Source: Deltaproteobacteria bacterium HGW-Deltaproteobacteria-8
GTDB lineage: Bacteria > Desulfobacterota > Desulfovibrionia > Desulfovibrionales > Desulfovibrionaceae
Direction: 5' to 3'
DNA: 64,000 nucleotides
Assembly: GCA_002840405.1 (NCBI GenBank)
Contig: PHAR01000004.1
Coordinates: 408,239-472,238 of the forward strand
The position numbers and the translations under genes were made by a program. Positions 1 to 64,000 of this stretch are shown here, piece by piece. Each line of letters starts with the position of its first letter. Positions within the stretch are counted from its first letter, which is position 1. Under the pieces are notes generated by a model. The model searched no databases and was not told the origin of the DNA. It worked only from the letters and a program-made list of their open reading frames with translations.

Positions 1-2
1 AG

Positions 3-374
3 GCCAGCGCCCCGGTGTACATGGACCAGGCCCTGGCCCGGGAGCACGAGCGCTTCACCCAGTTCGCCATCGAGCAGATGCACCGGATGAACGCCAACAT
101 CATCGGCGGCAAGAACAGCATGCAGGTGCAGAAGCATGGCAATGGCCTGTACCGGGCCAGCTACAAGGCCATCGACGTGGAGGGCATCGTCTGCCAGGTG
201 CGCCGATCCCAAAGCAACCCCAACTATTTCGTGGGCAGCGTGCTCTACAAGGAGCACATTCTGGAGAGCGTGGCCCAGGCCCCGGAGGCCTGCCGCAGGG
301 GAAACTTCCAGCCCGTTTCCGAGAAAGCCAACCGCATCATCTACAGCTCCAAGCACGGCGGCGGCTGGCAGTAG
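3..374 (+). CDS. hypothetical protein, C-terminal part (5' end outside window)
   Basis: The reading frame is open to the left edge of the window, so only the last 123 or so codons are seen. A GTG at 15 and an ATG at 21 lie in frame, but neither has a ribosome binding site before it, so the true start is probably upstream. The visible part is hydrophilic, with a region rich in Glu, His and Arg followed by a mixed alpha/beta-looking stretch containing one Cys near the middle and one near the end. No family motif was recognised. It reads toward lgt, which is convergent. Function unknown. Confidence 0.55.
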   Translation, partial: ASAPVYMDQALAREHERFTQFAIEQMHRMNANIIGGKNSMQVQKHGNGLYRASYKAIDVEGIVCQVRRSQSNPNYFVGSVLYKEHILESVAQAPEACRRGNFQPVSEKANRIIYSSKHGGGWQ

Positions 375-565
375 CCCCGGCCTCGCCCGACGCCCACCCC
401 TGCCCTTTTCCCGGCGCACCAGATCCGGGCGCCCAGCACCACGCCGAGACACAACGCCACAGCATCGCGGCCCGCGCGGCCTCAGAGCATTCGCCAGGGC
501 ATGCCCCTGGCAATGCCGGTCCGGCAGGTCCAGTCGGCAGGTCTGGTCGGCAGGGATTTCCGGGA

Positions 566-1348
566 TCAGGCCGCCTTGGGACTCTTGCGCAGCATCAAAA
601 ACAGCCCCAGGGCGATCATGGGCAGGCAGAGCACCTGGCCCATGCTCATCCAGTCAAAGGCCACGAAGCCCAGCTGGGCGTCCGGCTGGCGGAAGAACTC
701 CACAAAAAAGCGGAAGGCCCCGTAGCCGATGAGGAACAGACCGCCCACGGCCCCGCGCGCCCTCGGCCCGGCCGAGTAGACCCACAGGATGACGAACAGG
801 GCCAGGCCCTCCAGGGCGGCCTCGTAGAGCTGCGAGGGATGACGGGGCAGCGGCCCGCCCGTGGGGAAGATCATGGCCCAGGGCGCGTCGGTGACGCGGC
901 CCCAGAGCTCGCCGTTGATGAAGTTGCCCAGCCGCCCGGCCAGCAGGCCCGGCGGCACCAGCGGCGCGATGAAGTCGCCCACCTCAAGCAGGGACTTGCC
1001 AATGTGCCGGCCGTACAGCCAGGCCACCAGGATCACGCCCGCCACCCCGCCGTGGAAGCTCATGCCCCCGCGCCAGATGGACAATATCTGCACGGGGTTG
1101 GACATGTAGTAGGAGAAATCGTAGAATAGCACGTAGCCTAGCCGCCCGCCCAGCACCACACCCGCCACGGCCCAGGTGATGAGGTCGTCCACCTGCACGG
1201 CCGACCAGCCGGAGCCGGGCCGGGCCGCGCGGCGGCGTGCCAGGAACCAGGCGGCGGAGAAGCCCACGGCGTACATGATGCCATACCAGCGGGCCGCCAG
1301 CGGGCCGATCTGCAGGGCGATGGGATTGATGACCGGATATTCGAGCAT
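566..1348 (-). CDS. lgt: prolipoprotein diacylglyceryl transferase
   Basis: Lgt moves diacylglycerol from phosphatidylglycerol to the lipobox cysteine of prolipoproteins in the inner membrane, the first step of lipoprotein maturation. The 260-residue protein is a typical family length and has about seven hydrophobic segments. It carries the Lgt signature GRLGNFINGE at about residues 138-147, the conserved MSFHGG histidine near residue 99, and HPSQLYEA near 170. The window encodes several lipoproteins that need it (Pal, the BMP protein, the 2391 gene and the two binding proteins at 57-60 kb). It is divergent from the gene at 1571 across 222 bases. Confidence 0.97.
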   Translation of the reverse strand: MLEYPVINPIALQIGPLAARWYGIMYAVGFSAAWFLARRRAARPGSGWSAVQVDDLITWAVAGVVLGGRLGYVLFYDFSYYMSNPVQILSIWRGGMSFHGGVAGVILVAWLYGRHIGKSLLEVGDFIAPLVPPGLLAGRLGNFINGELWGRVTDAPWAMIFPTGGPLPRHPSQLYEAALEGLALFVILWVYSAGPRARGAVGGLFLIGYGAFRFFVEFFRQPDAQLGFVAFDWMSMGQVLCLPMIALGLFLMLRKSPKAA

Positions 1349-1570
1349 GGCTGTGACTCCTCAAAAAGGGGCCCGTCGGGCGGGATCGGCCGGTGTGCCT
1401 GTCCTGCTGGGGCGGACAGGCCAGGCGTGTTTGTTTCCTGCGGGAAAATGCGCTAGGATCGCGCTCGGACAGCCGGGAGCCTCTGACTTTTTGCGGCCCG
1501 CGTCAACCTAGAAGACAGGCTCGAAAGAAAGGCTCGGAAAAAAGGCCCGGAACCACCACGGAGAAGCAGC

Positions 1571-2317
1571 ATGGACGCGAACAAGGAACTGGACATCCTG
1601 GAAATGCCCGTGGAGGCCCTGGCGGCCTACTGGCTGTCCATCAAGAAGCTCCTGGACGCCAAGAAGGACCTCTCGCTTCTGGCCGTGGAGGCCGAGAACA
1701 CCTCCGAGCCCTTTGTGCGCCACCTGCTCGACACCGCCCAGACGAAATTCGACCCGGAGCTGGCGCTGACCCTGGCCAAGGCCAAGCGCGGGGCGCTGCT
1801 TACGGTGTTCCGCCGCCGCCTGGAGATGATGCGCCGCGCCCTGACCGGGCTGGCCGCATCCGAGAATCCGCGCCTCACGCTGCTGGGCCTGAACGCCCTG
1901 GTCGGCTCCTCGCCCTTCCACGAGCCGCGCACCTTCGAGCTGGCCTCGGCGCTCATGGCCGCCGTAGCCCAGAAGGACGCAGACCGGCCCACGCTGCTCT
2001 GCGTGGACCACAAGCTCAAGGAGGACCGGCTGGTGGTCAAGCTGTTGTTCTACGCCATCAGCACGCGGCGCAACGGCAAGCAGGCGCTGAACGAATGCCT
2101 GCCGCACCTGAGCGCCGGGTTCTTCGCCGAGGGCCTGTCTCTCTGCGCCGACGGGTTTGAACCGGATTTCGTGGCCCAGCACCTGGCGGCCATCCGCGAT
2201 GCCGCGCTTTTGGCCACGCGCCGCAAGATGGACATGGCCACGCAGCTGTGTCTGGCCATCAAGGCCGGGCTCTCCTACGACGATGTGTTCCGCGTGGCCC
2301 GGGCCTACATGATCTAG
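1571..2317 (+). CDS. conserved hypothetical protein, all-helical, unknown function
   Basis: This 248-residue soluble protein has no signal peptide and no membrane segment. Its composition (many Leu, Ala, Lys and Arg) suggests a helical repeat fold. The start ATG follows a GGAG at 1560-1563 with fitting spacing. I do not recognise a catalytic motif. It is followed 73 bases later by a lipoprotein gene on the same strand, so the two may be co-transcribed. Codon use matches the surrounding core genes, which argues for a real, resident gene. Function unknown. Confidence 0.75.
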   Translation: MDANKELDILEMPVEALAAYWLSIKKLLDAKKDLSLLAVEAENTSEPFVRHLLDTAQTKFDPELALTLAKAKRGALLTVFRRRLEMMRRALTGLAASENPRLTLLGLNALVGSSPFHEPRTFELASALMAAVAQKDADRPTLLCVDHKLKEDRLVVKLLFYAISTRRNGKQALNECLPHLSAGFFAEGLSLCADGFEPDFVAQHLAAIRDAALLATRRKMDMATQLCLAIKAGLSYDDVFRVARAYMI

Positions 2318-2390
2318 CCGGGGCTGCGCCCATGCCCCGCAGGGCTTCGCACGAATGCCAGCACAGCCACGCTCCCAGGGAGGATTGACC

Positions 2391-3383
2391 ATGCGCCGAC
2401 TTGCCCTGGCCTTGTGCTGCCTGTTCCTGCTCCCGGCCTGCGCCGCTCCGGTGGTCAGCAAGCAGGTGCTTGTCCCGGCCCCGGCCGCAGAGGTCGCCCG
2501 GCTCACCCGCCTCAAGGTCACCGCCTTCGACAACGACGACACGGGCCAGGTCCGCGCCGCCGTGGAGAGCGCCCTGGCCTCCGTGGTCGTGGACGGCAGG
2601 CCCTACTTCACCGTGGTCGGGGCCAGCGCGCCCACGGGCGGCCTGGGCAAGCCCATGCAGTGGATCGACTCCAGCAGGCCCAAGGTTCAGCCCATCCGCT
2701 ACGGCGCGGAAGGCACCGTGCAGGGCAGCGTGGGCCAGGACGGCTGGCGCAACGAGCACTACTTCGAACGGCGCAAGGAATGCGTGGTCGAGGACGACAA
2801 GGGCCGCTGCCGGCTCTGGGGCAACTCCTCCATCACCTGCACCCGGCGCGTGGCCCAGTTCAGCTTCACGCCCAGGGTGGTGGCCAAGGACACCGGCGAG
2901 GTGCTGCTGGCCCAAGAGTTTTCAGAGTCCCGCCAGAGCAGCGCCTGCCCGGACAACGGCTCGCCCGCCAGCGGCAACTCCCTGCTGGCTGCGGCGCGGG
3001 ACAAGGCCATCGCGCGGTTCCGCGACCACGTGGCCCCGCATGTCGTCACCCTGGATATCCCGCTCTTGACCGAGGACGACTCCGGCATGAACGCCCAGGT
3101 CAAGGTCCTTGTCGCCGGCGGCGTGGATTTCGCCAAGGCCGGACAGACGGACAAGGCCTGCAAGGTCTGGCGCAGCGCGGCCGCCAAGCACGCGGCCGGC
3201 TTCGTCCTGCCGTACCTTTCCGGGGTCTGCGCAGAGCTGGAGGACAATCTCGATCAGGCCGAGGGCTTCTATGCCCAGGCCGAGCAGCGCGCGCAGCAGC
3301 CCGTGCCGGAGATCGCCGCCGCGCTGGCGCGCCTCAAGACCACCCGGGCCGACCTGGACAGGCTGGAGCAGCAGCGCAAGTAG
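2391..3383 (+). CDS. putative lipoprotein with C-terminal TPR-like region
   Basis: The start is placed at ATG 2391 because AGGGAGGA lies just upstream at 2377-2384; an earlier in-frame start at 2355 would put a non-signal stretch before the signal peptide. The 330-residue product begins with a short positive end, a hydrophobic core and a lipobox LLPAC (Cys near residue 17), so it should be exported and lipidated. The middle contains paired cysteines (RKECVVEDDKGRC and SITC). The C-terminal 80 residues look like helical repeats (GVDFAKAGQTDKACKVWRSA, LDQAEGFYAQAEQ). Possibly a periplasmic scaffold or chaperone. No specific function recognised. Confidence 0.75.
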   Translation: MRRLALALCCLFLLPACAAPVVSKQVLVPAPAAEVARLTRLKVTAFDNDDTGQVRAAVESALASVVVDGRPYFTVVGASAPTGGLGKPMQWIDSSRPKVQPIRYGAEGTVQGSVGQDGWRNEHYFERRKECVVEDDKGRCRLWGNSSITCTRRVAQFSFTPRVVAKDTGEVLLAQEFSESRQSSACPDNGSPASGNSLLAAARDKAIARFRDHVAPHVVTLDIPLLTEDDSGMNAQVKVLVAGGVDFAKAGQTDKACKVWRSAAAKHAAGFVLPYLSGVCAELEDNLDQAEGFYAQAEQRAQQPVPEIAAALARLKTTRADLDRLEQQRK

Positions 3384-3510
3384 GGCTCGCGGGGCGCGGA
3401 CAAATGAGAATCCAGGGATATCGGCGGGAGACAACCCCGTCGACCGCCGGGAGCGTCCGAAGTCGGAAACAGGCCCATGACCCGGCCCCGATGTTCCAGA
3501 TCTCCATTTG

Positions 3511-3557
3511 AAAAGAGAGAGCCGGGGCACACCGGAAAACCACCCGTGCGCCCCGGC
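3511..3557 (-). terminator. rho-independent terminator after the BMP lipoprotein gene
   Basis: GCCGGGG (3521-3527) pairs with CCCCGGC (3551-3557) around a 23-base loop. Read on the minus strand the stem is followed by TCTCTCTTTT, as expected for a terminator of the minus-strand gene ending at 3608. The + strand side has no T run. Confidence 0.6.
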
Positions 3558-3607
3558 CCGATGTGACATAACGATTGGGGAACAGCCAGAGCCGTCCCCC
3601 CCCGTTT

Positions 3608-4744
3608 CTACTGCACGCTCCCGACGACGCCTTCCACGAGCCAGTTCATGCCTACCAGTTCCTTGTCCTCGGCCTTGACCCCGGCGGCGATCTTCACCTG
3701 GCCGCTCTGGTCCTTGATGGGACCGACAAAGACCTTGTCCGCGCCTTTGACGAACTCGGCCTTTTGGGCCAGGACCTTGTCGGCAACGGCCTTGGGCACC
3801 ATGGGGCCGAAGGGGGCGATGTCGACCACGCCCTTGTCCATGCCCCACCAGATGGATCGGTTGCCCTTCCAGGTGCCCTCGCGCACTTCCTTCACGATGG
3901 CCTCGTACAGCGGAGCCCAGTTCCACACTGCGGCGGTGAGCTGCGCCTTGGGCGCGAAGCGGGACATATCGGAGTTGTCGCCGATGGAGTACTTGCCGCG
4001 CTGCTGGGCAACTTCCTGAACACCTGGGGAATCCTGGTGCTGGCCAATGACGTCCGCGCCCGCATCCAGCAGGCTTATGGCGGCGGTCTTCTCCAGGGCC
4101 GGATCGAACCAAGTCTTGGTCCAGGCAACGCGCACCTGGGCCTTGGGATTCACGCTGCGCACGCCCAGGGTGAAGGCGTTGACGCCGCGAATGACTGCGG
4201 GGATGGGATATGCGGCCACGAAGCCGATGACATTGCTCTTGGTCATCGAGCCGGCCACCATGCCGGTAAGGTACCGGGCCTGGTAGAGGCGGCCGAAATA
4301 ATTGCTGACATTCTCACTCATCTTGGTGCCGGAGCAGTGCATGAACTTCACCTTGGGGAAGTCCTTGGCCGCCTTCATGGTCGGGTCCATGAAACCGATG
4401 CTGGTGGTGAAAATCAGGTCATAGCCGTTGCGGGCCATATCCTCGATGGCGCGTTCAGACTCGGCGCCCTCTTTCAAGACCTCGACGTAGGAGGTCTTGA
4501 CGTTCGGCAGCTTCTCGATGGCCTTTCGGCCCTGGTCATGGGACCAGGAGTAGCCCGCATCTGCCACGGGCGTGGCGTAAACAAAGCCGACCTTGAGCTC
4601 GCCGGTTTTGGGACCGTCCGCAGTCGGGGCCACAGCCGGGGGCACAGCCGGAGTAGCAGCCTTCTCAGGGGCCTTTTCACAGCCAGCCAGGGCCAGGACG
4701 CTGATGAGCGCCAGGGAGCCGATGGCCCACATACATTTCTTCAT
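3608..4744 (-). CDS. BMP-family (Med/PnrA-like) substrate-binding lipoprotein
   Basis: This is a periplasmic lipid-anchored binding protein of the basic membrane protein family, often a purine nucleoside binder for an ABC importer. The start at 4744 is chosen because it begins a classic signal peptide (MKKCMWAIGSL...LALAGC, lipobox Cys near residue 22) and has AAGGGGGAAG upstream. The longer frame upstream is non-signal sequence. Mature-domain features of the family include VGFVYATPVADAGYSW, the YDLIFTTS segment and the WNWAPLY region. The product is 378 residues long. No ABC ATPase or permease is adjacent; the neighbours are glucokinase and a convergent lipoprotein, so the transporter is encoded elsewhere or the protein acts alone. 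The ligand is not determined here. Confidence 0.88.
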   Translation of the reverse strand: MKKCMWAIGSLALISVLALAGCEKAPEKAATPAVPPAVAPTADGPKTGELKVGFVYATPVADAGYSWSHDQGRKAIEKLPNVKTSYVEVLKEGAESERAIEDMARNGYDLIFTTSIGFMDPTMKAAKDFPKVKFMHCSGTKMSENVSNYFGRLYQARYLTGMVAGSMTKSNVIGFVAAYPIPAVIRGVNAFTLGVRSVNPKAQVRVAWTKTWFDPALEKTAAISLLDAGADVIGQHQDSPGVQEVAQQRGKYSIGDNSDMSRFAPKAQLTAAVWNWAPLYEAIVKEVREGTWKGNRSIWWGMDKGVVDIAPFGPMVPKAVADKVLAQKAEFVKGADKVFVGPIKDQSGQVKIAAGVKAEDKELVGMNWLVEGVVGSVQ

Positions 4745-4995
4745 AATGCTTCCCCCTTTGCTTTCGCGCTCCCGGTTCTCCGGACGCAGGTTCCGTGTCC
4801 AACCGCCGGAGCGAACCCCGGCCCCCCCAAATATGCGCTCCTCGCAGCCGCTCCCAGAAAACGGGAGAGATTTTGCCCTACGCTTTGTGCTCCGCACACG
4901 CCCCTGCTCAAATGCCAGGGTTATATTCACAAATTTTGGCAGGGCGAGCCCTGTTTGGGGCGCAGCCAGCCGACGTCACGGCGGGCGCCGGGGCT

Positions 4996-5967
4996 CTAGG
5001 CCCGGCGGCGCAGGCGCTGCGCGCCGAACAGGGCCGCGCCGAACACGCCGGAGTCCTCGTTGGTGTTGTGCAGCACCGGCAGCCCGGACAACAGGGCGTG
5101 GTGCGAGGGCGAGAGGCGAAACTCCTCCAGGAAGGCCGGGTGCGTCACCAGCATCGGGTTCTTGGCCGCCACCCCGCCGCACACGTAGACCCCGCCCAGG
5201 GCCAGCACGGCCAGGGCGTAGTTGCGGGCCGCCCGGCCATAGAACCGCGCGAACCACTCCACGGTATGCGGGAAGTTGGCCAGGCGCGGGGAAAGCACCG
5301 ACGGGGTCAGCACCTCGCCGGTCAGAAAGGCGTGCAGGCGCGAGAGCCCGGAGCCGGAGACCACGGCGTCGCCGTGGCAGTAGGCCAGGCCGGTGATCCG
5401 GCGGACATACTCGCCGTAAGCGTGCTCGGTGTCGCCCACAAAGGGGAAGGCCACGTGCCCGGCCTCGGAAGGCACGGCCAGGTGCCCGCCCCGGCCATCG
5501 GGCACCAGGGCGCAGTGCCCCAGCCCCGTGCCCGCGCCCAGAACCGCCACGGTGCCGCCCGCAGTGACCTGGGTGTCGGCGCGGCTGGCCTGAAGCACGT
5601 GGGCGTCGCGCACGGCCCGGCTGCGGCTGGCAAAGGCCTGGGCCGCGAAATCGTTCAGCAACGCCCCTCGCGACAGCCCGACCTTGGTGATGTCGTAGAG
5701 GTCGATGTTCCACTTGATGTTCGGGGGGCGGCAGAAACGGCCCTGCACCGGTCCGGGCACGGCCAACACGGCCAAATCGCAGGAGGAGACGGCGAAGGGC
5801 CGCTGCTCGGAGAAGAGCAGCTCCAACAGGGCGACCAGGGAGTCGGAGCCCTGCGTCGGCAGACGGACGATGCTCAGCAGATGCGGTTCGTCCGCCTCGC
5901 CATGGAGCTCAAAGAACCCGAAACGGCTCGTAGTGCCGCCGATGTCCGCTGCAAGAATCCGTTGCAT
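4996..5967 (-). CDS. glk: glucokinase
   Basis: ATP-dependent phosphorylation of glucose to glucose-6-phosphate in the cytoplasm. The 323-residue protein matches bacterial Glk in length and carries the ATP-binding ADIGGTTSR motif (about residues 7-15), LNDFAAQAFA with the catalytic Asp near residue 104, the GAGTGLGHC loop, and a SEAGHV segment holding the sugar-binding Glu and His. It ends 251 bases upstream of the BMP lipoprotein start. It lies downstream of motA but is separated from it by a strong hairpin terminator, so it is probably its own unit. Confidence 0.93.
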   Translation of the reverse strand: MQRILAADIGGTTSRFGFFELHGEADEPHLLSIVRLPTQGSDSLVALLELLFSEQRPFAVSSCDLAVLAVPGPVQGRFCRPPNIKWNIDLYDITKVGLSRGALLNDFAAQAFASRSRAVRDAHVLQASRADTQVTAGGTVAVLGAGTGLGHCALVPDGRGGHLAVPSEAGHVAFPFVGDTEHAYGEYVRRITGLAYCHGDAVVSGSGLSRLHAFLTGEVLTPSVLSPRLANFPHTVEWFARFYGRAARNYALAVLALGGVYVCGGVAAKNPMLVTHPAFLEEFRLSPSHHALLSGLPVLHNTNEDSGVFGAALFGAQRLRRRA

Positions 5968-6038
5968 GAGCCTCCGCCTGGGCCTGCTGGCTGAAGCGCC
6001 AGCATTGAGCCAAGCATAAGACTACCAGAGACCCGGAC

Positions 6039-6077
6039 AAAAAACAAAGGGGGGAGTCATGCTCCCCCCGATTTTTT
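6039..6077. terminator. bidirectional hairpin terminator between motA and glk
   Basis: GGGGGGAG (6049-6056) pairs with CTCCCCCC (6062-6069) around a five-base loop. A T run follows on the + strand (6072-6077), and an A run lies on the other side (6039-6044), which reads as a T run on the minus strand. It would stop transcription leaving motBA on the minus strand. Confidence 0.85.
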
Positions 6078-6095
6078 GTGCGGAATTCCTGCGGG

Positions 6096-7040
6096 CTACA
6101 GCGCGCTCGCCAGGGGCGACATGCGCAGATGTCCGGGCGAGGGCATCTCCATGGGCTGGGGCATGGGCACGGAGTCGTTGAACGGCTTGGGCTCGCCCGC
6201 CTCTGTATGCTGCTGCGCCACACGCTCGTTGGCCACGCGCCGTCGGGTGATGTACTTCTTGGTGATGGCCCGCAGAAGCTCGGTCTTGCCCACGCGCTCG
6301 TCGGGCGAGAGGAAGCTGGTGAGCTTCTTCTCCAGGCGGTGCGAGTTCTGCTCCTTGGCGATGGCGATGATGCCTTCCATGATCAGCTTCTGGTTCAGCA
6401 TCTCGGCGTTGGTGTTGAAGTTGATGCTCTCGGCGATGGGCGCCAGGATGAGGTTGCTGATGACCACGCCGTACAGGGTGGAGATGAAGGCCACGGGGAT
6501 GCTCGAGAGCAGGGCCTGGGTGTCGTTGATGCCCGAGAGCATGCCGATGAGCCCGATGACGCTACCCGCCACGCCGAACGCCGGGGCGGCCTTGGCCATG
6601 GTCTGGAACACGCGCTCGCTCTGCTGGCGGCGGTCCTGGAAGAAGCTCATCTCGGTGTTCAAAAACTCGCGGATGTCGCGCTCCTTGTAGTTGTCCACCA
6701 GGAAGGCCACGGCCCCGCGCAGGAACTCGTCGCCAATCTTCTGACGGATGGCCTCCAGGGACAACACGCCCTCCACCCGCGACTTCACCGACAGCTCAAG
6801 AAGCACGCGCACGATGTCGTCCGGCGTGGGCTGCTTTTTGGTGTACACGCTGCGGCAGAGCAGAAATGCCGTCCGGATGCGCGCGAAGGGGTAGCTCATG
6901 AACAGGGAGGCGAACAGCCCCGCCACCACGATGATGAAGGCGGCCAGGTTCCAGTACAGGGCCAGCCCGCCGCTCATCCAGAAACCGCCGATAAAGACGG
7001 CTGTGCACAGCACCACGCCCAGCATGTTCCGCTTGCTCAT
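6096..7040 (-). CDS. motA: MotA/PomA-type flagellar motor stator channel protein
   Basis: MotA-family inner-membrane subunit of the ion-driven stator that turns the flagellum. The 314-residue protein has two N-terminal membrane segments (about residues 8-24 and 30-48), a large cytoplasmic loop with the charged region that contacts the rotor, and two more membrane segments. These include the family motif PAFGVAGSVIGLIGML (about residue 150) and the following IPVAFISTLYGVV segment. It lies 12 bases downstream of motB on the same strand, so the gene order is B then A, the reverse of the usual order. The tail beyond residue 250 is hydrophilic and Pro-rich. Confidence 0.87.
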   Translation of the reverse strand: MSKRNMLGVVLCTAVFIGGFWMSGGLALYWNLAAFIIVVAGLFASLFMSYPFARIRTAFLLCRSVYTKKQPTPDDIVRVLLELSVKSRVEGVLSLEAIRQKIGDEFLRGAVAFLVDNYKERDIREFLNTEMSFFQDRRQQSERVFQTMAKAAPAFGVAGSVIGLIGMLSGINDTQALLSSIPVAFISTLYGVVISNLILAPIAESINFNTNAEMLNQKLIMEGIIAIAKEQNSHRLEKKLTSFLSPDERVGKTELLRAITKKYITRRRVANERVAQQHTEAGEPKPFNDSVPMPQPMEMPSPGHLRMSPLASAL

Positions 7041-7052
7041 TTTCTGTCCCCC

Positions 7053-7763
7053 TTACATGTCAGTCAAGACGAGCACTTCCACCCGCCGGTTACGCCTGGC
7101 CGCATCCTCCACCGAGGCCGGAACCTCAGGCTGGAACGAGCCGCGCCCGGTGATGAGGAAGCGCTTGGCATCAAGTTTCGCCGTGCTGATGAAATATTCG
7201 GCCACGCTGGCGGCGCGCCGGGCCGAGAGCCCAAAGCTCTCCGCCTCGGTCTTGGCCTCGCCCTCGGCCGCGTGGCCCACCACGAGCACCGCGCCCGTGC
7301 TCACGCGCAGAATCTCGGCAATGCGCGCCAGGTACGGCGCGCTGTTCTGCGCCAGATCGGCCCCGCCGGGCCTGAAAAACAGGTCCCCGCGCAGAAACAC
7401 CCGCACCTGGCGGTCGGTCTCGCGCACCACGGAGATACCCAGGTTGTCGGACTGGAAATAGGTTTCGCGCTTGGCCTGGCCCACAATGTCCTGAAAGGCC
7501 TTGCCCCCGTGCACGGGATCTTCGAGCTGGCCCAGGAAGGCCTGCATGGGGTCGGTGGGGGCAAGGGTGGCGGCGGCCCGTGGGGCCTGCGGCGCGACCT
7601 TGTCCGTGTGCGAGCGGCTGTAGATGAACAACACGGCGAAGAGCACGAACATGATCATCATCAGGTCCGCCCAGGGCACCGACCACTCGGCGAAATTTCC
7701 GCCAGCGGTCAGGATTCCGCTCCTGTCCGGACGATGTGCGTGCTGCCTGTCCCGTCTGCCCAT
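7053..7763 (-). CDS. motB: MotB/OmpA-domain flagellar stator protein
   Basis: Peptidoglycan-anchored partner of MotA. The start is placed at ATG 7763, giving 236 residues with a short cytoplasmic tail, one membrane span (WADLMMIMFVLFAVLFIY, about 28-45) containing the Asp expected for ion conduction, and a periplasmic C-terminal OmpA-like domain. That domain carries GHAAEGEAKTEAESFGLSARR and the RRNRRVEV motif near the end. The longer upstream frame would add an unlikely Cys-rich stretch. The gene precedes motA by 12 bases, and a sigma-54-type promoter sits about 60 bases upstream. The membrane Asp and OmpA domain favour a stator over a generic ExbD-like protein. Confidence 0.85.
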   Translation of the reverse strand: MGRRDRQHAHRPDRSGILTAGGNFAEWSVPWADLMMIMFVLFAVLFIYSRSHTDKVAPQAPRAAATLAPTDPMQAFLGQLEDPVHGGKAFQDIVGQAKRETYFQSDNLGISVVRETDRQVRVFLRGDLFFRPGGADLAQNSAPYLARIAEILRVSTGAVLVVGHAAEGEAKTEAESFGLSARRAASVAEYFISTAKLDAKRFLITGRGSFQPEVPASVEDAARRNRRVEVLVLTDM

Positions 7764-7822
7764 AATGCACCTCACGTTGAACCCAGCCCCCCGGACCTTC
7801 CAGGGGGCTGCGCTGCAACCAA

Positions 7823-7838
7823 AGCAAATTGCCTGCCA
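7823..7838 (-). promoter_or_regulatory. sigma-54-type promoter for motB-motA
   Basis: On the minus strand the sequence TGGCA-G-GCAAT-TTGCT fits the -24/-12 consensus TGGCAC-N5-TTGCW with one mismatch and correct spacing. It lies about 60 bases before the motB start. Flagellar genes under sigma-54 control are common in this lineage, and a similar site precedes fliK in this window. Confidence 0.65.
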
Positions 7839-8039
7839 AAGTTGCAACGCACTGCATTGACAGCACATTGATGTTCAACCAGGACCCCCAGATGGGGGCG
7901 CGCCAAAACTCCGGCGCGGATGGCGGCACGCACACCGGCGACGTCAGGCGATGTCAGGCGATGTCCGCTGAAGTTGACTCCAAACGCAAATCCAGTCACA
8001 AGCGCCCCCATGACCAACGCATACCTCCCCGAGGCGCCC

Positions 8040-8657
8040 ATGGGCGCCTTCCACACCCTGTCGGCCCTGGTGCTGGCGTCCAACTCGCCGCGCCGCCGCG
8101 ACCTGCTGGGCTCCCTTGGCCTGGCCCTGGAAATCTGCCCGAGCAACGCGCCAGAGCCGCCGCCCCTGCCCGGCGAGGCGCCCAAGGACTACGCCAAGCG
8201 CATGGCGCTGCTGAAGACCCTGGACGTGGCCGTGCTGTACCCGGACTGCGCCGTGCTCGGCGCGGACACCATCGTGGTCCTGCCTGCCGAGGGCAGCGCG
8301 CCCGCGCAGGTCCTGGGCAAGCCGGTTGACGAGGCCGACGCCCTGCGCATGCTGACCCTGCTCTCGGGCCGCGCGCACCAGGTCATCACCGGCTGCTGCC
8401 TGGCCCTGCCCGGTCAGGCCGAGCGCGTCTGCTTCGCCGAGGTCACGGAGGTGGTCATGCGCGCAAGCAGCCGCGAGGAGCTTTGCGCCTACATCGCCAC
8501 GGGCGAGCCCGCGGACAAGGCCGGGGCCTACGCCATCCAAGGTCTGGGCGGGTTTCTCGTGGAGCGGATCAACGGCTCGTACACCAACGTCGTGGGCCTG
8601 CCGGTGGCCGAGTGCGCTCAGCACCTGCTTGACAGGGGCCTCATCGCGGCGAGATAG
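8040..8657 (+). CDS. maf: Maf-family nucleoside triphosphate pyrophosphatase
   Basis: Maf proteins hydrolyse non-canonical or selected nucleoside triphosphates (dTTP/UTP or m7GTP subtypes) to monophosphates. The 205-residue product has the N-terminal LASNSPRRRDLL motif, the catalytic region GADTIVV, a following GKPVDEADALRML, and the ITGCCLALP and DKAGAYAIQGLGG motifs. The start at 8040 is preferred because GAGG lies at 8031-8034 and the resulting length matches the family; ATG 8010 is an in-frame alternative without a good ribosome binding site. The GxxK/R subtype residue was not assigned. It begins a maf, methyltransferase, pgpA run on the + strand. Confidence 0.9.
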   Translation: MGAFHTLSALVLASNSPRRRDLLGSLGLALEICPSNAPEPPPLPGEAPKDYAKRMALLKTLDVAVLYPDCAVLGADTIVVLPAEGSAPAQVLGKPVDEADALRMLTLLSGRAHQVITGCCLALPGQAERVCFAEVTEVVMRASSREELCAYIATGEPADKAGAYAIQGLGGFLVERINGSYTNVVGLPVAECAQHLLDRGLIAAR

Positions 8658-8695
8658 GATACGCTGAACTCGCGACGACGCGCACAGGAGACCCC

Positions 8696-9325
8696 ATGAC
8701 CGACGCATTCGCCGAAAAGGCCGCAGCCTGGGACCAGAACCCTGTGCGCGTGGCCGGGGCCCGGGCCTTCTTTGATGCCGTCCTGCCCCTGGCAGGCCCC
8801 GCCGCCAAAGGGCTTGTGCTGGACTTCGGCTCCGGCACCGGGCTCTTGGGGCTGCTCTTTGCGGATATCGCCCGCAGGGTGGACCTGGTGGACACCTCGC
8901 CCGCCATGGTCCAGGTGCTGCGGGGCAAGATCGCCGCGCAGGGGCTGGCCAACGTGGCCGTCCACCTGGGCGAGATTGCCGAACTGACCGGGCTGGCCCT
9001 GCCCGAGGCCTCCTTTGACCTTGTGGTCTCCCTCAACGCCCTGCACCACATCCCGGTCATCCCCCCGGTGCTGGCGCAGCTTTACAGGCTGTGCGCGCCA
9101 GGAGGCCACATCATAGTGGCCGACCTCATGTCCGAGGACGGCAGCTTCCATGGTGCCGAGGCCGCAGTCCACAAGGGCTTTGATCCGGCCGAACTGGCGC
9201 GGCAGTTCCAGGCCGCAGGCTTCGAGGTGCAAGGCACCCTCCAGCACCACACCATCATAAAGGCGGACGCCAGCGGCGCCCAGCGCCACTATCCACAGTT
9301 CCTGCTGCACGCGCGCAAGCCCTGA
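8696..9325 (+). CDS. class I SAM-dependent methyltransferase
   Basis: The 209-residue soluble protein has a Rossmann methyltransferase core. Motif I is LDFGSGTGLLGL (about residues 42-53), followed by an acidic VDLVDTSPAM and the post-motif region FDLVVSLNALHHI. The last is typical of small-molecule methyltransferases of the UbiE/COQ5-like type. A GGAGACCCC precedes the ATG. It sits 38 bases after maf and 26 bases before pgpA, suggesting one transcript. The substrate is unknown; the family is too broad to name one. Confidence 0.85.
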   Translation: MTDAFAEKAAAWDQNPVRVAGARAFFDAVLPLAGPAAKGLVLDFGSGTGLLGLLFADIARRVDLVDTSPAMVQVLRGKIAAQGLANVAVHLGEIAELTGLALPEASFDLVVSLNALHHIPVIPPVLAQLYRLCAPGGHIIVADLMSEDGSFHGAEAAVHKGFDPAELARQFQAAGFEVQGTLQHHTIIKADASGAQRHYPQFLLHARKP

Positions 9326-9351
9326 CCAACATTTTCTGAGCGGAGGCCAGC

Positions 9352-9876
9352 ATGACCGCCAAGGACCAGCAGCCCCTTTCCCCGACCAGCTTCGTCGACC
9401 GCGCCGCGCTTGCCATCGCCACCCTCGGCCCCGTGGGCAGGCTGCCCCTGGCCCCCGGCACCTGGGGCTCGGCGCTGGCGCTGGTGCTCGCGCCCTGGGT
9501 CTTCAATCCCCTGCCCATCCTCTGGCGGCTCGGAGTGCTGGCGTTCATCCTTCTGGTGGGCACCTGGGCCGCCGCGCGCGCCGAGGATATCCTGGGCGAG
9601 GAGGACCCGGGCTGCGTGGTGGTGGACGAGCTGCTGGGGCAGTGGACGGCCTTTGCGCCCTTTCACCTGGCGGGCTGGTCGTCCAGCCTGACCGGGGGCA
9701 CGCTCTGGGAGCTCGTGATCCTCTTCGGCCTGTTCCGGCTCTTCGACATCGTGAAGCCCTGGCCCATCCGCGCGGTGGAACGCCGCGTGCCGGGCGGCCT
9801 GGGCGTCATGCTCGACGACCTGGTGGCCGGGCTCTTCGCCGCCGCAGCTTACATCCCCATCCGCCTGTTCCTGTAG
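9352..9876 (+). CDS. pgpA: phosphatidylglycerophosphatase A
   Basis: Dephosphorylates phosphatidylglycerol phosphate to phosphatidylglycerol in the inner membrane. The 174-residue length and motifs match PgpA: GRLPLAPGTWGS near residue 29, VVVDELLGQW near 87 with the conserved acidic pair, FRLFDIVKPWPI near 127, and GVMLDDLVAG near 149. Three to four hydrophobic segments are visible. GGAGGCCAGC before the ATG is a good ribosome binding site. It is the last gene of the run with maf and the methyltransferase and is convergent with pal. Its product, phosphatidylglycerol, is the lipid donor for Lgt. Confidence 0.93.
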   Translation: MTAKDQQPLSPTSFVDRAALAIATLGPVGRLPLAPGTWGSALALVLAPWVFNPLPILWRLGVLAFILLVGTWAAARAEDILGEEDPGCVVVDELLGQWTAFAPFHLAGWSSSLTGGTLWELVILFGLFRLFDIVKPWPIRAVERRVPGGLGVMLDDLVAGLFAAAAYIPIRLFL

Positions 9877-10013
9877 CCGCACCGCTCGTTGTCCTGCAGC
9901 CGGGAAGCCCTCGCATCGACCCGGCGCACGGCAGCCTTTCGCCTGGGCTGATCGCCTGGGCTGTGCCTTCCCCGGCACCCGCTCCAGTCGCCGTGCTCCC
10001 GACCGCCAGGCGC

Positions 10014-10047
10014 AAAAAAACCGCCGCAGCCCGAAGGCCACGGCGGT
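10014..10047 (-). terminator. terminator of the tol-pal operon
   Basis: ACCGCCG (10020-10026) and CGGCGGT (10041-10047) form a stem with a further GC-rich inner pairing. On the minus strand it is followed by seven T residues (10020-10014), 24 bases after the pal stop codon. Confidence 0.85.
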
Positions 10048-10070
10048 CGTCTTGTCGCGTCGAAGGGAAG

Positions 10071-10622
10071 CTAGTTCTGGATCTTGAACTCGTCGCGGCG
10101 GTTCTTGGACCAGGCGGACTCGCCCTTGCCCGGATCAAGCGGGCGCTCCTTGCCGTAGCTGACGATGGTCATGCGGCTGTCGGCAATGCCCAGCTGGTTC
10201 AGGAACTGCTGGGAGGCCTTGGCGCGGCGCTCGCCCAGGGCGAGGTTGTACTCGCTGGTGCCGCGCTCGTCGCAGTGGCCCTCGATGACGATGTTGAACA
10301 GGGCGTACTTCTTCAAGGTGTCAGCCTTGGAGGTGAGCACGTCGCGGCTCTCCGGGGTCAGCTCGAAGGAGTCAAAGGCGAAGAAGATCATGTTGCCGAG
10401 CTCGCGCTGGGCCTGCTCACGCTGCTGGGCGCGGATCTCGTCCTCGGTCAGGCTGCGGGATTCCGGGGCGGCGGGCTTCTGCCAGTCGGTGTCCTTGTCC
10501 GAAATCTCCACCTTGGTGGCGCCGGCGGGCATGGAGTCGGCGGTCTTCTTGGCGCAACCAGCCCCAAAAGACACCAGCAGGCCCAGCATCAGGATGAGGC
10601 CGAAAATACGTTTGGCGTTCAT
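10071..10622 (-). CDS. pal: peptidoglycan-associated lipoprotein
   Basis: Pal is the outer-membrane lipoprotein that holds the Tol-Pal system to peptidoglycan during division. The start at ATG 10622 has AGGAGG five bases upstream; a TTG just before it is less likely. The 183-residue product has a signal peptide with lipobox SFGAGC (Cys near residue 23), a linker, and a C-terminal OmpA domain. The domain includes FAFDSFELTPESRDVL, the GHCDERGTSEYNLALGERRA peptidoglycan-binding motif, and SYGKERP. It is last in the tolQRAB-pal order, separated from tolB by about 138 bases that may hold a second promoter. Confidence 0.97.
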   Translation of the reverse strand: MNAKRIFGLILMLGLLVSFGAGCAKKTADSMPAGATKVEISDKDTDWQKPAAPESRSLTEDEIRAQQREQAQRELGNMIFFAFDSFELTPESRDVLTSKADTLKKYALFNIVIEGHCDERGTSEYNLALGERRAKASQQFLNQLGIADSRMTIVSYGKERPLDPGKGESAWSKNRRDEFKIQN

Positions 10623-10760
10623 CAATTCCTCCTTTGTTTCATCGCGCTTGCGCGTTCGCTGTATTTTTCTACGAAGGTTTTTTCCAATAACACGGTGAGC
10701 TGCTTACTTTCTATAGCTTCCCCCTATTTTTTGGGAAAATCAAGGGCAATGTTGCGCGCA

Positions 10761-12065
10761 TCAATCCAGGGCCTTGGCCACTCCCCAGGCCGGGGCCATG
10801 GCGTCGCCGGAGCCGGTGGGGATGAGCCTGGCCGGATCGCCGTAGCGTGTGGTGACGTAGATCTTGGTGCCGCCCCCGCGCGAGGAGGCGAAGGAGACGA
10901 AGTAGCCGTCCGGATCGAAGCTCGGGTCCTCGTCGCTGCCGGGTCCGAAGCTGATCTGCCGCTCCTGGTTGACCACGAGGTCGCGGATGAAGATGCGGTG
11001 CCCGGAGTCGGTCATGCGCGCGAAGACCACGAAGCGGCCGTCAGGGCTGAGTGAGGGCCGGGTGTTGTAGGTGCCGTCGTAGGTCACGCGGTCGACCACG
11101 CCGGTGTCGCGGTTGAGGATGAAGATCTGCGGCCCGCCCAGGCGGCCGGAGCAGAAGACCATCTTGCGGCCCGAGAGGTCGAAGCTGGGCGACACGCTGA
11201 TGGCCCAGCTCGGGGCCAGGGGCTGCGAGGCCTTGAAGTCGCTGTTCAACAGGTAGATGTCCGGGTGGCCGTTCAGCGAGAGCGAGATGGCGATCTGGCC
11301 GTCCGGGGTGAAGGTGGGGCTGATGGCGATGTTGCCGGGGAACCTGCGCAGGCGCGACACGCGCGAGGAGCGGTCCCAGATGCCGAGGCGGTGCCCCAGG
11401 TCGGAGATGTTGGTGTAGGCCAGCTTGCCGCCGTCCTTGGACCAGGAGGGGCTGACGTTGAAGCCGCCGTCATGGGTGACCTGCTGCAGGCCCCGGCCCA
11501 GCGCCGAGGCAGTGAACAACTCCTTGCCGCCGTTCACCTTCTTGGAAAATGCCAGGGTGGAGTCGAAGAAGCCGCTCTTGCCCGTGAGCACGCGCATGAG
11601 CTGGGCGCAGAAGCGGTCGGCCACGTGGGGCACGCCGCCCTGGTCCACCTGGCTGTAGGCCTTGCCCACCAGGAGCTTGCGCGTGAAGGTCTCGTAGACG
11701 CGCGCCTCGATGTCCTGGCCCGAGCCGCCGATGGTCATGACCAGGTCGATGCGCGAGAGCTGCAGGGGCTTGAAGTCGATGTCGCCCGACTTGACGCCCT
11801 TGCTCGGGTCCCCGCCCAGGACCTCGGTCAGGTAGGCCAGGCGCAAAAACGGCAGGAAGCCGATGTCGCCCGAGACGTACTCGCCGAAGCTGCGGGCAAG
11901 GGTGGTGGCGGCCTGGCCGTTGGTTCCACGCGCGGGCAGCACCAGGATGTTCACCCGGGTCTGTCCAGGGCCGAAGATGTCCACGGACAGGGTCTCGGCG
12001 GCGTGAACGCTCTCGCCGAAGGCCAGCACCAGCATCAGGGTCAGAATCCAGATTTTTAGTTTCAT
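10761..12065 (-). CDS. tolB: Tol-Pal system beta-propeller protein TolB
   Basis: Periplasmic TolB, which links Pal to the inner-membrane TolA complex. The 434-residue protein has a signal peptide (MKLKIWILTLMLVLAFGESVHA) and an N-terminal alpha/beta domain. WD40-like beta-propeller repeats follow, with repeated motifs such as PSWSKDGGKLAYT, PTFTPDGQIAISLS, PSLSPDGRFVVFA and PSFDPDGYFVSFAS. The length and repeat count match the family. It lies 20 bases downstream of tolA, inside the tol operon. Confidence 0.96.
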   Translation of the reverse strand: MKLKIWILTLMLVLAFGESVHAAETLSVDIFGPGQTRVNILVLPARGTNGQAATTLARSFGEYVSGDIGFLPFLRLAYLTEVLGGDPSKGVKSGDIDFKPLQLSRIDLVMTIGGSGQDIEARVYETFTRKLLVGKAYSQVDQGGVPHVADRFCAQLMRVLTGKSGFFDSTLAFSKKVNGGKELFTASALGRGLQQVTHDGGFNVSPSWSKDGGKLAYTNISDLGHRLGIWDRSSRVSRLRRFPGNIAISPTFTPDGQIAISLSLNGHPDIYLLNSDFKASQPLAPSWAISVSPSFDLSGRKMVFCSGRLGGPQIFILNRDTGVVDRVTYDGTYNTRPSLSPDGRFVVFARMTDSGHRIFIRDLVVNQERQISFGPGSDEDPSFDPDGYFVSFASSRGGGTKIYVTTRYGDPARLIPTGSGDAMAPAWGVAKALD

Positions 12066-12085
12066 AGCTTTTTGCGGACCGGGAA

Positions 12086-13024
12086 TTATTTCCGCAGTTC
12101 CTGCAGGTTGAAGGTGATGCGCAGGGTGTCCAGATTCCTGGTGCGCGGGGACGGCAGCTTCTCGGTCTCGTGCACGGCGCGCAGGGCCGAGTCGTCGAAA
12201 CCAGCGTTGCCCGAGGGCGTCGCGATGCGCGAGCCGGTGATCTTGCCCTGCGGGTCGATGTTGATCTCCAGCGTCACGGCCACGTTGGTCTCTGTGCCGA
12301 AGGCCGGGTAACGCCAGTTCTTCTTGATGATCTGCTTGACGATGTCGCCGTAGACGCTCATCAACCCCGAGCCGGTGCCGCCCGCGCCCGTGCCCTTGCC
12401 GCCTCCGGCCCCGCCGGGGCCTGTGCCGCCAGCGGTGAAAATGTTGCCGCCCTCGGTCTTGCGCAGGGCGTCCAGCGCGCCGGAGACCTGGCTCTTCCTG
12501 GCGTCCTTGGCCTTCTCCGCGGCGAGCTTGGCCTTCTCCGCAGCGCTCTTGGCGTCCTTGGCCACGTCCTGCTTCACATCCTTGAGGGCTTCCTTGAGCA
12601 GTTCCTCACGCGAGAGCTTCTTCTCAACCGGCTTAGGCGGAGGCGGCGTTTCGACCTTCTTCTCTTCCTTCTTCTCCGGCTTCTTCTTTTCCTCGACCTT
12701 CTTCTCGCTGATGGCTTTGGCGTCGTCGCGCACAAGGGGCTCGGGCTTCGCCTTCTCGGCCTTGGGCGGCGGCGGAATGGCCGCAGCCGAGGCATCGGGC
12801 TGCTGCTCGCTCGCGGTCTCTGTGGGCGGCGCGCCGGCGGCTTCGCCCTTTTCTCCTGCCGCCGGGTCCTCCGAAGGATTGAGCGACACAAGATCAACGG
12901 TGTACATGGGCTTGTTCATGTCCACCTTCATGCTGTTGCCAATGCCAAAGACCCCGGCGGCGAGGAGCAGTATATGCATCGCCAGGGAGAGGAAAAAGCC
13001 AGTGGTCTGCCGGGTGTCCTGCAC
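12086..13024 (-). CDS. tolA: TolA/TonB-type energy-coupling protein
   Basis: TolA spans the envelope from the TolQR motor to TolB and Pal. The GTG start at 13024 follows GGAG at good spacing. The 312-residue product has one N-terminal membrane span (FFLSLAMHILLLAAGVFGIG), a long charged, Pro-, Lys- and Glu-rich helical middle with EKK and AAEKAK repeats (about residues 75-195), a Gly-rich hinge (about 203-222), and a C-terminal TonB-like domain (IIKKNWRYPAFGTETNVAVTLEINIDPQG). Its position between tolR and tolB supports TolA over TonB. Confidence 0.92.
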   Translation of the reverse strand: MQDTRQTTGFFLSLAMHILLLAAGVFGIGNSMKVDMNKPMYTVDLVSLNPSEDPAAGEKGEAAGAPPTETASEQQPDASAAAIPPPPKAEKAKPEPLVRDDAKAISEKKVEEKKKPEKKEEKKVETPPPPKPVEKKLSREELLKEALKDVKQDVAKDAKSAAEKAKLAAEKAKDARKSQVSGALDALRKTEGGNIFTAGGTGPGGAGGGKGTGAGGTGSGLMSVYGDIVKQIIKKNWRYPAFGTETNVAVTLEINIDPQGKITGSRIATPSGNAGFDDSALRAVHETEKLPSPRTRNLDTLRITFNLQELRK

Positions 13025-13042
13025 GAAATATCTCCGCGCGGT

Positions 13043-13498
13043 CTACTTGGCCGGGGTCTTGGGTTTGGCCTTGTCGGCGGCCTTCTGTTCGTCCGAGGCC
13101 TCGGCCACGAGGCCCAGCTTCTCGATGCCCACGCTCTTGATCTCGCCCATGACCTTGACCACAACGCCGTAGGCCACGTCCTTGTCGGCACGCAGGTACA
13201 GCTGCTTGTTCTGGCTGATCACCAGGTTCTGCAGGTGCTGGCGCAGGTCCTCAAAGGGCACGTTGTACTCGTCGAGGAAGATCGAGCCGTCCTTCTTCAC
13301 CGACAGCACCAGATGGTCGCTGCCAGCTGGCAGGGTGCGCACGCTGCGGGTCTTGGGCAGGTCCACGTCCACGCCCTGGGTCAGCATGGGTGCGGTGACC
13401 ATGAAGATGATGAGCAGGACCAGCATCACGTCCACAAAGGGCGTGACGTTGATCTCGGCCATGTAGCCGCGCGGGCCCTTGCCTACTGCCGCGCCCAC
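13043..13498 (-). CDS. tolR: ExbD/TolR-family energy transducer
   Basis: TolR is the periplasm-facing partner of TolQ. The 151-residue protein has the family's N-terminal membrane span with the ion-path Asp (INVTPFVDVMLVLLIIFMV, about residues 16-34) and a small periplasmic domain. Its GTG start lies after AGGAGG, and the tolQ stop codon TAG is built into that ribosome binding site, so translation of the two is probably coupled. The C-terminal 25 residues are Lys- and Ala-rich and extend past the usual end. Confidence 0.93.
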   Translation of the reverse strand: MGAAVGKGPRGYMAEINVTPFVDVMLVLLIIFMVTAPMLTQGVDVDLPKTRSVRTLPAGSDHLVLSVKKDGSIFLDEYNVPFEDLRQHLQNLVISQNKQLYLRADKDVAYGVVVKVMGEIKSVGIEKLGLVAEASDEQKAADKAKPKTPAK

Positions 13499-13507
13499 GA
13501 GCGCCTC

Positions 13508-14203
13508 CTAGCCCTTGGAGCTCGAGGCCCAGGAGACCTCGCGCTCGACACGGTTGAGGAAGGCTCCGGCGTAGTTCACAAGCTCGGTCTCCACCTCGCC
13601 CAGCAGGGACAGCAGGTAGTTGTAGGCGATGGTGGCGGGAATCGCGACCACGAGCCCGATGGCCGTGGTGACCAGGGCCTCGGAGATGCCGGGGGCCACC
13701 GTTGCCAGGGCCGCCGACTGCGACAGGCCGATGGAGTGGAAGGCGTTCATGATGCCCCAGACCGTGCCGAAAAGCCCGATGAAGGGCGCGGCGTTGGCGC
13801 AGGTGGCCAGAAAGGACAGCGAACTCGACAGGCGCTTCATCTCTTCGTTGACGCCCTGGCGCAACACGCGCCGGAGCGTGTCCTTGACCAGCATGCGTTT
13901 GCGCTCGCGGTCGATCTCGGCCTTCTCCAGCTTGCGGAACTCGCCCACGGCGAGCAGGCCCACCCTGGAAAGGGCGGTGTTGCCGTCGCGGCTGACGGCC
14001 TGCAGGCCCTCGGACAGGTCAGGGGCGTCGTTGAACAGGGTATAGCCCTGGGTCACCTGGCGCCTGGTGCGCTTGTACAAGATGACCTTGGTGAAGATGA
14101 TGGTCCAGCTCCACAGGGACATGAGCACCAAAAGGCCCAGCACCAGCTGCACCCCCAGGGTGGCCCCGAGCATCATGCCCAATATGCCGGTTTCAGGAAT
14201 CAT
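13508..14203 (-). CDS. tolQ: TolQ/MotA/ExbB-family proton channel protein
   Basis: TolQ forms the inner-membrane proton channel with TolR. The 231-residue protein has three membrane spans: an N-terminal one (about 12-35), and two C-terminal ones with the conserved ATCANAAPFIGLFGTVWGI and GLVVAIPATIAYN segments. These are the family signature that builds the channel. GAGG precedes the ATG at 14203. It is the first gene of the tolQRAB-pal operon, and the 101 bases upstream, to the stop of the PHP gene, must hold its promoter or read-through. Confidence 0.95.
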   Translation of the reverse strand: MIPETGILGMMLGATLGVQLVLGLLVLMSLWSWTIIFTKVILYKRTRRQVTQGYTLFNDAPDLSEGLQAVSRDGNTALSRVGLLAVGEFRKLEKAEIDRERKRMLVKDTLRRVLRQGVNEEMKRLSSSLSFLATCANAAPFIGLFGTVWGIMNAFHSIGLSQSAALATVAPGISEALVTTAIGLVVAIPATIAYNYLLSLLGEVETELVNYAGAFLNRVEREVSWASSSKG

Positions 14204-14304
14204 GCGTTCGATCCTCCTCGTGCGGCGGCAGCCTCAGCGCCGGCCCGCCTGTACGCCCGGCCCGTCAGGGCCTGGCGAAAGTCTCACAATCAGACAATGG
14301 TGAC

Positions 14305-14961
14305 TCAGCGTCTGACACGGCAGCGCTGCACAATCTCCCAGGCATTGGACCCGGCCTGGCGATATTCTTCCAACGTCAGGCCCGCGCCATAGGCCACCTT
14401 CTGGCGCATCTCGGCGCTCAAGAGGTCGCCGGGGGCGTGGGCGTCGTTGTCGATGACCAGCTTGGCCCCAAAGCGCCGGGCCAGAGCCGCCACATGGCCG
14501 TTGGCGTAGCTGTGGCCGCGCCGGGTGGTGATCTCCAGCGCCACGCCGTACTCGGCGGCGAGCTTGACCTCGACCTCGGTGATGAGCCCCGGATGGGCCA
14601 GCACGTCGACCCGGGCCTCGATGGCCGCGAGGTTGGTGCCCTGGTCAACCGGCTCAACGACTGTCTCGCCATGGACGACCACGATCTGCGCCCCGGCGTC
14701 GCGCGCCATCTGCGCGAAGTCGGCCATGAGCGCGGGCGGCACGTGGGTCAGCTCGACCCCGGCCAGGACCTCCATGTCGAAGAAATGGGCGTAGGCGTCG
14801 GTGAGCTTGCGCACGCTCTGGATGATGAAGCTGATGTTGCTGGCGTCGGCATGGTCGGTAATGGCCATGGCCTTGTAGCCCGCGACCTTGGCCCTGCGGA
14901 TGAGCTCGGCGGGGATGAGCTCGCCGTCGCTGAAGGTGGTGTGCATGTGCAGGTCGATCAT
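14305..14961 (-). CDS. PHP-domain phosphoesterase, histidinol-phosphatase-like
   Basis: Metal-dependent hydrolase of the PHP family. The start is placed at ATG 14961, giving 218 residues that begin at once with the first metal motif IDLHMHTTFSDGE. Further motifs are ITDHADASN (about residue 40), GVELTHV, VVVHGETV, DVLAHPGL and a C-terminal VIDNDAHAPGDL. These give the full trinuclear ligand set. The longer frame upstream runs over the bifunctional nuclease gene and is unlikely. It follows miaB and that nuclease in one minus-strand operon with short gaps. The substrate is not clear; histidinol phosphate is only one of several possibilities. Confidence 0.88.
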   Translation of the reverse strand: MIDLHMHTTFSDGELIPAELIRRAKVAGYKAMAITDHADASNISFIIQSVRKLTDAYAHFFDMEVLAGVELTHVPPALMADFAQMARDAGAQIVVVHGETVVEPVDQGTNLAAIEARVDVLAHPGLITEVEVKLAAEYGVALEITTRRGHSYANGHVAALARRFGAKLVIDNDAHAPGDLLSAEMRQKVAYGAGLTLEEYRQAGSNAWEIVQRCRVRR

Positions 14962-14968
14962 CGCCGCC

Positions 14969-15475
14969 TCACATTTTGTACTTTGTCTCGTCGGTGGAGA
15001 GCCTTTCCAGCTCCTCGGTCCACTTGTCGCGCTCCGGCCCGCCGAACTCGGCCTTGGCCCCGTCCAGCGAGCGCGTCCCGGCCTGGGCCAGCACGCTTTC
15101 GGCCACGCGGATGGGCACGTTCGCCCGCACGGCCAGGGCGATGGCGTCAGACGGGCGGCAGTCGATGCGCTTGACCTCTTCCGCACCCGTGGGCCCCTGG
15201 GCCACCACGATCTCGGCAAAGAAGGTGCCCTCGCGCAGGGCCACGACCTCCACCGCCGTGACCATTCCGCCCAGGCCGGACACCAGGCGCACGAGCAGGT
15301 CGTGGGTCATGGGCCGGGGCGTCTCCACGGCGTTCAAGGCGAGCGAGATGGCCATGGCCTCCACCGGCCCGATCCAGATGGGCAGGGCCAGGTCCCGGGA
15401 CTCGTCCTTGAGGATGAGCACCGGAGACTGGGCCTTCTCGTCCATGGCCAGGCCGAAAATCTTCATCTCCACCAT
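14969..15475 (-). CDS. bifunctional nuclease family protein (DUF151)
   Basis: A 168-residue member of the bifunctional nuclease (BFN, DUF151) family, whose characterised members degrade both DNA and RNA. Motifs include VLILKDESRDLALPIWIGPVEAMAI near the N-terminus, PRPMTHDLL and CRPSDAIALAVRANVPI, all diagnostic of the family. The last 40 residues form an acidic UVR-like helical tail. It lies seven bases after miaB and seven bases before the PHP gene. The pairing with miaB is seen widely in related bacteria, but a functional link is not established. Confidence 0.9.
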   Translation of the reverse strand: MVEMKIFGLAMDEKAQSPVLILKDESRDLALPIWIGPVEAMAISLALNAVETPRPMTHDLLVRLVSGLGGMVTAVEVVALREGTFFAEIVVAQGPTGAEEVKRIDCRPSDAIALAVRANVPIRVAESVLAQAGTRSLDGAKAEFGGPERDKWTEELERLSTDETKYKM

Positions 15476-15482
15476 GGCAGGC

Positions 15483-16949
15483 CTACCTTACTCCCTCATC
15501 AGGGCTGCCCAAGCAGGGCTCCCCCAACAGGGAATGATTCTTGGCCTCAAGGATGCGCACCCGCACCATGCGCCCGCAAAGTGACGCGCCAGAATGCTCC
15601 GGACCGGCAAGGCCCGGGCTCATGCGCACGTTCACCACGCGTCCGCCCGGATCGCGCCCGCGCCAGAAGCGCTCGCCTTCGTCCTGCCGACGGCTCAAGG
15701 CCTCCAGCAGCACGTCGGTTTCGCAGCCTTCCAACGCTTTTAGACTTTCTTTAGTAATGCCATTTTGCAAAGACTGCAAGCGCAACAACCTCTCCTGTCC
15801 GACCTCGTCCGGCACCTTGGGGTTCATGCGCGCGGCCGCCACGCCGGGCCTGTCGGAGTAGCGGAAGGAGAAGCTCGACTCGAAGCGCACGCGCTCCATC
15901 ATGTCGAGGGTTTGCAGAAAGTCTTCCTCGCTCTCGCCTGGGAAGCCCACGATGAGGTCCGTGGTCAGGGCGATGTCCGGCCGGGCCTGCCGCAGGTCCG
16001 CAACGATGCCGAGGTAGCGCGCACGGTCCACCTTGCGGCCCATGCGCCGGAGCACCTCGTCGCTGCCCGCCTGCAAGGGCAGGTGCAGGGCCGGGCAGAG
16101 GTTCTCGATCTCACCAAAGGCACGGATCACGGCCGGGTCGATGTCCTTGGGGTGCGAGGTGGTGAAGCGCAGGCGCAGGAGGCCGGGGATGGCCGCCACC
16201 TGGCGCAGCAGCTCGGCAAAGCCCACGCCCGTGCCGCCCGCGTCGAGGCCATAACTGTTGACGTTCTGGCCGAGCAGGGTGATCTCGCGCGCGCCCTGCT
16301 CCACCCGGGTGCGGCACTCGGCCAGCACGGCTTCGGGCTGGCGCGACTTCTGGCGTCCACGCGTGTAGGGCACGATGCAGTAGGTGCAGAAATTGTCGCA
16401 GCCCTGCATGATGTTCACAAAGGCCTGGGCCTGGTTGCCTGGAGGACCGGCTTCCGGCTCGCCCGCGTCGGCGTCGAAGGCAGGGGCCGGGACCTGGGTG
16501 GACAAGGTCAAGACGTCCTCGCGCTCCGGATAGGCGCCTAAGAAATCCAGCAGGGCGATGCGCGCGGCCGGGTCCTCGGCCAGCTGGTCCAGGGCGTCCG
16601 GCGCGGACGCGATGCCGTCGGACCCGAAGACCAGGCGCACAAAGGGAAAACGCTCAAAGAACCCGCGACCGATCTGCTGGGCCACGCAGCCGCCCACGGC
16701 CGCAGTGAGGCCGGGTTTGTTGTGGCGGCCCTTGCCGTAGGCAGAGACCAGCCGCCCCAGCTCACTGTAGACCTTCTGCTCCGGCTTGTCGCGCACGCTG
16801 CAGGTGTTGACCACAAAGAGCCAGGCGTCCTCTTCCGGCACCTGCCGCCAGCCCCGGCTGACCAGGGCGCGGGCCAGCCAGTCGGAGTCGCCGACGTTCA
16901 TCTGGCAGCCGAAGGTGACGATGTGGAAGGTCTTGTCGGTCATGTGCAA
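15483..16949 (-). CDS. miaB: tRNA-2-methylthio-N6-dimethylallyladenosine synthase
   Basis: Radical-SAM methylthiotransferase that adds a methylthio group to i6A37 of tRNA. N-terminal cluster motifs are VTFGCQMNVGDSDWL, VVNTCSVRD and VGGCVAQQ (the three UPF0004 cysteines). The radical SAM motif CDNFCTYC lies near residue 185, then GQNVNSYG, LPLQAGSD and DLIVGFPGE, and a C-terminal TRAM domain. At 488 residues it is slightly longer than average because of an insertion before the radical SAM core. GGAG precedes the TTG at 16949 by six bases; the ATG at 16943 is an alternative with poorer spacing. First gene of a three-gene operon. Confidence 0.96.
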   Translation of the reverse strand: MHMTDKTFHIVTFGCQMNVGDSDWLARALVSRGWRQVPEEDAWLFVVNTCSVRDKPEQKVYSELGRLVSAYGKGRHNKPGLTAAVGGCVAQQIGRGFFERFPFVRLVFGSDGIASAPDALDQLAEDPAARIALLDFLGAYPEREDVLTLSTQVPAPAFDADAGEPEAGPPGNQAQAFVNIMQGCDNFCTYCIVPYTRGRQKSRQPEAVLAECRTRVEQGAREITLLGQNVNSYGLDAGGTGVGFAELLRQVAAIPGLLRLRFTTSHPKDIDPAVIRAFGEIENLCPALHLPLQAGSDEVLRRMGRKVDRARYLGIVADLRQARPDIALTTDLIVGFPGESEEDFLQTLDMMERVRFESSFSFRYSDRPGVAAARMNPKVPDEVGQERLLRLQSLQNGITKESLKALEGCETDVLLEALSRRQDEGERFWRGRDPGGRVVNVRMSPGLAGPEHSGASLCGRMVRVRILEAKNHSLLGEPCLGSPDEGVR

Positions 16950-17153
16950 GGTGGTCTCCGTCGGGGCCTGGCCCGGAGCTGGTCCGGCCAGGGCCGGTCA
17001 AGGCCAATACGGCGCTGGGACACAAGGGGCTGCGGAATCCGCCTGCCCACGGGCGGGGAATTATGCCCCTTTGCGGCTTTGGTCAACGGCCTGGCCCTGA
17101 CGTCATTTTTTTTGGGGGGGGGCTCAGCCTGCGCGGCTGAACCAGCGCTGAAG

Positions 17154-17807
17154 TCAGCGCCGGGGCCAAAACCGGGGGATGAACATGGGCACGCGGCGCG
17201 CATAGCCCGCCCACACCGGCCCCAGCTCGCGCGTCAGGCGGCGCTCCTCGAAGAATGAGCCGACGAGCATGTACAGGCAGCCGAAGAGCGCGAAGGCCGA
17301 ACCGCCCAGGGTCAGGCGCGGCTGGAAGATCAGAAAGAGCATGCCGCCCAGGTGCATGGGGTGGCGCACCAGCCCGTAGGCCCCGGTGCTGGTGAAGTCC
17401 CTGTGCATGTCCGCCTCGTCCGGCAGGCGGCCGCGCACAAGGCTCACGAGCTGCGTCACCCCGAGCATCTTGAGCCCGTGCATGGACACCCCGGCCCAGA
17501 ACAGCAGGGCCAGGCCCGCCAGCTGCACGCCGTACATGCCCAGGGCGGGCAGCCCATCAACAGCCCAGAGCAGCTGCGGCAGGTCCGGCTCCTTCCGGAA
17601 GACGATGTAGAACGTCCACAGGCTGACAAGGCTGTAGGCCGTGGGGTAGAAGGCGTAGCGCGGCCCAAGCAGCAGCTCGAAGGCGGCCTTGACGCGCTTG
17701 GCGGCCAGCACGCTGTGCAGCGCGCCCCAGCCCGTCCACAGGCCAAAGGTGTAGCCCGCGTTGGCCCAGGCCTCCGGACTCAGGGCCTCCGGGGCGAGAG
17801 CGCTCAC
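17154..17807 (-). CDS. isoprenylcysteine carboxyl methyltransferase-like membrane protein
   Basis: The 217-residue membrane protein starts at GTG 17807, which overlaps the stop of the upstream kinase gene in a GTGA arrangement. It has five to six hydrophobic segments. The C-terminus carries the ICMT/NnrU-like SAM-binding pattern GAYGLVRHPMHLGGML and FFEERRLTRELGPVWAGYARRVP, seen in isoprenylcysteine and phospholipid methyltransferases. Bacteria lack prenylated CaaX proteins, so the substrate is more likely a lipid or another membrane molecule. It is the last gene of a cassette with two kinase-fold genes. Confidence 0.78.
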   Translation of the reverse strand: MSALAPEALSPEAWANAGYTFGLWTGWGALHSVLAAKRVKAAFELLLGPRYAFYPTAYSLVSLWTFYIVFRKEPDLPQLLWAVDGLPALGMYGVQLAGLALLFWAGVSMHGLKMLGVTQLVSLVRGRLPDEADMHRDFTSTGAYGLVRHPMHLGGMLFLIFQPRLTLGGSAFALFGCLYMLVGSFFEERRLTRELGPVWAGYARRVPMFIPRFWPRR

Positions 17808-18421
17808 GCCGCGCCGCCCGCATAGCCGGGCAGCCAGCCATCCAAAAAGGTCAGCACCTGGGCCACGTTCTCCGGCACGGGCTTGAGCGCGTCGAGCACG
17901 CACTCGGCCTCCGGGTCCTCCTCAAAGGGCACGTCCACGCCCACCACCTCGCCCAGGCCGGGGATCTCCACTCCTGTGCGGCGGCGCAGCAGCGCCTTCT
18001 GATACATGCCAGGGGTCACGGCGTAGCCGCGCGGATGCGGCTGGTCGCGCACGGCCTCGCGGCGCATGGCCTCGGGCAGGGGGCAGTTGACGTAGACCTC
18101 GGCAAAGCGCGGGATCAGGGCGCGGGCCTCCTGGCGCACGGACAACCGGTGTCCGGTGGCGTCCAGGATCACGCCCCGGCCCTGGGCGGCCAGTTCGGCG
18201 GCCTCGTGGGCGATGCGCTCGTAGGCCACCTTGCGCTCGTCCTCGGTGTAGGCGGGCTTGGGGAAATAGCTCTTGCGGCGCTCGTCCATGACGAGCTGGA
18301 CCACGTCGCGGCCCTGGCCCAAGAGCTCCGCGTGCACGGCGTGGGCGATGGTGCTCTTGCCGCTGCCGGGCAGGCCGGTGAACCAAAGGACCCACCCGCC
18401 GTCCACAGTGCCGTTGGCCAT
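17804..18421 (-). CDS. cysC: adenylylsulfate-kinase-like P-loop kinase
   Basis: The 205-residue P-loop protein has Walker A GLPGSGKST at about residues 16-24, a VMDERRKSYFP segment where APS kinases bind substrate, and EVYVNCPLPEAMRREA typical of CysC. The C-terminal third (MYQKALLRRRTG, then EIPGLGEVVGVDVPFEED) departs from standard CysC, which usually has a LYKKARAG stretch. The reaction may be APS to PAPS or a related phosphorylation, so the symbol is a family label rather than a proven activity. It starts four bases after the APH-like gene; GGAG in the end of that gene serves as its ribosome binding site. Confidence 0.72.
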   Translation of the reverse strand: MANGTVDGGWVLWFTGLPGSGKSTIAHAVHAELLGQGRDVVQLVMDERRKSYFPKPAYTEDERKVAYERIAHEAAELAAQGRGVILDATGHRLSVRQEARALIPRFAEVYVNCPLPEAMRREAVRDQPHPRGYAVTPGMYQKALLRRRTGVEIPGLGEVVGVDVPFEEDPEAECVLDALKPVPENVAQVLTFLDGWLPGYAGGAA

Positions 18422-18424
18422 GCC

Positions 18425-19528
18425 TTACTCCAGGTATCTGTTGGGGTGCCGCCAATCGAAAACATCATCCTCCAGCACGCTGGTCAAAAAGCGCACCAGC
18501 GCCCTCCTGACAGGAAGCGGGTGTTCAGGATACCACTCCGGCGAGACGATGACCAGCCCCCGGAACACGAAGAACGGGGCCATGACCCGAAGCATCTCGG
18601 CGTCGCCGGTGCGCTCCAGGTATTCCTCAAAGAGGGCGCGCCAGAGGTCCAGGAACGGCCCCTCCAGGCAGGCCCTGTCTCCGGCGTTCAACAGCCCGAA
18701 GAGCAGGTAGTTGGCGGCCAGCGTGGCCACGTCGCCCGCGGGCTCGCCCCACTCGCCCCGGCTGCGGTCGAGCACCGAGAACCCGGCCCGCTGGTCCACA
18801 GGGCCGTCCACCAGGATGTTCCAGGGGTGGAAGTCGCCGTGGACCGCGGCCAGACGGTGCGAAAAGGAGCGCAGCTTCCAGCGCCAGTCGATGAGCCGCT
18901 TTTCGAGCGCCAGGAATGCGGCGGCGGGCAGGAATTCGCAGGGGTGCGGGAAGGCCTCGTCGATGAGGCCCATGATGCACTCGCTGGCGCCCAGCAGGTT
19001 GCGGATGTGGCGGTAATAGAGGTCCGGGTCGTCCTTCCTGGTGGCGTGGACCTCGGCCAGCCACCTCGCGAAGTCGCGCGCCTGCTCCACGTCGCCGGGC
19101 CGGAAGTCGCCGTGGCCGATGCGGTCCAGGTCCTGGAAGTAGTCGTAGCCCTCAAGCTTTTCGTTCAAGATGAAGAATTCCTGGGGCGTGAACACCGGCA
19201 CCAGCCGGTTGCGGCCGTCCACATAGCCCAGGCCCAGCGGCCGCACGTGGCGCGGCAGCCGGGCGCTGGTCTCGTACTGGAACATGAGGATGGCCGCGCG
19301 GTCCCAGTAGAACTGGTGGCCATACTTGTCGCCGCGCATGACCGAGAGCACGCCCTCGCGCACCACTCCGTTCACGCGGAAGCGCACCAGGAGCGGCTTG
19401 CCGTAGCCGAAGCGCTTGATGCCCTGTTTGTCCAGGGTGCCGATGGCCCCCAGGTCCAGGAGCTCCGTGCCGTCGCCGTAGGCCTGGCGCAGATACTCCG
19501 CAACACTCTCCGGCTTCAGGTCGATCAT
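18425..19528 (-). CDS. APH-family phosphotransferase-like protein
   Basis: The 367-residue protein starts at ATG 19528, four bases after GAGGAGG. It contains the aminoglycoside phosphotransferase/choline-kinase-fold catalytic loop VHGDFHPWNILV (about residue 243) and the metal-binding VLDRSRGEWGEPAGDVATLA segment, where the usual DFG-like Asp is in VLDRS. The N-terminal half is unlike classic resistance enzymes. In many proteobacteria an APH-like domain and a P-loop kinase domain occur as one fused protein; here they are adjacent separate genes. Antibiotic resistance is not implied. The substrate is unknown. Confidence 0.78.
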   Translation of the reverse strand: MIDLKPESVAEYLRQAYGDGTELLDLGAIGTLDKQGIKRFGYGKPLLVRFRVNGVVREGVLSVMRGDKYGHQFYWDRAAILMFQYETSARLPRHVRPLGLGYVDGRNRLVPVFTPQEFFILNEKLEGYDYFQDLDRIGHGDFRPGDVEQARDFARWLAEVHATRKDDPDLYYRHIRNLLGASECIMGLIDEAFPHPCEFLPAAAFLALEKRLIDWRWKLRSFSHRLAAVHGDFHPWNILVDGPVDQRAGFSVLDRSRGEWGEPAGDVATLAANYLLFGLLNAGDRACLEGPFLDLWRALFEEYLERTGDAEMLRVMAPFFVFRGLVIVSPEWYPEHPLPVRRALVRFLTSVLEDDVFDWRHPNRYLE

Positions 19529-19630
19529 GAGACCTCCTCGAAGAACCAGAATTGAAGCAATGGCCTTGAGGCGCTCCTCTTGAAGCAGCATGCCGCAAAG
19601 CGCGGCCGGTCTAAGGCAGCCGGGCCGGGG

Positions 19631-20578
19631 CTAGAGGCTCCGGCCGAAATGAGCGTTCAGCTGCTCGGCCACCATGCCCAGGGTGAAATGGTGCTCCTGG
19701 GTGCCCTTTTTCTCCACGCACCAGGCCGCGCAGATGGCGCCCAGGGCCGCGGCCTCGGCCAGAGTCTGGCCCAGGCACAGCCCCTTCATGAGCCCGGCGC
19801 GGAAGGCGTCGCCCGCGCCCGTGGGGTCCAGGGCCTTGTCCACCTTGACGGCGGGCACCCGGGTCTCCTTCACGCCCTCGGAAGTGGCCTCAACGATGAT
19901 GGAGCCCTGCTCGCCCAGGGTGGTCACCAGTGCGCCGGTGAGCTGCAAAAGTTCGGCGCGGGAAAGCCCGGTGGCCTTCATGACCATCTCCAGCTCGTAG
20001 TCGTTGGTGCACAGGGCGATCGAGCCGGTGATGGCGTGGGTCATCTGCTCGCCGGTGAGCGCCGTGATCTGCTGGCCCGGGTCAAAGATGTAGGGGATGC
20101 CCGCCTTCTTGAAATACTCGGGCAGCTCCACCATGTCGGCCACGTTGCCCGGCGAGATGATGGCCAGCACGCCGTCGTCGTGCTTGGGCGGGAACTTGTA
20201 GCCGCAGCGCTCGCGCATGGCGCCGGGATTGAAGCCGGTGATCTGGTTGTCGCTCTGGTCGGTGGTGATGTAGGCCCCGGCGGTGAACTGGTCGGCCACC
20301 ATGCGGATGCCCGCCTGGGACAGGCCCAGCTCGTCCAGGCGCTGGCCGTAGGCCGCGAAGTCCTTGCCAGCGCAGCCCAGGATCAGCGGCTTCTCGCCGA
20401 GCAGCGCCAGATTGTAGGCGATGTTCCCGGCCGTGCCGCCGAAATACTCGCTCATGCCGTCCACCAGGAAGCAGACGTTCAGGATGTGGATCTTGTCCGG
20501 CAGGATGTGGTCCGCGAACTTGCCGGGAAAATTCATGATGCGGTCAAGGGCCAGGGAACCGGAAATATAGAGCTGCAT
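19631..20578 (-). CDS. PfkB-family carbohydrate/nucleoside kinase, adenosine-kinase-like
   Basis: A 315-residue ribokinase-family protein. It has the N-terminal GSLALDRIMNFPG, the diglycine region EYFGGTAGNIAYNLALLG, and the C-terminal catalytic motif DPTGAGDAFRAG with the base Asp. The start has GGAGGCCTCTTC upstream. The overall pattern (KVDKALDPTGAG, VEKKGTQEH) resembles bacterial adenosine kinases more than fructokinases, but sugar kinases cannot be excluded. It is on the minus strand, 54 bases downstream of cutA. Its own transcription unit is likely short. Confidence 0.8.
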   Translation of the reverse strand: MQLYISGSLALDRIMNFPGKFADHILPDKIHILNVCFLVDGMSEYFGGTAGNIAYNLALLGEKPLILGCAGKDFAAYGQRLDELGLSQAGIRMVADQFTAGAYITTDQSDNQITGFNPGAMRERCGYKFPPKHDDGVLAIISPGNVADMVELPEYFKKAGIPYIFDPGQQITALTGEQMTHAITGSIALCTNDYELEMVMKATGLSRAELLQLTGALVTTLGEQGSIIVEATSEGVKETRVPAVKVDKALDPTGAGDAFRAGLMKGLCLGQTLAEAAALGAICAAWCVEKKGTQEHHFTLGMVAEQLNAHFGRSL

Positions 20579-20632
20579 GAAGAGGCCTCCAGGTCGTGCG
20601 GGGATTTCCCGCCGGGTGTGTTGTGTGAAGGG

Positions 20633-21022
20633 TCAGCCGCGCGGGCCGGTTTTGTCGGTCTCGGGTGTCTGGTCGGTCTCGGCAACGATCCAGTCCAGGA
20701 AGTCCCTGTGGCCGCCCTCGATGGGCAGCACCACCACGCACGGGCAGTCGTAGCTGTGGGCCTCGGCCAGGACACGGGTCAGCTCCCCGGCCAAAACCTC
20801 GGTGGTCTTGAGCAGCAGCACCACCTCGTCGGCCTGTTCCAGCTTGCCCCGCCACCAGTACAGCGAGCGCATGCCGGGCAGGATGTTGGCGCAGGCCGCC
20901 AGCCGCCGCGTCACGGCCAAGCGCGCCAGGCTCTCGGCCTCAGCCAGGCTCGGCGCGGTGACGTACACCAGACGGACGGCCAGGCGGGCGGACACGAGCC
21001 CTGCAGCCAGGTCTACTGGCAC
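20633..21022 (-). CDS. cutA: divalent-cation tolerance protein CutA
   Basis: Small trimeric CutA1-family protein, linked to copper tolerance in E. coli and of unclear role elsewhere. It contains YVTAPSLAEAESLARLAV, ACANILPGMRSLYWWRGKLE (family core), and VVLPIEGGHRDFLDWI. The GTG at 21022 overlaps the end of the cytochrome gene by ten bases; a second GTG at 20995 would give the more usual short N-terminus and is a fair alternative. The C-terminal 20 residues are hydrophilic and Thr- and Asp-rich. Confidence 0.9.
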   Translation of the reverse strand: MPVDLAAGLVSARLAVRLVYVTAPSLAEAESLARLAVTRRLAACANILPGMRSLYWWRGKLEQADEVVLLLKTTEVLAGELTRVLAEAHSYDCPCVVVLPIEGGHRDFLDWIVAETDQTPETDKTGPRG

Positions 21023-21297
21023 AGGGGCTTGGCCCCGGGCTTGGCGGTGGACAGGTACTCGGCCACGGTCTTGGCCTCATTCTCCGTGAGGTTCGCGCCG
21101 TTGCTGACCATACGCTGCACGGTCTGGGCCCAGACCTCGGCCGTGCGGGCTCCCAGCCGCGCGCAGATGCGGTCCGTGGAGTGGCAGCCGGAGCAGCGCG
21201 CGGCGGCCAGCTTGGCGGCCCCGGCATCGGCGAAGACCAGGGAAACCAGGAGCAGACACGTGTACAGTCCAACAACAACAATCATCAATGTTTTCAT
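21013..21297 (-). CDS. small monoheme c-type cytochrome
   Basis: The 94-residue protein has a signal peptide (MKTLMIVVVGLYTCLLLVSLVFA) and one heme motif CSGCH near residue 35. Candidate axial methionines lie in VQRMVSN. The rest is a single helical c-type cytochrome fold (QTVQRMVSNGANL, AKTVAEYLS). It should be a periplasmic electron carrier with one covalent heme. The gene is divergent from nth and overlaps the start of cutA by ten bases if that start is right. Partner proteins are not identified here. Confidence 0.87.
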   Translation of the reverse strand: MKTLMIVVVGLYTCLLLVSLVFADAGAAKLAAARCSGCHSTDRICARLGARTAEVWAQTVQRMVSNGANLTENEAKTVAEYLSTAKPGAKPLCQ

Positions 21298-21484
21298 ACT
21301 GTTCCCTGGTTTTCATACAAATGCTCCCGGCAACGGGCGGACCGCGCCGGGTGAGGTTTTTCAACCATATATCCGGCCCGCTGGCAACGGAAATCCGCGC
21401 CCCTGCCCTCTTGCCTCGCTCTTGCCTCCGGCGCACGCGGATGCTACCCCCTCGCCAGAAACAAGCGCCCAAGGGAGCAGCACC

Positions 21485-22138
21485 ATGCCCACAGAACGTG
21501 ACCGCGGCCAGGCCATCTTCGCTCGCCTGGCCGCGCTCTACCCCGAGCCCAGGCCCGCCCTGGACTTTCGCGACGCCTGGGGCCTGCTTGTGGCCACGGT
21601 GCTGGCCGCCCAGTGCACCGACGCCCGCGTGAACCAGGTGACGCCAGTGCTCTTCGCCCGCTGGCCAGAGATCAATGATCTGGCGGCCGCCGAGGTGGGG
21701 GACATCGAAGAGGTGGTGCACTCCACCGGCTTCTTCCGCAACAAGGCCAAGAACCTCAAGGCCGCGGCCACGCGCGTCATGGAGGTCTACGCGGGACAAG
21801 TGCCGCAGACCATGGCCGAGCTCGTCACCCTGCCCGGCGTGGCCCGCAAGACCGCCAACATCGTGCTCGGCAGCGCGTTTCACATCAACGAGGGCATCGC
21901 CGTGGACACCCACGTGACGCGCCTGGCCTTCCGCCTGGGCCTGACCACGAGCAGCGACGCCGTGATCATCGAGCGCCACCTGATGCCGCTCTTCGACCGC
22001 TCCCAGTGGGCGGACATCAACCACTACCTCGTGTACTTCGGCCGCGAGGTCTGCGACGCGCGCAAACCGAAATGCGCCCCCCCTGATGGGGGAAAATGCC
22101 CGCTCTTCGACCTCTGCCCGCGCAAAGGACTCAAATGA
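21485..22138 (+). CDS. nth: endonuclease III (DNA glycosylase/AP lyase)
   Basis: Base-excision repair enzyme removing oxidised pyrimidines. The start ATG 21485 follows GGGAGCAGC. The 217-residue protein has the helix-hairpin-helix [16 protein letters not shown] with the catalytic Lys near residue 122, and the catalytic Asp in [10 protein letters not shown]. The C-terminal cluster loop is C-x6-C-x7-C-x5-C, whereas the usual spacing is C-x6-C-x2-C-x5-C. The five extra residues are encoded by a short GC-rich stretch near 22075. The stop overlaps the tgt start in an ATGA arrangement, so the two are translationally coupled. Confidence 0.93.
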
Positions 22139-23298
22139 CCAAGAACGTTCAGAATCTCGGCCAGTTCAAGATCACGGCCACGGACGGGGCGGCCAGGCGC
22201 GGCGCGCTGACCACGGCCCACGGCGTGGTCCAGACGCCCATCTTCATGCCCGTGGGCACGCAGGGGTCCGTCAAGAGCCTGTGCCCCCAGGACCTGGACA
22301 ACGCGGGCGCGCAGATCATCCTGGGCAACACCTACCACCTGTACCTGCGCCCCGGCGACGAGCTCATCGCCCGGCGCGGCGGCCTGCACCGCTTCATGGG
22401 CTGGGACAAGCCCATCCTGACCGACAGCGGCGGGTTCCAGGTCTTCAGCCTCAAGGACATCCGCAAGATCAGCGAACAGGGCGTGGAGTTTCGCTCGCAC
22501 ATCGACGGCAGCACCCACTTCTTCTCGCCCGAGAAGGTCATGGGCATCCAGAACAACATCGGCTCGGACATCATGATGGTGCTGGACGAGTGCGTGGCCT
22601 ATGGCGCGGACTACGACTACACGGCCACGTCGCTGGAGCTGACCACGCGCTGGGCCAAACGCTGCCGCATCGCGCACCCCAGGCACAAGAACAACCAGCT
22701 TCTGTTCGGCATCATCCAGGGCGGGTTCTTCAAGGACTTGCGGGAGAAGAGCCTGGCGCAGCTCGCCGAGATCGACTTCGACGGCTTCGCCATCGGCGGC
22801 CTGTCCGTGGGCGAGAGCATCCCGGAGATGTACGACATGCTGCACCACATCGCCCCCATGATGCCCGAGGCCACGCCGCGCTACCTCATGGGCGTGGGCA
22901 CTCCGCTGGACATCCTCACGGGCATCGAGGCCGGGGTGGACATGTTCGACTGCGTGCTGCCCACGCGCAATGCCCGCAACGGCACGCTCTACACCTCGCG
23001 CGGCAAGGTGAACATCCGCCGGGCCGAGTACCGCGAGGACGACTCCCCCCTTGACCCCGACTGCTCCTGCTACACCTGCCGCACCTTCAGCAAGGCATAC
23101 CTGCGCCACCTTTACGTGGCCCAGGAGCTGCTCTCCTACCGGCTGAACTCCCTGCACAACGTCAGCTTCTTCCTGGACCTGGCGCGCCGGGCGCGGGAGG
23201 CCATTGAGCAGGGCCGCTTCGCGGCGCTGAAGCAGCGCTACGTCGACATTTTTCGGCCGGGAGCCGATGCCGGAGCGGACGCCGGAGTGGACGCATGA
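22135..23298 (+). CDS. tgt: tRNA-guanine transglycosylase
   Basis: Exchanges guanine 34 for preQ1 in tRNAs with GUN anticodons, including the tRNA-Asn found in this window. The 387-residue protein starts at ATG 22135, overlapping the nth stop (ATGA). Motifs include [24 protein letters not shown] with the catalytic region, [18 protein letters not shown] containing the nucleophile Asp and guide loop, and a C-terminal zinc site with CSCYTC and downstream His. It also overlaps the following DUF218 gene in an ATGA arrangement, making a tight nth-tgt-ydcF operon. Confidence 0.96.
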
Positions 23299-23936
23299 AA
23301 CGTTTTCTGGGGCGGTTCCTCCAGGCCGTGGGCGCGCTAACGCTCCTCGGGCTGGCGCTGGGCGCGGGCCTGGTGCTCACTGCGGGCTGGTGGCTGCGCA
23401 TGGACGACGCGCCGAAAAAGGCCGACGCCATCGTCATCCTGGCCGGAGACGCCCGCCGGGCCATCTTTGCCGCCGACCTGTACAAGCAGGGGCTGGCCCC
23501 GGTGATCTATGTCAGCCGCCCCCTGCATGAGCCCCCGCAGGCCCTGTGCGACCAGGGCTTCGACTGCCCGCGCCAGGAGGACCAGATGCTGCGCGTGCTG
23601 GCCGCCAAGGGCGTGCCCCTGGATGCCATACGGGTGTATGGACGCGACCTGATGAGCACGGTGGAGGAAGCGGAGCAGCTGAAGCTGGCGCTGGGGCCAG
23701 AGCCCAAGACCCTGCTCGTGGTCACCTCGCCCTACCACTGCCGCCGGGCCAAGCTGATCCTGTCCGGCATCCTGCGCGGGCGCGAGTTCATCATGTCGCC
23801 CACGCCGTACGAGCGCTTCGACAGGCTGTGGTGGAAGCACCAGGGCTCTTCCGGGGCGGTGGTCAGCGAGGTGGCGAAGTTCGTCTTCCACTTCCTGGGC
23901 ACGCCGTTCCGGTCGCACCCGGCAGCGGCGAACTGA
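23295..23936 (+). CDS. YdcF/SanA-family (DUF218) membrane-anchored protein
   Basis: A 213-residue protein with one N-terminal membrane segment (about 10-34, [20 protein letters not shown]) followed by a DUF218 domain: [55 protein letters not shown]218 proteins (SanA, ElyC, YdcF) are linked to envelope integrity or peptidoglycan metabolism, but the biochemical role is mostly unknown. The start overlaps the tgt stop by four bases. It is convergent with fur, with only six bases between stop codons. Confidence 0.85.
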
Positions 23937-23942
23937 GGGAAC

Positions 23943-24431
23943 CTAGCGGGAGGTCTTCCGCCCGTCCTGGCGGCAATCCGGGCACAGGCCGTAGAGGTCC
24001 ATCTTGTGCCGCGCCAGCGAGAAGCCATAGCGCTGGGCCAACTCCTCCTGCCTGCGTTCAATGACTGGATCCACGATTTCGATGGTGCGGCCGCAAGCCT
24101 CGCAGATGAGGTGGTCGTGGTGCTCCACACCAAACTGCGGCTCGTAGCGGGTGAGCCCGTCGGCGAAGCTCACGGCCTGGGCCAGCCCGCACTCTGCCAG
24201 GAGCTTGAGCGTGCGGTACACCGTGGCCTGGCCGATGGCCGGTTCGCGGCGCTTGACCTTGGCGTAGAGCTCCTCGGAGGACACATGCCCGGGCTCGGCC
24301 AGGAAGATGTCCAGAAGGAGCCTGCGCTGCGGGGTGATCTTGAGGCGGTTGGCCGCGAGATAGCCAGCGAAGACCTCGTGCGGGGTCTGCCGGGTGCTCT
24401 GGTGTGTTGCGGCGCTCATGCTTGAAGTCAT
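23943..24431 (-). CDS. fur: Fur-family transcriptional regulator
   Basis: Metal-responsive repressor. The product has an N-terminal winged helix (RLKITPQRRLLLDIFLAEPG, AIGQATVYRTLKLLAECGLA) and a metal/dimer domain with EHHDHLICEACG, plus C-terminal CPDC, giving two Cys pairs for structural zinc and the HHDH metal box. It is 163 residues from ATG 24431; ATG 24419 is an alternative. Fur is preferred over PerR or Zur because of the HHDH box and length, but the three cannot be separated from sequence alone. Confidence 0.85.
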   Translation of the reverse strand: MTSSMSAATHQSTRQTPHEVFAGYLAANRLKITPQRRLLLDIFLAEPGHVSSEELYAKVKRREPAIGQATVYRTLKLLAECGLAQAVSFADGLTRYEPQFGVEHHDHLICEACGRTIEIVDPVIERRQEELAQRYGFSLARHKMDLYGLCPDCRQDGRKTSR

Positions 24432-24502
24432 AGAGAATGCCCGCACCAGCTGTCAATGCCGCCCCGGACAGCAATTTCTCCAGGTCGGCGGCCCGCAGGC
24501 CA

Positions 24503-24531
24503 TTGACAGCCCACCCCGCCTGGGGTGTACT
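24503..24531 (+). promoter_or_regulatory. sigma-70-type promoter for the 56-residue gene
   Basis: A perfect -35 TTGACA (24503-24508) is followed after 17 bases by TGTACT (24526-24531, four of six matches). The predicted start point is near 24538, giving a leader of about 38 bases before the ATG at 24576. Confidence 0.55.
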
Positions 24532-24575
24532 GATCCGTGCAGTCGCAGGATGAGGAACCGGAGGAACAAGTCACC

Positions 24576-24746
24576 ATGATCGAACTCTCTCTTTGGGTGC
24601 TGGGCGCTGTGGTCGCCCTGGGACTCGTGGCCTGCCGCCTGGCGCGCAAGCCGAAGAAGGAGCACGACCTGGAGCTTCTGGACTTCGACTTCGACAAGAT
24701 CAAGACCTACGAGAAGGACGGGCGCAAGTACCCGTTCTCCTACTAG
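24576..24746 (+). CDS. small single-pass membrane protein, unknown
   Basis: A 56-residue protein with one N-terminal hydrophobic span (IELSLWVLGAVVALGLVACRL, about 2-22) and a charged cytoplasmic tail with the pattern KKEHDLELLDFDFDKIKTYEK. GGAGGAA at 24560-24566 is a strong ribosome binding site, and a consensus-like -35 element lies further upstream, so it is probably expressed. An in-frame earlier ATG at 24537 would add a polar tail and is less likely. It overlaps the 3' end of the convergent yihY-like gene by four bases. No function recognised. Confidence 0.75.
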   Translation: MIELSLWVLGAVVALGLVACRLARKPKKEHDLELLDFDFDKIKTYEKDGRKYPFSY

Positions 24747-26125
24747 GCCCCGCCCGCAGACAGCATCCTGTCGACCCGCAACGCCTCCGCCTCCGTGCGC
24801 ACGAACTCCGCCAGGGTCACGTTGGCCGCGCTCTCGCGCAGGGCTTGGCCAAAGGCGTGGAACAGGCTGTCCACGCGGCCGTCGTCGCTCAAGAGCACGC
24901 TGCACTCTTCCCCACTCCCGCACTCCAGCACGGCCGCCGCCACATCGGCCACACGGATCATCTCCGGGGACACCGCCAGGCCGTAGCCGCGCAGGTCCTC
25001 GTCGCCGATCTCAACGGTCATGCCCGCCTCGGTCAGGATTTCGAGCACCCCACCCAGCACGTCCTCGGGCAAACGCAAGGCCTGGCAGGCCTCGGCCAGG
25101 GTCTGCGGAGGCAGCCCGGCCTGGAAGCGCCCCGCCAGATGCGCCAGGGCCAGCACGGCCGTCTTCTGGCGCGAGAGCGGGGAGAGCCCCTCAGAAAGCC
25201 CCCGGCGCACGTAGACGTGCAGGCGCTGGGCGGCAAAGGAGATCTCCGCGCCCAGGAGCACCAGCACCCAGCTAATGTACAGCCAGACAAGGAACAGGGG
25301 CAGCTGGGCGAAGCTGCCGTAGATGGCGTTGTACTTGGTGAAGCCGATCTGCCAGTTGATGTAGGCCCACTGGGCCACCTGCCACATGGTGCCGGCCACA
25401 ACCCCGCCCAGGGCCGCAGCCTTGAGCTTGACGCGCGTGTTGGGGATGAAGGCGTAGGCAAAGGTGAAGCCCATCCAGACCAGGGCCAGGGACAGACCCT
25501 TGAGCAGCAGCTTCTCCAGCCAGTCGTAGGCCGGATTGACGACAAAGGCGTGCATCACGCCCGTCTTCTGCACGGCCACGGTGAAGCTGGCGGCGACGAG
25601 CACCACCAGCGGGCAGATGACGATGATGGAAAAGAAGTCCGTGAACTTGCGCCAGCTGGTGCGGCCCTTCTTCACGGCCCAGATGGTGTTGAAGGCGCGC
25701 TCCACATTGCCAACGGTGGTGAACACGGTGACCAGAAGCGCGCCCACGCCCATCCAGCCCAGGGTCTTGACGTTGGTGTTGCCGATGTACTGGAGGATCT
25801 TGTCCACCACCTCGGAGCGTCCGGCGGACACGCCCATGAGGAAGTCGCGGAAGAACTCGGCGTTCTGCAGGCCAAAGCCCTTGGAAATGGAAAAGGCCAC
25901 GGCCAGCAGCGGCACGATGGACAGGATGGTGATGAAGGTCAGGGCCGAGGCCCGGATGATGCAGTGGTCGGCCAGAAAGCCGGTGGTCACCATGTACAGC
26001 ATGCGCGAGGCCATGGTGATGCGCCGCCGCCACTGGTCCAGAGCGCCCAGGTCCTTGCTCCAGATGTCCTGCCGGAAGTGGCGCACCACGGTGCCCTTGA
26101 CGGCGCTGAATCTTCCCTTGGCCAT
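24743..26125 (-). CDS. YihY/BrkB-family inner-membrane protein
   Basis: The 460-residue protein has six membrane segments in its first 300 residues and the family pattern ASALTFITILSIVPLLAVAF near the N-terminus. A later NTRVKLKAAALGGVVAGTMWQVAQWAY segment is typical of YihY/BrkB proteins. They are often misnamed ribonuclease BN, and a nuclease role is not supported. The C-terminal 160 residues form a soluble, winged-helix-like region that is longer than in YihY. It is last in the long minus-strand envelope run, 30 bases after asmA. Confidence 0.87.
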   Translation of the reverse strand: MAKGRFSAVKGTVVRHFRQDIWSKDLGALDQWRRRITMASRMLYMVTTGFLADHCIIRASALTFITILSIVPLLAVAFSISKGFGLQNAEFFRDFLMGVSAGRSEVVDKILQYIGNTNVKTLGWMGVGALLVTVFTTVGNVERAFNTIWAVKKGRTSWRKFTDFFSIIVICPLVVLVAASFTVAVQKTGVMHAFVVNPAYDWLEKLLLKGLSLALVWMGFTFAYAFIPNTRVKLKAAALGGVVAGTMWQVAQWAYINWQIGFTKYNAIYGSFAQLPLFLVWLYISWVLVLLGAEISFAAQRLHVYVRRGLSEGLSPLSRQKTAVLALAHLAGRFQAGLPPQTLAEACQALRLPEDVLGGVLEILTEAGMTVEIGDEDLRGYGLAVSPEMIRVADVAAAVLECGSGEECSVLLSDDGRVDSLFHAFGQALRESAANVTLAEFVRTEAEALRVDRMLSAGGA

Positions 26126-26155
26126 TACCTTCCCCCGCTCCGGTTGCGAAGCTGC

Positions 26156-29100
26156 CTAGAAAAGCAGATCCTTGAAGAATTTTATGGGCTTGAGCGGAAT
26201 GCCCAAAATTTCCTTGAGGGTGTTGTTGATGAGCATCCCGGCCCGGATGTTCATCTCCGGGTCCCGGAGACGGCCAAAGACCTTGATGGGCACGTCGGGC
26301 ACGCCGGGCATGTTGGCGTTCATGTTCAGGTTGATGGTGTCCTCAGCCACGGAGAAGCTGCCCCGGCCGGTGACGATGTTGTCCGGGCCTTCCATGCGGA
26401 AGTCCTTGCTCTTGAACACGCCGCCAGCCACCGTGAGCTTTGCGCCGGCGACCCAGAAGGGCGTGCCCACACGGCGCGGCGCGCCCGCCTGGGGCGTGGC
26501 TCCGGGGGGGACGGCGCGCTTCGTCTGTGCGCCCTCGGTGCTGCCTGAGAGCGCGTAGGAGCCGTCAACGATCTTGAAGCCGGCCATGCCCTCCAGGGTG
26601 CGCAGGACCTCAGTATCCGTGGCGCCAGTGCCCTCCAGGTCCAGGAACAGGTCCGTCCTGCCCGTGACCAGCTCCTTGCCCACCCAGCCGAGCATGAAGC
26701 CCCCGGCCTGGAAGCCCTTGGCCGCCAGGGACACGCGCAGTTTCATGTCGCGCGCTCCGGCCTGGGCCAGCACCTCGCCCGAGAGCTCGCCGCCGTAGAA
26801 GTCCGCGGCCAGGGGTTTGATGCTTAAGGCGCCGCCCTGGGCCGAGAGCGTGGCCCTGAGCCGGCGCGAGGTGAGCCCGTGGAACTTGAAGCTGCGAAAC
26901 GTCACGGTGCCGTCCAGGGCCAGCTCGCGGACATCCTCCACGGGCAGTTGCTCCGGGGCCGGACGCTGCTCGCTTTTGGCCGAGCCACGGGCCACTGGCT
27001 CTGGCGTCGCGCGGTAGCGGTCCAGGTCAAGGTCGCTCGCCTGCAGGGCAAAGGACTGCCTGGGCGCGTCGAAGTTGTTCACGCCGTAGCTGCCGCGCAC
27101 GCTGGTGTCGTCCACCTGGGCGTTGATGTTGGTCAGCTGCACGCCCTTGGCGCTGAGGGAAAGGTCTGCCTCGCCGCTGATGCGGGCAAGCACGCGCTTG
27201 TCCGACGGCTTGAGCGGGTCGATCTCCAGAGCCGAGAGCACGCGCTTGGGGTCGCCGTCCAGGCAGCGCACGTGCCCGCTCAGGCTGTAGCCCGTGCCCA
27301 GGATCTGCGTGCCGCCGAGGCTGCCCGCGAGGTTCAGGCCGCAGCTCTGGGCCGTGGCGCTGGTGAGGGTCAGGGTCTGGGTGGAGAAGTCCGCGCCGCC
27401 CCTGGCCGTGAAGCTGGCCTCGTTCTCGCGCTTGGGCAAGAACCAGCCCTTGAGCCGCCCGGACAGGCTCAGGGAGGCCAGGGCCACGCCTCCCTTCTGA
27501 CCGGGGCGCGCCAGGGCCGAGAACTTTCCGTCCAGGGCCAGATGGGGTTTGGTGCCCGCCACCGAAACGCCGCCATCGGCCTGCACGGCCCAGTCGGCAC
27601 TTGCGGCCGAGGGCGGGCTCAGCTTGGCCTGGGCCGTGAGCGAAGCGAAGGTCATGCTCTTGCCCTTGGGCGCGGTCTTGCCCGGGGCCGCAGTCTTGCC
27701 CCAGTCCAGGCTGCCTGGGCCGATGTTCAGAAAGGCATCGCCCGTGGCCCGGCGCAGCAGCTGCGAAAGTTTCTCCTTGTGGCCAATGGGCGCCTTGCGC
27801 ACCTCGGCCCGCAGGCGCAGGTCCGTCCGGCCGGAGAGGCCGCTGTCCGACTTGCCGAGCCAGGACACCTGGCGCGCATCCGCGCCGTCCAGGCGCAGGG
27901 ACCCGGTCAGGCCCAGCACCGGGCTCTCCGGGGTTCCGGCGAAGACTGCGGCCAGCTCCGCCGCGAACTGCCCGCCCTGGGCCTTGGCAGGCTTGAGCAC
28001 GGCCCGGTGGCTGCCGCCAGAGGCGGCCCACGTGAGTTCCGCGCCCTGGGCCGTGACGCCCGCCAGCTTCAAGGTCTCGACGCCGAGGCTGCCCTGGCCC
28101 GCCACCCCGCGCAAGTAGGTCAGGGGCAGGTCGCCTGCCAGCAGGGGATTGGCAGTGGCGTTGGCGTGCAGCGCCCCGGCATAGGCGTCCGCGTCCAGGC
28201 GGTCGGCCTTGAACTCGAAATCCAGGCCCGGCGTATCGCCAAAGCCCAGGCGCAGCTTGCCCTTGATGCGCGAGGCGTCAAGCTTGAAGCCGTCGCTCAG
28301 GAACAGCATCTCGTCCTCGTTGGCAAAGAGATCCACCGGGCCTTCGGCGCTGGTGAGCACGCCCTGGTGCTCCGGCGGGATTGTGTCCGGGAAATAGGCG
28401 TTGATGACCTTGCGCGGGCTCACCTTTGTGGCCGTGATCCGTCCGCGCATCTCAAAGCGGTCCAGGAAGTCGACAAAGGTCAGCTCGCCCGCCAGGTCCG
28501 CACCCAGAACCTTGATGCGCAGCCCGGACAGGTGCAGGTTGCGCTCCTCGTTCTCCAGGCTCACGCTGGCCGCGACCTCCGCCCAGTGGTCCTTCTCGGG
28601 CAGGAAGGTGCCGCCCACCAGGCCCTTGGCCACGGTCTCGCTGAACTTGAGCCGCCCCTGGGCATCGTCCCATTGCAGCTTGCCCGTGACCTCCAGGCGG
28701 CTGTCCAGGCCCGGCCTGGGCCAGTAGAAGGCGCCGCTCACGGCAAAGGCCAGGGGCTTTCCGCCCTCGATGCGGCCGGTGTTCAGGGTCAGGCTTGAGA
28801 GCACGTAGGACTGGTTGCGCTTGTCATCCACCAGGGTGGCCTTGCCGCCCAGGATGCGCACCCCCCGGATGACGACCTTGCGGAAATGCGTGCCCTGCGC
28901 GCCCAAGGCACTCTCGCCCTCGTGCACGCGCTTGACCAGGGCCTCCCAGTTGCCCAGGCCCGAGGCGTCGATGCGCAGGGACACGGTGGCGTCCTCAAAC
29001 TCCACCAGGTCAAAGGACAGGCGGCGCGACAACAGCGGGATGACCCGGATATGCGCCGACAGGGACTGGGCCGTGAGCATGGGCTCCGGGCCAAAGCCCG

Positions 29101-29335
29101 ACGCGTTGCCCAGGGTGATGCCGCGCGCGTAGAGCCCAAGCCAGGGAAACACGCTGAACCCCAGCTCACCGTCCAGGCGGACCTCCTGGCCCGTGGCATC
29201 CTGCAGGAGCCGGGCGAACTCGCTGCGGAACTCCTGGGTGCCCATGTAGCTAGAGACCCACAGCACTCCGCCTCCGGCAAGGAGGAGCAGCGCAATGGAG
29301 CTGGCCAGGAGGGTGAGAAGGAGTTTTCGGCGCAT
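26156..29335 (-). CDS. AsmA-family large inner-membrane/periplasmic protein
   Basis: A 1059-residue AsmA-like protein. It has an N-terminal membrane anchor (LLLTLLASSIALLLLAGGGVLWVSS), the family domain start (FARLLQDATGQEVRLDGELGFSVFPWLGLYARG) and a long beta-rich middle. The conserved AsmA C-terminus includes GKELVTGRTDLFLDLEGTG, LEGMAGFKIVDGSY and the final IRAGMLINNTLKEILGIPLKPI. AsmA proteins span the periplasm and are thought to move phospholipids to the outer membrane or affect its assembly. It follows lpxI by about 130 bases, within the envelope-biogenesis gene run, which fits that role. Confidence 0.9.
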   Translation of the reverse strand: MRRKLLLTLLASSIALLLLAGGGVLWVSSYMGTQEFRSEFARLLQDATGQEVRLDGELGFSVFPWLGLYARGITLGNASGFGPEPMLTAQSLSAHIRVIPLLSRRLSFDLVEFEDATVSLRIDASGLGNWEALVKRVHEGESALGAQGTHFRKVVIRGVRILGGKATLVDDKRNQSYVLSSLTLNTGRIEGGKPLAFAVSGAFYWPRPGLDSRLEVTGKLQWDDAQGRLKFSETVAKGLVGGTFLPEKDHWAEVAASVSLENEERNLHLSGLRIKVLGADLAGELTFVDFLDRFEMRGRITATKVSPRKVINAYFPDTIPPEHQGVLTSAEGPVDLFANEDEMLFLSDGFKLDASRIKGKLRLGFGDTPGLDFEFKADRLDADAYAGALHANATANPLLAGDLPLTYLRGVAGQGSLGVETLKLAGVTAQGAELTWAASGGSHRAVLKPAKAQGGQFAAELAAVFAGTPESPVLGLTGSLRLDGADARQVSWLGKSDSGLSGRTDLRLRAEVRKAPIGHKEKLSQLLRRATGDAFLNIGPGSLDWGKTAAPGKTAPKGKSMTFASLTAQAKLSPPSAASADWAVQADGGVSVAGTKPHLALDGKFSALARPGQKGGVALASLSLSGRLKGWFLPKRENEASFTARGGADFSTQTLTLTSATAQSCGLNLAGSLGGTQILGTGYSLSGHVRCLDGDPKRVLSALEIDPLKPSDKRVLARISGEADLSLSAKGVQLTNINAQVDDTSVRGSYGVNNFDAPRQSFALQASDLDLDRYRATPEPVARGSAKSEQRPAPEQLPVEDVRELALDGTVTFRSFKFHGLTSRRLRATLSAQGGALSIKPLAADFYGGELSGEVLAQAGARDMKLRVSLAAKGFQAGGFMLGWVGKELVTGRTDLFLDLEGTGATDTEVLRTLEGMAGFKIVDGSYALSGSTEGAQTKRAVPPGATPQAGAPRRVGTPFWVAGAKLTVAGGVFKSKDFRMEGPDNIVTGRGSFSVAEDTINLNMNANMPGVPDVPIKVFGRLRDPEMNIRAGMLINNTLKEILGIPLKPIKFFKDLLF

Positions 29336-29465
29336 GGGCTCAGGCCGCCTTGTGCCTCAGGTTTTCGGTTGGCGGACCGGATGGCTGCCGCACGAGAGAA
29401 ATAACTGGTTTGCGCCACACCGGCAAGAACGCCCGGACAAAAGCCAGGGAATGCGCCAAGCCGGA

Positions 29466-30329
29466 TCAGGACGCCGGGGCGCTGCCGTCGGAAGCCATCC
29501 CATCAAGACCGCCTCCCTCAAGACCGACAATGGCGATGCCCGCCTTGTCCGCAAAGGCGACCGTGGACTCCAGATCAAAGAACAGGCTCCTGCCCGCCTC
29601 CACGCCCAGACACGTGGCCTGGCCCTTGGCCATGACCTTCACCGTGTCCAGGCCCACGCTCGGCAGGTCCGCGCGCTCCTCCTGGCCGGGCTTGACCACC
29701 TTGACCACCACGCACCCTGCCCCGCCCAGCTCGCAGCCGCGCCGGATGGCCGCGTCCGTGCCCTCCAGCGCCTCCACGGCGGCCACGATGCCCTCGCGCA
29801 GGACGACGCACTGGCCGATATCCAGCCGCCCCAGCTCGCGGGCCATGTGGGCTCCGGAGCGCAGGTCGGCCCACTCGCGCTCGTCCGGGGCGCGCCGGGT
29901 GAGCACGCCCGCCGGGGCCATGAGCCCGGGAGCATAGGCCTGGGGTGGCACGATGCGGATGCCCTCGCCCTCCAGGAGGGTCGTGAAGGCGCGCAGAATG
30001 GCGTCGTCGCCCTTGCCCTTGAGGGCAAAGATGAGCTTCACGGCGCGGGCGTCAAGGTGCCGGATGTCCATGACCCCCGGCTTGTTGATGGCCCCGGCCA
30101 TCATGGCCTCTTCGACCTTGTTCTGCTTGAAGAAATCGATGAGCTTGGTCACCTGGCCAAGCTTGAGCTCGCGGGAGACGTCGGCCAGGGGGTAGACCTC
30201 GGGGTTGGTGTGGCCGGCAAACCCCGCCACCACCAGGGTGTGTCCGGCGGCCTTGACGCCGCGCGCCACCAGCACCGGGAACTGGCGTCCCCCGCTGATG
30301 AGTCCGATGACCTTGGGGCCTGCGCTCAT
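29466..30329 (-). CDS. lpxI: UDP-2,3-diacylglucosamine pyrophosphatase LpxI
   Basis: LpxI hydrolyses UDP-2,3-diacylglucosamine to lipid X and UMP in lipid A synthesis, replacing LpxH in some bacteria. The 287-residue protein begins VIGLISGGRQFPVLVARG and has the middle FALKGKGDDAILRAF and DIGQCVVLREGIVAAVEA with EALEGTDAAIRRG. A C-terminal VKVVKPGQEERADLPSVGLDTV holds conserved acidic residues, followed by GLEGGG. It is downstream of lpxA by 87 bases in the same run as lpxD, fabZ and lpxA. Confidence 0.93.
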   Translation of the reverse strand: MSAGPKVIGLISGGRQFPVLVARGVKAAGHTLVVAGFAGHTNPEVYPLADVSRELKLGQVTKLIDFFKQNKVEEAMMAGAINKPGVMDIRHLDARAVKLIFALKGKGDDAILRAFTTLLEGEGIRIVPPQAYAPGLMAPAGVLTRRAPDEREWADLRSGAHMARELGRLDIGQCVVLREGIVAAVEALEGTDAAIRRGCELGGAGCVVVKVVKPGQEERADLPSVGLDTVKVMAKGQATCLGVEAGRSLFFDLESTVAFADKAGIAIVGLEGGGLDGMASDGSAPAS

Positions 30330-30416
30330 TGATTCCCCACATGGCCGCGGCCGTGAGGCATGTGGCCGCGCGCCAGGCTCGTCGTCGCCGTTGCTCTTCG
30401 TCGTTGGTCTTCGCCG

Positions 30417-31226
30417 CTAATCGTCGCCGTTGGAACTCTTGCCTGCGTCGCTGGTGATGCCGCGCACGGTGCCGCGCACGAACTCCACCAGCCGCGCCAC
30501 CTCGGGCACATCCGGCAACTCGGCCAGGGCCTTTTGCAGGGCCTCCTCGCGCATGAGCCCGGAACGGAAGATGATGCGGTAGGCCTTCTTGATGGCACCG
30601 ATGGTGGCGCTGGAAAAACCCTTGCGCTTGAGACCGATCATGTTCGGGCCATAGAGCTTGGCCCGGGTGCCCTGGGCCAGCATGTAGGGCGGCACGTCGT
30701 TGCTGTAGCCGGAGAGCCCGCCCAGGAAGGCATACTCGCCGATGCGCGCGTACTGCTGCACAGCGGCCATGCCCGAGACGATGGAGTGGTCGCCGATGTC
30801 CACGTGCCCGGCCATGCTCACCGCGTTGGCCACGATGACGTGGTCGCCGATGCGGCAGTCGTGGGCCACGTGGGCGTAGGCCATGAACAGGCAATGGGAG
30901 CCGATGGTGGTCTCGCCGTGGCCCTGGGGCGTGCCCCGGTGCACGGTGACGTACTCGCGGAAATGGTTGTCCGAGCCGATGCGCACCCAGGTCTCCTCGC
31001 CCTTGAAGCCGAGGTGCTGGGGGGCGTCGCCGATGCAGGCGTAGGAGTGGACGTGGTTGCCCGGCCCCATGCTGGTAAAATTCTTGACCTGGGAAAAGGC
31101 GTCCAGGATGCAGCCGTCGCCGATCTGGACCTTCTCCTCAATGACGCAGTACGGCCCGACTGTGACGTCGCTTCCGAGCTGGGCGCCCGAATGGACCACT
31201 GCTGTGGCGTGGATCTCTGTGGGCAC
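30417..31226 (-). CDS. lpxA: acyl-ACP-UDP-N-acetylglucosamine O-acyltransferase
   Basis: First enzyme of lipid A synthesis. The 269-residue protein has left-handed beta-helix hexapeptide repeats (for example IHATAVVHSGAQLGSDVTVG and VQIGDGCILDAFSQV), the catalytic His in AYAHVAHDCRIGDHVIVAN, and the C-terminal helical bundle ending IGAIKKAYRIIFRSGL. The start is GTG 31226 and shares one base with the fabZ stop (TAGTG), so translation is coupled. Its position after lpxD and fabZ matches the classic cluster. Confidence 0.96.
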   Translation of the reverse strand: MPTEIHATAVVHSGAQLGSDVTVGPYCVIEEKVQIGDGCILDAFSQVKNFTSMGPGNHVHSYACIGDAPQHLGFKGEETWVRIGSDNHFREYVTVHRGTPQGHGETTIGSHCLFMAYAHVAHDCRIGDHVIVANAVSMAGHVDIGDHSIVSGMAAVQQYARIGEYAFLGGLSGYSNDVPPYMLAQGTRAKLYGPNMIGLKRKGFSSATIGAIKKAYRIIFRSGLMREEALQKALAELPDVPEVARLVEFVRGTVRGITSDAGKSSNGDD

Positions 31227-31702
31227 TACATCTTCCCCTTGTCGACAACGGCTGCGGTGAAGATGCCCTCAGCCACGAGCACGCCGTCCACGGTTGCGCG
31301 ACCCTGCATCTTCCAGATGTTCATCTTGCGGCGGACCACGCTGGCCTCAAGCATCAGGCGGTCGCCGGGGACCACGGGGCGGCGGATCTTGACCCCGTCG
31401 ATGCCGGTGAACAAGAACAGCTTGTCCGTGCTGTCGCCCCCAAGGGTCTTGACCACGAAGATGCCGCCAGCCTGGGCCAGGGCCTCCAGGATGAGCACGC
31501 CGGGCATGATGGGCTGGCTGGGGAAGTGCCCCTGGAAGAAGCCCTCGTTGAAGGTGACGTTCTTATAGGCCGTGATACCCACCCCGGACTCGAAGGCGAC
31601 CACGCGGTCCACCAGCAGGAAGGGGTAGCGGTGCGGCAGCATCTCCATGATGCTGCGGATGTCGTCAACGCATGCAGTGCCTTGGGCCGGGGCGCTACTC
31701 AT
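31226..31702 (-). CDS. fabZ: 3-hydroxyacyl-[acyl-carrier-protein] dehydratase FabZ
   Basis: Dehydratase of fatty acid elongation that competes with LpxA for 3-hydroxyacyl-ACP. The 158-residue hot-dog-fold protein has [17 protein letters not shown] with the catalytic His and [20 protein letters not shown] with the catalytic Glu. The start overlaps the lpxD stop by eight bases and the stop overlaps the lpxA start by one, a tightly coupled lpxD-fabZ-lpxA unit. Confidence 0.96.
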
Positions 31703-32729
31703 GGCTGTCCTCCTTGGGATCGTCCTGTTTCGCCTCCAGAGCTTTTTCCAACCGGCGCACGCGGCGCGCCAGGTCCGGCAGCTTGGGCAGCGTCAGGGAC
31801 ATCTTGAGATATGTTGCGGCGTCCATGCTGGGCGAACCGCCGACCAGCGCGCCAGGGGGCAGGTCCACGCCCACGCCGGACTGTGCAGCCACCTGGACGC
31901 CGTCGCCCAGGCTGATGTTGTCACGCAGGCCGACCTGGCCAGCCAGGATAACGCCGTTGCCGAGCTTGGTGCTGCCGCCTATGCCCGCCTGGGCGATGAT
32001 CAGGCAGTGCTTGCCGGTTTGCACATTGTGGGCGATCTGGGCCAGGTTGTCGATCTTGGTGCCGTCGCCGATCCGCGTGGCGTCCAGGGCGGCGCGGTCA
32101 ATGGCGCTGTTGGCCCCGATCTCCACGTCACTGCCGATGATGACGTTGCCCACCTGGGGGATCTTCACGTGGCCGGCCGAGCTTTGGGCAAAGCCGTAGC
32201 CATCGCTGCCGAGCACGGTCCCGGCGTGGACGATGACGCGGTCGCCCAGGACCGTGGCGGCCATGAGCACGCTGTTGGGATACAGGATGCAGTCCTGGCC
32301 GAGGACGCAGTCCTCCCCCACGTAGACGCCGGGGAAGAGCGTCGTGCCCTGGCCCACCGTTGCCCGCGCGCCCACGAAAACGAAAGGGTACACGGTGACG
32401 TTCGGGCCAAGCGCTGCCTCGGGGTGGACGAAGGCCTGGGGGCTCACGCCGGTCAGGCAGCCCTGGGGCCTGGCGAACAGCGCCACCACGCGCGCCCAGT
32501 CGAGCTTGACGTTTGCGCTGAGGAGGCAGGCCCGGCCCTTTGGCGCGAACTTCTCCTCACACAGCACAGCGCCCGCCTGGCTGAGCGCAAGCTCCGGCAG
32601 GTGCTTGCGGTTCAGCAGGGGGGCGAGCTCAGTGGCCCCGGCCAGGGCCAGGGTGTTCACCGCAGTGATTTCAACGTCGTGGCCGGAGAAGGTCAATCCG
32701 ACCTTTCCGGCCACTTCGGACAAACGCAT
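31695..32729 (-). CDS. lpxD: UDP-3-O-(3-hydroxyacyl)glucosamine N-acyltransferase
   Basis: Third step of lipid A synthesis. The 344-residue protein has an N-terminal uridine-binding domain, then hexapeptide-repeat beta-helix with GRA- and GAN-type repeats, and the active-site region [19 protein letters not shown]-terminal coiled tail ([15 protein letters not shown]) ends it. It sits between the periplasmic chaperone gene and fabZ, the usual order in proteobacteria. Confidence 0.95.
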
Positions 32730-32745
32730 TGTCGGACTCCGGCTC

Positions 32746-33282
32746 TTACTTGGCGGACCGCTTGTGCCAGGCCTTGTTCAGCTCCAGGGTCACGATCTTG
32801 GTGATGTCGCTGGACGGCTCGACATAGTAGGTGATGCCCGGAACCTTGGCGATGAGCAGGGTCACTCCGTTCTTGGCGCAGTAGTCACGCACGGCTTCGC
32901 CCAGCACGCGCTCGATCTCGGAGAGCTTGCTGCTCTGCTCGCGATTGGCGGCGTTCTGGAAGCGGCGCATGTTCTCGGTCAGCTCGAACTCCTTGCGGCG
33001 GAGCTCACGCTCTTTGTCCTGGCGGGCATCCGGGGCCAGGCCAAAGGCCTGCTTCTGGAAGTTTTCCTGCAGCTTGATGAATTCCTTACGCTCTCTCTCG
33101 ATCTTGTCGCTCTCCGGCTTCAACTTGGCCTCAAGCTGCTTGATGGCCTCAGCCCCGGGCTCGGAATTCTTCACGGCCTCGTTGGGGTCAAACGCGGCAA
33201 TCTTGACCGGTCCCGCGCCAGCGGCAAAAGCCACGGACTGAAGCAGGAAAAGAAAGAGGGCGAGGGCCAGAAACTTACGCAT
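32746..33282 (-). CDS. skp: OmpH/Skp-family periplasmic chaperone
   Basis: Skp-type chaperone for unfolded outer-membrane proteins. The start at ATG 33282 is chosen because AAGGAG lies eight bases upstream and a signal peptide begins there ([20 protein letters not shown]). The product is 178 residues: [21 protein letters not shown], a long helical coiled-coil hairpin (about 40-130, rich in Lys, Glu and Gln), then a beta region ([22 protein letters not shown]). Its position between bamA and lpxD is the classical context. The gap to bamA is 60 bases. Confidence 0.92.
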
Positions 33283-33342
33283 GTCAAATACTCCTTTCAC
33301 CAGTTGTTGATACTATGCAAGGCTGAGCGCACAGGCAGGGTC

Positions 33343-36078
33343 CTAGAAGGTCTGCCCCATGCTGAACTCCACCTTGTTGTTGCTGCTGTCGTACAACTTG
33401 TCCAGGCCATGCCCGAACTCAAGCTTCAACGGCCCCATGGGCGAGAACCACTGGATGCCGACGCCGACGCTCTTGTACAGGCCAAGGGACGGGGCGGTTA
33501 TACCGCCGCGGGTGGGGGTGTCAAATAACATTTCCCCTTCTTTCCAAGAGTTGCCTGCGTCAAAGAACACGGAACCGATGATGCCCATTTTCTTGTGCAA
33601 CGGGTAAAGCAGCTCAAGATTCCCAACGAGCGCCTTGTCGCCGCCGACGACGTTGCTTGTCGCGTCGGCGATGGGCGAGATCCTGTATTGCCCGTAGCCT
33701 CGGACACTGCCCGCGCCGCCCAGCTGGAAGCGCTCGCCCAGGGGAATTTTGCTGCCCCAGTTCGGGCCGACCCAACTGATCCAGCTGCGGGACTTGAGCA
33801 CCAGGTCGCCTATGAGGCTATTATACATCTTGAACTCATGGCCTAACTTGATGAAGTTGTCGCTACCGCCAAGGATGGCGCCGCCGTTGGCGAAGCTGGC
33901 GGTGTTCACCGTACCCTTTGTGGGCAGGGAGGTTCCGCCGCCGTTGGTGGTATTGCGGGTCACAGAGACCGAGGCCACGCTGGCGATGTGCTTGCCCACG
34001 GCGTCGAGGATCGTCTGCGAAGCCGTGGAGGCAACGTCAAAGATCGTGTAGCGGTCCAAGTGGTAATCCCACTGCAGGGTGGTGTACTCGCCGAGGGGAT
34101 ATGCGAAGTTGATCTTGGCGCCGATGGTGTTGCGCGAGTACTCGGTGAAGCTCTCGTCCCTGTTGTAGGCCTGGACGCCGACCCCCAGACTGCTGTCGTC
34201 CCAGCGCGGGTTGAAGGCGGTCAGGGTGTAGCTCGTTTTCTTGCCGCTCCACTGCCCGGCCAGGCTCGCGCCCCAGCCCTTGCCGAACATGTTCTGCTCG
34301 TCCAGGGAGGCGGCCAAGTAGACGCCTTCGTAGGTGGAGTAGCCCACACCGCCGCCGATCTTGCCGGTGTCCTTGTCCTTGACCTTGACCTTGAGGTCCA
34401 TCTCTTCAGGATTGCCCGTGGGCACGGGCTCGATGTCCACGGAGGAGAAGTAGCCGATCCTGTCCAGGCGCTCAGTGGAACGCTTCAGCTTTTCGCCATT
34501 GAACAGGGAACCATCGGCCAGGCGCATTTCGCGCAGGATCACATTGTCGCGGGTCTTGGTGTTGCCCTCGACCAGCACGCGGCGGATGTGGACCTTCTGC
34601 AGCTTGCGCATGACAAAGATCACGTCCACGGTCTTTTCTTCCGGGTGGTCGTTCATGCGCACGTTGGCCTCGGCGTAGGCATAGCCGAAGTTGTTGTAGT
34701 ACTCGGTCAAGGCCTTCAGGTCGTCGCGCACCTGGGAACGGTCGAGGTAGTCCTTCTTGCCGGCGGCCGCGCTGAGCTTGGTCACCCCCAGGAGCTTGTC
34801 CTCATCGGCGATGAGGTCGCCCTCGATGCTGACCTTCTCCACACGGAAGCGCGCGCCCTCCTCCACCTTGAAGGTGATGTAGATGCCGTCGTCCTTGAAC
34901 TGGATGTCGGGGCTGCCAACCTTGGCGTCCATGAAGCCGCGGTTGTTGTAGAAGGCGGCCAGGGAGGCGGTGTCGCGCTCCAGCATGTCCTCCTTGAGAA
35001 TGCCACCCTGGCTGAACCAGGAGAACAATCCGCGCTCCTTGAGCAGCATGTCTTCCTTGAGGTCGCCCTCGGAAATCTGCTTGGCGCCCTCAATGGCGAT
35101 CTTCTTGATGTAGAGCTTCTTGCCCTCGTCAATGACGAAGTTGAGGCGCGCCTGGCCCTGGCCTGCGGACTCGATCTCGTGCGTGACCTTGGCGTTGTAG
35201 TAGCCATCCTTGCGGTACAGGTCGCGGATGGCGGTCATGTCCTCGGCCAGAACCTTGGGGTTCAGGACCGCGCCCTTTCTGGAGTTGACGATCTTGAGGA
35301 CGTCTTCGGAGGACTTCTCCTTGGCGCCCTTGACGCCCAAAGCCAGAATGCGCGGCTTCTCCACCACCTGGACGACCATCTTCTTGCCGCCCGCGACATC
35401 GCGCAGGACGATCTTCACATCGTCAAAATATCCAAGGTCATACACGGTCTTAAGGTCCGAGTTTAGGGACTTGGCGTCCAGAACCTCACCCTTCTTGGTG
35501 GCCAGGCGCAAAAGCACCACGTCCTTGTCGAGCGCGTTGGTTCCCTCAACGTCAATGTCCACGATGCGGTCCAGGCCGAGCAGGTCGCCCTTCATCTTGG
35601 CAACCAGGTCATCCACGGCGGGGAGCAGATTGATCAACCCCTCGCGCGAGGTGAAAACGGGCACCGGGGGCTTGATTCCAAAGGGATCGATGATGCGGGC
35701 GTCGATGGACAGGGTCTCGCCGAGCTTGCTGAAGCTGCCGGTGACGGCATAGCCGGCCCTGGTCAAAAGAGCGGCCTCTTTGGCGGCAGAGGGGTCGGAG
35801 GCGGAAAGCCCCTTGGAGGCCAGGGCCTTGGCCACGGCCTCCTTGTCGATGATGGTGAAGCCCGCTTCGCGCAGGCGGTCGGACAGAAGGTCCGAGAGCC
35901 CCTGGCGGAGGTATTTCAGATCCTCTCCGGCGTTCACCTCAAACGGCATCACGACCACCGTGACCTCGCGGGGCGAAGTCACTGCGGCCTGAGAGGGCCG
36001 GGGCATGGCGCACACGGCCCAGAGAACCGCGAAAAACGCCAATGCGAGGAAAAATTTTGTGCTGCTACCCCTGGGCAT
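33343..36078 (-). CDS. bamA: outer-membrane protein assembly factor BamA with extra N-terminal domain
   Basis: Central barrel of the Bam complex that inserts beta-barrel proteins. The 911-residue protein has a signal peptide (about 1-31), an extra alpha/beta region (about 37-165, VTVVVMPFEVNAG ... LSDLLSDRLREAGFTIIDKE) not present in E. coli BamA, then five POTRA repeats (about 170-540). A C-terminal 16-strand barrel follows, with the lid-loop motif VRGYGQYR and a terminal Phe after SMGQT. GGGAG precedes the ATG at 36078, overlapping the lolD end by 14 bases. The extra region resembles the N-terminal fold of TolB/CsgG-type proteins in its motif pattern. Confidence 0.93.
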   Translation of the reverse strand: MPRGSSTKFFLALAFFAVLWAVCAMPRPSQAAVTSPREVTVVVMPFEVNAGEDLKYLRQGLSDLLSDRLREAGFTIIDKEAVAKALASKGLSASDPSAAKEAALLTRAGYAVTGSFSKLGETLSIDARIIDPFGIKPPVPVFTSREGLINLLPAVDDLVAKMKGDLLGLDRIVDIDVEGTNALDKDVVLLRLATKKGEVLDAKSLNSDLKTVYDLGYFDDVKIVLRDVAGGKKMVVQVVEKPRILALGVKGAKEKSSEDVLKIVNSRKGAVLNPKVLAEDMTAIRDLYRKDGYYNAKVTHEIESAGQGQARLNFVIDEGKKLYIKKIAIEGAKQISEGDLKEDMLLKERGLFSWFSQGGILKEDMLERDTASLAAFYNNRGFMDAKVGSPDIQFKDDGIYITFKVEEGARFRVEKVSIEGDLIADEDKLLGVTKLSAAAGKKDYLDRSQVRDDLKALTEYYNNFGYAYAEANVRMNDHPEEKTVDVIFVMRKLQKVHIRRVLVEGNTKTRDNVILREMRLADGSLFNGEKLKRSTERLDRIGYFSSVDIEPVPTGNPEEMDLKVKVKDKDTGKIGGGVGYSTYEGVYLAASLDEQNMFGKGWGASLAGQWSGKKTSYTLTAFNPRWDDSSLGVGVQAYNRDESFTEYSRNTIGAKINFAYPLGEYTTLQWDYHLDRYTIFDVASTASQTILDAVGKHIASVASVSVTRNTTNGGGTSLPTKGTVNTASFANGGAILGGSDNFIKLGHEFKMYNSLIGDLVLKSRSWISWVGPNWGSKIPLGERFQLGGAGSVRGYGQYRISPIADATSNVVGGDKALVGNLELLYPLHKKMGIIGSVFFDAGNSWKEGEMLFDTPTRGGITAPSLGLYKSVGVGIQWFSPMGPLKLEFGHGLDKLYDSSNNKVEFSMGQTF

Positions 36079-36751
36079 AGAGAACTCCCGAACGCAACTC
36101 GAACCGCCGTCCCATGACGCCGGCCAGTTCTATGTTATGCGTTACGACCACGAATGTCATCCCCAAGTCCCTGTTCAAGGACACCAGGAGTTCGCCAACC
36201 ATTCTGCCCGTCTTCTCGTCCAGGTTTCCGGTGGGTTCGTCGGCCAGAAGGGCCTTCGGGCGGAGCAAAATGGCCCTGGCGATGGCCGCCCGCTGGCGTT
36301 CTCCGCCGGACAGGGTCGTCACCGCGTGTTCCATGCGCTGCCGCATTCCCACCATCACCAGAGCCTCGCGGGCCAATTCCAGGGCTTCTGCCCTGGGCTT
36401 CCCGGCGATGATGCCGGGCATGGCGACGTTCTCCAGGGTCGTGAACTCCGGCAGCAGGTGGTGGAATTGAAAGACGAATCCCATGTCCCTGTTGCGAAGC
36501 ACGGCCCTGCGCCTGGCGTCCAGGACCGCTAGATTCTCCCCGGAGAAGAAAATTTCTCCACTCGTGGGCGCGTCCAGAGATCCCAGAAGGTGCAGGAGGG
36601 TCGTCTTCCCGGAACCCGAGGCGCCAAGTATGGCAATGGATTCACCAGGGGTCACGGTCAGATCGATCCCGTCAAGCACCCGCAGGCGCTCCCCTGGCCC
36701 AGCAAATTCCTTGCCAACCTTGATCAGGCGGTATAGCGGCTCTTTATTCAT
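36065..36751 (-). CDS. lolD: lipoprotein-releasing ABC transporter ATP-binding protein
   Basis: ATPase of the LolCDE complex that releases lipoproteins from the inner membrane to LolA. The 228-residue protein has Walker A GASGSGKTT, the Q loop FVFQFHHLLPEFT, signature LSGGERQRAAIARA, Walker B ALLADEPTGNLD and H-loop THN. The start is placed at 36751, inside the lolC end (the lolC TAA lies in the ATGAATAAA start region); an earlier ATG at 36763 is possible. It lies between the permease gene and bamA. Confidence 0.94.
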   Translation of the reverse strand: MNKEPLYRLIKVGKEFAGPGERLRVLDGIDLTVTPGESIAILGASGSGKTTLLHLLGSLDAPTSGEIFFSGENLAVLDARRRAVLRNRDMGFVFQFHHLLPEFTTLENVAMPGIIAGKPRAEALELAREALVMVGMRQRMEHAVTTLSGGERQRAAIARAILLRPKALLADEPTGNLDEKTGRMVGELLVSLNRDLGMTFVVVTHNIELAGVMGRRFELRSGVLYAQG

Positions 36752-37973
36752 AACGCAAGGCATCCGAGGGCTTAAGCGTCGCAGCGCGCCTGGCCGGGTA
36801 GATCGTGGACAGGTAACACAGCGCCATGGCCGCCACGCCGATCAGCAGCATGTCAAAAAACTCAAGGCGGACGGGCAAATAGTCCACAGGATAGACATCA
36901 CTCGGCAGCTTGATGAACTGGTACTTCTTGAGCAGCAGCGCCACCGGCAGCCCGATGCCGTAGCCCAGGGCCGTGCCCACCGCGCCGATGAAGCTGCCCT
37001 GGTACATGAAGATGCGCCGGATGCTCTTCTCATTGGCCCCCATGGCCATGAGCACCGCGATGTCCTTGGTCTTCTGCATCACCAGCATCACCAGCATGGT
37101 CACGATGCTGAACGAGCCCACCAGCACGATCATGGCCAGGATGATGAACATGGCCGTCTTCTCAAGCTCTAACGCTGCGAAAAGATTGGCGTTCATCTCC
37201 TGCCAGTTGCGCACGTAAACAGGAAAGTCGTGGAGCTTGACGCGGATCGCGTCGCTCACGGCCCCGGCTGCGTAGACATCCGCCAGCCGCACCTCCAGCC
37301 CTGACACGATATCATCCTTGAATCCAAGGAGATTTCTTGCAGCGCCAATGGTCACGTAGCCCAGGGTGGCGTCGTACTCGAACATGCCCGTCTTGAAGAT
37401 GCCGATCACGCGGAACACCCGCACTTTCGGCGTAAAGCCAGCAGCGCTGGGCGTTCCCGTGGGTGAGAGCAGGTTCACCAGCTCCCCCACGCCAAGCCCC
37501 AGGCGCTTGGCCATCTCCGCGCCGATGATGACGCCGGGCATGTCGTCCGTGTCCTTCAAATCATTGACGCTGCCCGAAACCATGTCCTTGCTCAGGCTCA
37601 ACACCTGGTCGGAGGTGGAAGGGTCGATGCCGCGCAGGACCACGCCCTTGACCCCGCCCCGGGCCGACAGCATGACCTCGGAATACACGAAGGGCGTGAC
37701 GCCGGTGACGCCGGGCACCTTGCGGCACAACTCCTCCAGCTCCTGCGGATGGTGGATGCCGCCGGAGAAGGCGCTCACGAGCACGTGGGCGTTGACGCCC
37801 AGGATTTTGTCGCGCAGATCCTTGGTGAACCCGTTCATGACCCCGATGACCACGATGAGCGCGGCCACGCCGAGGGCCACCCCGCACACGGCGAACAAGG
37901 AGATGACGGCGATGAAGGACTGTTTGCGCAGGGCGAAGATGTAGCGCAGGGCGATGAACAGTTCGAAGTTCAT
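36744..37973 (-). CDS. LolC/LolE-family lipoprotein-releasing permease
   Basis: Membrane subunit of the lipoprotein-releasing ABC transporter. The 409-residue protein has an N-terminal membrane span (SFIAVISLFAVCGVALGVAALIVVIGVMNGF, about 18-47), a large periplasmic MacB-PCD domain (about 50-270), and three C-terminal spans (about 275-400) ending RRAATLKPSDALRYE, the family tail. Only one permease is present here, so it may work as a homodimer (a LolF-like arrangement) rather than as separate LolC and LolE. It overlaps the lysS stop by four bases (ATGA). Confidence 0.92.
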   Translation of the reverse strand: MNFELFIALRYIFALRKQSFIAVISLFAVCGVALGVAALIVVIGVMNGFTKDLRDKILGVNAHVLVSAFSGGIHHPQELEELCRKVPGVTGVTPFVYSEVMLSARGGVKGVVLRGIDPSTSDQVLSLSKDMVSGSVNDLKDTDDMPGVIIGAEMAKRLGLGVGELVNLLSPTGTPSAAGFTPKVRVFRVIGIFKTGMFEYDATLGYVTIGAARNLLGFKDDIVSGLEVRLADVYAAGAVSDAIRVKLHDFPVYVRNWQEMNANLFAALELEKTAMFIILAMIVLVGSFSIVTMLVMLVMQKTKDIAVLMAMGANEKSIRRIFMYQGSFIGAVGTALGYGIGLPVALLLKKYQFIKLPSDVYPVDYLPVRLEFFDMLLIGVAAMALCYLSTIYPARRAATLKPSDALRYE

Positions 37974-39601
37974 GCAGGTCCGGTGGCCGGGCCGACAGGC
38001 CCGGTTGAGGTTCCGCCGGATGTGGTCTCCAGCCTGAGCAGCGGGAAGAGGATGACCTCGCGGATGGACGGGGAGTCGGTGAGCAGCATGACCAGGCGGT
38101 CGATGCCGATGCCCTGCCCAGCCGCCGGGGGCATGCCGTACTCCAGGGCGCGCACGTAATCCTCGTCCATGAAATGCGCCTCGTCGTCGCCCGCGTTCTT
38201 TTCCTGCACCTGCTCCTCGAAGCGGTTGCGCTGGTCCACGGGGTCGTTCAGCTCGCTGAAGGCGTTGGCCAGCTCCCGGCCCACCACGAACAGCTCGAAG
38301 CGGTCGGTGATGTCAGGATTCTGTTCGTTGCGGCGCGAGAGCGGAGAGATGTCCGTCGGATAATGGTAGATGAAGTGCGGCTGAATGAGCTTGGGCTCCA
38401 CGAAGGCGTCAAAGAGCTTGGCCTGGAGCTTGCCCAGCTTCTCGCCCTTGACGGCCTTCTCGCCGCTGCGCTTCACCAAGAGGGCGCAGCGGTCGTAGTC
38501 CATGTAGTCCGCAGGATCCAGGCCACCGATCTTTTCCAGCGAGTCGTGGAAGCTCATGCGCGTCCACTTGCCCGGGGTCAGGTCGATCTCCATCTCCTGG
38601 TAGGTCACCACAGTGCCGCCGCAAACGTCGCGGGCGACGATGGCGAGCATGTCCTCGGTCAGGTCCATGAGGTCGGTGAAGTCGGCATAGGCCCAGTAGA
38701 ACTCGAGCATGGTGAACTCGGGATTGTGCCGGGTGCTGATGCCCTCGTTGCGGAAATTGCGGTTGATCTCGTAGACCTTCTCGAACCCGCCCACCAGCAG
38801 GCGCTTCAGGTACAGCTCAGGCGCGATGCGCATGTACAGCTTCATGTCCAGCGCGTTGTGGTGCGTCTCAAAGGGCCGGGCCGTGGCCCCGCCGGGGATG
38901 GGCTGCATCATGGGCGTCTCGACCTCGAGGAAGCCCTTGGCGTCGAGATAGTTGCGGATGCCGCGCACGATCATGGTGCGCTTGCGGAAGATCTCGCTGG
39001 TGCGCGGGGTGACGATGAGGTCCACGTAGCGCTGGCGGTAGCGGGTCTCCATGTCCTTCAGGCCGTGGTACTTCTCCGGCAGGGGCCGCATGGACTTGGT
39101 CACCAGGGTGACGGTCTTGGCGCGCAGGGTGAGCTCGCCCGTCTTGGTGCGGAAGAGGTCGCCGGTGATGCCCAGGATGTCGCCGATGTCGTACTTCTTG
39201 AAAAGCTGGTAGGCCTCGACGCCCATGTCGTCGCGGGCGACGAAGATCTGCATGGACGAGGTGGAGTCCTGGATCTTGACGAAGGTGACCTTGCCAAACG
39301 AGCGCAGAGACCGGACGCGGCCAGCCACGGAGAAGACGCGGCCCACGGCGGCCAGGCTCTCCTCGTCCATGTCCGTGTACCCGGAGACGATGTCGGCCAG
39401 GTCGGTGTCCCTGCGGAAGGTGTTGGGATACAGGGACACGTTCTCATCAAGCAGGGCGCAAGCCTTGTCGATGCGGCCCTTGAGCACGTCGTTCAGTTCA
39501 TCGCGCGCGGCCAGGGCATCCGCCAGGGGCTTGAAGCGTCCGGCGTGGCTGGACACGGCGCGGCTGCCTGCCCCGCCGTTGCGAATTTCGTTGTCGGCCA
39601 A
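37970..39601 (-). CDS. lysS: lysyl-tRNA synthetase, class II
   Basis: Charges tRNA-Lys. It has an OB-fold anticodon-binding domain ([21 protein letters not shown]), then class II motifs: motif 1 region [17 protein letters not shown], motif 2 [27 protein letters not shown], and motif 3 [26 protein letters not shown]. No ATG lies near the expected start. The TTG at 39601, with AGGGAG nine bases upstream, is the best choice (543 residues); a TTG at 39646 is an alternative. It heads the 13.5-kb envelope run with its stop overlapping the permease start. Confidence 0.93.
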
Positions 39602-39790
39602 AACGGGTATCTCCCTGGGATGTGCGGACTCTAAAAAAAGTCTCAAACAAAGCGTCTGCGCTGGAAGTCTGCCTAAGCCATCCGCCCTTGGCAGTCAAGG
39701 CGGAGATACTCTCCAGCGTAGGCGAAGTCAAAGCCAAAGATGGCGCAACAACCGGCCTGCCGGACTCGTTGCCTGGTGGCGAGAAAATCC

Positions 39791-39819
39791 TTGACCCTGC
39801 CTTCTAGTTTTGCTTAAAG
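39791..39819 (+). promoter_or_regulatory. candidate promoter for tRNA-Asn
   Basis: TTGACC (39791-39796) and TTAAAG (39814-39819) are separated by 17 bases, about 27 bases before the tRNA start. The -35 is close to consensus; the -10 is weak. Confidence 0.4.
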
Positions 39820-39845
39820 AAGCCTCCGCCGCATGAAGCGGCTTT

Positions 39846-39921
39846 TCCCCGGTAGCTCAATCGGCAGAGCGGGTGGCTGTTAACCACTAGGTTCGCGGTT
39901 CAAGTCCGTGCCGGGGAGCCA
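39846..39921 (+). tRNA. tRNA-Asn(GTT)
   Basis: The 76-base sequence folds as a tRNA. The acceptor stem is TCCCCGG (39846-39852) with CCGGGGA (39911-39917), and D, anticodon and T arms are all present. The seven-base anticodon loop CTGTTAA gives anticodon GTT. A CCA end is encoded (39919-39921). It is followed at once by a strong terminator, and an accessory-looking gene cassette lies downstream. As a GUN-anticodon tRNA it is a substrate of the Tgt enzyme encoded in this window. Confidence 0.98.
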
Positions 39922-39934
39922 AAAGTTAGAGGCA

Positions 39935-39963
39935 CGTAAGACGCAAGTCTTACGGGCCTTTTT
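39935..39963 (+). terminator. rho-independent terminator after tRNA-Asn
   Basis: A perfect eight-base stem CGTAAGAC (39935-39942) and GTCTTACG (39947-39954), with a four-base loop, is followed by GGCC and five T residues (39959-39963). Confidence 0.9.
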
Positions 39964-40228
39964 CCGTGGCGCGGCCTGGGGCGCTGCTGTCGCGCCAATT
40001 TTGTGATTCATCGTGGTGGAGAGAGGCGGCGCGGCATGAACATGCCTGCGCCCCTTCCTTCGAGATCCCCCCCCGCACAAGGGGCGACACACCGACGTCG
40101 CTGCCAAGCTCACGAACGCCGACGCCTGAGCGACCAGGGCGACGACAAGAGTTGGCCGGACGAATGTTTTGACGACCAGAGCCTCCGCTGGCCCCGACTC
40201 TGGCGACAACAAATAATTGCATTGATCA
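39964..40228 (+). other. non-coding stretch between tRNA-Asn terminator and marR
   Basis: About 265 bases with no convincing gene on either strand. Base use is more mixed than in the core genes around it, and the stretch ends in an A/T-rich segment (40209-40231) likely to hold the marR promoter. No copy of the tRNA 3' end and no integrase remnant was found in it. Confidence 0.4.
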
Positions 40229-40241
40229 TTGACAAGGTCAA
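40229..40241. promoter_or_regulatory. candidate operator palindrome before marR
   Basis: TTGAC-AAG-GTCAA is a perfect inverted repeat with five-base arms and a three-base centre. It extends imperfectly to 40226-40244 and lies right at the marR start. MarR-family repressors usually bind palindromes of about this size in their own promoter. Confidence 0.45.
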
Positions 40242-40243
40242 CG

Positions 40244-40726
40244 ATGCGCCCTATCAGCAATGCCATGAACGACAGCAGCACTGGATTTGAAAAAAATCAC
40301 CACCGAGGCGACGAGCCGCACCTCTTCCGGGAAGTTATCCGCACCTACCAGGTGCTCATGGCCAGCTTCTCGCGGGAGATTGGGATGCCGGCGTCGCGGC
40401 TGGCGCTGATGCGGCTGTTGGCCATCGCCGATGCCGACGTCGGCGTCATGGATCTCGCCCGTCAGCTCGGCGTCAACGCGGCAGCGGTCACGCGGCAGGT
40501 GCAGGAAATGGAAGGCGAAGGGCTCATCCGGCGGCGAGCCGACCCCAAGGACGGCCGTCGCAGCCACGTCAAGCTGTCGCCGAAAGGCCTGAAGCTGTTC
40601 AAGGAGATCCACGACCGCAGCCACGAGCTTGAGCGGTCGCTGTCATCAGCGATCAACACCGAGGAGATGGCCGCAGCGACTGCAGTTCTCGTGAAGCTGC
40701 GCGCCTTCTTCGAGGAACGCCACTGA
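40244..40726 (+). CDS. MarR-family transcriptional regulator
   Basis: The product is about 160 residues and shows the MarR winged-helix pattern: helices near PASRLALMRLLAIADADVGVMDLARQLGVNAAAVTRQVQEMEGEGLI, then the wing with RRRADPKDGRRSHVKLSPKGLKLF. The start ATG 40244 has AAGG six bases upstream; ATG 40265 is an alternative giving a usual length of 153. MarR proteins respond to small aromatic ligands or oxidants and repress neighbouring genes, here presumably the DUF4405 and methyltransferase genes that follow by 20 and 1 bases. A palindrome overlaps its start region. Confidence 0.87.
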   Translation: MRPISNAMNDSSTGFEKNHHRGDEPHLFREVIRTYQVLMASFSREIGMPASRLALMRLLAIADADVGVMDLARQLGVNAAAVTRQVQEMEGEGLIRRRADPKDGRRSHVKLSPKGLKLFKEIHDRSHELERSLSSAINTEEMAAATAVLVKLRAFFEERH

Positions 40727-40746
40727 GACCGGAGGGGATTCGGAGC

Positions 40747-41097
40747 ATGAAATCTGAGCAACAGACAAGGGCGTTCAGTACCCGGGCCTTTGTGGCCCTG
40801 ATGATCTGCTTCAGCGGTCTCGGCCTGCCCGTGACGGGCATCGCCAACCACATCTACGGGTTCTCCCCGCCGACGTTCGAGCGTCACGCGTGGATGTCCG
40901 CCCACAACGCCCTCGGCATCCTGTTCGTGGTGTTCTCGATCTGGCACGTGTTGCTCAACAGCCGCGCCCTGTGGAGCCACGTGAGGAGCGCTGCCGGAGG
41001 CCTTCCGGCCATCAGTCGCGAGGCGCTGCTCGCTGGCGCATTCGTGGCGCTGACGCTGCTGGTGTTCGTTGGCCACGCCTTCCATGGGGGGCGTTGA
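40747..41097 (+). CDS. DUF4405 small membrane protein
   Basis: A 116-residue membrane protein with three hydrophobic segments (about 13-33, 53-69 and 93-112). The middle pattern HAWMSAHNALGILFVVFSIWHVLLNSRALWSH has spaced His residues in the membrane helices, the DUF4405 hallmark. The family has been linked to b-type-cytochrome-like heme binding, but no biochemical role is proven. The gene lies between marR and the UbiG-like gene with tiny gaps, so the three are likely one transcript. The paired His residues suggest heme-mediated redox, but this is inference. Confidence 0.83.
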   Translation: MKSEQQTRAFSTRAFVALMICFSGLGLPVTGIANHIYGFSPPTFERHAWMSAHNALGILFVVFSIWHVLLNSRALWSHVRSAAGGLPAISREALLAGAFVALTLLVFVGHAFHGGR

Positions 41098-41098
41098 G

Positions 41099-41905
41099 AT
41101 GACGACCCAGCGGGTAGACAACGATCTTTACCGGCGCCTGGGGCACGCGTGGTGGGACGATGACGTCGGCGAGTTCAGCACCCTCCGCTTCTGGGTGAAC
41201 CCTGTCAGGTTCGGCTACTTCAAGCGCGTGATCGACCAAGAGAAGGTACTCGAACGTGGGAAGAGGAAGCTCCTGGACGTCGGTTGCGGGGGCGGCCTTC
41301 TCGCCGAAGAGTTCGCGCGCGCCGGGTTCGAAGTGGCCGGAATCGATCCGGCGCCGGAGACCATCGACACGGCCCGAGCGCATGCGTCCACGTCGGGGCT
41401 GCCCATTGAGTACGAGCTCGGCTCCGGCGAACACCTGCCGTATCCAGACGGATCCTTCGACCACGTGGCCTGTTGCGATGTCCTCGAGCACGTCGATGAT
41501 GTCGATCGCGTGGTCGGCGAAATCTCACGGGTGCTCAGGCCGGGCGGCCTGTTCCTGTACGACACCGTCAACCGGACCTTCATGAGCAAGCTGGCGGTGA
41601 TAAAGATCATGCAGGACTGGCCGTCCACGGCCATCAGCAACCAGCCGAACGCGCATGTCTGGGACCGGTTCATCAAGCCTGCGGAGCTGGTCACTCTCCT
41701 CGATCGTCATGGGCTCGACCAGCGGGAGATGCGCGGGATCTCACCCCGGCGCAATCCCATCGCGACCCTGTTGGATCTCCGCCAGCGAGTGAAGGGCAAG
41801 ATCACTTTCAAGGAGCTGGGCCGGCGGCTTGCTCTCCGTGAGTGCGACAGCCTCAGCGTGTCCTACATGGGATACGCGGTGAAGGGGCGCGATAACAGGG
41901 GATAA
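41099..41905 (+). CDS. UbiG-like SAM-dependent O-methyltransferase
   Basis: The 268-residue protein starts at ATG 41099, one base after the upstream stop. It has motif I LLDVGCGGGLLAEEFA near residue 58, GFEVAGIDPAPETID, LPYPDGSFDHVACCDVLEHVDDVD, and LRPGGLFLYDTVNRT, all very close to UbiG, which methylates catechol and hydroquinone intermediates of ubiquinone. Sulfate reducers normally use menaquinone, so the substrate may be another quinone-like or phenolic molecule. The region has codon use less biased than neighbouring core genes. Its partner genes are marR and DUF4405. Confidence 0.83.
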   Translation: MTTQRVDNDLYRRLGHAWWDDDVGEFSTLRFWVNPVRFGYFKRVIDQEKVLERGKRKLLDVGCGGGLLAEEFARAGFEVAGIDPAPETIDTARAHASTSGLPIEYELGSGEHLPYPDGSFDHVACCDVLEHVDDVDRVVGEISRVLRPGGLFLYDTVNRTFMSKLAVIKIMQDWPSTAISNQPNAHVWDRFIKPAELVTLLDRHGLDQREMRGISPRRNPIATLLDLRQRVKGKITFKELGRRLALRECDSLSVSYMGYAVKGRDNRG

Positions 41906-42086
41906 GGCCGAACAGGCTCGACACTCCCCGGCCGTTCCGCGTGGCACGGATGGTCCCTGCTTCGTTGCGTCCCCCCCTCCTCTTGACCTCAACCCGAGCA
42001 AGGCGCATCACCTCACTGGAAGGCCCGCCGCGCGGCGCAGGCGAGGAACGTTCCGCTCCACACCCCAATATCCGCTGGAGGCCCCC

Positions 42087-43169
42087 ATGCCCATGCATCC
42101 CTCCCTGACTGAACGCGTGGCCGGTGCGGCCGCCGGGGCGCTCATCGGCGACGCCCTGGGCCTGGGCACCCACTGGTACTACGACCTCGACGCCTTGCGC
42201 CGCGACCACGGCCCCTGGGTCACGGGCTACACCGAGCCCAAGCCCGGCCGCTACCACGCGGGCATGAAAGCCGGGGAGCTCTCCCAGACCGGGCTGGTGA
42301 CCCTGGAGCTTTTGCGCTCCCTCACCGCCCGGGGGGAGTACGACCAGAAGGACTTCACCGCGCGCCTGGACGCGAAGTTCCTGGCGCGCATGGACGGCAC
42401 GCCCTACTCCGGCCCTGGCGGCTACACCAACCAGGGCTTCCGCGACGCCCACCAGGCCCGCGTGGCCGAGGGCAAACCCTGGGGCCAGACCGGGGGCTAC
42501 GCCGACACCACCGAGGCCGCTGAACGCGCGGCGCTCATTGCCCTGCGCTACGCGCTTTCACCCATGCAGGGCGCGCTCATGGCGCGCGAAAACATCCTGC
42601 TCACCCACGTGGACCCCTTTGTGGCGGCCTTGAGCCTTTCCTTCGACATCGTGGCCGCCGCCATCGCGCGCGGCGAGCCCCTGGACGGGGAGCTCGGCGG
42701 CAAGCTCTACGGCATGGTGGAGCGCCGCGAGCTGCCTTACACCCACGTGGTCCTGGCCGAGAAGACCGGCGCCTACCCCGCCACCCCGCTGCCCACCTCG
42801 GCCGCGCTCACCGCGCCGGACGGCCTGCTGTTCCCTTCGCACATCTGGCGCGCCGCGCAGGACCCGGACGTGCGCATCGAACCTGCCTGGAAGGCCAGCC
42901 TGGTCTATGGCCTGCCGTGCAGCATCATCTGCCAGCTCCCGGCGGCCTACTACCTGGCCGCGCGCTTCGAGGACGATTTCGAGTCCGCGGTGCTGCACGC
43001 CATCAACGGCGGCGGGCAGAACATGTCCCGGGCCATGCTCGCCGGCATCCTGGTGGGGGCCAGGTGCGGGATCTCGGGCATCCCCAAACGCTTGCTGGAG
43101 GGCCTGGCCGACGCCGAGGAGGTGCTGGACCTGGCGCTGCTGCTCGGCCGCCAGGCCATGCAGGTGTAG
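42087..43169 (+). CDS. ADP-ribosylglycohydrolase-family protein, atypical (crystallin J1-like)
   Basis: The 360-residue helical protein has the family start GALIGDALGLGTHW (about 17-30) but lacks the normal metal-binding motifs. The first expected acidic TDD-type motif appears as GELSQTGLVTLEL, and the C-terminal DTD-type motif is replaced by NGGGQNMSRAMLAG. It therefore resembles J1-crystallin-like members rather than active DraG or ARH enzymes. GGAG lies six bases before the ATG at 42087. It is convergent with the cyuA-like gene across a bidirectional terminator. Its role is unknown. Confidence 0.75.
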   Translation: MPMHPSLTERVAGAAAGALIGDALGLGTHWYYDLDALRRDHGPWVTGYTEPKPGRYHAGMKAGELSQTGLVTLELLRSLTARGEYDQKDFTARLDAKFLARMDGTPYSGPGGYTNQGFRDAHQARVAEGKPWGQTGGYADTTEAAERAALIALRYALSPMQGALMARENILLTHVDPFVAALSLSFDIVAAAIARGEPLDGELGGKLYGMVERRELPYTHVVLAEKTGAYPATPLPTSAALTAPDGLLFPSHIWRAAQDPDVRIEPAWKASLVYGLPCSIICQLPAAYYLAARFEDDFESAVLHAINGGGQNMSRAMLAGILVGARCGISGIPKRLLEGLADAEEVLDLALLLGRQAMQV

Positions 43170-43203
43170 CCGGCCCCAGCCGCTCTCCTCCCTTCCAACG
43201 CAG

Positions 43204-43238
43204 AAAGGCCCGGAAAACGTGCAGTCCTCCGGGCCTTT
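43204..43238. terminator. bidirectional terminator between convergent genes
   Basis: AAAGGCCCGGA (43204-43214) and TCCGGGCCTTT (43228-43238) form an 11-base stem around a 13-base loop. T runs lie on both strands. It separates the convergent ADP-ribosylglycohydrolase-like gene and the cyuA-like gene. Confidence 0.88.
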
Positions 43239-43256
43239 TCGTTTGCCGCGCGCTGG

Positions 43257-44597
43257 CTACACGTACCCGGCCAGCTTCTTGTTGATCATGATGGCCAGGA
43301 TGGTGCGGTCCGTCTCCACCATGCCCTGGGTGGAGAGCTGGCCCACGTTGCGCATGGTCTGCTCCGGCGACTCGGCGATGATGCCGTCGGTTGCGCGGAT
43401 GCGCATGCCGTGCAGCGAGAACAGCGCGGCCTGCACAGCCGTTCCGGCGGCCGTGGCCAGCTTCAGCGCGCACCCGGCCTTGGCCCCGTCGCAGATGACC
43501 CCGGCCAGGTCCTCGATGAGGATCTTGATGGCCCCGGCGATGTGGTGCAGGTCGCCGCCGAGCAGCGCGGCCACGCCCGCCGTGGCCCCGGCCCCGGCCG
43601 CCACGGAGCAGCCGCACACGGCCGAGAGCCTGCCCGTGTGCGCCTTCACCGAGGCCGTGACGATGTGCGAGAGCCCGATGGCCCGGAGCGCGTCCTCGTG
43701 CCCGCAGGTGAGAAAGTCCTTCACCGCCCAGATGGGCAGCACTGCGGTGAGGCCGTGGTTGCCGCTGCCGGCAGAGCTCATGGCCGGGAGCTTGACCCCG
43801 TCCATGCGCGCATCGGCTGCGGCGCTCGTCAGCATGCGCGCGGCCAGGCTCATGTCGCGCGCCATGAGCTTCTGCCGGGCCAGGCGCTCCAGGGTCTTGC
43901 CCACGCCCATGCCGCAGCCGGTCTTGAGGCCGTGCTCGGCCAGGCGCAGGTTGTGGCGCACGCCCTCCTCCAGGAAGGCCATGTCCTCGCTGTCCAACTC
44001 GTCGGTCAGGGCGATGAGGTCGGACAAGGAGAGCTCGCGCAGCCAGGCCTCCAGCTCGGCCACCTCGCTGCCGCCAGGCCCCATGCCCTTGAGCAGCGCG
44101 CTGTCGGTCACGGCCACGCCGTCCAGGCTCAAGGACACGATGGCGTCGTGCTGGCCCTCCACCACGGCCTCGGCCTGACGCCCGCCCAGGCGGGCCACGG
44201 CGCGGATGTGCAGGCCCCGGCGCTCGGAGAGCAGGTTCAGGGTCACCCGGCCCTGGCGCAGCAAGTCCTTCACGGCCTCCACCACCACGTCGCCCACCGG
44301 GTCCAGCACCTCCAGGCCCAGGGTGGGGTCGCCTCCCAGCGCGCCCAGGGCGGCGGCGGTGTCCAGACCGCAGAGGCCCCCGGTGCCGGGGATGGTCACG
44401 GCCAGGCCGTTCTTGTAGACGTTGGGGTCCACCCAGACCTCGACCTCAAGCCCAAGACCGGCCTTGGCGGCCTCCGCCGGGCCGAGCCCCAAAAGCGAGA
44501 CCGCAGCGGCCGCAGCCAGGGCCACGGCCACAGGCTCGGTGCAGCCCAGGGCCGGAGCTACCTGCAAACGCAACACGTCTTTTACGCTGAACGACAT
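43257..44597 (-). CDS. cyuA: L-cysteine desulfidase-like protein (UPF0597/CyuA, serine dehydratase alpha family)
   Basis: Iron-sulfur enzyme family that breaks L-cysteine to pyruvate, sulfide and ammonia. The 446-residue product starts at ATG 44597 with GAGGTGTCCC upstream. Conserved cysteines occur in VAPALGCTEPVAVALA near the start, TGCGMGVGKT near the middle and VCGCSVAAGAGATAG, as in the [4Fe-4S] members. The glycine-rich SSAGSGNHGLTAVLP is characteristic of the family. In a sulfur-metabolising organism this could feed sulfide production from cysteine. It is divergent from fliK. Confidence 0.85.
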   Translation of the reverse strand: MSFSVKDVLRLQVAPALGCTEPVAVALAAAAAVSLLGLGPAEAAKAGLGLEVEVWVDPNVYKNGLAVTIPGTGGLCGLDTAAALGALGGDPTLGLEVLDPVGDVVVEAVKDLLRQGRVTLNLLSERRGLHIRAVARLGGRQAEAVVEGQHDAIVSLSLDGVAVTDSALLKGMGPGGSEVAELEAWLRELSLSDLIALTDELDSEDMAFLEEGVRHNLRLAEHGLKTGCGMGVGKTLERLARQKLMARDMSLAARMLTSAAADARMDGVKLPAMSSAGSGNHGLTAVLPIWAVKDFLTCGHEDALRAIGLSHIVTASVKAHTGRLSAVCGCSVAAGAGATAGVAALLGGDLHHIAGAIKILIEDLAGVICDGAKAGCALKLATAAGTAVQAALFSLHGMRIRATDGIIAESPEQTMRNVGQLSTQGMVETDRTILAIMINKKLAGYV

Positions 44598-44771
44598 GGG
44601 ACACCTCATTTTCTCTGGCTTGAACGCCGTGCGAAAAGTATGCGCGGGGCAACCGCCCGTCAAGGCAGCCTGGCCTGTCCTCCAGGTCTGGACCTGGGCC
44701 AAGTGGAAGGATTTTCCCTATCCAACCCGCAAACGACCAACCCAACCACCTTGAATTACAGCAAACGCACT

Positions 44772-44787
44772 TGGCACGGGTATTGAA
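44772..44787 (+). promoter_or_regulatory. sigma-54-like promoter for fliK-flgD-flgE
   Basis: TGGCAC (44772-44777), then five bases, then TTGAA (44783-44787). The -24 element is perfect; the -12 element has A for the usual C of TTGCA. It lies 26 bases before the fliK ATG. Confidence 0.6.
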
Positions 44788-44812
44788 ACATGGCGCTGCA
44801 AAGGAGCACGCC

Positions 44813-46630
44813 ATGCAGGAAATTCCCGCCGTCAAGGCGACGTCCAACGACATATACGATCAACTGCGCTCCGCAACGATGCTGGACATGTCCTCCCAGT
44901 CCCGCGCCTTCTCCGACTTCCTGGGCCTCATGTCGCGCCCTGCAGCGGACAATGCCTCCTCCAGCTCAAAGACGGAAGCCGTGAACCTGCTCCAGGACAC
45001 CGCACAACGCACCGAAACTGCGGCCTCAAAACCGGATGTCCCGGTTGTGGTCCAGGAGATCGCCGCCACCCTGCGCCCTGCTGCGGAGGCCCCGGTCCAG
45101 GCGACCCAGACCGTGGTCCAGGTGGCCCAGGCCACCACCCAGGCGGCCCAGACCGCTACACCGGCGGCCCAGACCGTTGCGCAGACGGCCAAGAGCGCCA
45201 CCCAGACCAAGACGGGCTCCCAGGACTCGAACCTTGCCGCCGCCAAGAACGTTCCGGTCTCGCGCGAGGCCTTTGAGGAGATGCGCTCAACCCTGACCCG
45301 CCTCGGCCTGTCCGACAAGCAGGTTGAGGAGTTGAGCACGCGCACCCAGGCCGGGCAGCTCACCTGGGGCCAGCTGGTGCAAACCCTGGCCGGGAAGATG
45401 AGCGGGGCCAAGCAGTCCGTGGAGCTTTCCTCCAGCCAGAGCCTGGATCTGCAGTCGATGTTCCAGAAGCTCGGCTTCTCCCCGGACTCGGCCAAGGGCA
45501 TGGTGGCCGATGTGGCCAAGGGCGACGGCGTCAAGGTCCTCATCCAGATCCAGCAAAAACTTTCCACCATGCCGGACGGCCAGACCCTGGGCCTGGACAG
45601 CAAGGAAATGGCCACCCTGTTCAAGGCCTTGGGCCTGCCCGAGGCCACGGCCAACAAGCTCGCCCAGTTCATCAATTCGGACACCACCGTGGCCGGACTC
45701 AAGGGCGCGCTCGACATGGTCGGCCAGGAGATGCTCCAGCAGCGCGCCCTGAGCGATTCACAGGACACGGACCTGCTTCGCGCCGTGGGCAAGGTCATGA
45801 AGAATGACATGGACAAGGTCCGCCGCGAGGCCGGACTGGCCACAAGCAGCGACAGCAAGCTGCAAAGCAAGGACTCCGACCAGCCGCACATCACGGTTGA
45901 GGTCGAAACACCGGACCGCAACGACACCAAGTGGTTCAACAAGCATGAGCAACAGCAGCAGAAGCACACGGGCAGCAATGAGGACACCTCCTGGCGCGAG
46001 TTTCTGGCCCGCGTGAAGAGCGAGGACGGCTCAAGCCAGACCAGCAGCGCCAGCGGCCAAAGCACCAAGGACTCCATGGAGACCCTGCTCGGCAAGGCCA
46101 CCGGCCAGAACACTGCGCTGCAGGCCAAGGCCGAGACCAGCCAGCAGGCCCAGGCCAAGGCTTGGGAAAAAGTTGCCGCGCCGAAGCTTCTCAGCCAGGT
46201 CCAGGAAGCCTTGCTCAAGGATATTGGCCAGGGCCGCAAGCAGATGACCCTGGAACTTGACCCGGCCAACCTGGGCAAGCTGCAGGTCATGCTTCAGGTC
46301 AAGGGCAAGGAAGTGAACGCCGTTTTGCGCGCCGACGACCCCGAGACCGCGAGGATGCTTACGGCCCAACTTGATACCATCAAAAAATCGTTTGAAGACC
46401 AGGGCCTTAAGGTTCAGAACCTGGAGGTGCAGACCGGCCTGGCCTCGCGCCAGGACCAGCAGCTCTTCAATGCCGACCAGCACAATCAGGCCCAGGAACG
46501 CCAGGACCTCACGAACCTTCTTTCCCGGCTCAGAATGCTCCGCTCCGAGGGCAGTGGGCTGGCCCAGGAAATGCAAAATGCTGGCATGCAGGCAATTCTT
46601 TCCGACAACAGTCTGCACGTCATCGCCTAA
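44813..46630 (+). CDS. fliK: flagellar hook-length control protein FliK
   Basis: Secreted ruler that sets hook length and switches the export gate. The 605-residue protein starts at ATG 44813, after AAGGAG at good spacing; an in-frame ATG at 44771 is less likely because it overlaps the promoter. The N-terminal 150 residues are low-complexity (VQ-, AQ- and TQ-rich, flexible ruler-like), with further Gln- and Ser-rich stretches at 370-440. The C-terminal 120 residues carry the FliK domain: KQMTLELDPANLGKLQVMLQVKGKEVNAVL. It is first in a fliK-flgD-flgE operon behind a sigma-54-like promoter. Confidence 0.9.
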   Translation: MQEIPAVKATSNDIYDQLRSATMLDMSSQSRAFSDFLGLMSRPAADNASSSSKTEAVNLLQDTAQRTETAASKPDVPVVVQEIAATLRPAAEAPVQATQTVVQVAQATTQAAQTATPAAQTVAQTAKSATQTKTGSQDSNLAAAKNVPVSREAFEEMRSTLTRLGLSDKQVEELSTRTQAGQLTWGQLVQTLAGKMSGAKQSVELSSSQSLDLQSMFQKLGFSPDSAKGMVADVAKGDGVKVLIQIQQKLSTMPDGQTLGLDSKEMATLFKALGLPEATANKLAQFINSDTTVAGLKGALDMVGQEMLQQRALSDSQDTDLLRAVGKVMKNDMDKVRREAGLATSSDSKLQSKDSDQPHITVEVETPDRNDTKWFNKHEQQQQKHTGSNEDTSWREFLARVKSEDGSSQTSSASGQSTKDSMETLLGKATGQNTALQAKAETSQQAQAKAWEKVAAPKLLSQVQEALLKDIGQGRKQMTLELDPANLGKLQVMLQVKGKEVNAVLRADDPETARMLTAQLDTIKKSFEDQGLKVQNLEVQTGLASRQDQQLFNADQHNQAQERQDLTNLLSRLRMLRSEGSGLAQEMQNAGMQAILSDNSLHVIA

Positions 46631-46644
46631 TACGGAGGCAACAC

Positions 46645-47349
46645 ATGAGCGTCGTCGCCAATAGCAACATCCTCGGCCAGTACGAGGCCGCGCAGACCAC
46701 CAGCACCACGCACAAGACCAGCCTGGACCAGGATGCTTTCCTGACCCTCCTGGTGGCCCAGCTGGAGCACCAGGATCCGCTGAACCCCATGGACGACAAG
46801 GACATGACCGCCCAGCTGGCGCAGTTCTCCAGCCTTGCGGAACTGACCAAGATCAACACCGGCATCACTTCCCTGGTGGATGCCCAAGGCCAGGACACCG
46901 TACTCAGCGCCGTGGCCTTCATCGGCAAGGGCATCAAGGCCGACGGCTACAGCCTGAGCAAGTCCGGCGACGCGACCAGCACGGTCTACTACAGCCTGGG
47001 CGAGAGCGTGTCCGACATGCAGGTGAACATTTACGCCACGGACGGCACCCTGGTGCGCACCGATGTCATCGGCGCCAAGCAGGCCGGCGAGTACCAGTAC
47101 ACCTGGGACGGCAAGGACGCCGACGGCAACGCCATGGCGGACGGGACCTACGGCGTGGCCATCGTCGCCGCAGACACCTCCGGGGCGGCGGTGCTCGTGC
47201 AGTCCAAGATCAGCGGCGTGGTGACCGGGGTGGTCACCCAGAACGGAGCCACCATGCTCGAGCTCGCGGACGGCCGCACCGTGGCCCTCTCCAGCGTCTC
47301 CGAGGTGGTGCAGCCGGCAGCGTCAACCAGCGATACAACGTCGTCCTGA
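46645..47349 (+). CDS. flgD: flagellar hook capping protein FlgD
   Basis: Scaffold for hook polymerisation, discarded afterwards. The 234-residue protein has the conserved N-terminus LDQDAFLTLLVAQLEHQDPLNPMDDKDMTAQLAQFSSL and the central VAFIGKGIKADG region. A FLIG-like and FnIII-type C-terminal domain follows (GEYQYTWDGKDADGNAMADGTYGVAI). It lies between fliK and flgE, the usual order, with short gaps (14 and 65 bases). Confidence 0.95.
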   Translation: MSVVANSNILGQYEAAQTTSTTHKTSLDQDAFLTLLVAQLEHQDPLNPMDDKDMTAQLAQFSSLAELTKINTGITSLVDAQGQDTVLSAVAFIGKGIKADGYSLSKSGDATSTVYYSLGESVSDMQVNIYATDGTLVRTDVIGAKQAGEYQYTWDGKDADGNAMADGTYGVAIVAADTSGAAVLVQSKISGVVTGVVTQNGATMLELADGRTVALSSVSEVVQPAASTSDTTSS

Positions 47350-47414
47350 TAAATCGGTCCGGGCACGACGTGACTCAAGTCTAAACAAAATTTCGAAGGG
47401 ATAGGAGGTTCAAC

Positions 47415-49094
47415 ATGTCGCTCTCCGCATCATTGTACCAGGGCATCACCGGCTTGCAGGCCCACAGTGAAAAGATTTCCGTCATCGGAAACAACCTGGC
47501 CAACGTCAGCACCGTGGGCTTCAAGGGTGCGAACATGCACTTTGAGGACGTCATGAGCCAGGATGTCTACACCTCCGCCGGTGTGGCCCAGGTGGGACGC
47601 GGCGTGCGCGTTGCCGCCATCTACTCCGACTTCGCCCAGGGCTCCTTTGAGAGCACCACGGAGTCCACGGACCTGGCCATCGGCGGGAGCGGCTTCTTCA
47701 CCGTGAAAGCCCGGAACACGGACAACCAGTACTACACCCGCGCGGGCAACTTCCGCTTCGACAAGGACGGCTACCTGACCGACCCGCACGGCTACGTGGT
47801 GCAGGGCTGGGCCATGGTCAAGGCCTCCACCGCCGCCGCCACCGGCGCCACCACCAGCACCGCGAACACCAACACCTACTCCATCACCGGAAGCCCCACG
47901 GACATCCGCATCAACAATTTCCAGTCCCCGCCCGAGGCCACCAGCAACGTGAGCATCATCACCAACCTGGACCCGAACAACAAGAGCAAGTCCAACTCCG
48001 CCACAAACCCGTACTTCGCCATGTTCAACAACTGGGACGGCACAGCCACCACGCCGCTGGCCAGCACGGCCTACGGGTACAGCAGCACCCTCAAGGTGTA
48101 CGACGAGGTCGGCGCGGCCCACAACCTGACCGTGTACTACGACCAGGTGACCCTCAGCAACGCCGGCGGCAACACCGTGTGGGAATACATGGTCACCAGC
48201 ACCCCCACCGAGGATGGCCGCATCCTGTCCGGCGCAAACGGCTCGCTGACGGCCATGGCAGGCACCTCGGGCGCAGGCGTGCTCATGATCGGCACCATGA
48301 CCTTCCGGGCCGGCGCCCTGATCAGCGAGAGCGCGTACACGCTCAAGAGCAACGGCGGCGCCCTGGGCATGAAGAACCTGAACTCCTGGCAGCTGGCGGA
48401 CTTCTCCACCGGCGGCTACCCGCTCATCACCCCGAACTTCATCCAGGCCTCCAACGCCTCCATCGCCACGGCCACCAACGCCACGCCCATCGCCATCAAC
48501 TTCGGCATCCGCAACACCGACCTCACCAGCAACGGTTCGGGCTCCTATTCCGTGGGCTGGAGCCAGAGCAAGGGCGGCGGATACGTGACCCCCACCGCAG
48601 CGGGCGTGGGCAACACGATCAGCAACGTGGGCTGGCTGCCGGGCTTCAAGTCTCCGGTCATCGACGCCATGACCACACAGTCGTACGACACCGGCGGCTC
48701 GAGCACCCTGTTCCAGAGCCAGGACGGCTACACCGCGGGCTTTCTGCAGAGCATCTCGGTTTCCCGCGAAGGCATCCTCACCGGGCGCTACTCCAACGGC
48801 CAGGTGCTGGACCTGTACTCGCTCACGCTGACGAGCTTCACCAACCAGTGGGGCCTCAGGCGCGAGGGCGGCAACCTGTTCAGCGAAACCCGCGAGTCCG
48901 GCCCGGCCCTCACCGGCGAGGCCAACACCCCAGGCAAGGGCACCGTGGCCTCCAGCACGCTGGAACAGTCCAACGTGGACATGGGCGCGCAGTTCGTCTC
49001 CCTGATCACCGCCCAGCGCGGCTTCCAGGCCAACACCAAAGTCATCACAACGGCGGACAGCATGCTCGGCGAAGTTATCGCCATGAAGCGCTAA
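47415..49094 (+). CDS. flgE: flagellar hook protein FlgE
   Basis: Builds the hook. The 559-residue protein has the conserved N-terminal rod-type domain (LYQGITGLQAHSEKISVIGNNLANVSTVGFKG), a variable surface region (about 130-420), and the C-terminal helix FVSLITAQRGFQANTKVITTADSMLGEV. The ribosome binding site TAGGAGG lies before the ATG. It is longer than the 400-residue E. coli protein, which fits the larger surface domains seen in this group. It is followed by a clear terminator at 49123-49155. Confidence 0.95.
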   Translation: MSLSASLYQGITGLQAHSEKISVIGNNLANVSTVGFKGANMHFEDVMSQDVYTSAGVAQVGRGVRVAAIYSDFAQGSFESTTESTDLAIGGSGFFTVKARNTDNQYYTRAGNFRFDKDGYLTDPHGYVVQGWAMVKASTAAATGATTSTANTNTYSITGSPTDIRINNFQSPPEATSNVSIITNLDPNNKSKSNSATNPYFAMFNNWDGTATTPLASTAYGYSSTLKVYDEVGAAHNLTVYYDQVTLSNAGGNTVWEYMVTSTPTEDGRILSGANGSLTAMAGTSGAGVLMIGTMTFRAGALISESAYTLKSNGGALGMKNLNSWQLADFSTGGYPLITPNFIQASNASIATATNATPIAINFGIRNTDLTSNGSGSYSVGWSQSKGGGYVTPTAAGVGNTISNVGWLPGFKSPVIDAMTTQSYDTGGSSTLFQSQDGYTAGFLQSISVSREGILTGRYSNGQVLDLYSLTLTSFTNQWGLRREGGNLFSETRESGPALTGEANTPGKGTVASSTLEQSNVDMGAQFVSLITAQRGFQANTKVITTADSMLGEVIAMKR

Positions 49095-49122
49095 GTTCAA
49101 GAGAACCTCCCTTCCCACTGAT

Positions 49123-49161
49123 GACCCCGCCCGGCTTGACCGACTGGGCGGGGTCTCTTCT
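49123..49161 (+). terminator. terminator of the fliK-flgD-flgE operon
   Basis: GACCCCGCCC (49123-49132) pairs with GGGCGGGGTC (49146-49155) around a 13-base loop, followed by TCTTCTTTT. Confidence 0.85.
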
Positions 49162-49250
49162 TTTGCCCGGACGACCCCCGGACCAGGCCCCAGGAGGGGC
49201 ATGCCCGGCAATTCTTTCCGTGGGAGGCAGGTGGGATGCCCGGTTCGGGG

Positions 49251-50879
49251 CTAAGTGAAGTCCGCCGGGAGCAGGCTCAAGTTGTCCAGGCAGCGCAGCT
49301 CGGACATCCTCGAAAGGTGCTTGTAGAAAACCTTCACGTCATTGCCCAGGCAGTTCCCGACCATGGCTGGGTTGCGCACCTCCGTGCGCGCCGCTAGCCC
49401 GGAGGACTGGTGGTGGATGCAGGCGACCAGGCCGCAGTACATGACCTTGAAGCCCTCCAGGCACAGGCACAGGTCGTGGTCGATGTCGTCCATCTGCGAA
49501 GGCGAGAAGCGGATGTCGAAGTTTGGAACGCGGCGCAGGGCCTCGGTCCGGAACAGGTGCAGGCAGCCCATGACCGAGCGCGTCTCGCGGATGCAGTCGT
49601 AGAACCCGTTGTCGTACTGGTGGTGGGCCACGGACAGGCTCAGCCGGAGCAGGTCGTTCTTGGCGATGCTGACGTAGCGGTAAAGGTACTGCAGCTTCGC
49701 CGGCTGCCCCGGGTAGACGATCTTGCACCCCACGACCCCGATCCTGGGGTCCGCCTCGGCGATGCTGAGATACCACTGGAGCCAGTCCCTGGGCATCTCG
49801 ACGTCGTCATCGAGAAACGCCACATAGTCGTTCTCCCAGGTCGACGGAAGGTTTGTCAGCCAGTTCCGCGCGGCCGGCGCCCCGATGTTCACGGGCAGCG
49901 GGAGGATGGTGAACGCGTTGTCCGGGAACAGCTCCCGCGCGGACTCGACCACCGCCAGGCTGTCGTCCGAGCAGCCGTTCAGCAGCACGGTGACCGAGGC
50001 CCGGCCGATATCCGTTGCCGCAAGGCATGTGAGGGTTTCCCCAAGCAGCTTGGCCTTGTTGAAGGAATACAGATAAATGGCGACCTTCTTCTGCGCCACG
50101 AGCTCCGGGCGCTTGACGCTCGGCCGTTGCAGTTCCGCCAGGCGGAAGCGCACGGGCGCCTGGTCGCCATCCAGGGCCAGGGACTTTTCATAGAACGCCA
50201 CAGCCCCCTTGGCGTCGCCCCGCATCCGGGCAAGCTCCGCAGCGTGGTTGAGGTGCACCTCGTTGATGTCCGCCGGGGACAAGGACTCCCAGAGCGCTTC
50301 CGCCGCCTCCACATTGCCCATGGCGGCGTAATGGTTGAAGAGCATGCCGCCAAAGTCGCCCTTGAGCGGCTCCGGGCAGGTGAACGCGTGGAGCCAGTCC
50401 GGAGACGCCTTGCGTTCCAGAAAGTCCGCCACCAGGAGCCTTCCGGCCGCCAGCGCATAGGTCGGATGGGTCGCGAGCAGGCCCAGCAGGGCTTCCCGCG
50501 CCCTGGCGGAGTCCCGCAGGAAATCTATCTGATCAATGCGCGCCAGTTCAGCCGGGGCGAAGTTGTTTTCATGCAGCGTCCTGATCTTGGCCTGGAACGC
50601 GGGGTTGCCCAGCACGGACGGCGTGGAGATGTTGATGACGTCAAAGGGCGACAGGTGCAGGCATTTCGTGATCAGGCGTTCAATGAGCTGCCAGAGGCCG
50701 GGGTCGGCACATTTTTCATGTTCCGCCAGGAAATGGTTCAGGTAGCACACCACCACGGCCCGGTCCAAATGGAAGCTGGCCTGGTGGTTGCGGAAATGCT
50801 CCATGGCCTCGCCAACGGTCAGGCACGCCAGCTCGCCGGCCAGGCCGTTGCGGAGGATGCGGAAAAACTCGGTGTTCAT
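49251..50879 (-). CDS. family 2 glycosyltransferase with N-terminal helical repeat region
   Basis: The 542-residue protein starts at ATG 50879 after AAGGAG. The first 265 residues are helical, with a TPR-like stretch (GDAKGAVAFYEKSLALDGD). A GT-A glycosyltransferase domain follows: KVAIYLYSFNKAKLLGETL, VTVLLNGCSDDSL, and the metal-binding DDDVEMP (about residue 382). It has no signal peptide, so it acts in the cytoplasm. It is first downstream of the hook operon on the opposite strand and neighbours two other glycosyltransferase genes. A role in flagellin or cell-surface glycosylation is plausible but inferred. Confidence 0.8.
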   Translation of the reverse strand: MNTEFFRILRNGLAGELACLTVGEAMEHFRNHQASFHLDRAVVVCYLNHFLAEHEKCADPGLWQLIERLITKCLHLSPFDVINISTPSVLGNPAFQAKIRTLHENNFAPAELARIDQIDFLRDSARAREALLGLLATHPTYALAAGRLLVADFLERKASPDWLHAFTCPEPLKGDFGGMLFNHYAAMGNVEAAEALWESLSPADINEVHLNHAAELARMRGDAKGAVAFYEKSLALDGDQAPVRFRLAELQRPSVKRPELVAQKKVAIYLYSFNKAKLLGETLTCLAATDIGRASVTVLLNGCSDDSLAVVESARELFPDNAFTILPLPVNIGAPAARNWLTNLPSTWENDYVAFLDDDVEMPRDWLQWYLSIAEADPRIGVVGCKIVYPGQPAKLQYLYRYVSIAKNDLLRLSLSVAHHQYDNGFYDCIRETRSVMGCLHLFRTEALRRVPNFDIRFSPSQMDDIDHDLCLCLEGFKVMYCGLVACIHHQSSGLAARTEVRNPAMVGNCLGNDVKVFYKHLSRMSELRCLDNLSLLPADFT

Positions 50880-50964
50880 GCCTGCTCCTTCCCTTGCGTG
50901 CGGCGGCCGGGGCTTCCATCTGCCCGCGCCGCAAGCTGGCGGGCGGCAGCGGCGCGCAACCAAT

Positions 50965-52395
50965 TCAAAGAATTTCCGCCAGGGCCTCCAGATGCTCCAG
51001 GCAGCGGCTGGTGGACTCCTCGGAGGCGTCCTCGTTCTCCAGGGCCGCCTCCATGTACCCGGCCAGGGGCGACCAGAAGGGCGCGGTCCCGGCGAGCAGC
51101 GCCCGTGGGGAGCCCAGGCCGTGGACCGCCAGACGGGCCGCGCTGCTGGCCAGGGCGGGCAGGGAGCGCTTCAGGTTCACAGCCAGGCGCGGGTGCGCGC
51201 CGGACAGCGCCTGCCAGGCCGCGCGCACCGGTCCGGCCTGCGCCCCGGACAGCCGCCAGAGGAAGAACGCGCGCCAGAACACCCCGGCCAGCTCGTCCGC
51301 GCTCGGCGCGCCGCCCGCCTCGGGCAGGCCCAGGCGGCGCAGGCCGAAGAGGCCCTCGGGCGTGCGCTCGGTGCCGAACAGGGTCAGCCCCGGCATCTTG
51401 AGGCGCTCCAGGCGCTCGGCCGGGCCGCGCAGGATGGTGGCGGCCAGGGCGGCCACGCGGCGCGGGGTCAAGTCCTGGCGGCACTGCCCGCCGGAGCGGG
51501 TGCAGGCCCAGCAGCCCCGGGCGCAGGAGGCGCTTGCGCGCAGCACCAAGTGCCCCGGCTGGTACGGGCCGGTGTCCCAGGGATTCACGTTGCCCACGGA
51601 AAGGTTCAGGGTCTTAAGCCCGGTCCAGGCGGCCACGTGCATGGGCCCGGTGTCCGGGGTGATGAACAGGCCCAGGGTGCGGCCCGCAGACACCAGCTCG
51701 GCCAGGGAGAGCTTGCCCACCAGGTCCAGCGCCGGATGGTCGAACAGGGCGCGCACTTCGCGGGCCACGGGCACGTCGTCCGGGCCGCCCAGGAGCACGG
51801 GCCGCAGGCCCCGGTCCAGCAGCTCGCGCACCAGCCCGGCGTAGAAGGCCGCGTCCGGGCGCTTGGCCGGGTCGCTGGCGCCCAAGAACACGCCCACGCT
51901 CTTGGCCTCCTGGCCCCGCGGCTCTCGCGGCGGCCCGAAGCGGGTCTTCTGCGTGATCGTCAGGGGCACGATGTCCAGGGCGTTCAGGTCGGCCCAGTGG
52001 AAGCGGTTGTGCCGGTTGTTCTGCACCAGGCTTGTGCGGAAGAGCTGCCAGGCCCCGTGCACACGCAGCGCGCCGTCCGGCCCGCGCACGGGTCCCAGCT
52101 TCTCGTCTGCGGAAAGCTCCCCGGCCAGCCGGGCCGCATCCTCGCGAATGCTCAGGTTGATGATCAGGCTGTAGACCCTGCCGTGCAGCGCGCCGGAGGT
52201 CGCCTCAGGCCAGGAGATGTAGGCTGCGGGGGGGCTCACGGGCAACAGCGGGGTGAAGAAGTTCTCCTCGGCCACCACATGGATCTGCCGGGCCGGGAAG
52301 CAGCGCTTGAGCCAGAGCAGCAGCGGAAAGGTCAGCACCAGGTCGCCCATGCGCTGCATCTGCAGCACCAGCATCGGCCCGTTGGAGATGGCCAC
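50965..52395 (-). CDS. family 9 (heptosyltransferase-like) glycosyltransferase
   Basis: The 476-residue protein begins LVLQMQRMGDLVLTFPLLLWLK, typical of GT9 heptosyltransferases, and has GLFITPDTGPMHVAAW with the conserved sugar-nucleotide Asp, His and Pro pattern. After it lies a four-Cys cluster, C-x3-C-x2-C-x6-C (ASCARGCWACTRSGGQC, near residue 292). This is unusual for LPS heptosyltransferases, though such clusters are known in some glycosyltransferases of this lineage. It lies two bases after the CgeB-like gene, in the same run. Confidence 0.8.
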   Translation of the reverse strand: MAISNGPMLVLQMQRMGDLVLTFPLLLWLKRCFPARQIHVVAEENFFTPLLPVSPPAAYISWPEATSGALHGRVYSLIINLSIREDAARLAGELSADEKLGPVRGPDGALRVHGAWQLFRTSLVQNNRHNRFHWADLNALDIVPLTITQKTRFGPPREPRGQEAKSVGVFLGASDPAKRPDAAFYAGLVRELLDRGLRPVLLGGPDDVPVAREVRALFDHPALDLVGKLSLAELVSAGRTLGLFITPDTGPMHVAAWTGLKTLNLSVGNVNPWDTGPYQPGHLVLRASASCARGCWACTRSGGQCRQDLTPRRVAALAATILRGPAERLERLKMPGLTLFGTERTPEGLFGLRRLGLPEAGGAPSADELAGVFWRAFFLWRLSGAQAGPVRAAWQALSGAHPRLAVNLKRSLPALASSAARLAVHGLGSPRALLAGTAPFWSPLAGYMEAALENEDASEESTSRCLEHLEALAEIL

Positions 52396-52397
52396 GG

Positions 52398-53615
52398 CTA
52401 GCGCACCCGTCCGGGGAAGGACTGCTGGATGGCCGCCATGAGCGCGCTTAGGCGGTGCTCGTAGGTGTGCTCGGCCAGCACCCGCGCCCGCCCGGCCCTG
52501 GCAATGCGCTCCCGCGCCCCGGCATCGGCCAGGAAGCGCTCCGTCAACCCGGAGATCTCGTCGGGGTTGCGGTACAGCGCGATCTCGACATCGGGCTCAA
52601 AGAGGCGCTCGATCTGCCTGCGGTGGTCGGTGAGCAGAAAGGCCCCGGACGCGGGCACGTCGAACACGCGCTGGTTCACAGCGCCCTTCATCTGCAGGCT
52701 GGTGCAGTTGAAGTTGACCTCGCTGGCCGGGTAGAAGCCCGGCAGGTCGTCGTAATAGCTGAGCTCCTTGTGCAGCCGGTGGCCCGAGCCTGCGGGCAGG
52801 ATCTGGCTCCAGCCCGGGTCTCCGGCGATGAGCGGGCCGAAGGGCAGGGTTTTGGCCACGCAGCCCAGGCGGTATTCCAGGGTGGAGTGCCAGACCAGGG
52901 CCGTGGCAAAGGCCACCCGCCGCAGGAGCGGCAGCGCGTCAAACTCCGGCAGAAGGTCCGGCCGCGCGGCGGCCAGGAAGGCCGCGACCGAACGCTCGCC
53001 CGACTGGCCAAAGGCCCGGGCCAGGTCCACGAAGGCCGAAAGCAGCGCCTCGCCGGGCGCGGCCGCGTTGAGCCTGCTGACGGTCTTGGCGACCATGGAG
53101 TTGCCCACGAAGGACACGCGCGAGCGCCACTCGGGCCGACCCTCGCGCCCGGGGCGAAAGCGCTCCGGGTCCGCGCCCAGCGGCAGCCAGAAGACGTTTG
53201 TGAAGCCGTAGCCGCGCACGGCCTCCAGGCTGTCCGCGTCCCAGGTCAGGATGAGCGTGTTCTGCGGGTCGGGCCGTTGGTACAGCGGCAGGATGAACTC
53301 CGGGTTGTCCACAAACCAGGACACCAGGGGCAAGCGTAGCTCCCCGGCCAGGGCGTAGAGTACGCCCTCGTGGTCCACGCCCAGGTGGTTCACCGTGACG
53401 ATGGCGTCGGGCTTGAAGCTGGCGGCGGTCTCGCGGATGGTCTTGACGAAGAGGTCGCGGTCCACGCTGCGCGAGGCGAAGTCCAGCAGCAGGTGCGGAA
53501 CGTCCAGGCGCTGGCAGGCGGCCTTGAGCTCGCCCAACAGGAAATAGGCGCTGGTGAGCAGGAGCAGGCGGGGAGCGCGGCCCCGGTGGCGCAGTGGGAG
53601 GGCGTCGTCCATCAT
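52398..53615 (-). CDS. CgeB-like glycosyltransferase
   Basis: The 405-residue protein has a spore maturation CgeB-like, GT4-like pattern. The N-terminal half contains PRLLLLTSAYFLLGELKAACQRL and LPLVSWFVDNPEFILPLY. The C-terminal half has the CgeB motif FYPASEVNFNCTSLQMKGAVNQRVFDVPASGAFLLTDHRRQI and a terminal glycosyltransferase helix AEHTYEHRLSAL. The start is placed at 53615 because it begins a run of ordinary codons; a nearby in-frame ATG lies at 53612. It is first in the three-gene minus-strand glycosyltransferase run and divergent from the c-di-GMP gene at 53801. Confidence 0.78.
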   Translation of the reverse strand: MMDDALPLRHRGRAPRLLLLTSAYFLLGELKAACQRLDVPHLLLDFASRSVDRDLFVKTIRETAASFKPDAIVTVNHLGVDHEGVLYALAGELRLPLVSWFVDNPEFILPLYQRPDPQNTLILTWDADSLEAVRGYGFTNVFWLPLGADPERFRPGREGRPEWRSRVSFVGNSMVAKTVSRLNAAAPGEALLSAFVDLARAFGQSGERSVAAFLAAARPDLLPEFDALPLLRRVAFATALVWHSTLEYRLGCVAKTLPFGPLIAGDPGWSQILPAGSGHRLHKELSYYDDLPGFYPASEVNFNCTSLQMKGAVNQRVFDVPASGAFLLTDHRRQIERLFEPDVEIALYRNPDEISGLTERFLADAGARERIARAGRARVLAEHTYEHRLSALMAAIQQSFPGRVR

Positions 53616-53695
53616 GGGGGCAAACCCTAGCCCGGTCCGCACCCGCTGTAAAGCCGGGCGCGGGGGCTGGCGGGCTGCACGGTCGACGTCCCAAA

Positions 53696-53709
53696 ATGCG
53701 TATACGCAT
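53696..53709. promoter_or_regulatory. perfect 14-bp palindrome in divergent promoter region
   Basis: ATGCGTATACGCAT is a perfect palindrome in the 185-base gap between the CgeB-like gene and the GGDEF/EAL gene. It lies upstream of the predicted GGDEF/EAL promoter, in a position suited to a regulator site. No regulator is assigned. Confidence 0.35.
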
Positions 53710-53753
53710 ATTCACCGACTGAGCGGACAGGGCCGGTTTTTTCGCATAGGTCT

Positions 53754-53782
53754 TTGCAACGGTGATTTTTCCCAACTATAGC
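53754..53782 (+). promoter_or_regulatory. sigma-70-type promoter for the GGDEF/EAL gene
   Basis: TTGCAA (53754-53759) and TATAGC (53777-53782) have the ideal 17-base spacing. The predicted start point is close to 53789, leaving a leader of only about 12 bases before ATG 53801. Confidence 0.55.
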
Positions 53783-53800
53783 AAACAGTAATAGCATATT

Positions 53801-55501
53801 ATGGGATCTCACATGCCCTCATTCCATCAGCTCATCGCGGACACATCTCACCACTGGGAAATCCTGGAGGACATGGCCGGACGGACGGAGTACTGCTCGC
53901 CGTCGTGCCTGGCGCTTACGGGGTTCGGCCCGGAGCACTTCCTGGGCCGCACCGACGTCCTGACGGGCCTGGCGCACTCCGCCAGCAGGGGCGAGCTGGA
54001 CGAGTTCCTGACCGGGCTGCGCAACGGCCCGACGAACATGTCCAAGAGCCTGGAGCTGCGCATCGTCACCGAAGACGGCCTGAGCCGCTGGGTGGTCTGC
54101 CACGCCCGGCGCGTCACCTCGTCTGACGGGCGGATGTTCCTGCGCGCCTCCCTGCGCGACATCAGCCGCCGCAAGGCCCTGGACATGGAACTCAAGTCCT
54201 CCCGCCTGCGGGACCCCGTCACCGGCCTGTACAACCGCGCCTGGTGCATGGAGACCCTCCAGCGGCAGCTGAAAATACACGCCCCCGGGACCTACTTTTC
54301 TGTGACCGTGATGGACATCGACCGGCTGAAGAAGGTCAACGACACTCTCGGGCCGGCCTACGGCGACGAGATCATCCGCATGGCCGCCGAGCGCATCGCC
54401 GCCACCATGGCCCCACCGGACTCGGCCAGCCGCATCTCCGGCGACGGCTTCGCCCTGCTCTTCCCCGGCAAGTCCCCGCGCGAGGTCATCAAGCACATCA
54501 AGCGCATCCAGGCCCTCATGGCCGCGCCCTTCGACCTGCGCGGGCACGAGGTCACCATCACCGCCAGCGCGGGCATCGTGGTCAGCCCCATGCCAGGCGA
54601 CAAGCCCGAGGACGTGCTGCGCAACGCCAACATCGCGCTCAGGCGGGCCAAGGCCAACACCCACCACCGCTACAAGGTCTTCCACTCGCGCATGTTCATC
54701 GAGAGCTCGCGGCAGATGGAGATCGAGATCGACCTGGACGCGGGCCTGCGGAACGCCGAATTTTTCCTGGAATACCAGCCCATCGTCTGCCTGGAGACGA
54801 AGCGGCTCAAGAGCGTGGAGGCCCTGCTGCGCTGGAACCACCCGCGCCACGGCGTCATGCGGCCCGACGAGTTTTTGCCCGTGGCCGAGGCCACGGACTT
54901 CATCGTGCCTCTGGGCGAGTGGGTGCTGCGCCGGGCCTGCGCGGACATGGTGGCCCTCATGGCCGACCACCCGGAGTTGACCGACCTGTCCATGAGCGTG
55001 AACATCTCCGCCCGGCAGCTGGCCCAGCACAACATCGCCGAGACCGTGGCCGAGGTGCTGCGCGAGACCGGCATGGAGCCCACGCGCCTGAAACTGGAGC
55101 TCACCGAGACCATGGCCATGGAAAACCCGGCGCTCACTGCCCAGCGCCTGCACACCATCAAGGCCCTGGGCGTCAAGATCAGCATCGACGACTTCGGCAC
55201 CGGCTACTCGTCCCTGTCCTCCCTGCAGAACTTCCCCATCGACACCATCAAGGTGGACAAGAGCTTTGTGGGCAAGATGGACACAAGCGCCGAGCAGCGC
55301 AAGATCGTGCGTTCGGTGATCTCCCTGGCCCACAGCCTGGACCTGGACGTGGTGGCCGAGGGCATCGAGATGCGCGAGCAGTGGTCCATGCTCAAGGTGC
55401 TGGACTGCCAGAGCGGTCAGGGCTTCCTGTTCTCGCACCCGGTGGACATGGCCAAGCTGCGCACGTTCATCTGCAAGGCCAGCCCGCAGGTCAAACAGTA
55501 G
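53801..55501 (+). CDS. PAS-GGDEF-EAL c-di-GMP phosphodiesterase (degenerate GGDEF)
   Basis: The 566-residue soluble protein has an N-terminal PAS domain (about 15-125), a GGDEF domain (about 135-300) and an EAL domain (about 310-560). The GGDEF active site is SGDGF, so it should not make c-di-GMP. The EAL set is intact: VEALLRWNHP, SVNISARQL, LELTETMAM, IDDFGTGYSSLSSLQNF, VAEGIEM. It should degrade c-di-GMP to pGpG. It is convergent with the diguanylate cyclase at 55491 and overlaps it by 11 bases. No good ribosome binding site precedes the ATG at 53801; ATG 53813 is an alternative. Confidence 0.9.
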   Translation: MGSHMPSFHQLIADTSHHWEILEDMAGRTEYCSPSCLALTGFGPEHFLGRTDVLTGLAHSASRGELDEFLTGLRNGPTNMSKSLELRIVTEDGLSRWVVCHARRVTSSDGRMFLRASLRDISRRKALDMELKSSRLRDPVTGLYNRAWCMETLQRQLKIHAPGTYFSVTVMDIDRLKKVNDTLGPAYGDEIIRMAAERIAATMAPPDSASRISGDGFALLFPGKSPREVIKHIKRIQALMAAPFDLRGHEVTITASAGIVVSPMPGDKPEDVLRNANIALRRAKANTHHRYKVFHSRMFIESSRQMEIEIDLDAGLRNAEFFLEYQPIVCLETKRLKSVEALLRWNHPRHGVMRPDEFLPVAEATDFIVPLGEWVLRRACADMVALMADHPELTDLSMSVNISARQLAQHNIAETVAEVLRETGMEPTRLKLELTETMAMENPALTAQRLHTIKALGVKISIDDFGTGYSSLSSLQNFPIDTIKVDKSFVGKMDTSAEQRKIVRSVISLAHSLDLDVVAEGIEMREQWSMLKVLDCQSGQGFLFSHPVDMAKLRTFICKASPQVKQ

Positions 55502-57485
55502 AGATCACTCCAGCAGCAGGAAGCGTTCCGGCCATGCGGAAGGCGTTGCCTCCGGCTCGCTTGGCCGCATACATGGCCGCGTCGGCCCGGCCGAGCAGAC
55601 TGTCCTGGTCCTGGCCATGCTCCGGGTAGCAGGCCAGCCCCACCGAAGCGCCCAGGAACATCTTCCCGTCCGCCACCTTCGGATCAAACAACGCCGCCAG
55701 CACCTTCTCGGCCACGGCCTCGGCATCCTTGGCTCCGGCCAGGTCCGGCAACACGATGACGAACTCGTCGCCGCCCAGACGGGCCACGGTGTCGGACTCG
55801 CGCACGCAGGCCTTGAGCCGGAGCGTGGTCTCCATGAGCACCCTGTCGCCGTGGGCGTGGCCGTAGGTGTCGTTCAGGGACTTGAAGTGGTCCAGGTCCA
55901 CGAACAGGAGGCCCACGCCGATGTTGTTGCGCCGGGCGCGGCGCAGGGCCTGCTTCAGGCGGTCCACGAAGAGCTGGCGGTTGGGCAGGCCGGTGAGCGA
56001 GTCGTGCAGGGCCATGTGCCGCACGCGCTCCTCGCTGACCTTGAGCGCGCTGACGTCCTGGGCGTTTATGACCACGTGGCCGCCGGGCATGCGCGAGACC
56101 TTCATGCGGCACCAGCACTGTCCGCCATCGCGGTGCAGGAAGGGGAACACGCGCTCCGGCGGGTCCTCCTGCGTCATGTCGCTCATGAGGTTGACCACAA
56201 AGGACTGGCGGTCCTCCTCGGTGGCGAAGATGCGGTCGGCCAGGACCGCCAGGGAGGGCACCTCGCGCACGGAGTAGCCGAACAGGCGCTGCATGCCGGG
56301 GTTGTCGTAGATGAGCGTGCCGTTCTTGTCGGCCAAGGCGATGCCGTCAAAGGAGCTCTGCAGGATGGCCCCGCGCTCGCGGCCCTCCATCTCCAGGCGC
56401 GAGTAAAGGTCGGCGAGGTCGCCGGTCATGACGTTGAAAGCCTTGGCCAGGTTGCCCAGCTCGTCCCCGGTCATGACCTGCGCGCGCACGGACAGGTCGC
56501 CCCCGGCCACGGCCATGGCGGCCCTGGTCACGGCCAGGATGGGCCGCGCCACGCGCCGGGAGAACACGAACACCCCCAGGCCCAGGCAGGCGGCCATGGC
56601 CAGCCCCACCAGCACGGTGACCAGGGCCAGCTGCCGGGCCGAGGCAAAGGCCTCAGCCTGGGACATCTCGGCCAAGAGCGCCATCTGGTAGGAGCCCAGC
56701 CAGCGGTACACCCCCACCACAGGCACCCCGGCGTCATTGAGGTACAGCCCCTGCCCGCTGCCCCCGGCCAGGGCGCGCTGGATGCCCTCAGTGTGGGCCT
56801 GGCGGCCCATGCCCAGGAGGCCCTTGCGGCCCGAGGCCACCAGGACGTTGGAGGAATCCACCAGATAGGTCTCCCCGGTCTCGCCCAGACCCGCCCGGGA
56901 GCGGATGATCTGGTCGATGCGCTCCAGCCCCAGGTGCACGGCCAGCACGGCCAGCAACTGGCCGGACTCGTCCTTCACGGGCATGCTCACCGTCAGGATG
57001 GGCCGCAGGGATTCCGGCGAGAGGTAGACGCTCTGCACCGTCGGCTCCTGCCGGCCCTGGGTGTAGAAATTGTACCTGGCCCGGTAGCCGCCGATGTTGG
57101 ACAACTCCGTGGAGAGCAGCACGCGGCCGCCCGTGGGGGCCAGCACCAGGATCTCGCGCACATCCGGCTGGGCGGCCATGTAGTCGCGAAAATGAGCAAG
57201 CAGGCGCTGCGCTGCACGCTGGTCCAGCCCATGGCCGGTGGAGAACTGGGAGGCAGTCGAGGCGCCAACGAACTGCAGGTCCCGCAGGCGCTCCTCCACC
57301 CACAGGGCCAGGTCCGTCTCCTTCTGGCGACTGGCGGAGTCAAGACGGGCGAACGCCGCCTGGCGCAGGAAGGCCCGCCCTGTCAGGTAGCTGGCCGCAC
57401 CCATGCAAGCCACGCCCAGGAGCGCAAACACCAGAGAGGTGCTCACCAGCCGGGCCACCAGGCTTTTCCGGATGAGGTTGTTCAT
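55491..57485 (-). CDS. membrane sensor diguanylate cyclase (dCache-HAMP-PAS-GGDEF)
   Basis: The 664-residue protein starts at ATG 57485. It has an N-terminal membrane span (LVSTSLVFALLGVACMGAASYL), a periplasmic dCache-type sensor domain (about 30-275), a second span (LVTVLVGLAMAACLGLGVFVF), a HAMP linker (MAVAGGDLSVRAQVMTGDELG), a PAS domain (about 370-490) and a GGDEF domain. The GGDEF motif RLGGDEF is intact, and an inhibitory RxxD site (RESD) lies five residues before it. It should make c-di-GMP in response to an outside signal. It follows two binding-lipoprotein genes by 19 bases. Confidence 0.92.
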   Translation of the reverse strand: MNNLIRKSLVARLVSTSLVFALLGVACMGAASYLTGRAFLRQAAFARLDSASRQKETDLALWVEERLRDLQFVGASTASQFSTGHGLDQRAAQRLLAHFRDYMAAQPDVREILVLAPTGGRVLLSTELSNIGGYRARYNFYTQGRQEPTVQSVYLSPESLRPILTVSMPVKDESGQLLAVLAVHLGLERIDQIIRSRAGLGETGETYLVDSSNVLVASGRKGLLGMGRQAHTEGIQRALAGGSGQGLYLNDAGVPVVGVYRWLGSYQMALLAEMSQAEAFASARQLALVTVLVGLAMAACLGLGVFVFSRRVARPILAVTRAAMAVAGGDLSVRAQVMTGDELGNLAKAFNVMTGDLADLYSRLEMEGRERGAILQSSFDGIALADKNGTLIYDNPGMQRLFGYSVREVPSLAVLADRIFATEEDRQSFVVNLMSDMTQEDPPERVFPFLHRDGGQCWCRMKVSRMPGGHVVINAQDVSALKVSEERVRHMALHDSLTGLPNRQLFVDRLKQALRRARRNNIGVGLLFVDLDHFKSLNDTYGHAHGDRVLMETTLRLKACVRESDTVARLGGDEFVIVLPDLAGAKDAEAVAEKVLAALFDPKVADGKMFLGASVGLACYPEHGQDQDSLLGRADAAMYAAKRAGGNAFRMAGTLPAAGVISTV

Positions 57486-57504
57486 GCGCGCCGGCTCTCG
57501 CAGT

Positions 57505-58692
57505 TCATGGCGCCGCCTTCGAGGTCTTGCGGCTGTGGACCTGCCCGCCCTCGATGGCCAGGACATGGGCGCCGCGCACTGCGTCGCCCCCCTGCTCGAA
57601 AGACAACCGTCCGGTCAGCCCCTCGTACCCGCGCAGCGAGGCGATGCCTTCGCGCAGCAACACCGGGTCAACGCTGCCCGCCGCCTTGGCTCCAGCCAGG
57701 ACCACCCCCAGGGCGTCCAGGGTCAGGGCCGCGTTCTTGTCCAGCGGCGCACCCAGCTCCCGCTGGTACCGCTCCACCTCCTGGCGGGCCGGGCCGGCCA
57801 TGGACTCCAGTGCATAGTCCGAGCTGAAGAACGAGCCCTCGGCCTGGGGCAGCGCCTGGATGCTCTGGTCCAGAGCCCAGGCGTCTCCGCCCAGAAACAC
57901 CCCGGTAAAGCCTGCGGCCCTGGCCTGGATGATCTGGCGGCTCAGGTCCGCCGGGAAATTGGGCAAAAACAGGGCCTGGGCGCCGGAGGCCCGGATGCGC
58001 GCGAGCTGGGCCGCGAAGTCTGACGCCCCGGTGGCGTAGATTTCCCGAGCCGTCACCTGCCCGCCCAGGCCGGTGAAGGACTCGCTGAACAGAAGCGCCA
58101 GCCCCCTGGGATAGGCGTCGGCCTCGTCGTAGAGCACCGCCGCCCGGCGCAGGCTCAGGTCCTCGCGAGCGAACTGGGCCATGATCCGGCCCTGCACCGT
58201 GTCCACCAGGCAAACCCGGAAGACATATCGGCGGCCCTTGGTCAGCGGCGGGCTGCTGGCCGAGGGGCTGACCAGGGGGATCCGGGCGCTCTCGGCCACG
58301 TCGGCCACGGGCAGGGCGTCGCGGCTGAAATACGGCCCCACCAGGGCCGACACCCGCTTCTGGTGGATGAGCCGCGCGGCGGCGGTCATGATGCCCTCCA
58401 CCTGGCCGCCGGTGTCCTCCAGCAGCAACCGGACCTTGACCCGCCTGCCGCCAAGGTCCAGGCCGCCCTCGGCGTTGACGCGCGCAACGGATAGCTCCGC
58501 CGCGCGCCGGGAGATGTCCAGGGAGGGGCTGCAGGAAACCGGCACCAGAAACCCGATGCGGAGATCCTCCTCCGGGGCTTCCGCCCTGGAGCAGGCGGCC
58601 AGCGACGCCAATAATGCCCATGACGCCAACGCACACAACACCGCCAGCGAGAACAACGCCCCGCGCACGTGTGCTCTTCTGCGACCCGTCAC
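57505..58692 (-). CDS. periplasmic amino-acid-type substrate-binding lipoprotein (Peripla_BP_6)
   Basis: The 395-residue protein has a GTG start overlapping the upstream gene's stop (GTGA). Its lipoprotein signal has lipobox SLAAC (Cys near residue 34). It has the type I periplasmic-binding fold of leucine-isoleucine-valine-type receptors (RIGFLVPVSCSPSLDISRRAAELSVARVNAEGG, ALVGPYFSRDALPVADVAESARIPLVSPSASSPPL). No ABC permease or ATPase is present in the locus. It lies 19 bases upstream of the diguanylate cyclase, so it may present a ligand to that sensor. The ligand is unknown. Confidence 0.85.
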   Translation of the reverse strand: MTGRRRAHVRGALFSLAVLCALASWALLASLAACSRAEAPEEDLRIGFLVPVSCSPSLDISRRAAELSVARVNAEGGLDLGGRRVKVRLLLEDTGGQVEGIMTAAARLIHQKRVSALVGPYFSRDALPVADVAESARIPLVSPSASSPPLTKGRRYVFRVCLVDTVQGRIMAQFAREDLSLRRAAVLYDEADAYPRGLALLFSESFTGLGGQVTAREIYATGASDFAAQLARIRASGAQALFLPNFPADLSRQIIQARAAGFTGVFLGGDAWALDQSIQALPQAEGSFFSSDYALESMAGPARQEVERYQRELGAPLDKNAALTLDALGVVLAGAKAAGSVDPVLLREGIASLRGYEGLTGRLSFEQGGDAVRGAHVLAIEGGQVHSRKTSKAAP

Positions 58693-59906
58693 CGCAGCCC
58701 CCCCCCAAGTTTTGGCCCAACACCCGGCGCACGCCCTGGCACCGCACTGCGAAGGGTTCCGGCGAAGCGGATGCCCTTGTGGGTGATCTCCAGGATCTGG
58801 GCGTCACGCTCGGGCGTGCCCGAGACATAGCGCCCCAGGCCGGCAACGCCGGCATACTCCCTTGTCTCCATCAGGGCTGCGGCCAGGGCCTGGGGGTCCA
58901 TGGACTGGGCCTGCCCGGCGGCGCGAAACAGGAGGCCAAAGGCGTCGTACACCAGAGCCGCCACAGAGCTTGGCTGGTGGCCGAAGGACGAAACATAGCG
59001 CTCCATGAACCCGCGCGAGGCCTCGGACTGAGGCCCCCCGGGATGCCAGGGCACGAGGAAGCGCGCGCCGACCATGCCGTCCAGATCCCGGGCCTGCAAC
59101 AGGTCCCAGCCGTCCGGCCCCACCAGCAGGCCCTGGAAACCAAGGGCGCGCGCCTGGCGCACCAGCCGAGGGGCGGCAGTATGGTAGACCGGCAGGAACA
59201 AGACCTGGGGGCGCGTGAGCAGGAGCTGGCGCAACAGCGTTTTGCTGTCTTTTTCGGCCGCCAGGTACCCCGCCAGAGCCGGGCGCTGGCCGCCCTGAGC
59301 CGCGAAGGCCTGCTGGAAATCCGTGGCCAGGGTGCTGGAATAGACGATGGTCTGGTCGTAGAGCACCGCCGCGCGCGCCGCGCGCTGGCCACGGCACAGC
59401 CGCGCCAGAGCCTGGGCCTGGAAGGCATCGGAATAGGGTGTGCGGTAGACATAGTGTCGGCCGCTCGTGAGTTGCGGGGTGGTGGCGCCGGGGCTGATGA
59501 AGGGCGTGCGCAGCTCCTCAGCCAGGGCGGCCATGGGCAGCGCCTGGGACGAGGTGGCCCCGCCAATGATGGCGGCCGCGCCAGAGGCCAGGGCCCGGCG
59601 CATGGCGCGCAGGCCGTCCTCCACACCCGGCCCGTGGGTAATCACCTCCACCCTGAGGGCAGCCTGCCCCCGGGGCGTGGTGATGCCACCCTGACGGGCC
59701 ACGTCGCGGCGCACCAGCTCGGCGGCGTTGCGGTACTCCACATCAAGGCCGGTGGCGTCGCCGCCCTCGGCCACCAGCAGCGCCACCAAGATCTCCTCCT
59801 GGGAGCTCTTGGGCACAGGGTCGCACGAGGCCAGGCAAAGCGCCGCAGCCAGGACCAGCATCATCAACCGCGCCACGGCGGCATGGGTGCATCCGCTCAC
59901 TCGCAT
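58689..59906 (-). CDS. periplasmic amino-acid-type substrate-binding lipoprotein (Peripla_BP_6)
   Basis: The 405-residue protein starts at ATG 59906 with GGAG six bases upstream. Its lipoprotein signal has lipobox LCLASC. The mature protein shows the receptor-family ligand fold (VALLVAEGGDATGLDVEYRNAAELVRRDV, AAIIGGATSSQALPMAALAEELRTPFISPGATTPQL). It is paired with the second binding lipoprotein and the diguanylate cyclase; the three genes form an operon with four-base and 19-base junctions. The two receptors are only distantly alike, so they may bind different ligands or form a hetero-pair. Confidence 0.85.
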   Translation of the reverse strand: MRVSGCTHAAVARLMMLVLAAALCLASCDPVPKSSQEEILVALLVAEGGDATGLDVEYRNAAELVRRDVARQGGITTPRGQAALRVEVITHGPGVEDGLRAMRRALASGAAAIIGGATSSQALPMAALAEELRTPFISPGATTPQLTSGRHYVYRTPYSDAFQAQALARLCRGQRAARAAVLYDQTIVYSSTLATDFQQAFAAQGGQRPALAGYLAAEKDSKTLLRQLLLTRPQVLFLPVYHTAAPRLVRQARALGFQGLLVGPDGWDLLQARDLDGMVGARFLVPWHPGGPQSEASRGFMERYVSSFGHQPSSVAALVYDAFGLLFRAAGQAQSMDPQALAAALMETREYAGVAGLGRYVSGTPERDAQILEITHKGIRFAGTLRSAVPGRAPGVGPKLGGGLR

Positions 59907-60019
59907 CGGCCACTCCAAGGTCAAGGACGATGAAAACAAATACCTTCGATGTCTAAGTAGTATGTAGGAACGTGGAGTTTGACAAGGAATGTCCGGGGGT
60001 CAGGCAAGAAAAAATGACA

Positions 60020-61552
60020 TTATGCGCGGCGGCGCAGGCGGCGGGCCAGGGCGTCGACGAGCATGCGCGCCTCGTCCAGGCCCAGGCCACGGGCAAGCAG
60101 GAAGTACAAAACGGCCCACGCCGGAATGAGCAGCAGCGAGACCACGCGCATGCCCGAGGTGCTCCAGGCCAGAAGCCCGATGACCAGACTGGGCGCGCCG
60201 CACTTGAGCCACGTGGACAGGGTCATGGGCCAGGACCCCAGGCGGCGGCGCAAAAGCCAGGACAGCAGACCCACGTTCAACGCGCTGGCCGCGCTGACCG
60301 CCAGGGCCAGACCCACGTGGGCCAGTTGCTGCATGAGCGCCCAGCCGAGCAGGATGTTCACCGCCACGCACAGGGTGGCCACCAGCACCGGGGTGCGCGT
60401 GTCCTCCAGGGCGTAGAAGGCCCCCACCAATGGCCGCACCAGGGCGATGGCGGGCAGGCCCAGGCCGTAGGCCATGAGCGCCCCGGCCGTGGAGTGGATG
60501 GCATCCGGACCGAAGGCCCCGCGCCCGAACAGCAGCGCAATGAGCGGCGTGGCCAGGGCCAGCAGCCCGGCCATGGCCGGAAGGCTGATGGTCAGCGACA
60601 GGCGCAGGGACGAGCGGATCACGGACATGAACTCGTCGGTCTTCCCCTCGGCGCTCAGGCGCGAGAGGCTGGGCAGGGCCGCCGTGCTCACGGCCAGGCC
60701 GAACACGCCCACCGGGAACTGCACCAGGCGGTCGGCGTAGTAGAGATACGAGATGCTGCCCACAGGCAGGAACGAGGCCAAAAGCGTGCCCAGCAGCAGG
60801 TTGATCTGGTACACGGCGCTGCCGAACACCGAGGGCAGCATGAGCCTGCCCATGCGCAGCACCGCCGGGTCGAACCAGCGCCACGGCCCGCGCCAGGAAA
60901 AGCCCATCCGCCGCAGGTAGGGCTGCTGGAACAGCCACTGCCCCAGGCCCGAGGCCAGGACGCCCCAGGCCAGGGCATAGGCCACGTTGAGCTCGAAATG
61001 CCAGCCGATGAGCGCGAAGCTGATGAACCCGATGTTCAGGATGCACGGGGCCATGGCCGGGGCGAAAAAGTGGTCCAGGGCGTTCAATATGCCCATGCAC
61101 AGACCAACGGCGGAGATGAAGATGATGTACGGGAAGCAGATGCGCAAGAGGCTGGCCGTGGTGGCGAGCAGCTCCGGGTTGCGCTCGAAGCCCGGCGCGA
61201 TGAGGGCCGTCAGCTCCGGGGCGAAATACATGGCCAAAAGCGTGATGACCGTCAGGATGGCCACCAGCCAGGCCAGCACGGCCCGGGCCATCTCCCGGGC
61301 GCGCTCCTCGCCTTCCTCGGTCCGCACGCGCGAGAACGCCGGAATGAAGGCCAGGGTGAGCGAGCCCTCAGCAAACAGGCTGCGCAACAGATTCGGAATG
61401 CGGAAGGCCACGAAGAAGGCGTCCGCGAACAGGCCCGCGCCAAGGGTGAAGGCGGTGATGAGGTCGCGCACGAAACCCAGCACCCGTGAAATCAGGGTGG
61501 CCCCGCCAACAGTGGCGGCGCGGCGGGCGATGTGGCGGGATTCGGCGTTCAT
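60020..61552 (-). CDS. murJ: lipid II flippase MurJ
   Basis: Inner-membrane MATE/MOP-family flippase that moves lipid II during peptidoglycan synthesis. The 510-residue protein starts at ATG 61552 (an earlier ATG at 61576 is possible). It has about 14 hydrophobic segments and family motifs such as LISRVLGFVRDLITAFTLGAGLFADAFFVAFRIPNLLRSLFAEGSLTLAFIP and LPSVFGSAVYQINLLLGTLLAS. A hairpin array lies between it and gluQRS. The N-terminal arginine-rich region matches the family. Confidence 0.93.
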   Translation of the reverse strand: MNAESRHIARRAATVGGATLISRVLGFVRDLITAFTLGAGLFADAFFVAFRIPNLLRSLFAEGSLTLAFIPAFSRVRTEEGEERAREMARAVLAWLVAILTVITLLAMYFAPELTALIAPGFERNPELLATTASLLRICFPYIIFISAVGLCMGILNALDHFFAPAMAPCILNIGFISFALIGWHFELNVAYALAWGVLASGLGQWLFQQPYLRRMGFSWRGPWRWFDPAVLRMGRLMLPSVFGSAVYQINLLLGTLLASFLPVGSISYLYYADRLVQFPVGVFGLAVSTAALPSLSRLSAEGKTDEFMSVIRSSLRLSLTISLPAMAGLLALATPLIALLFGRGAFGPDAIHSTAGALMAYGLGLPAIALVRPLVGAFYALEDTRTPVLVATLCVAVNILLGWALMQQLAHVGLALAVSAASALNVGLLSWLLRRRLGSWPMTLSTWLKCGAPSLVIGLLAWSTSGMRVVSLLLIPAWAVLYFLLARGLGLDEARMLVDALARRLRRRA

Positions 61553-61605
61553 CTGCCGGGCATATAGCCCATGCATCGGGCGCTGTCATCAGCGCCGAGG
61601 CAGCC

Positions 61606-61727
61606 CCAGGGGTTCCACCCCTGGACCCCGCAAGGGGACGAGCCCCCTTGACCCCGTTCCCGCCGAAGCGGTGCGGCTTCGCCGCGCCGCTTCGGCGGAT
61701 GCAGGTTCCAAGGGGCGTGCCCCTTGG
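61606..61727. repeat. array of four perfect hairpins between gluQRS and murJ
   Basis: Four perfect stem-loops stand in a row: CCAGGGGT-3-ACCCCTGG (61606-61624), CAAGGGG-6-CCCCTTG (61631-61650), CGCCGAAGCG-17-CGCTTCGGCG (61661-61697), and CCAAGGGG-4-CCCCTTGG (61708-61727). Together they fill most of the intergenic gap. They look like a repeat cluster of the REP/BIME kind rather than a simple terminator, and none is followed by a T run. Confidence 0.75.
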
Positions 61728-61761
61728 CGGAGGGGGCCTGGGGGAGGCGGAGCCTACCCCA
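61716..61761 (+). repeat. 46-bp perfect inverted repeat, copy 1 (overlaps gluQRS end)
   Basis: This 46-base sequence is exactly repeated in inverted orientation at 62779-62824. It covers the last eight bases of gluQRS, including its stop codon, and the loop and right arm of the fourth hairpin. Key parts are CGTGCCCCTTGGCGG at the left and GAGCCTACCCCA at the right. Confidence 0.85.
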
Positions 61762-62728
61762 GCCGCGCCAGCACAGCGGCGATGTCAACGGGCAGAAGCA
61801 CAGGCTCGCGCGGCAGCCGCGCAAAGTCGAAGGCCGTGAGGAGCTCCTGCGGGGTTGCGGGACAAGGGGCGTCAAGAAGCCCGGCGCGCCAAGCCAGGTA
61901 ACCGGTGATGGCCGCAGCCGAAACGCCAGCCTCGCGCAGCGCGGCCAGGGTCAGGGACTGGTGGCGCTTGGCCAGCCGCTCGCCGTCGGCATCCAGCACC
62001 AGAGGAAGGTGCGCATATTGCGGAACGGGCGCGCCAAGCAAGCGGTAGAGGTGGAGCTGGCGCGGGGTGCTGGTGAGGATGTCGTTGCCGCGCACCACCT
62101 GGGTCACGCCCAGGGCGATGTCGTCCAGGACCACGGCCAGCTGGTAGGCGAACACCCCGTCGGAGCGGCGCAGGGCGAAATCGCCGCCGCAGTCGGCCAG
62201 GGTCATGGCCTGCGGCCCGGCCACGAGGTCATGGAAGGACTCCGCCATGTCAGCGCAGCGCAGGCGCAGGGCGGGCCGTCGGCCCTGGCGCAGGAGCGCT
62301 CCGCGCTGTTCAAGGGTCAGATTCCGGCAGGTGCCGGGATAGGCGGGCGAGCCGTCGTCCACAAGGGGCGCATGGGGAGCGGAGGCAAGAGAGCGCAGCT
62401 CCTTGCGCGTGCAGAAGCAGGGGTAGACATGCCCGGCCTGCTCCAGGCGCGCCAGGGCCTCGGCGTAGGCGTCCAGCCGCGCGCTCTGCTCATGCGGCCC
62501 CTCGTCCCAGTCCAGGCCCAGCCAGCGCAGGTCGCGCAAAATCCCTTCAGCGAACTCCGGGCGCGAACGCTCGGGGTCGATGTCCTCCAGACGCAGGACC
62601 ACCTCCCCTCCCGCAGCCCTGGAAGCCAGCCAGGCCAGCAAAAAGGCCCAGGCATTGCCCAGGTGCAGGTGCCCGGTGGGGCTGGGGGCCAGTCGGCCCC
62701 GGACAGGTTGTGAGGTATCTCTTTGCAT
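61754..62728 (-). CDS. gluQRS: glutamyl-Q tRNA(Asp) synthetase
   Basis: Paralogue of glutamyl-tRNA synthetase that charges glutamate onto queuosine in the anticodon of tRNA-Asp, without an anticodon-binding domain. The 324-residue protein has the HIGH-type RLAPSPTGHLHLGNAW, LRLEDIDPERSRPEFAEGI, a small zinc-site-like CFCT region, FAYQLAVVLDDIALGVTQVVRGNDIL, and the KMSKS-like RLAKRHQS. Its length matches GluQRS rather than full GltX. Tgt in this window helps supply the queuosine pathway. It is flanked by a perfect 46-bp inverted repeat. Confidence 0.92.
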   Translation of the reverse strand: MQRDTSQPVRGRLAPSPTGHLHLGNAWAFLLAWLASRAAGGEVVLRLEDIDPERSRPEFAEGILRDLRWLGLDWDEGPHEQSARLDAYAEALARLEQAGHVYPCFCTRKELRSLASAPHAPLVDDGSPAYPGTCRNLTLEQRGALLRQGRRPALRLRCADMAESFHDLVAGPQAMTLADCGGDFALRRSDGVFAYQLAVVLDDIALGVTQVVRGNDILTSTPRQLHLYRLLGAPVPQYAHLPLVLDADGERLAKRHQSLTLAALREAGVSAAAITGYLAWRAGLLDAPCPATPQELLTAFDFARLPREPVLLPVDIAAVLARLG

Positions 62729-63059
62729 CCGCCTCCGGCACCATCATCCGGCCCGAAAGTCAAGGGCCAGTGCATTTCTGGGGTAGGCTCCGCCTCCCCC
62801 AGGCCCCCTCCGCCAAGGGGCACGATACCGCGCGGTCACGCGGTAAAGGTCGCGCCCTGCGCTTCCTGTGACCGCGTGCCCTGGCGCGCCGTGAAGGGCA
62901 TCTGTGCGACGGCGAGGGGGAGCGACGTGTTCCGCTCAGGCTCTGGGGTGCTGAGGTGGAAGCTCAAATACAAAATATGCACATCGTCCACACAAAGCTT
63001 CATCGCGGAGAAATTGCCCGCCCCATAGACTCACGAGGGAGCGCTTCTAATCCGGGTGC
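62729..63059. other. non-coding stretch between gluQRS and the sigma-54 activator
   Basis: About 330 bases. The first part holds the second copy of the 46-bp inverted repeat (62779-62824). A six-base-arm hairpin ACCGCG-6-CGCGGT follows at 62827-62844. The remainder (62845-63059) shows no convincing gene or terminator; base use becomes lower in GC near 62960-63010. A small + strand frame at 62723-63028 has no coding support. Confidence 0.5.
62779..62824 (-). repeat. 46-bp perfect inverted repeat, copy 2
   Basis: Exact reverse complement of 61716-61761, starting about 50 bases upstream of the gluQRS start. The two copies enclose the gene and lie about 1.0 kb apart. Confidence 0.85.
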
Positions 63060-64000
63060 CTACGACAATCCATATGCCTTCAACAGGGCATACAGCCGCG
63101 CACGGGACAACCCGGACATGGCGCAGGCTTTCGGGATATCGCCGCCACACGCGGCCAGCAGTTCCCGCAAATAGCGCGACTCCACCTCGGCCACGGCTTG
63201 AAGCCGGACCTGGCGTAACGGCTGCAGGGGCTGGCCAACCCGCAGACCTTCTTCCACACGAGGTGGCTGCCGGACAGGCAGGGCGTTTCGCGCCAGGTTG
63301 ACGCGAATGTTTGTGGGCAAGTGGGCGGCCACGAGCACCGGATCGTTCATGGCCGCAGCCAGGGAATGCTCCACGGCGTGGATGAGCTCGCGCACATTGC
63401 CCGGCCAGTTGTACGCTTCCAGTGCGTCAAGGTAATCGGGCGAGACGCGCTTGGCCGGGAGAGCATTCAGACGGCATTGCCGGGCCACGAAATGTCGACA
63501 CAGCCGGGCGATGTCGCCGCCCCGCTCTTTGAGCCGGGGCAGGTCGATGGTCATAGTCCGGATGCGGAAGAGCAGATCCTGGCGGAAGGCTCCGGCCCCG
63601 GCCAGGGCCTCAAGGTCGCGGTTGGTGGCCACCAGCAGGCGGAAGTCGCTCTGCAGCTCCTTGAGCCCGCCCACCGGCCGGTAGCGGCCGTCCTGGAGCA
63701 CGCGCAGGAAGGCCTTTTGCACGGCCATGGGCAACTCCCCGATCTCGTCCAGAAACAGCGTCCCCCGGTGGGCCTGGTGGACCATCCCCTCGAAACGGCG
63801 GTCAGCCCCGGTAAAGGCGCCGCGCTCGTAGCCGAACAGTTCGCTCTCCACGAGCTTTTCAGGCAGAGCCGCGCAGTCCACCACCACGAAGGGCCCATCG
63901 GCCCGGGCGCTGTTGTCGTGGATGGCCCGGGCGAAGAGCTCCTTGCCCGTGCCGGTCTCGCCGGTGATGAGCACGCTGGCCTCCGTAGCCGCAGCCTGGG
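63060..64000 (-). CDS. sigma-54-dependent transcriptional activator, C-terminal part
   Basis: The reading frame is open to the right window edge, so the N-terminal sensor or receiver domain is missing. The visible part begins inside the AAA+ domain with [18 protein letters not shown] (Walker A) and contains [16 protein letters not shown] with the sigma-54 contact loop GAFTGA. It continues with [12 protein letters not shown] (Walker B) and [16 protein letters not shown], and ends with a Fis-type helix-turn-helix ([27 protein letters not shown]). It could activate the sigma-54 promoters of the flagellar genes, but the target is not known. Confidence 0.9.

Follow-up and report, generated by a model that had tools for sequence, protein, structure and literature searches.

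What does a kinase with the fold of APS kinase do when its gene sits between those of an APH-fold kinase and a membrane methyltransferase? The three genes lie on the minus strand of the window, a stretch of 64,000 nucleotides from a genome of 3.5 Mb whose nearest named relatives, judged by the CysC-like protein, include Humidesulfovibrio. Read along that strand, the gene order is cutA, pfkB, APH-like, CysC-like, methyltransferase and miaB (Table 1). A first-pass annotation had described positions 17154-19528 as three genes joined by four-base overlaps or gaps, and had proposed that their products modify one molecule in three steps. All three genes are present and were placed correctly, and their spacing agrees with that description: 3 nt separate the APH-like and CysC-like genes, and the CysC-like gene overlaps the methyltransferase gene, which probably starts at the GTG at position 17807, by 4 nt (GTGA). 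The coordinates given there omit neighbors that are conserved in position, namely cutA and pfkB upstream and, downstream, a gene that we take from its sequence to be miaB. Scans for promoters and terminators at the locus returned nothing above shuffled sequences. We argue below that the unit is the pair of kinases, and that the best explanation of the pair is a two-kinase relay acting on a phosphorylated, perhaps ribose-like acceptor, a reading to which we assign a probability of about 0.5.

Table 1. Genes and protein motifs of the two-kinase locus, in order of transcription (positions in the window).
Feature	Position	Strand	Basis or conservation
cutA, upstream positional neighbor	20633..21022	-	Pfam CutA1
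pfkB-family sugar/nucleoside kinase, upstream positional neighbor	19631..20578	-	Pfam PfkB
APH-fold small-molecule kinase, 367 aa, start ATG	18425..19528	-	Pfam APH and AlphaFold2 model
N-lobe signature MRGDKYGHQFYWDR of APH-like protein	19298..19339	-	invariant class residues
Catalytic loop HGDFHPWN of APH-like protein	18818..18841	-	invariant class residues
LDRSRG motif of APH-like protein	18755..18772	-	D254 invariant in 117/117
CysC-like (APS-kinase-superfamily) P-loop kinase, 205 aa	17804..18421	-	Pfam APS_kinase, model and PDB matches
P-loop GLPGSGKS of CysC-like kinase	18353..18376	-	K22 in 112/112 linked class sequences
LxMDxxR replacing LDGDxxR, CysC-like kinase	18275..18295	-	retains D46 and R49 but not the first Asp or the Gly
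Y58, R63 and Y67 of CysC-like kinase	18221..18250	-	each 112/112
DATG replacing xxIS of ISP region, CysC-like kinase	18152..18163	-	D87 112/112
Lid region with insert, CysC-like kinase	18005..18055	-	invariant Arg125, 112/112
Membrane methyltransferase, ICMT/MddA-like, 217 aa; lineage-specific neighbor	17154..17807	-	NCBIfam MddA, below cut-off
miaB (presumed), downstream positional neighbor	15483..16949	-	same strand in 92/118 loci

The unit is the APH-like/CysC-like pair, not the trio. Among the 247 genomes of the class that we searched, every one of the 118 with an APH-like gene also has a CysC-like gene; the CysC-like profile scores at least 190 bits in these same 118 genomes, the next match reaching 149.7 bits, and none of the 247 carries one kinase gene while lacking the other. 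Under the simplification that genomes are independent, which does not hold, the hypergeometric log10 p is about -73. Cultured carriers of the pair include Pseudodesulfovibrio pelocollis and Solidesulfovibrio alcoholivorans. In a phylum sample of 297 genomes, the APH profile matched 19, of which 4 are genomes of the window's own family already in the class set, and the CysC-like profile exceeded 100 bits in the same 19 (104 versus 89.4 bits for the next match). These searches score only the top candidates of a loose first pass, and a few misses are possible. The two genes are also linked. The CysC-like gene lies nearby on the same strand in 112 of 118 class loci, within 200 nt in 107 of them, and the pair is adjacent in 18 of the 19 phylum genomes, with the genes on different contigs in G425. 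The six exceptions in the class, five from genus g47 and one from g39, all belong to genomes that have a CysC-like gene elsewhere; in G033 the separated gene still adjoins miaB, and in the g47 loci read it stands beside an RNA-methyltransferase gene. The pair is conserved far more strictly than chance would allow, with co-inheritance and linkage both evident, and its strict co-occurrence and joint absence bear out the earlier view that the first two proteins form one unit. In the draft genome of Desulfothermus okinawensis (L053:4904-6571), each of the two genes is split into frames that overlap, through sequencing errors or decay.

The methyltransferase follows a different pattern. Homologs occur in 29 of 247 class genomes, and only 12 of the 118 genomes with the pair have the gene alongside it: 10 from the window's genus, where adjacency is found in 10 of 10, and 2 from genus g8, with 36-38% identity. 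In 6 further pair genomes it is present and unlinked, and 11 genomes of g45 match it weakly and lack the pair. Thus, the neighborhood survey supports a conserved linkage of the two kinases while confining that of the methyltransferase to a few genomes, and we reject the trio as a unit of general occurrence. A three-step modification that includes methylation, as first proposed, draws on the four-base overlap in the window and on the adjacency in these 12 genomes; with no such gene next to the pair in the other 106 of 118, it does not hold as a general rule, and we regard it as highly improbable. The methyltransferase would instead be an accessory in the genus of the window and in g8. Its best curated match, MddA (E 2e-20), scores 72.9 bits against a cut-off of 270, and it reaches 19.7 of the 160 bits needed for ICMT, so that its apparent kinship to isoprenylcysteine/MddA methyltransferases is a superfamily resemblance only.

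The remaining neighbors are conserved in position without being members of the unit. cutA, pfkB and miaB lie on the same strand as the pair in 89, 83 and 92 of 118 loci, respectively, some loci being cut by contig ends. We considered and rejected pfkB as a third member: 214 of 247 class genomes carry it, it persists where the pair is missing, and in some pair genomes nothing matches it at E 1e-40. Outside the class, among the loci read, pfkB is found near the pair only in L197, where it is divergent. In other lineages, single cases show a nucleotidyltransferase or a trehalose-synthase-like gene near the pair. At an f25 locus (L207:1932-9430), genes for trehalose-synthase-like, PRC-barrel and HtrA-like proteins surround it, together with what are presumably a universal stress protein and GalT.

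Could the kinases act on tRNA or other RNA? The CysC-like gene has RNA-enzyme neighbors in three settings (miaB in Desulfovibrionales, a PolyA_pol-type or CCA-adding-like gene downstream in the f33 loci L198, L202 and L203, and the RNA methyltransferase in g47), and its product weakly matches seryl-tRNA kinase (E 9e-8). Nevertheless, miaB persists where the pair is absent, the neighbors differ in other lineages, and the CysC-like model consists of an APS-kinase-like domain with no extra domain, all of which makes an RNA substrate very unlikely in our judgment.

Genomes that have dropped the pair are also informative. Within the class set, genus g7 has 27 genomes with the pair and 4 that lack both genes (G059, G074, G087 and G151; loci L233-L236), in which cutA-pfkB and miaB are intact on either side of a short gap. 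All four gaps match the 3' end of the carriers' cysC, with scores of 31-44 compared to maxima of 25-29 after shuffling; for each gap, none of 200 shuffles, made by permuting consecutive two-base blocks rather than by strict dinucleotide shuffling, scored as high. This trace, encoding LHxLDT, is retained at all four empty sites, and the retained cysC end may carry a putative miaB promoter. The four pair-less genomes require four changes on the PfkB tree, all forced by starred branches, and four on the MiaB tree, three of them forced. Because a similar piece of cysC remains at all four sites, a single deleted allele may have spread by recombination, as an alternative to independent deletions that kept a putative miaB promoter. 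Either way, whether by repeated joint loss or by spread of a single deletion, the pair goes as a unit.

Two other readings bear on this pattern. First, the repeated joint absence, along with a weak Pfam zeta-toxin match (E 3e-5), might recall a toxin-antitoxin or defense pair. Inheritance of the pair is mostly vertical, however, since APH-like and CysC-like distances track those of PfkB (r 0.87 and 0.81 across 35 loci). PADLOC matches are weak, the best (E 6e-4) spanning a P-loop-sized stretch, and a plasmid search with the APH-like protein gave 10 records with short, weak matches, none covering most of the protein; the best of these regions (L231), read by eye, has an APH-like frame without a joined second kinase. 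We therefore judge a toxin or defense role most improbable. Second, the two proteins could make up an obligate complex in which one regulates the other or serves as its partner subunit, the two not being consecutive enzymes. Strict co-occurrence and joint absence fit this main rival equally well, but both proteins retain their catalytic residues, and we consider it unlikely.

The CysC-like protein belongs to the APS-kinase superfamily. It scores 71.7 bits against Pfam APS_kinase (PF01583; cut-off 21.1), and the 50 best PDB matches of its model (pLDDT 92.1) are all APS kinases or APS-kinase domains. In a tree of 55 rows, however, a branch with support of 100/99 separates 23 APS-kinase-type proteins, picked from search hits and classed by annotation, score or motif rather than by assay, from 31 pair-type proteins (including that of G425, whose gene sits on a separate contig) and one archaeal protein. 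This placement outside the APS-kinase-type proteins, together with an altered pocket, agrees with the earlier view of the protein as atypical for an APS kinase. The archaeal relative, from a Methanosarcinales metagenome-assembled genome (L054:5992-6537), lies beside CdhD, and no APH relative was found near it within 11.6 kb; its membership of the clade implies that the CysC-like subfamily can occur without an adjacent APH gene.

Where the pocket departs from that of APS kinase is best seen by comparison with M. tuberculosis CysC. Its ribose- and phosphosulfate-binding residues include D480, R483 and R497, and F576 is the adenine-stacking residue (PMC4373884); the mapping of these contacts onto the CysC-like family is our own. 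By this mapping, the CysC-like protein shares with the M. tuberculosis enzyme its fold, P-loop and P-loop Lys, the catalytic Asp480 (D46), the two phosphosulfate arginines R483 (R49) and R497 (R63), the lid Arg559 (R121) and an aromatic residue at F492 (Tyr58); D46, R49 and R63 are present in all 112 linked class sequences, a count that leaves out the 6 unlinked genes. By contrast, LDGD has lost D478 and G479, ISP its Ser and FTG its Thr, F576 is likewise replaced, and the lid has inserts. The window protein reads LVMD in place of LDGD: at position 44, Asp is universal among the 23 APS-kinase-type rows, absent from the 15 Desulfovibrionales rows (taken from the 42 in alignment A1) and present in 3 of the 16 remaining pair-type rows. 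Position 90, the Ser of ISP, is Ala or Gly in 112 of 112, versus Ser in 19 of the 23 APS-kinase-type rows, and the surrounding DATG site reads mostly D[AG][TS][AG] across the family. The APS-kinase equivalents of Y58, R63 and Y67 are Phe, Arg and mostly Ile or Val. The lid insert is missing from all 23 APS-kinase-type rows, and position 159, equivalent to F576, is Val in 112 of 112 where FTG would supply an aromatic residue. Finally, a Lys before GLY, which we map to K562 of M. tuberculosis CysC, is found in 12 of 16 other pair-type rows and 0 of 15 from Desulfovibrionales. The first-pass annotation had placed the divergence in the C-terminal third; the lid inserts and loss of FTG do fall there, but LDGD and ISP, in the first two thirds, are replaced as well. 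Judged by the residues kept and changed, the enzyme retains its ATP side along with the catalytic base and the anion site, while the adenine side and the metal-water site differ.

Might this nonetheless be an APS kinase with a drifted pocket, producing PAPS? The fold, the P-loop, the catalytic Asp and both phosphosulfate arginines are those of an APS kinase, the gene is the only PF01583 match in its own genome, and an f33 relative (L202), at 141.1 bits, exceeds the NCBIfam apsK equivalog-domain cut-off of 138.7. The window protein, however, scores 71.8 bits in that test and falls in the separate clade with LDGD, ISP and FTG replaced, and the f33 members, although nearer APS kinase by score, share most of the motif changes. 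Moreover, the source genome has no match to Sulfotransfer_1 or Sulfotransfer_3, many pair genomes carry an additional, weaker match to the family, as if an APS kinase were also present, and PAPS synthesis would leave the strict coupling to the APH-like gene unexplained. We consider production of PAPS quite unlikely; judging by its residues, the CysC-like enzyme is likely not a working APS kinase.

The APH-like protein belongs to the APH phosphotransferase family. It scores 37 bits against Pfam APH (PF01636; cut-off 23.2), although no NCBIfam family matched at E 0.1 and a PDB sequence search with the APH profile gave nothing at E 0.01. Its AlphaFold2 model (pLDDT 86.9; good in the C-lobe, weaker in parts of the N-lobe) matches the APH/choline-kinase/methylthioribose-kinase fold. 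VIA-align places methylthioribose kinases at the top (Z 22-23), level with the tryptamine kinase PsiK and with others close behind; on the strength of the model, this resemblance is a match of fold, not of function. The HGDxxxxN and Asp catalytic set, with H230, G231, D232, H234, P235 and N237, is invariant in all 117 full-length class sequences, one short fragment being left out, and HGD[FY]HPxN and DRSRG are both retained in 14 of 14 distant relatives. The Asp of LDRSRG presumably binds metal. In the N-lobe, D67, G70, H71, Q72, W75, D76 and R77 are invariant in the same 117 sequences; in the distant relatives, the Gly and the D-R are kept in 14 of 14 and the His in 13 of 14. The catalytic set, the metal Asp and the modeled fold are thus shared with PF01636 relatives, unlike which the APH-like protein has its own GHQxxWDR and DRSRG signatures.

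We propose that the two proteins would form a dispensable, strictly interdependent module. The APH-fold enzyme would use ATP to phosphorylate a hydroxyl group on a small molecule, which may be a nucleoside or a sugar resembling ribose. Next, R49 and R63 of the CysC-like enzyme could bind the phosphate so placed, at the site where APS kinase binds phosphosulfate, and D46 could then serve phosphorylation of a second hydroxyl, yielding a doubly phosphorylated metabolite. That both enzymes work on one molecule, the order in which they act and the ribose-like acceptor are the parts that we infer; the joint retention and loss of the genes across sulfate-reducing bacteria point to two-step phosphorylation, not ordinary sulfur metabolism. 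Among the observations against the relay are the closeness of f33 members to apsK, the archaeal L054 gene without an APH relative nearby, and the absence from Desulfovibrionales of the Lys before GLY. In two of four f54 genomes, the CysC-like gene is overlapped at its end by a gene of the Inositol_P family (inositol-phosphatase/CysQ superfamily), which reaches none of the curated NCBIfam cut-offs; by its family resemblance, such a neighbor would suit a bisphosphate product.

Known systems offer partial parallels. The cytidine diphosphoramidate kinase Cj1415 is an APS-kinase relative that works on another acceptor. We liken our protein to Cj1415 by description, and recognized no MeOPN capsule-pathway neighbor beside the pair. 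The Campylobacter MeOPN pathway ends in CDP-phosphoramidate 3'-phosphate (PMC11800397). The CysC-like gene is linked to an APH kinase, whereas that of the APS kinase CysC is linked to CysD/CysN. A matching domain order is that of the fused APH/AAA_33 proteins (COG2187-COG0645, such as Rv2004c), in which an APH domain precedes a P-loop kinase. The likeness to these proteins is one of domain order; no fused APH-CysC frame occurs in the 135 loci examined, the profile searches covering the window's own phylum, and for these loci we reject the fused form invoked in the first-pass annotation.

More broadly, 'adenylyl-sulfate kinase' labels in sulfate reducers invite a reading in terms of sulfur metabolism, whereas the gene is one half of a coupled pair of kinases, and for these CysC-like genes the annotation is probably wrong in function. 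If the relay is correct, sulfur-cycle annotations would need correction in many genomes. We found no description of this kinase pair in the openly accessible literature searched. More tentatively, and at somewhat less than even odds, the pair may make a new doubly phosphorylated metabolite or signal in anaerobic bacteria, by way of an enzyme derived from APS kinase that binds the phosphate added by its APH partner; the pathway would then be new, and the APS-kinase superfamily would gain an activity not seen in it before.

Two minor features of the window may be recorded. Just past the methyltransferase gene, at 17106-17125, a run of T is followed by a run of G, a possible assembly-sensitive repeat, and one tRNA at 39846-39918 is the only Rfam match at the gathering threshold within the window.

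Follow-up and report, generated by a model that had tools for sequence, protein, structure and literature searches.

It is accepted that periplasmic substrate-binding proteins (SBPs) can drive receptors of several types, cyclases among them (PMC9602780). SBP-driven c-di-GMP receptors amount to few examples so far, chiefly from Vibrio and rhizobia; one is NspS-MbaA of Vibrio cholerae, a polyamine receptor that controls c-di-GMP (PMC8967002). The Aeromonas dCache diguanylate cyclase SpdE senses Pro, Val and Ile directly, and a 2022 review notes that, as domains of c-di-GMP networks, the 27 PBP-clan families had received no study apart from SBP_bac_3 (PMC8846402). Our literature searches, for Desulfovibrio GGDEF proteins together with periplasmic binding proteins and for Peripla_BP_6 together with GGDEF, found no paper.

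Here we describe a locus within a 64,000-nucleotide stretch of DNA (the window) from Deltaproteobacteria bacterium HGW-Deltaproteobacteria-8, in which the genes for two LivJ-type (Peripla_BP_6) lipoproteins, BP1 and BP2, precede the gene for a membrane-bound cyclase, DGC. The features, in positions of the window, are:

59906..58689, minus strand: BP1, 405 aa, ATG start; Peripla_BP_6 (E=2e-36), lipoprotein
58689..58692, minus strand: 4-base overlap (GTGA) of the BP1 stop and the BP2 start, read from the sequence
58692..57505, minus strand: BP2, 395 aa, GTG start; Peripla_BP_6 (E=6.7e-51), lipoprotein
57485..55491, minus strand: DGC, 664 aa; dCache_1-HAMP-PAS-GGDEF, all domains above the Pfam cut-offs
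56550..57485, minus strand: sensor part of DGC (residues 1-312), with the N-terminal TM, the dCache and the second TM
53801..55501, plus strand: convergent PAS-(degenerate GGDEF)-EAL protein (Pfam), an accessory neighbour whose membership of the unit is unproven

Pfam and the sequence thus bear out the layout given in an earlier note on this DNA, with two Peripla_BP_6 lipoproteins and a dCache-HAMP-PAS-GGDEF cyclase on one strand, joined by a GTGA overlap and a gap of 19 bases between BP2 and DGC. The same 4-base overlap and 19-base gap are present in two other species (overlap: G004, G008). MurJ is encoded on the same strand, 113 bases upstream of BP1, and the remaining flanks, scanned from 49.2 to 62.7 kb, comprise a GluQ-like tRNA-synthetase family protein, glycosyltransferases and the convergent PAS-GGDEF-EAL protein. 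The last 11 bases of the DGC gene, its stop included, are shared with the gene for the latter; the EAL signature motifs are intact and the GGDEF position reads SGDGF, and the protein is a probable phosphodiesterase. We observed that this opposing pair is retained in some members of the genus (L054, L055, L059, L060 and L152) and missing in others. Elsewhere in the window, at 39846-41905, a tRNA-Asn is followed by several ORFs whose third-position GC is below that of most of the window; this may be an integrated element.

As the earlier note had remarked, no ABC permease or ATPase was found among the flanking genes scanned with Pfam (49.2-62.7 kb). A separate LIV-type ABC operon is present in the same genome on a different contig. 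An SBP that adjoins a receptor could also serve transport, and BP1 and BP2 might be uptake SBPs for a LIV-type permease encoded elsewhere, with the cyclase incidental or co-regulated. The presence of this operon is in keeping with such a role, as is the finding that, beyond the unit, the proteins most similar to BP1 and BP2 are LivJ homologs beside ABC genes. However, the operon has its own SBP, and LivJ-type operons of this sort occur in many Desulfovibrionaceae without BP1 or BP2. Furthermore, as described below, BP2 still adjoins DGC where the neighbourhood differs, and related dCache receptors have SBPs of other families. We consider a role in uptake to be very unlikely.

Both lipoproteins cover the whole Peripla_BP_6 domain, with scores of 126.8 (BP1) and 174.4 bits (BP2) against a Pfam gathering cut-off of 31.7. 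The BP1 lipobox, LASC, occupies residues 25-28 and is followed by Asp; that of BP2, LAAC, is followed by Ser. Cys28 is invariant in an alignment of 10 BP1/BP2 sequences, and a strict lipobox was found in 21 of 23. A lipobox is also found in 8 of 14 LivJ homologs, a set drawn mostly from ABC operons; the LivJ of the same genome is one of the eight. Thus, lipidation is rejected as a special mark of the unit, and the earlier suggestion that having both proteins lipidated is unusual found no support. In E. coli, Asp after the lipobox Cys causes lipoproteins to be retained in the inner membrane, a rule not established for this organism; among the BP1 and BP2 orthologs the residue varies.

The AlphaFold model of BP1 (pLDDT 88.8) has as its best PDB match the amino-acid binding protein LivK, 3td9 (Z 45.0, rmsd 2.0, 344 residues aligned), and matches further amino-acid binding proteins as well. 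In the alignment, S79, T102 and E226 of E. coli LBP, the residues by which it binds its ligand, correspond to S119, T142 and D265 of BP1 and to Ser, Ser and Asp in BP2. Because the LBP amino-acid contacts are kept in both proteins, the sequences support an amino-acid-like ligand, although none in particular. The pocket Asp is lost in the BP1 of one relative, G013. A TGA in that gene had made it a candidate pseudogene; this was rejected, as the TGA is the normal stop of the gene.

The GGDEF motif of DGC, at residue 571, is intact; five residues ahead of it is an RxxD I-site, and the GGDEF domain matches Pfam with 169 bits. By the intact GG(D/E)EF motif and the domain match, it is predicted to be a diguanylate cyclase. 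Two hydrophobic segments, the TM candidates, flank the dCache. The AlphaFold model of the sensor (pLDDT 78.7) has a dCache fold; it aligns with PscC (6mni) over 233 residues (Z 19.4, rmsd 2.8) and superposes on amino-acid chemoreceptor domains. LuxQ is absent among the structural matches listed, which proves nothing. We also observed that the C-terminal part of PDB 5ere (Dret_0059 of Desulfohalobium retbaense, an 'extracellular ligand binding receptor') matches the DGC dCache fold; a binding protein might be fused to it as the N-terminal domain, and a PBP_6-dCache fusion is only a lead.

Given this superposition, and given that many studied dCache_1 domains, such as that of SpdE, bind small ligands themselves (PMC8846402), the DGC dCache might bind its own ligand directly, with the SBPs just concentrating ligand at the membrane or forming a separate input. 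However, the known dCache_1AA amino-acid motif, an RxWY stretch and a terminal Asp (background in PMC10104139), is missing from the DGC sensor: the RxWY stretch is absent, and the position of the Asp in the GGD of PctA is taken by His184. In addition, the linkage of this sensor subfamily to SBPs far exceeds that of other dCache_1 receptors (see below). Direct sensing by DGC therefore seems unlikely to us.

The conservation of the unit was followed in 15 genomes of a Desulfovibrionaceae genus close to Desulfocurvus (g1) and in two further genera, g24 and g39. The closest records that bear a name are a Desulfocurvus MAG and Desulfovibrio MAGs. Many of the compared genomes are MAGs, the genes of the relatives were called by simple ORF rules, and the neighbour counts given here are small. 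Orthologs of the DGC sensor were found in 14 of the 15 g1 genomes, the missing one being 81% complete, and in g24 and g39; orthologs of BP2 were found in 12 of the 15 and again in g24 and g39. In two of the three g1 genomes without BP2 (G006 and G007), the contig ends inside DGC. In every case where the contig permits, BP2 lies immediately upstream of DGC. The pair adjoins MurJ in g1 and has other neighbourhoods in g24 (three genomes) and g39 (one genome). All three g24 genomes keep the complete BP1-BP2-DGC order, at a site unlike that in g1. A MurJ-neighbourhood effect can thus be ruled out, the unit being retained away from MurJ in g24 and g39. Beside the loci of the BP2-DGC orthologs we found no liv operon; in g24, one ORF with an ABC signature stands apart, on the other side. 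The three-gene order, whose conservation in related genomes the earlier note had proposed to check, is therefore kept in full in members of g1 and in g24, and as BP2-DGC in three genera.

In the tree, all BP1 sequences form one clade (100/99) and all BP2 sequences another, with LivJ proteins, mostly from ABC operons, adjacent. Since each clade includes g24 sequences, the duplication predates the split of g1 and g24, and a recent local duplication is ruled out. The sequences indicate that BP1 and BP2 are old paralogs and that BP1 has been lost repeatedly. About half of g1 lacks BP1, which is not needed for the unit; BP2 is the core receptor, and BP1 an additional one that evolves faster. One genome (G002) has a short frame retaining the BP1 signal peptide, and in another (G011) the sequence ahead of BP2 weakly resembles the C-terminus of BP1 (E 1.6e-4). 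In species that lost BP1, remnants lie in the interval between MurJ and BP2:

L056 1490-1723, minus strand: BP1 remnant
L059 about 430-537, plus strand: BP1 remnant

With BP1 absent or a remnant in many species, and with its long stem branch in the tree, it might be a functionless, decaying duplicate, BP2-DGC alone doing the work; this would be compatible with BP2 acting as a co-receptor. However, four species have an intact BP1, and its dN/dS in the three compared (0.39-0.46) is similar to that of BP2. It also keeps its lipobox and, mostly, its pocket residues, and is retained in all three g24 genomes. We therefore think it improbable that BP1 has no function where it is present. Overall, dN/dS was higher for the SBPs (about 0.4-0.55) than for DGC (about 0.25-0.39), with MurJ far more conserved still; faster evolution of the SBPs is expected if ligand specificity shifts on a stable platform.

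A genome scan with the DGC sensor alone as query picked up cyanobacterial relatives, most of them 30-36% identical, in which the dCache is part of hybrid histidine kinases and a lipoprotein of the SBP_bac_1/8 families is usually encoded directly upstream. More relatives came from a search of 395 Desulfobacterota genomes. Among the nine strongest of these from outside the family, six are immediately preceded by the gene for an NMT1/THI5-type SBP lipoprotein, in most cases with a 4-base overlap; these NMT1-linked receptors have histidine-kinase outputs. The dCache tree places the PBP_6-linked receptors together in a single clade (98/87) whose sister group is the cyanobacterial one (union 98/88), and the NMT1-linked receptors in a further clade. 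An SBP was linked to 16 of 20 members of this subfamily (three Desulfovibrionaceae genera, nine loci from Desulfobacterota and, for each of eight cyanobacterial genomes, its best locus). Subfamily members with no adjacent SBP include L170, L199, L201 and L202. In a control set of 28 dCache_1 receptors of other kinds, drawn from eight related genomes, 2 had an SBP upstream, and these two are mutual orthologs. The Fisher p of 2.5e-7 is a guide only, because the rows are not independent of each other, and the counts are small.

It is difficult to account for three SBP families at one position beside one sensor subfamily if the sensor does not work together with SBPs. We lean, by a modest degree, toward the idea that this dCache_1 subfamily serves lipid-anchored SBPs in general as a docking platform. 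The platform, with the signature YRW...ALLAEMSQAEAFAPA beside the membrane, would stay constant, while both the SBP family (Peripla_BP_6, SBP_bac_1/8 or NMT1) and the output (GGDEF or histidine kinase) are swapped; in Desulfovibrionaceae it would bear two different receptors simultaneously.

Other pairings of SBP and signalling genes were seen in passing. In the same genome, an NMT1-type SBP gene has a 4-base overlap with that for a dCache-HAMP-SpoIIE phosphatase receptor (L262 2-1003 and L304 2686-4812, C10), whose dCache belongs to a different group from that of DGC. Also in this genome, a Peripla_BP_6 lipoprotein is encoded immediately 5' of a HAMP-GGDEF protein with an N-terminal sensor region (L051 7311-10294, C6), and another Peripla_BP_6 protein precedes overlapping frames for sCache_3-HAMP and PAS-GGDEF-EAL (L049 4885-9109, C5), which may be two genes or a single gene whose frame is broken. 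A further, separate case of two tandem Peripla_BP_6 proteins, in which no lipobox was found, precedes a hybrid histidine kinase in a different genus of the family (L300 3281-8981). Peripla_BP_6 proteins also lie beside PAS histidine kinases in Desulfovibrionales (L064 9428-13005, L297 2609-6354, L302 704-4239 and L303 4118-7674; shown by Pfam for L064, L297 and L303). It seems that signalling systems have taken up LivJ-type proteins on more than one occasion.

Taken together, we favour, with reasonable confidence, the reading that BP1-BP2-DGC is a ligand-sensing c-di-GMP unit whose lipoproteins dock on the dCache. That the lipoproteins are co-receptors had been a guess from adjacency in the earlier note; at the level of sequence, it is now supported along three independent lines, by the conservation of BP2-DGC in three genera with varied neighbourhoods, by unrelated SBP families beside the same dCache subfamily in Cyanobacteria and other Desulfobacterota, and by a dCache without the amino-acid motif while the SBPs retain their contacts. 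Because close relatives of the sensor pair elsewhere with quite different anchored binding proteins, DGC probably reads its surroundings via such proteins and not alone. BP2, joined in some species by BP1, would be a LivJ-derived Venus-flytrap protein, lipid-anchored (putatively in the inner membrane) and binding an amino-acid-like ligand outside the cytoplasmic membrane. In one conformation, presumably the ligand-closed one, it would dock on the DGC dCache, and the signal would pass through the second TM helix to HAMP, PAS and GGDEF and alter c-di-GMP output, in one direction or the other. BP1, as the old paralog of BP2, probably modulates BP2 or contributes specificity for a second ligand. 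The dCache subfamily brought out by this comparison is recognisable, and its signals could be predicted from the adjacent binding protein, which would be of help in assigning ligands to many orphan receptors.

Among the known systems, NspS-MbaA appears to be a close parallel: there, the gene for a periplasmic binding protein overlaps that for a membrane c-di-GMP enzyme, and the protein reports a ligand and sets the activity of the enzyme. An SBP gene that adjoins the receptor gene and is conserved with it, as in systems of this type, is also found for BP2-DGC. However, NspS-MbaA has one SBP and the present locus two, and only here is the protein LivJ-type; NspS is a PotD-like SBP that is not known to be lipidated, and MbaA is a bifunctional GGDEF-EAL enzyme. 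BP1 and BP2 have the fold and core amino-acid contacts of E. coli LBP (1usg) and T. maritima LivK (3td9) but, unlike LIV/LBP-type SBPs, belong to an operon without permease or ATPase and with a receptor instead. SpdE is likewise a dCache_1 cyclase tied to small amino acids, but it binds the ligand itself, whereas here the dCache has no motif and the amino-acid contacts are in separate lipoproteins. An SBP gene also lies beside the receptor gene in LuxP-LuxQ, TorT-TorS and AgtS/AruS of P. aeruginosa (PMC11113362). In these SBP-activated kinases the SBP is a proposed or shown co-receptor, and LuxQ also has a Cache-type domain, but their output is a histidine kinase and their SBPs are of other families. 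Neither LuxP nor TorT is known to carry a lipid anchor. The operon would thus represent a LivJ-type, possibly two-input version of SBP-c-di-GMP signalling in sulfate reducers, and its differences from the known SBP-driven receptors are the LivJ-type lipoproteins, their presence as two in series, and the dCache cyclase.
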